Origin: an uncultured Muribaculaceae bacterium
GTDB lineage: Bacteria; Bacteroidota; Bacteroidia; Bacteroidales; Muribaculaceae
Assembly: GCA_947177435.1 (NCBI GenBank)
Contig: CAMWUM010000017.1
Span: forward strand, 1-14,706
DNA length: 14,706 nt
Reading direction: 5' to 3'
The notes under the pieces were generated by a model. That model saw nothing but the letters and a program-made list of their open reading frames with translations, did no database searches and was not told the origin of the DNA. The position numbers and the translations under genes were made by a program. Positions 1 to 14,706 of this stretch are shown in pieces. Position 1 is the first letter of the stretch. Each line of letters opens with the position of its first letter.

Positions 1-613
1 AATCGCTGACGTATACGTTGTTCTCAAACCGCATAATCATATCGATTATCTTGTCGGTCTCAAAAAGGGTGTGCTCCAACGGCTCAAATATGCCTGTCAC
101 AATCAAGTTGCTTGTCTGGACATCTTGGTGATTCCATACTATGGCTTTGCCAATGGGGTCGGCGTCGCCGAAGCATTCCTTGGCATACTGGGGAGTGATT
201 ACTACCGAGTTGACTTCATTGAGCGCAGTGCGGCGGTCGCCCTGCAGCAGCTTGAAGTCGAAAAATTTGAAGAATGTGGAGTCGACGAGCAGAAAGTTGG
301 GGTGGTTCAGTTCCCCGCCTTCTGGATGCATGTCATCTGTGGCGAAGCTGATGGCGCAGGATGATTCAATCTCCGGGAACTGGTCGACGAGGTGCCATCC
401 GGCGCGCCAGTGCGAGCCGGATGAGAATCCGCCGTAGCTTTTGTCGCCGAGTAGGTAGATGCGGTCGGCCTTAGTCTGCTGCTTGTCGAGGGTCGTTTCT
501 TGCCATACGTAGGCGCCGATGATTATAGCGAACATCAGTCCCAGGCTGAGGCCCAGGACGTTGATGATGGTGTAGGCCGCGTTGCGGCTCAGGAATTTGA
601 AGTATGATTTCAT
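1..613 (-). CDS. ABC transporter permease, MacB/FtsX type (partial, N-terminal part)
   Basis: Reading the minus strand from the ATG at 613 gives 204 open codons that run off the window edge. The protein starts MKSYFKFLSRNAAYTIINVL and has one hydrophobic membrane segment at about residues 14-37. A soluble stretch follows with NSVVITPQYAKECFG and DPIGKAI, typical of the periplasmic core domain of MacB-like permeases. In this family the permease works with a cytoplasmic ATPase, a periplasmic adaptor and a TolC channel to move substrates from the periplasm out of the cell. The C-terminal FtsX-type membrane helices would lie beyond the window. Its ATG overlaps the stop of the adaptor gene as ATGA (610-613), which suggests translational coupling. 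The substrate cannot be told from sequence. Family assignment is fairly secure; the subtype is not. Confidence 0.85.
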   Translation of the reverse strand, partial: MKSYFKFLSRNAAYTIINVLGLSLGLMFAIIIGAYVWQETTLDKQQTKADRIYLLGDKSYGGFSSGSHWRAGWHLVDQFPEIESSCAISFATDDMHPEGGELNHPNFLLVDSTFFKFFDFKLLQGDRRTALNEVNSVVITPQYAKECFGDADPIGKAIVWNHQDVQTSNLIVTGIFEPLEHTLFETDKIIDMIMRFENNVYVSD

Positions 614-1869
614 TTGAGTACGAGGGTTGTGGCATCGCCGTAAGGCTCGTAGCCGTTGATGATTACTCGCTCGCCCGGCTCAAGGCCTTCGAGCACTTCG
701 TAGTATTGCGGATTCTGGCGTCCGAGTCGCACGTTGCGGCGGTATGCCTTGCGATCGTTTTTGTCGAGCACATATACGTAATTGCCCGACGAAGAGGAAT
801 AGAACGCGCCTCGGGGGATGAGGACTGCGGGCGAGGGCTGGCCGAGCTGGAGGTTGAGGTAGTAGGTCTGGCCCATGCGGATGTTGTCGGGACGGTCGCC
901 GTCAAACACGAAGTCTACACGGAACTTTCCCTCGCGCACCTCGGGGTAAACCTTGTGTACGACCATGTTGAACTTCTGGCCGTTTCGATCGAGGATTGCG
1001 GGCAGGCCCACGTGTACGCGGTCGATGCTGCGCTCGTCGATGCGTGCCTCTACCTTGTAGTCGGAGAGCACGTTGATCTGGCCGATCTTCTGGCCGGCGG
1101 TTATGTTTTGGCCGAGCTCAGCTTCGAGCAGTCCGAGTTCGCCGTCGATGGGCGAAGTGACGTCGAGGTGGTCTTTGCGCTGGCGGATGAGCACGACGTT
1201 GAGCTGCATGTTCTCGAGGTTTTCCTCCATCTGGCCCACCTGGCTCAGGCGATAGATGCTGTCTTGAGCCAGCCTTTGGGTGATGAGGCCCTGGCGGCGG
1301 AGCGCCAGTTCGTAATCCTCCTTGGCCTGCAGGTAATCCTCCTTGGCGATGAGGCGCTCTTTGTACAGGCGCTCCTTCTGCTCGTAGGCGCGGTGCTTTC
1401 GGGTGACTTCGAGGTCGATCTGCGCCTGTTCGTTGCGGTTGTTGAGTCGGTCTTGCTCCATGGATATCTGCGTGTTGCGCAGGATATTCTGCTTTTCGGC
1501 CAGTTCGGCTTCGGCATTAAGGATCTGCAGGTCGAGAGCGTTGTTGCGCAGGCGGATGATGACGTCGCCTTTCTTGACTGTGGCGCCCTCTTCGACCACG
1601 CGCTCGACCACTATGCCGCCCTCCTCGGGGCTGATCTGCACCTGGCTGATGGGCAGCACGTGGCCGTCGATGCGCACGAAGTCGTCAAACTGCCCCTCAG
1701 TCACCTCGCCGATGGTGAGGCCAAGGCGGTCGGCCTTGTAGGTTGATGACATGTCGGATGAGAAAATCCACACAGCGGCGGTGACAGCCAGCGCGCCGAT
1801 GCCGATGTAGGCCCAATGGCGCGGCTTGATGGCTTTCAGGCCTTTCTTTTTTTCTATTTTAACGTCCAT
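610..1869 (-). CDS. Periplasmic adaptor (membrane fusion) protein, HlyD/MacA type
   Basis: This 419-residue protein bridges an inner-membrane transporter and a TolC-type channel. Visible parts in order: a short basic cytoplasmic tail, one membrane helix at about 19-36, the first half of a lipoyl/hairpin motif at about 72-107 (GGIVVERVVEEGATVKKGD), a long charged coiled coil at about 113-232, the second lipoyl half from about 236 (VTSPIDGEL), then a beta-barrel and a membrane-proximal domain to the end (PGERVIINGYEP). The length is normal for the family. The long coiled coil fits docking on a TolC hairpin. The start at 1869 overlaps the end of the upstream tolC-like gene by 16 bases, and the stop overlaps the permease start. 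ABC rather than RND partnership is inferred from the neighbouring permease. Confidence 0.93.
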   Translation of the reverse strand: MDVKIEKKKGLKAIKPRHWAYIGIGALAVTAAVWIFSSDMSSTYKADRLGLTIGEVTEGQFDDFVRIDGHVLPISQVQISPEEGGIVVERVVEEGATVKKGDVIIRLRNNALDLQILNAEAELAEKQNILRNTQISMEQDRLNNRNEQAQIDLEVTRKHRAYEQKERLYKERLIAKEDYLQAKEDYELALRRQGLITQRLAQDSIYRLSQVGQMEENLENMQLNVVLIRQRKDHLDVTSPIDGELGLLEAELGQNITAGQKIGQINVLSDYKVEARIDERSIDRVHVGLPAILDRNGQKFNMVVHKVYPEVREGKFRVDFVFDGDRPDNIRMGQTYYLNLQLGQPSPAVLIPRGAFYSSSSGNYVYVLDKNDRKAYRRNVRLGRQNPQYYEVLEGLEPGERVIINGYEPYGDATTLVLK

Positions 1870-3203
1870 AACGGTTCGCCTTTATAATAGTTAACTAATT
1901 TGTCTTTAAGCATGTATAGGGTTTGTTTTTGCAGCAGGGCCAGGCGCGAGGCGTAGTAGGTGTTGGCCGAAAGCTGCAGGTCGATGAGCGAGAGCAGGCC
2001 TTCCTCGTATTTCCGCAGGTTGAGGCGGTATGCCGTATAGTCGGCTTCGAGTTTGTCGGTGAGCGCTGCGATTTCGGTGGCGTAGCCGTCGCGGTCGAGC
2101 ACGGCCAGGGCGATGTCGTCGCGGAGCTTTCGCAGGCTTTCGTCGCGTTGGCTCTTGGCTATCTCCCAGTTGGCCTTTGCTCGGCGTGCTGAAGATGAGC
2201 GCCAGAGGTTGTCGAAGAGCGGGAGGCTGAAGTTGACTTGCACATACTCGCCTCGGTTGTTGCGGAACTGCTCGCCGAAGGGCGGGAACGTGACGCCTGA
2301 GCCCAGCACGCGGTAAAATGATGTGGAGATGCCGCCGCTGAGTGATATTGTGGGCCACAAGGTGCCCTGGGCCGAGCGGTAGCGGTAACGGGCCGACTCG
2401 ACCAACTTTTCGGCCTCTATAGCCAGTGGATTGTTGGCCATGGCATAGGCGCAGATGTCGCCGACGCTGACGGGGAGGTCGTAAGTGAGGTATTCCGTTT
2501 CGAGCCATGCGGTGTCTACGGCCAGGGTCATGCTGTCGGGCAGGTTGAGCGCGCTGCGGAGCGTGAGCATCGACTGCTGGTATACGTTGCGCTGGTGGGT
2601 GAGGTTGTAAAGGTCGTCGCTGTGGCTGGCGCGGGCCTGGGCCACGTCGGGAGCGCCCATCATGCCGAGTTCTTCCTGGCGAAGGGTGAGGGAGAGCAGC
2701 GCCTCGCTCTGCGCGGCCTTGTCCTCGGCGATGGCAATGGCACCGAGATAATAGGCGGCGTCGGCGTAGGCCATCATGGCCGAGATGGCGCAGTCGTCTC
2801 GACGCATGTCGATGGCGTTGCGCGAGCGTTCACGTTCGGCACGGGCCAGGCGCCAATTGTTGTAGGTCTGTCCACCGTCGAATAGGGTGAGGGAGGCATA
2901 GAGGCCATAGCCGTTGTTGAACGTGGTTACATTATTATAGGTGTTCGTTTCCGGGTCGATATTGCGGCCCCAACTGAACTGCGCGGCAGTCTGCGCCGAC
3001 ACTGACGGCAGGAAGTTGCCCACGGCGTTGGCGTATTCCGCCTTGGCGCCAACCAGATCCCAGCGTGCTTGCGCCACGGCGTTGCCATGCTCGGCAGCGT
3101 AGGCCATGCACTCGTCGAGCGACCAGACGCGTCCCTGGGCACATGCTCCGCCCACGCAGGCCGCCGCGGCTAAGGTTGATAATAATAATTTTATTTTTTC
3201 CAT
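1854..3203 (-). CDS. TolC family outer membrane efflux protein
   Basis: The 449-residue product is an outer membrane channel component that should form a trimeric beta-barrel with a periplasmic helical tunnel. The start at 3203 is preferred because it begins a clear signal peptide, MEKIKLLLSTLAAAACVGGA, with likely cleavage after Ala22 (ACA-Q). A longer reading to 3317 would translate through the promoter region. The mature protein opens with WSLDECMAYAAEHG, typical of OEP proteins. It has the two internally repeated halves: the motif TLFDGGQTYNNWRLARAE in the first is echoed by SLPLFDNLWRSSSARRAK in the second, each followed by a long helix. It is first in the efflux operon and overlaps the adaptor gene by 16 bases. 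Possible sigma-54 control is described under the regulatory entries. Confidence 0.93.
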   Translation of the reverse strand: MEKIKLLLSTLAAAACVGGACAQGRVWSLDECMAYAAEHGNAVAQARWDLVGAKAEYANAVGNFLPSVSAQTAAQFSWGRNIDPETNTYNNVTTFNNGYGLYASLTLFDGGQTYNNWRLARAERERSRNAIDMRRDDCAISAMMAYADAAYYLGAIAIAEDKAAQSEALLSLTLRQEELGMMGAPDVAQARASHSDDLYNLTHQRNVYQQSMLTLRSALNLPDSMTLAVDTAWLETEYLTYDLPVSVGDICAYAMANNPLAIEAEKLVESARYRYRSAQGTLWPTISLSGGISTSFYRVLGSGVTFPPFGEQFRNNRGEYVQVNFSLPLFDNLWRSSSARRAKANWEIAKSQRDESLRKLRDDIALAVLDRDGYATEIAALTDKLEADYTAYRLNLRKYEEGLLSLIDLQLSANTYYASRLALLQKQTLYMLKDKLVNYYKGEPLWTLK

Positions 3204-3230
3204 AAGAAATGTGTTTGCACCCCTATAACA

Positions 3231-3246
3231 TACATACCCCGTGCCA
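3231..3246 (-). promoter_or_regulatory. Candidate sigma-54 promoter of the efflux operon
   Basis: The minus strand reads TGGCACGGGGTATGTA from 3246 to 3231. The RpoN consensus is TGGCACGG-N3-TTGCW. The -24 half matches at all eight positions. The -12 half (ATGTA) matches three of five, with GT in place of the usual GC. The spacing is exact. The start site would be about 3220, giving a 17-base leader to the ATG at 3203. Efflux operons of this composition in Bacteroidales are often next to a sigma-54-dependent response regulator (recalled, not checked), which supports the reading. The weak -12 half is the main doubt. Confidence 0.45.
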
Positions 3247-3267
3247 AACTCACAACCACCTAATATC

Positions 3268-3296
3268 CAAATATATAATAATTGATTGCCTGTCAA
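3268..3296 (-). promoter_or_regulatory. Alternative housekeeping-type promoter for the efflux operon
   Basis: On the minus strand TATATTTG (3275-3268) is an exact match to the Bacteroidetes -7 element TAnnTTTG. TTGACA (3296-3291) lies upstream, with 18 bases between its TTG and the -7 box, close to the usual 19-21. It would start transcription near 3261 and give a leader of nearly 60 bases. It competes with the sigma-54 candidate; both could be used. Confidence 0.4.
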
Positions 3297-3301
3297 GAGT
3301 G

Positions 3302-3341
3302 TCAAAAAATCATACACCCGCCATCAAAAAATCATACACCC
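3302..3341. repeat. Tandem 18-bp direct repeat, 22-bp period (likely regulator binding sites)
   Basis: TCAAAAAATCATACACCC occurs at 3302-3319 and again, identical, at 3324-3341. The 22-bp period is about two helical turns, so both copies face the same side of the DNA. They lie about 82-121 bases upstream of the start predicted from the sigma-54-like element, where enhancer-binding activators normally sit. The first copy is also framed by GTGT and ACAC. Function as an operator is inferred. Confidence 0.6.
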
Positions 3342-3383
3342 ATGCGTACAAGCAAATGGGTGAATCAAAGAGAAAGTATCAAT

Positions 3384-3511
3384 TTTTGTAGGGACATCGC
3401 TTTGCGATGTCAAACAAGAAGATGGCTGAAAAATCTTAACTGCCGCCCGAGAGACGGCCTCATACTTCATACTCTTTTCGTTTAACATCGCAAAGCGATG
3501 TCCCTACAAAA
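3384..3511. repeat. 128-bp element with 27-bp perfect terminal inverted repeats (MITE-like or intergenic repeat)
   Basis: The arms are 3384-3410 and 3485-3511, perfect reverse complements over 27 bases. The outer part begins TTTTGTAGGGACATCGC when read inward. Each arm also holds its own hairpin, ACATCGC-TTT-GCGATGT, so the palindromes are nested. The 74-base centre has a small GCCG/CGGC hairpin (3442-3458) and no gene. No clear target-site duplication is visible beside the arms. It could be a non-autonomous mobile element, a dispersed intergenic repeat, or an insulator between two divergent genes. Confidence 0.7.
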
Positions 3512-3636
3512 GATTTTTGACGCACTTTCTTGGGCGCACGGTTCGTGCGTATGTGTCTGCGGTCCCGTTGGTGAATGAAGAAATTGGGGCGGGTGCATAA
3601 TAATTGCGGTGGAGGCGCGTTATTATAGGTGTTACA

Positions 3637-6600
3637 ATGAGTGATCTGTTGAAACGATATATAGCCTGCTTTGCTGTCTGCCGTGGCCTTTTGGCCGTGG
3701 TGTGCTTTGTTTTATTCTTTTTGGGGGCACAGGCGCAGTACTATACGCCGCAGGTGACGCCTCCGCCTCCCGTTGGGGGGACGCCGACGCCGGGCGATTC
3801 GATTGATTTGCCGTTTCCTATCAATCCCTCTGTCCCTCAGAGTTATGAGCAACTCGTTGAGGATGAGTTGGGCTTTGACCTCAAAACTCCATCAAACATT
3901 ACCACCGAGGCTGAATACGACCCGACTACGGGCTATTATATAGTTCGCACGCGCGTAGGCGGCATGGACGTGGTCACGCCCTTTATGCTCACTCCCGCGC
4001 AGTACAACAACTGGCAGCTGCGCCAGTCTATGCAGGACTATTACCGTGAGCGCAACCTGGCATTGGTCAAAAACGAGACTGAGAAAGAGCCGTTTAACGT
4101 GCTGGATATGAATTTCGCTCTTGGGCCGCTGGAGAAAATCTTCGGCCCCGGAGGCGTGCAGCTCAAGACGCAGGGCTCGGTGCAGATTTCGATGGGCGTG
4201 AAGAGCAACAAGACTGATAATCCGGCGCTTTCGCTCAACGCGCGCCGCAAGACATTCTTCGATTTCGACCAGAAGATACAGGCCACTATCAATGCAAGCG
4301 TCGGCAACCGCATGCGCTTCAACATGACCTACAACACCGACGCAACATTCGGTTTCGACTCCAAAAACCTCAAACTCGCCTACGAGGGCGAAGAGGATGA
4401 CATTGTAAAGGAAATCGAGGCCGGTAACGTGTCGATGACTACCGGTTCGTCGCTCATCCGCGGCGGTACGGCCCTGTTCGGCATCAAGGCCAAGCTGCAA
4501 TTTGGACGCCTCACGGCTACAGCCCTGGTGTCGCAGCAAAACTCGCAGTCGCAGACCGTCAACACCAAGGGCGGCGTGCAGACCACCAAGTACTCGATCA
4601 AGGCCGACGAATACGATGCCAATCGCCACTTCTTCCTCGCGCAATACTTCCGCGACAATTACGACAAGTTCGCCGCCAAGGTGCCTTTCGTGTCGTCGGG
4701 CATCAACATCACGCGCATCGAGGTGTGGGTGACTAACAAGAGCGGAAAGTACGATGAGGCGCGCAACCTCGTTGGCTTCATTGATTTGGGCGAGAGTCGC
4801 GTACTGGCCAACAATCACTGGACCGTTGATCCCGGCTATCCATTCCCCACCAACGAGAGCAACAACTTGCTCTACACCATCAAGCGTGACTATCCTGACG
4901 CCCGCAACATCAACGACGTGACCCAGGCCCTAGCGCCTCTGCAGGCCTACGGCATACAGGGCGGGTCCGACTTCGAGAAGGTCGAGAGCGCGCGCCTGCT
5001 CAGCAGCAACGAGTACACCCTCAACTCCACCCTCGGTTACATCTCGCTCAAGTCGGCCCTCAACACCGACGAGGTGCTGGCCGTGGCTTTTGAGTACACG
5101 TACAACGGCCAGGTCTACCAGGTGGGCGAGTTTTCAAGCGACATCACTTCCACTTCTCAGGCCCTGTTCGTGAAGATGCTGCGAAGCACCACCGTGTCGA
5201 CCGCACTGCCTACATGGGACCTGATGATGAAGAACGTCTACAACCTCGGCGGCTATCAGATACAGAAAAACAATTTCCGACTCAACATCAAGTATCTGAG
5301 TGACACCACCGGCGTTGAAATCAACTACCTGCCCGTGCCCGGCCTCAATGACAAGTCGCTGCTGCAAGTGATGAACCTCGACCGCCTCGACTCAAACCAA
5401 GAGTCGAACGTCGACGGATTTTTCGACTTTGTGGAGGGATATACCATCATACCCTCGTCGGGTAAGGTAATTTTCCCCGTGGTCGAGCCCTTCGGTGAGC
5501 ACCTGGCCCGCATGATTGACAACCCTACAATCGCCAAGGATTACGTCTACCAGGAACTTTACGACTCTACGCTGATAGTGGCCCGCCAGTTTGCTGACAA
5601 GAACAAGTTCGTCATCACGGGCGAATATCAGGCCTCGGCCGGCAGCCAGATTAGGCTTAACGCGATGAACGTGCCGCGAGGATCGGTGGTGGTCATGGCC
5701 GGCGGACGCCAACTCGTGGAGAACTCCGACTACACCGTGGACTATACCATGGGCATCGTCACCATTACCAACCAGTCGATTATCGACTCGGGCCAGAACG
5801 TGAGCGTGACCCTCGAAAACCAGTCGCTATTCTCAATGCAGCGCAAGTCGCTACTCGGCCTCGACCTGCAATACGAGATCAACAAGGACTTCATAATCGG
5901 CGGCACGTTCATGCATTTCTCCGAGAAGGCGCTGACCGAAAAAGTTAATATCGGCGACGAGATTGTCAACAACTCGATGCTTGGCTTTAACCTGCGCTAC
6001 AACAAAGAGTTTATGTGGCTGACGAATGCCCTCAACTGGATACCCACCGTCAACGCCACCGCCCCGAGCCGCATCAACGTCACCGGCGAGTTCGCGCAGC
6101 TCATCCCCCACAGCCAAAAGCCCGGGTCGAACCGCGGCTCGTCATACCTCGACGATTTCGAATATACACAGATCGGCATTGACCTGCGTTCGCCCTATGC
6201 ATGGCAACTCGCTCCGACTCCTTACGACCCCAGTCCCAACGCCCTCTTCCCTGAGGCCGCGCTGAGCAACAATGTGGACTACGGCAAGAATCGAGCGTTG
6301 CTCAACTGGTATTACATAGATCGCATGTTTACCCAGCGCAATTCGTCGCTGGCTCCCGGCTACATCAAGAGCGACCTCGACATGCTCTCGCAGCCATACG
6401 TCCGTGAGATCAAGACACACGAGATTTTCCCCGGACGCCAACTCACCTATGGCGAGTCGTCGACCATCCAGACTCTCAACCTCACATTCTATCCCTCGGA
6501 GCGCGGACCGTACAACCTCGACGCCGACAACATCGCCTCCGACGGCTCGCTGCTCTATCCCGAGACGCGCTGGGGCGGCCTTCTGCGCAGGATGGAAAAC

Positions 6601-9309
6601 ACACACTTTGAGCAGAACAATGTCGAATACCTCGAGTTCTGGCTTATGAGCCCGTTCCTCGATCCCGAGAATCCCAACACCGAGGGTGGTGACCTCTACT
6701 TCAACTTTGGTGAGGTGTCGGAGGATATCCTCAAGGACGGCCTCAAAAGTTACGAGAACGGTATTCCTTACGACGGTAACGATCAATACCTCACCGAGAC
6801 CGTATGGGGCCGCGTGTCTACACAGAACTCACTCACTTATTCGTTTGACAATTCCTCCGGTTCGCGTCTGGCTCAGGACGTCGGCCTTGATGGACTGCCT
6901 AACGCTGACGAGTTCAATTTCCCCTCCTACCAGAATTATCTCGACAAGCTGCGCCAGCGTCTCGACCCGACCACGGTAGCACAGATGATGGACGACCAGT
7001 TCTCGCCTTTCAACGACCCCGCCGGTGACAATTACCACTTCTATCGCGGTTACGATTACGACGACGAGCGCCTGGGCGTGCTCGAGCGTTACAAGAGATA
7101 CAACGGCGTCGAGGGCAACTCCCTCTCGCCCGAGGACTCGCCTGAGCCATTGTACCAAAGCTCCCGAAACACCCCCGATGTTGAGGATATCAACCAGGAC
7201 AACACGCTCAACGAGTACGAGCGCTATTTCGAATACCACGTGTCAATCCGCCCTGAGGACTTCGTGGTGGGAAAGAACTACATCACCGACAAGCAGACTT
7301 CGTGGGTGACACTGCGCAACGGCAAGCAGACCCAGGTGGAGTGGTACCAGTTCAAGATACCCTTGAGCGACTGGGAGAAGAAGGTGGGTAACATCAACGA
7401 CTTCTCCACCATCCGCTTCGCCCGCATCTACATGACCGGTTTTAAGAACACAACCTACCTGCGCTTCGCTACGCTTGAACTCGTGCGCGGCGAGTGGCGC
7501 GCTTACGACTTCAACCTCAACAGCCGCGGCGACGCCCCGGCCGAGGGCAAGCTCGACATCTCGGTGGTCAACATCGAGGAGAACTCTGGACGCGAGCCCG
7601 TCAATTACGTGCTGCCTCCGGGCGTGACCCGCATCAGCGATCCCGGCCAGACTCAGATTGTGCAGCTCAACGAGCAGTCGATGTCGCTCAAAGTCACCGG
7701 CCTCAATGCCGGCGATGCCCGCGGCGTGTACAAAAATACGCAGCTCGACCTGCGCAACTACAACCGCATGCAGATGTGGGTGCACGCCGAGCAGCTGATC
7801 GACGACGTAACCAACCTTGGCAACGGACAGTTCTCAGTGTTCATCCGCCTGGGTTCTGACGTCAAGGCCAATTATTACGAGTACGAGGTGCCCCTGGAGC
7901 TCACGCCCCATGGCGACTATTACGACACCCCGCAAGACCGTGCCATCGTATGGCCCGCCAGCAACTACCTCAACTTCGACTTGCAGTCGCTCGTAGCCCT
8001 TAAGGTGGAGCGCAACGCCGCGCGCCGCAACGAGGATGCCGGGGTAGGGTACAATATCGTCTACCGAGGCCGTGACCCGCACAATGAGCGTAACAGCATG
8101 GCCGTGCTCGGCAACCCGTCGCTGAGCGACATCCGCGTAATCCTCGTGGGCGTGCGCAACAATGCCGCCACGGTCAAGAGCGGTATCGTGTGGGTAAATG
8201 AGTTGAAGGTTACAGATTTTAATGAGTCGGGCGGCTGGGCCGCTAAGGCCAACGTCAACCTCAACATGAGCGACATCGTTACCGTCAATGCCGGCGCGCA
8301 CATCGAGACCGCAGGCTTTGGCGGCGTAGACCAGAGCCTTAACAATCGCCGTCTTGACGATTTCGAGCAGTACAACTTCGCAGTCCAAGGCAACGTCGGC
8401 CGTTTCCTCCCCGAATCGGTCAAACTCAACGCGCCCGTTTACTATTCGGTATCGCGTGAGACGACCACGCCCAAGTACAACCCCCTCGACCAGGACGTGG
8501 AACTCAAAGATGCTCTCGATGCCGCAGTCGACAAGCACGAGCGCGACTCGATTATGAACTATGCCGTGGAGCGCACCACGATGCAGAACTTCTCGGTGTC
8601 GGGCCTCAAATTTGACGTCAAGAGCAAGAACCCGATGCCCTGGGATCCGGCCAACTTCACTCTCAACTTCTCATTCTCTAAGCAGGCTAAGAACGATCCC
8701 ACCATAGAGTACGAAAACACCAATGACTACCGTGGTTCACTGCAGTACAGCTATTCGCCCTATATCAAACCGTTTAGGCCCTTCAACTTTATAAAGTCCA
8801 AGGATAAGAACCTCAAATTCTTCAAGGAATGGGAACTCCAGTGGCTGCCCAACACCATCGCGTTCAGCACCAACATGTCGAGGTACTATTACGAGCAGCA
8901 AACCCGCTCGGAGACCGACCAGATGTTCCAACTGCCGGTGGCCGTTAGCAAAAACTTCCTCTGGGACCGCCAGCTCAACCTCAACTGGAACATCACAAAG
9001 TCGCTCTCTCTATCGTTCAACAGCAACACCTCGGCCCGCATCGAGGAGACCGTCGGCGCCGTCAACAAGAAACTGTTCCCTGACAAATATAAGGAATGGC
9101 AAGACACTGTGTGGTCATCGATCCTCTCGATGGGTACGCCCTGGGCATACAACCAGACATTTACCGGCTCCTACAAGGCGCCGTTCAACCGCATTCCCGT
9201 CCTCGACTTCCTTACCGGCTCCGTTACCTACAACGCCACCTACCGGTGGGACCGCGGCGCTACCATCGACGGGATGAAGATGGGCAACTCTCTTGCCAGC
9301 CAAGGTTAG
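3637..9309 (+). CDS. sprA: SprA (Sov) type 9 secretion translocon, N-terminal 1890 residues, ended by an in-frame TAG
   Basis: SprA is the very large outer membrane barrel through which type 9 secretion substrates leave the cell in Bacteroidetes. The ATG at 3637 is chosen because it starts a signal peptide with a hydrophobic core, ending LGAQAQ near residue 34; an in-frame TTG at 3604 only adds 11 residues. A short proline-rich linker follows. The body is rich in alternating barrel strands and includes family-typical stretches such as NTDATFGFDSKNLKLAYEGE, the segment SSYLDDFEYTQIGIDLRSPY at about residues 836-855, and SprA_N-type modules in both halves. Translation stops at TAG (9307-9309) after GNSLASQG, well short of the roughly 2,400-2,500 residues usual for SprA. 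The missing C-terminal barrel strands are encoded directly downstream in the same frame. Family identity is very secure; function of the truncated product is doubtful. Confidence 0.93.
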   Translation: MSDLLKRYIACFAVCRGLLAVVCFVLFFLGAQAQYYTPQVTPPPPVGGTPTPGDSIDLPFPINPSVPQSYEQLVEDELGFDLKTPSNITTEAEYDPTTGYYIVRTRVGGMDVVTPFMLTPAQYNNWQLRQSMQDYYRERNLALVKNETEKEPFNVLDMNFALGPLEKIFGPGGVQLKTQGSVQISMGVKSNKTDNPALSLNARRKTFFDFDQKIQATINASVGNRMRFNMTYNTDATFGFDSKNLKLAYEGEEDDIVKEIEAGNVSMTTGSSLIRGGTALFGIKAKLQFGRLTATALVSQQNSQSQTVNTKGGVQTTKYSIKADEYDANRHFFLAQYFRDNYDKFAAKVPFVSSGINITRIEVWVTNKSGKYDEARNLVGFIDLGESRVLANNHWTVDPGYPFPTNESNNLLYTIKRDYPDARNINDVTQALAPLQAYGIQGGSDFEKVESARLLSSNEYTLNSTLGYISLKSALNTDEVLAVAFEYTYNGQVYQVGEFSSDITSTSQALFVKMLRSTTVSTALPTWDLMMKNVYNLGGYQIQKNNFRLNIKYLSDTTGVEINYLPVPGLNDKSLLQVMNLDRLDSNQESNVDGFFDFVEGYTIIPSSGKVIFPVVEPFGEHLARMIDNPTIAKDYVYQELYDSTLIVARQFADKNKFVITGEYQASAGSQIRLNAMNVPRGSVVVMAGGRQLVENSDYTVDYTMGIVTITNQSIIDSGQNVSVTLENQSLFSMQRKSLLGLDLQYEINKDFIIGGTFMHFSEKALTEKVNIGDEIVNNSMLGFNLRYNKEFMWLTNALNWIPTVNATAPSRINVTGEFAQLIPHSQKPGSNRGSSYLDDFEYTQIGIDLRSPYAWQLAPTPYDPSPNALFPEAALSNNVDYGKNRALLNWYYIDRMFTQRNSSLAPGYIKSDLDMLSQPYVREIKTHEIFPGRQLTYGESSTIQTLNLTFYPSERGPYNLDADNIASDGSLLYPETRWGGLLRRMENTHFEQNNVEYLEFWLMSPFLDPENPNTEGGDLYFNFGEVSEDILKDGLKSYENGIPYDGNDQYLTETVWGRVSTQNSLTYSFDNSSGSRLAQDVGLDGLPNADEFNFPSYQNYLDKLRQRLDPTTVAQMMDDQFSPFNDPAGDNYHFYRGYDYDDERLGVLERYKRYNGVEGNSLSPEDSPEPLYQSSRNTPDVEDINQDNTLNEYERYFEYHVSIRPEDFVVGKNYITDKQTSWVTLRNGKQTQVEWYQFKIPLSDWEKKVGNINDFSTIRFARIYMTGFKNTTYLRFATLELVRGEWRAYDFNLNSRGDAPAEGKLDISVVNIEENSGREPVNYVLPPGVTRISDPGQTQIVQLNEQSMSLKVTGLNAGDARGVYKNTQLDLRNYNRMQMWVHAEQLIDDVTNLGNGQFSVFIRLGSDVKANYYEYEVPLELTPHGDYYDTPQDRAIVWPASNYLNFDLQSLVALKVERNAARRNEDAGVGYNIVYRGRDPHNERNSMAVLGNPSLSDIRVILVGVRNNAATVKSGIVWVNELKVTDFNESGGWAAKANVNLNMSDIVTVNAGAHIETAGFGGVDQSLNNRRLDDFEQYNFAVQGNVGRFLPESVKLNAPVYYSVSRETTTPKYNPLDQDVELKDALDAAVDKHERDSIMNYAVERTTMQNFSVSGLKFDVKSKNPMPWDPANFTLNFSFSKQAKNDPTIEYENTNDYRGSLQYSYSPYIKPFRPFNFIKSKDKNLKFFKEWELQWLPNTIAFSTNMSRYYYEQQTRSETDQMFQLPVAVSKNFLWDRQLNLNWNITKSLSLSFNSNTSARIEETVGAVNKKLFPDKYKEWQDTVWSSILSMGTPWAYNQTFTGSYKAPFNRIPVLDFLTGSVTYNATYRWDRGATIDGMKMGNSLASQG
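9307..9309 (+). other. sprA: In-frame amber (TAG) codon inside sprA
   Basis: The codon lies between SLASQG and WNFDGRLNFESF with no shift of frame on either side. One base change from CAG, AAG, GAG, TCG, TTG, TGG, TAC or TAT would produce it. TAG also ends the tolC-like, nitroreductase and maf genes here, so it is read as stop in this genome. Confidence 0.95.
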
Positions 9310-11073
9310 TGGAATTTCGACGGCCGCCTCAATTTTGAGTCGTTCTACAAGAAGATTCCTTACTTGGCTGCCGTTGACAAGCGTTTCGCCAATAAGAAGA
9401 AGGCCGCACCGCAGAAGCCAAAGGTGTATGACCGCACTGTCAAGCTTAAGACTGACACCACTACGCTGATTAAGCACAACCTGAAAACGAAGAAGGTCAA
9501 AGTGACATCCACCACCGTAGCCGGCGACCGTTTCCCTGTCAAGTGGCATGTGGTCGACGTCAACTCGATCGAGGTTGAGACCCGAGGCGATCAGGATGTG
9601 AAGTTTAAGATTGAAGAGGTGCTCAAGGACGAGAAGAGCCTGTGGCAAGACATTGGCGACTACTCTGTGCGCCTCGTCATGTCGCCCCGCAATGTAGCCT
9701 TCCGTTACCGCCGTACCAGCCAGATGTCGCTGCCACTTTACAGCCCCGAGATTGGCAACGTCTTCGGCCAGTCGCTCAGCTATGGCCCCATGGCTCCCGG
9801 CCTCGACTTCGCTTTTGGCTTTGCCGGCGACGACTACATTGACCGCGCTATCGACCGCGGTTGGCTCATCACCGATGACGGCCAGACCTCGCCCGCTCTG
9901 ATGTCGCGCACCAACGAAATGAACCTCGAAGTCAACCTTGAACCGTTCAAGGGCTTTAAGGTGCAGCTGACTTTCAACCGTACAGAGAACAGTTCAAAGT
10001 CGGTGCAGTTCATGTACTCCGGCATGCCCACCACGCTCTCCGGCTCGTACACCAAGACGCATTGCGCCCTGCTCACCGCCCTGCGCAGTTCAAGCGCCAA
10101 GGATGGCTACAAGTCGGCTGCCTTTGACCAGATGCTGGCCAACATCCCCATCATCCGCGACCGCGTGGAGAGTCAGTACATGGGTCGGGATTATCCCACC
10201 ACAGGATTTATGGAAGGCAACCTCCATGCAGGCCGTCCGTTCAATCCGGAGGTTGGTGCCGTGAGCCGCACGTCGAGCGATGTGCTCATCCCCGCCTTCC
10301 TAGCCGCCTACACAGGCATGGACGCGAGCAGCGTTTACCTCAATCCGTTCCCGTCGTTCAGCGCCGTGCTCCCCAACTGGCGCATTACCTTCGACGGCCT
10401 TATCAACATGGGCAACATGCGTTCGATATTCAAGACATTCACTCTCAGCCACGCCTACCAGTGCACCTATGCCGTAGGTTCCTATTCGTCGTTCCTCAAC
10501 TGGGTTGGCGTTGACGGCAACCTTGGTTTCACTCTCGATGCCCTCACCGGCGAGCCCATCCCCTCGTCGCCGTTCAATATCTCCTCCGTCGCTATTACCG
10601 AGAAGTTTGCGCCGCTCATTGGCCTCAACGCCACGATGAACAATGGCGTGCAGTTCAACGCCGAGTACCGCGACCAGCGCACGCTCACGCTCAACTCCAG
10701 CGCCGGCCAGGTGGTGGAGGCATCTCAGCGAGCCCTCACGTTCGGCGCCGGTTACAAGATTGTAGGCTTCAACACTATCCTCAAGATGAAAGGCTCGGGC
10801 CAGGGCGTAAGCAACGACCTTACCCTCAACCTTGACTTCTCGCTGCAGAACAACCAGGCCCTCATCCGCCGCATCGAAGAGAACTATACACAGCCCACCT
10901 CGGGCGCCCGCACCCTGGCCATCAACTTCACCGCCAACTACGTGCTCTCAAAGCGACTCACCATCGCCGGTTACTTCTCGCATCAGGTAAATACCCCCAT
11001 CGTCACCACCAGTTCATATCCCACCAGCAACTCCGCTTTTGGCCTCCCCTTTAACCTCTCGCTGTCCAGATAA
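9310..11073 (+). pseudogene. sprA: C-terminal part of sprA, separated by the in-frame TAG
   Basis: This stretch of 587 codons continues the sprA frame with no further stop and ends with TAA at 11071. It begins WNFDGRLNFESFYKKIPYLA, has a lysine-rich insert (KRFANKKKAAPQKPK), and then many amphipathic strands. Its last residues, FGLPFNLSLSR, resemble the final strand of an outer membrane barrel ending in a basic residue, as in SprA. Codon choice (many C-ending codons) is the same as in the upstream part, so no decay is visible. Added to the upstream part it restores a full-length SprA of 2,478 codons including the TAG. Translation on its own could only start at weak codons such as TTG at 9364, would lack a signal peptide, and is unlikely to give a useful protein. 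It is called a pseudogene segment unless the TAG is an error or is read through. Confidence 0.85.
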
Positions 11074-11095
11074 TTACATTAGTCGGGTGGGGAAG

Positions 11096-11127
11096 TTATC
11101 AACATATTTTGGGGGTAGTGTTGATAA
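11096..11127. repeat. 9-bp inverted repeat TTATCAACA / TGTTGATAA
   Basis: TTATCAACA at 11096-11104 faces TGTTGATAA at 11119-11127, a perfect inverted repeat around a 14-base spacer containing a G run. It lies just after the sprA stop and ends 6 bases before the -33 element of the next promoter. Each half differs at one position from a DnaA box (TTATNCACA). As RNA it could fold into a weak hairpin, but no T tract follows, so it is a poor terminator. An operator role is possible. Confidence 0.5.
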
Positions 11128-11133
11128 ATTGAT

Positions 11134-11164
11134 TTTGGAGTTACGGATTTTATGAGTAATTTTG
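11134..11164 (+). promoter_or_regulatory. Bacteroidetes-type promoter of the SPOR-nitroreductase-kdsC-maf operon
   Basis: TTTG (11134-11137) and TAATTTTG (11157-11164) match the Bacteroidetes -33 and -7 elements exactly, with a 19-base spacer. Transcription should begin about 4-6 bases after the -7 box, at or next to the GTG at 11169. Confidence 0.75.
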
Positions 11165-11168
11165 CAAC

Positions 11169-12110
11169 GTGAATACAGTGATAAGGCATATTGAATATTT
11201 AATTTCACGCACCGACTGCGTAATCATTCCAGGCATCGGAGCCTTGCTGGCGCACAGACAGAGCGCTCAGTTTGACTTTGATAACCAGAGGGTTGTGCCG
11301 CCGTCGAGGGTGTTCTCGTTCAATGGCCAACTCACTGAGACCGACGGCGCGCTCGCCTATTCTGTGGCCCGTGCCGAGAGCATATCGCTTGAAGCCGCCT
11401 CCGATAAGGTGAAGGCTGAGACCGAGGCTATGAAGCGCCAACTGATGCTCGATGGCCAACTTTCGCTTGGTCGCGTGGGCACGCTCACAGCCGATGCAGA
11501 AAGCGGATCCATCACATTCAACTCTTTTGCCGCCGATGCCCTTAGCATTGCTACGGCATGGCTCCCCACCGTAGAGGTTAAGCCTGCCGAGCATGAGGAA
11601 ATCGTTGTCGAGACGCCTGTCCGCCCCACGCGCCATTGGGCTCGATTCGCGAAGATAGCAGCGTCTGTTGCCGTTCTTCTCGGCATTTGTTTCGTGGCCT
11701 CAACGCCCATCGTTGTCAACGATATGCTGCTTGCTTCGCTCGCACCCGAGTTGCAACATGTGGCTGCGGAAGAATTGCTGCCGGTTGACGTAGAGGAACC
11801 CACTCTCACAATCGCATTCCACGACGAAGTAAGTGAATCTGTGGATACAGTAGTGGCTGAGGAGCAGCCTATCGAGGAAGAGACGGTCAAGGAAATCCAG
11901 TCCGTGAGCCAGGGCGACTACCTGGTGATCGTAGGCTCATTCACCACCCAAGAGGAGGCCGAGGCCTGGGTGGCTAAGAAGTACGGTCAGGGCAGCGGAG
12001 TGATTGAAAAGAATGGTCGCTACCGCGCTTATTCGGCATCGTACGCCACTGAAGCAGAAGCCCGCGCCGCTGCAGCCGAGATTGGCAATGCATGGGCCTG
12101 CAAGCGTTGA
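11169..12110 (+). CDS. CCDC81-like HU domain and SPOR domain membrane protein
   Basis: The 313-residue protein has three parts. Residues 1-130 match the prokaryotic CCDC81-type HU-like region, recognised from the opening IRHIEYLISRTDCVIIPGIGALLAH and the later LDGQLSLGRVGTL. One membrane helix lies at about 161-183 (IAASVAVLLGICFVA). An acidic linker follows, and a SPOR domain fills about 249-311 (GDYLVIVGSFTTQEEAEAW). SPOR domains bind denuded septal peptidoglycan, and HU-like folds bind DNA, so a cytoplasmic N-terminus and periplasmic C-terminus are inferred. The precise role of this Bacteroidetes family is not known to me. The start is GTG at 11169, very close to the predicted transcription start; GTG at 11178 is an alternative that loses three residues. 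It is the first gene of the operon; the next begins 17 bases after its stop. Confidence 0.88.
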   Translation: MNTVIRHIEYLISRTDCVIIPGIGALLAHRQSAQFDFDNQRVVPPSRVFSFNGQLTETDGALAYSVARAESISLEAASDKVKAETEAMKRQLMLDGQLSLGRVGTLTADAESGSITFNSFAADALSIATAWLPTVEVKPAEHEEIVVETPVRPTRHWARFAKIAASVAVLLGICFVASTPIVVNDMLLASLAPELQHVAAEELLPVDVEEPTLTIAFHDEVSESVDTVVAEEQPIEEETVKEIQSVSQGDYLVIVGSFTTQEEAEAWVAKKYGQGSGVIEKNGRYRAYSASYATEAEARAAAAEIGNAWACKR

Positions 12111-12127
12111 CAAATACCTTTAACATT

Positions 12128-12673
12128 ATGGATAAAGCATTTAACGGCATGCTGTTCGAACGCCACAGCATACGCAAATACAAGGCCCAGCCCCTGCCGG
12201 CCGAAGATGTGAAGCAAATACTCGAGGCAGGCCTGCTGGCTCCGTCGTCGAAGAGCGCGCGCCCTTGGGAATTTGTATGCGTCGAAGATGCCGACATGCT
12301 GGCCAAACTGGCCGAATGCAAGCCTGCCGGAGCGCGTCCGATAGCCGGCGCAAAGCTCGCCATTATCATCTGCGCTGACCCGGAGAAGAGCGACGTGTAT
12401 GTTGAGGACTGCTCTGTGGCCGCTTCTTACATGCAGTTGCAAGCCACCGCTCTCGGCATCGGGTCGTGTTGGATACAGGTACGTAACCGCTTCTCAGCCG
12501 ATGATAATCCAGCCCAGGACTTGGTGCAGGCACTGCTCGGTATCCCCGCAAGCATGCAGGTGGTGGCTATCCTTACATTCGGATACAGCGACGAGCAGCG
12601 CAATCCCGTCGATCCCGCCAAACTTAAGTGGGAGAAAGTACACATTGGGCAATGGGCCGACGACCAGCAATAG
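12128..12673 (+). CDS. Nitroreductase family protein
   Basis: The 181-residue product belongs to the FMN-dependent nitroreductase fold. Visible signatures are the N-terminal FMN-binding RHSIRKY (residues 12-18), LLAPSSKSARPWEFV (36-50), the central helix DCSVAASYMQLQATALGIGSCWIQ (start about 94) and the late GIPASMQVVAILTFGY (138-153). Members reduce nitro groups, quinones, flavins or other electrophiles with NAD(P)H; the natural substrate here is unknown. The ATG at 12128 is chosen because the family normally starts just before the ERHSIR motif and because an upstream reading from 12092 would overlap the previous gene. The size is at the short end but normal for this subfamily. Its end overlaps the next gene by 22 bases. 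Confidence 0.92.
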   Translation: MDKAFNGMLFERHSIRKYKAQPLPAEDVKQILEAGLLAPSSKSARPWEFVCVEDADMLAKLAECKPAGARPIAGAKLAIIICADPEKSDVYVEDCSVAASYMQLQATALGIGSCWIQVRNRFSADDNPAQDLVQALLGIPASMQVVAILTFGYSDEQRNPVDPAKLKWEKVHIGQWADDQQ

Positions 12674-13419
12674 CCATCGTCGGCTCGGGCAATGTGGCCA
12701 CGCATCTGGCCTTGACTCTTGACAAAGTGGCCGAGGTCAGGCAGGTGTGTTCGCCCTGTGCCGAGCATGCCGAGGCGCTGGCTTCAAGGCTTTCAGATTG
12801 TGAGGCGCTAACCGATGTCTCCAAGATAGATCCGACAGTAGATTTCTGTATCATCTCGGTCAAGGATGATGCAGTGCGTGATGTGTCGGAGGCGTTGCCG
12901 CAGATTGGCGGTATTGTGTGCCATACATCCGGAAGCGCGCCGATGGAGGCTCTATGCAAGCACAGCCGCGCAGGCGTTTTTTATCCACTGCAAACCTTCT
13001 CGAAGGATGCCGAGGTGAATGTTGACGAGGCCCCGTTCTTCATAGAAGCCACTGACGATGATACCCTCAATTCGCTCATGGCGCTCGCCCGGTCGATTAG
13101 CAACAAGGTGGCGGAGGCGGACTCCAGCAAGCGCGCGATATTGCACGTGGCTGCAGTGTTCGCCTGCAACTTCGCCAACCATCTGTGGGCCATATCATCA
13201 GACATACTCGGTGAGCATGGCATTGGCCTCGATGTGATGCGTCCGCTGCTGCAAGCCACCCTCGACAAGGCCATGACAATGCCTCCGGCCGAAGCCCAGA
13301 CTGGGCCTGCCGTGCGCCGTGACGAGGTGGTAATGCAGAAGCACATGAGCATGCTCAGCCCTGAAAATGCCGAGATATACAAGTTACTTTCCCAATCAAT
13401 AATGAGCCATAAGAAATGA
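12652..13419 (+). CDS. Rossmann-like, DUF2520 domain protein
   Basis: The 255-residue protein has an N-terminal dinucleotide-binding fold with GSGNVATHL at 11-19, then CIISVKDDAV (66-75) and HTSGS (91-95). The middle motif VFYPLQTFSK (109-118) and the helical C-terminal part with HVAAVFACNFANHL (165-178) and TGPAVRRD (217-224) are those of the DUF2520 family. The arrangement resembles NADP-dependent reductases of the F420-dependent-reductase/ProC type, but no substrate is established for this family to my knowledge. The ATG at 12652 places the glycine motif at the usual distance from the start; a GTG at 12628 would add 8 residues with no family match. It overlaps the nitroreductase by 22 bases and kdsC by 4 (ATGA), so it is firmly in the operon. 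Confidence 0.9.
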   Translation: MGRRPAIAIVGSGNVATHLALTLDKVAEVRQVCSPCAEHAEALASRLSDCEALTDVSKIDPTVDFCIISVKDDAVRDVSEALPQIGGIVCHTSGSAPMEALCKHSRAGVFYPLQTFSKDAEVNVDEAPFFIEATDDDTLNSLMALARSISNKVAEADSSKRAILHVAAVFACNFANHLWAISSDILGEHGIGLDVMRPLLQATLDKAMTMPPAEAQTGPAVRRDEVVMQKHMSMLSPENAEIYKLLSQSIMSHKK

Positions 13420-13940
13420 GCAGAATAGATTACGACCTTAATTCTATATCAGGAATTGCCTTTGATGTTGACGGTGTGCTGTCGCCATCGACAGTGCCTA
13501 CGGATGCCAATGGCGTGCCCCAGCGAATGTGCAATGTCAAGGATGGCTACGCGCTGCAACTGGCCGTGAAAATGGGCCTGAAGCTTGCCATCATAACGGG
13601 CGCTGACACCGAGTCGATAGCGATGAGGTATAGGTCGCTCGGCATTACTGACATTTACCTGCGCGCATCAGAGAAACTGCCTGTGCTCGATGATTGGATG
13701 CGTCGCCGAGGTTTATCTTCGCACCAAGTGGCTTACGTTGGCGACGATATCCCCGACATTCTGCCCATGCAGAGCGTGGGCCTGCCTGTATGTCCTGCCG
13801 ACGGAGCGCCTGACGCAAAGGCCGTGGCATGCCTTATCACCAAAGCTAACGGCGGCTACGGCGTGGCGCGTGAATTGCTTGAAGAGATACTCAAAGCCAA
13901 AGGCGTGTGGATGACCAATGACGATGCTTATGGCTGGTAA
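13416..13940 (+). CDS. kdsC: 3-deoxy-D-manno-octulosonate 8-phosphate phosphatase (KdsC), HAD family
   Basis: KdsC removes phosphate from Kdo 8-phosphate to give Kdo for the lipopolysaccharide core, in the cytoplasm. The 174-residue length is typical of the minimal HAD subclass that acts as a tetramer. Catalytic motifs are visible: DVDGVL with nucleophile Asp17 and Asp19, Thr61-Gly62 in IITGADTES, Lys87 in SEK, and GDDIPD with Asp110, Asp111 and Asp114 for magnesium. GGYGVARE at 146-153 matches the C-terminal family motif. The usual arginine after ITG(G) is replaced by Ala-Asp, which is slightly unusual. The start overlaps the stop of the previous gene (ATGA). A related HAD phosphatase on another sugar cannot be fully excluded, but the maf neighbour is the common Bacteroidales arrangement. 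Confidence 0.88.
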   Translation: MSRIDYDLNSISGIAFDVDGVLSPSTVPTDANGVPQRMCNVKDGYALQLAVKMGLKLAIITGADTESIAMRYRSLGITDIYLRASEKLPVLDDWMRRRGLSSHQVAYVGDDIPDILPMQSVGLPVCPADGAPDAKAVACLITKANGGYGVARELLEEILKAKGVWMTNDDAYGW

Positions 13941-13963
13941 TGTTACTCTAAACCTTTAACCCT

Positions 13964-14542
13964 ATGCGTTTGCTTTTAGCCTCCAATTCCCCCCGCCGCC
14001 GTGAACTGTTGCGGCTCATCGCTCCCGACTTTGCCATAGCCTCGATGCACGACATCGACGAGACATACCCGCCGACGCTCCCTACGGCCGAGGTGCCGCT
14101 GTTTCTGTCGCAGTTAAAAGCCAAGGCCTACTCCGCCGACCTCGTGCCCGGCGAGGTGATAATAACGGCGGATACTGTCGTAATCAACGATGGGAAAATC
14201 CTCGGCAAGCCTCACACCGACGAGGAAGCCGTGAATATGCTGATGTCACTCATGGGGCATACCCATACCGTAGTGACCGGCGTCACGCTGACGTCGACGG
14301 AAAAGACTGACAGTTTTGCCGAGAGCACTGAGGTGACTTTCGATACTATCAGCAAGAACGAAATCGAATGGTACGTGCAAAACTACCGCCCCCTCGACAA
14401 GGCAGGCGCATATGGCATACAGGAGTGGATAGGCTGCGTGGCCATATCCTCAATCAAGGGATGCTTCTACAATGTGATGGGGCTCCCGCTGCACACGCTT
14501 TACGAGCATCTGCGCCGGTTCGGGAAATTTACTGAGGAATAG
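13964..14542 (+). CDS. maf: Maf family nucleoside triphosphate pyrophosphatase
   Basis: Maf proteins hydrolyse nucleoside triphosphates (dTTP/UTP and modified forms in the YhdE subfamily) to monophosphates and pyrophosphate, a house-cleaning role historically linked to septum formation. The 192-residue protein has the full signature: ASNSPRRRELL at 6-16, the acidic DIDE at 30-33, LKAKAY at 51-56, ADTVV at 69-73 with Asp70, ILGKP at 79-83, and DKAGAYGIQE at 145-154. The KAGAYGIQ form points to the dTTP/UTP-type subfamily. It begins 23 bases after kdsC, so it is probably the last gene of the operon. Its 3' end overlaps a convergent gene by 14 bases, leaving no room for a terminator between them. 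Confidence 0.94.
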   Translation: MRLLLASNSPRRRELLRLIAPDFAIASMHDIDETYPPTLPTAEVPLFLSQLKAKAYSADLVPGEVIITADTVVINDGKILGKPHTDEEAVNMLMSLMGHTHTVVTGVTLTSTEKTDSFAESTEVTFDTISKNEIEWYVQNYRPLDKAGAYGIQEWIGCVAISSIKGCFYNVMGLPLHTLYEHLRRFGKFTEE

Positions 14543-14706
14543 ACTCGAGAGCTTGGGCCAATTGGTCGGGGCAGGATGTGGATTTGGAACCGCATCGTAT
14601 GCCGCGCAGCCGCTGAGCTACGTCGGCCGGCTTCATGCCGTTCGCCATGGCTGCGATGCCCTGGAGGTTGCCGCTGCATCCGGAGACAACGTGAAGGTCC
14701 TGAATG
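14529..14706 (-). CDS. TSCPD domain protein, TIGR03905 type (partial, C-terminal part)
   Basis: The minus strand gives 58 visible codons ending with TAA at 14531-14529; the N-terminus lies beyond the right edge. The peptide contains LHVVSGCSGNLQGIAAMANG, then GIRCGSKSTSCPDQLAQAL. The TSCPD signature and the GC.GNLQGI motif with conserved cysteines are those of the small TIGR03905 family (about 80 residues), which is related to a domain of class II ribonucleotide reductases. The cysteines suggest metal or redox chemistry, but no function is established to my knowledge. It is convergent with maf and overlaps it by 14 bases. Confidence 0.85.
   Translation of the reverse strand, partial: IQDLHVVSGCSGNLQGIAAMANGMKPADVAQRLRGIRCGSKSTSCPDQLAQALESIPQ

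Follow-up and report, generated by a model that had tools for sequence, protein, structure and literature searches.

The sprA gene of an uncultured Muribaculaceae bacterium is interrupted by an in-frame TAG, and the question is whether the gene has really been lost, is read through, is naturally made of two pieces, or is broken only in the assembled sequence. The gene lies in a stretch of 14,706 nucleotides, here called the window, which is contig 17 of a fragmented MAG (2,006,015 bases, 311 contigs, 78.6% complete); the TAG was read from the MAG consensus sequence. The features are listed in Table 1. The initial annotation described a single in-frame stop splitting sprA and a joined length fitting that of a full SprA, and both statements hold. 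The two parts lie in one frame, add up to 2,478 codons, TAG counted, and together span the NCBIfam model TIGR04189 (2319 positions), the N-terminal part (N part) covering positions 2-1803 (2,279 bits) and the C-terminal part (C part) positions 1809-2318 (376.5 bits). Solved structures of Flavobacterium johnsoniae SprA are matched as well, by residues 80-1876 of the N part (6h3i_A, residues 38-1857) and by the C part (residues 1939-2400). The product is hence assigned to SprA/Sov, the outer-membrane translocon of the type 9 secretion system (T9SS). It differs from other members because the full-length TIGR04189 match is reached only by the two parts together, and the one uninterrupted chain expected for a 36-strand barrel is broken by the TAG. 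The TAG in sprA is a genuine sequence feature, ordinary in kind.

Table 1. Coordinates of the interrupted sprA gene and of the window genes ending in TAG.
Feature	Position	Strand	Description
sprA N-terminal part	3637..9306	+	1,890 codons from ATG 3637 up to the stop; matches TIGR04189 and 6h3i_A
In-frame TAG	9307..9309	+	sense codon at the same column in the relatives read
sprA C-terminal part	9310..11073	+	587 codons plus TAA at 11071-11073; about 12 barrel strands predicted
Window gene ending in TAG	1854-3317	-	open frame
Window gene ending in TAG	12092-12673		open frame
Window gene ending in TAG	13964-14542		open frame

Seven other genes of the window were checked. All have open frames and belong to the expected Pfam families (HlyD-like, OEP, HU-CCDC81/SPOR, nitroreductase, DUF2520, HAD and Maf). 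Between 11169 and 13940 neighbouring genes overlap (11169-12110 with 12092-12673, the latter with 12628-13419, and this in turn with 13416-13940), in a manner resembling tightly packed operons; use of the first listed start codons may exaggerate the extent of the overlaps.

The position of the stop in the protein was deduced from a predicted model of the C part (mean pLDDT 79.6, pTM 0.68), the closest structural match of which is SprA itself (8gl8_A, TM 0.59 by query). In the model a short strand directly after the stop is followed by a small insert and by 12 long strands, according to our own count. SprA is made of 36 strands, as stated in the available text of PMC10994853, and the TAG thus probably falls inside strand 24 of the modelled barrel. 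It had been anticipated that the last quarter of the barrel is lost. This is correct for the residues, and not for the strands, about 12 of 36 in the predicted model. The TAG is also placed directly ahead of a predicted loop, which is taken as a coincidence.

Relatives were searched at increasing distance. In a first search the stretch 5' of the stop is matched in 37 of 41 genomes, counting that of the window, and the 19 relatives compared at the stop column all carry a sense codon (Ala 11, Ser 5, Thr 3). Of 18 loci from named genomes, all but L057 extend to the column, and these 17 encode Ala (7), Thr (6), Ser (3) or Asn (1). A third set of 30 loci has Ala 15, Ser 7, Thr 7 and Val 1; the three sets partly overlap. 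The residue check suggested by the initial annotation therefore returns Ala, Ser or Thr, and once each Asn and Val. At the genus level, a query of 1,168 residues spanning the site is matched in 46 of 49 genomes, and a stop in the aligned part is found exclusively in the genome of the window; the matches of G010 and G048 consist of two pieces each, at contig ends. At the family level sprA is matched in 376 of 397 genomes, and among the best 150 match rows listed the 149 from other genomes are all free of stops. Judged from these alignments, the stop is private to the genome of the window among the genomes searched.

It could be imagined that sprA is naturally encoded by two genes, the barrel being built from two chains. 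We regard this as highly improbable, and reject it, because none of the other 45 genus members matched has a stop in the aligned part, and relatives with two separate genes, which the initial annotation had named as fatal to the idea of a split gene, were not found among them. Further, the C part starts in the middle of a strand, its first possible start codons are a TTG 18 codons in and an ATG 123 codons in, and no export signal is apparent by eye at its beginning.

A second copy of the species (at least 90% identity) was sought in three length bands, and none was present among the matches listed. In the first band the best listed match other than the window itself has 83% identity. In the second, the best identity among the matches listed is 70% for those covering the full query and reaches 75% for partial ones; in both these bands only candidates sharing most words were scored, and 120 were listed for each. 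In the third, identity does not exceed 69% among the matches listed at a query coverage of at least 80%, and reaches 88% on shorter stretches. Since no second copy figures among the matches listed, the TAG has no independent support. The sequence clusters containing the N and C parts of the window have three and two member sequences, respectively. SprA fragments (P0184, P0211, P0258 and others) also occur on long contigs of 394,818, 553,353 and 1,547,551 bases; P0184 starts 15 residues after the TAG site and P0211 starts 347 residues before it. Given such fragments, interrupted sprA genes may recur in other assemblies.

Constraint on the C part was assessed on a common tree of 38 taxa, by comparing the terminal branches obtained for the parts before and after the stop (C/N ratio). 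Two of 39 loci (L002, L016) were left out, as the part after the site failed the filter (90% coverage, no stop or X). The terminal branch of the window measures 0.138 substitutions per site before the stop and 0.263 after it. The resulting C/N ratio of 1.90 differs little from the value for the whole trees (1.86, from 8.45/4.55) and ranks 20th of 38, in a range from 0.87 to 5.08. This closeness indicates that drift of the C part did not last for a large share of the terminal branch. The earlier remark that the downstream part shows no decay is borne out, and an old pseudogene is rejected on the same ratio and rank, and for the lack of a second stop in the 587 codons 3' of the TAG. The C/N ratio is compatible with very recent loss, with a segregating variant and with an error; for very recent loss the power of the comparison is low, because the terminal branch of the window is long and the ratios are widely scattered.

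The genetic code of the organism was then considered. Codon usage was surveyed in coding frames of at least 200 codons on 61 contigs (752,095 bases). Of 387 coding frames, 364 close inside their contig, with TAA in 216 cases, TGA in 113 and TAG in 35; once the two parts of sprA are excluded, TAG terminates 34 of 362 closed frames. The same contigs contain 54 in-frame junctions of the coding/stop/coding type, three of which lack an ATG among the 19 codons that follow the stop. The coding score directly 3' of the stop is 0.30 in sprA, against -0.29 and -0.23 in the other two, and being coding right after the stop sets the sprA junction apart as more than chance. sprA is the sole stop-split gene seen in the 752 kb surveyed, by a procedure that is blind to split genes with an early ATG, to genes broken by frameshifts and to genes with weak codon bias; inside the window it picked up both parts of sprA and missed some other genes. 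Release factor RF1 is present as an open frame. Genome-wide reassignment of TAG is excluded, since RF1 is retained, TAG ends other frames at the frequency given above, and sprA is the only gene in which an internal TAG was seen in the 61 contigs. The initial annotation had doubted such a reassignment, noting three window genes that end in TAG; the three genes are indeed there (Table 1), and the doubt was justified.

Readthrough may also be site-specific, some ribosomes inserting an amino acid at the TAG and producing full-length SprA. The intact frame and normal constraint of the C part agree with it, as does the retention of the rest of the secretion system. A check of the latter, proposed earlier, found GldK, GldL, GldM and GldN as open frames on contig 6 with profile matches over the cut-offs, PorV as an open frame matching positions 61-367 of its 367-position profile, and nine matches to the C-terminal-signal family TIGR04183 at E ≤0.001; the genome thus hosts the GldK/L/M/N, PorV and cargo components by which a T9SS is recognised. 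In-frame stops under purifying selection, with dN/dS <1, are described as widespread in bacteria, and mostly short-lived, in the accessible portion of PMC7918605. The window resembles them in having a single stop with constraint retained 3' of it, and departs from them, as far as that portion goes, in that its stop is not common to several species and is without sign of persistence.

The search for a suppressor tRNA, also suggested beforehand, revealed no CUA anticodon among the 17 tRNAs found, a set clearly incomplete because of the fragmentation and 78.6% completeness of the MAG; the seven tRNAs identified by ARAGORN in 60 fetched contigs are all within the 17. No match to PylS (TIGR02367) was obtained at E 0.001 in the incomplete genome of the window, and a pyrrolysine system is rejected on this ground; 13 of 14 control genomes gave matches, mostly weak cross-matches, above the cut-off in one. 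The RNA fold 3' of the TAG is somewhat stronger than in shuffled sequences (z -1.90 and, in a second run, -1.69). A readthrough hairpin of a special kind is discarded, since the fold at the same place is at z -1.69 or lower in 6 of the 30 relatives, all of which have a sense codon. The base following the stop is T, which would make the context a poorly leaky one. Programmed readthrough is without positive support, and suppression loses ground for want of a CUA anticodon in the incomplete tRNA set, of PylS and of a special downstream structure. With RF1 present and the stop found at this column in none of the relatives read, and so not conserved, readthrough at this site is improbable. Still less credible is a leaky real TAG that would yield mostly a truncated SprA of 24 strands and a little full-length translocon, and would thus let a gut commensal throttle its type 9 secretion in a reversible manner.

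To gauge how often stops interrupt conserved genes in related MAGs, other genes were searched. Of the 49 genus genomes, 46 match GldM, and stops occur in none of 47 rows. rpoB is matched in 133 of 149 genomes, and the only stop among the matches listed is in a piece of 42 residues at a contig end (G170). GldN is matched in all 25 genus genomes searched, and a single in-frame TAA followed by a conserved tail is found in one of them, G021; two weak matches from other families likewise contain a stop. The G021 gldN gene (locus L151, contig 56, 1500-6500) begins at about position 1998 of the locus. Like sprA of the window, it is a T9SS gene of the same genus with one private in-frame stop and conserved coding sequence after it; it differs because the stop is TAA, lies near the C-terminal tail and belongs to another species. 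Private and different stops in two T9SS genes speak against a device specific for amber codons, and fit recurrent loss and MAG errors alike.

These figures bear on whether the TAG is an error of consensus or assembly, or a minority variant that entered the consensus from a mixture of strains, with sprA intact in the living population. The fragmentation of the MAG, the isolation of the lesion in a gene otherwise free of decay, its being the only one of its kind in the 387 surveyed frames, which is compatible with a low error rate, and the similar lone stop in G021 gldN all agree with this. Against it, conserved genes of related MAGs seldom contain stops (none in the 149 other listed sprA rows nor in GldM, a single end piece in rpoB), which makes a high general error rate unlikely. 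The absence of decay is expected equally from an error and from a very recent loss. An artefact or minority variant is a possibility to be taken seriously.

The reading we prefer, with a probability of roughly 0.52, is that the sampled population really carries a nonsense allele of sprA, of very recent origin, with loss of function of the T9SS translocon. We infer that the allele is real rather than an error and that function is lost, and any selection would likewise be inferred; a true loss-of-function allele is somewhat more likely than an error. Translation would stop at the TAG, in the barrel strand 24 suggested by the model; a barrel deprived of about 12 final strands is not expected to close, so that SprA would no longer serve type 9 secretion. 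As sprA is found in 376 of 397 family genomes, its loss should be costly, and can be of temporary advantage, for instance when phages attack. Of the options listed in the initial annotation, a very recent change, an error and a population variant all fit, the change being private and too recent for decay, and suppression is weakened.

Parallels are known. In Cytophaga hutchinsonii, deletion of sprA makes secretion of most T9SS substrates defective, according to the text available of PMC7906972. Phage-exposed isolates of F. columnare acquired stop codons (sprA, gldM) and frameshifts (sprA, gldN), and gld and spr mutations confer resistance to the ancestral phage, as reported in the portion of PMC9233685 at hand. 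Loss of sprA by nonsense mutation is, on that portion, already known from phage-resistant F. columnare, and the premature stop of the window is alike; the F. columnare mutants, as there described, are sequenced clonal isolates of tested phage resistance, whereas the window is a MAG consensus from another family, known from sequence alone. No paper joining SprA, type IX secretion and Muribaculaceae was found, nor one on stop-codon errors in MAGs when all four query terms were used together.

Should the TAG prove to be an error, it would call for caution with single stops in MAGs. Real or not, it leaves ideas on the genetic code unchanged, and the TAG of sprA is not a case of recoding. If it is real, it would mean that a T9SS translocon can be broken in a population of commensals, perhaps because phages exert pressure there as they do in Flavobacterium.
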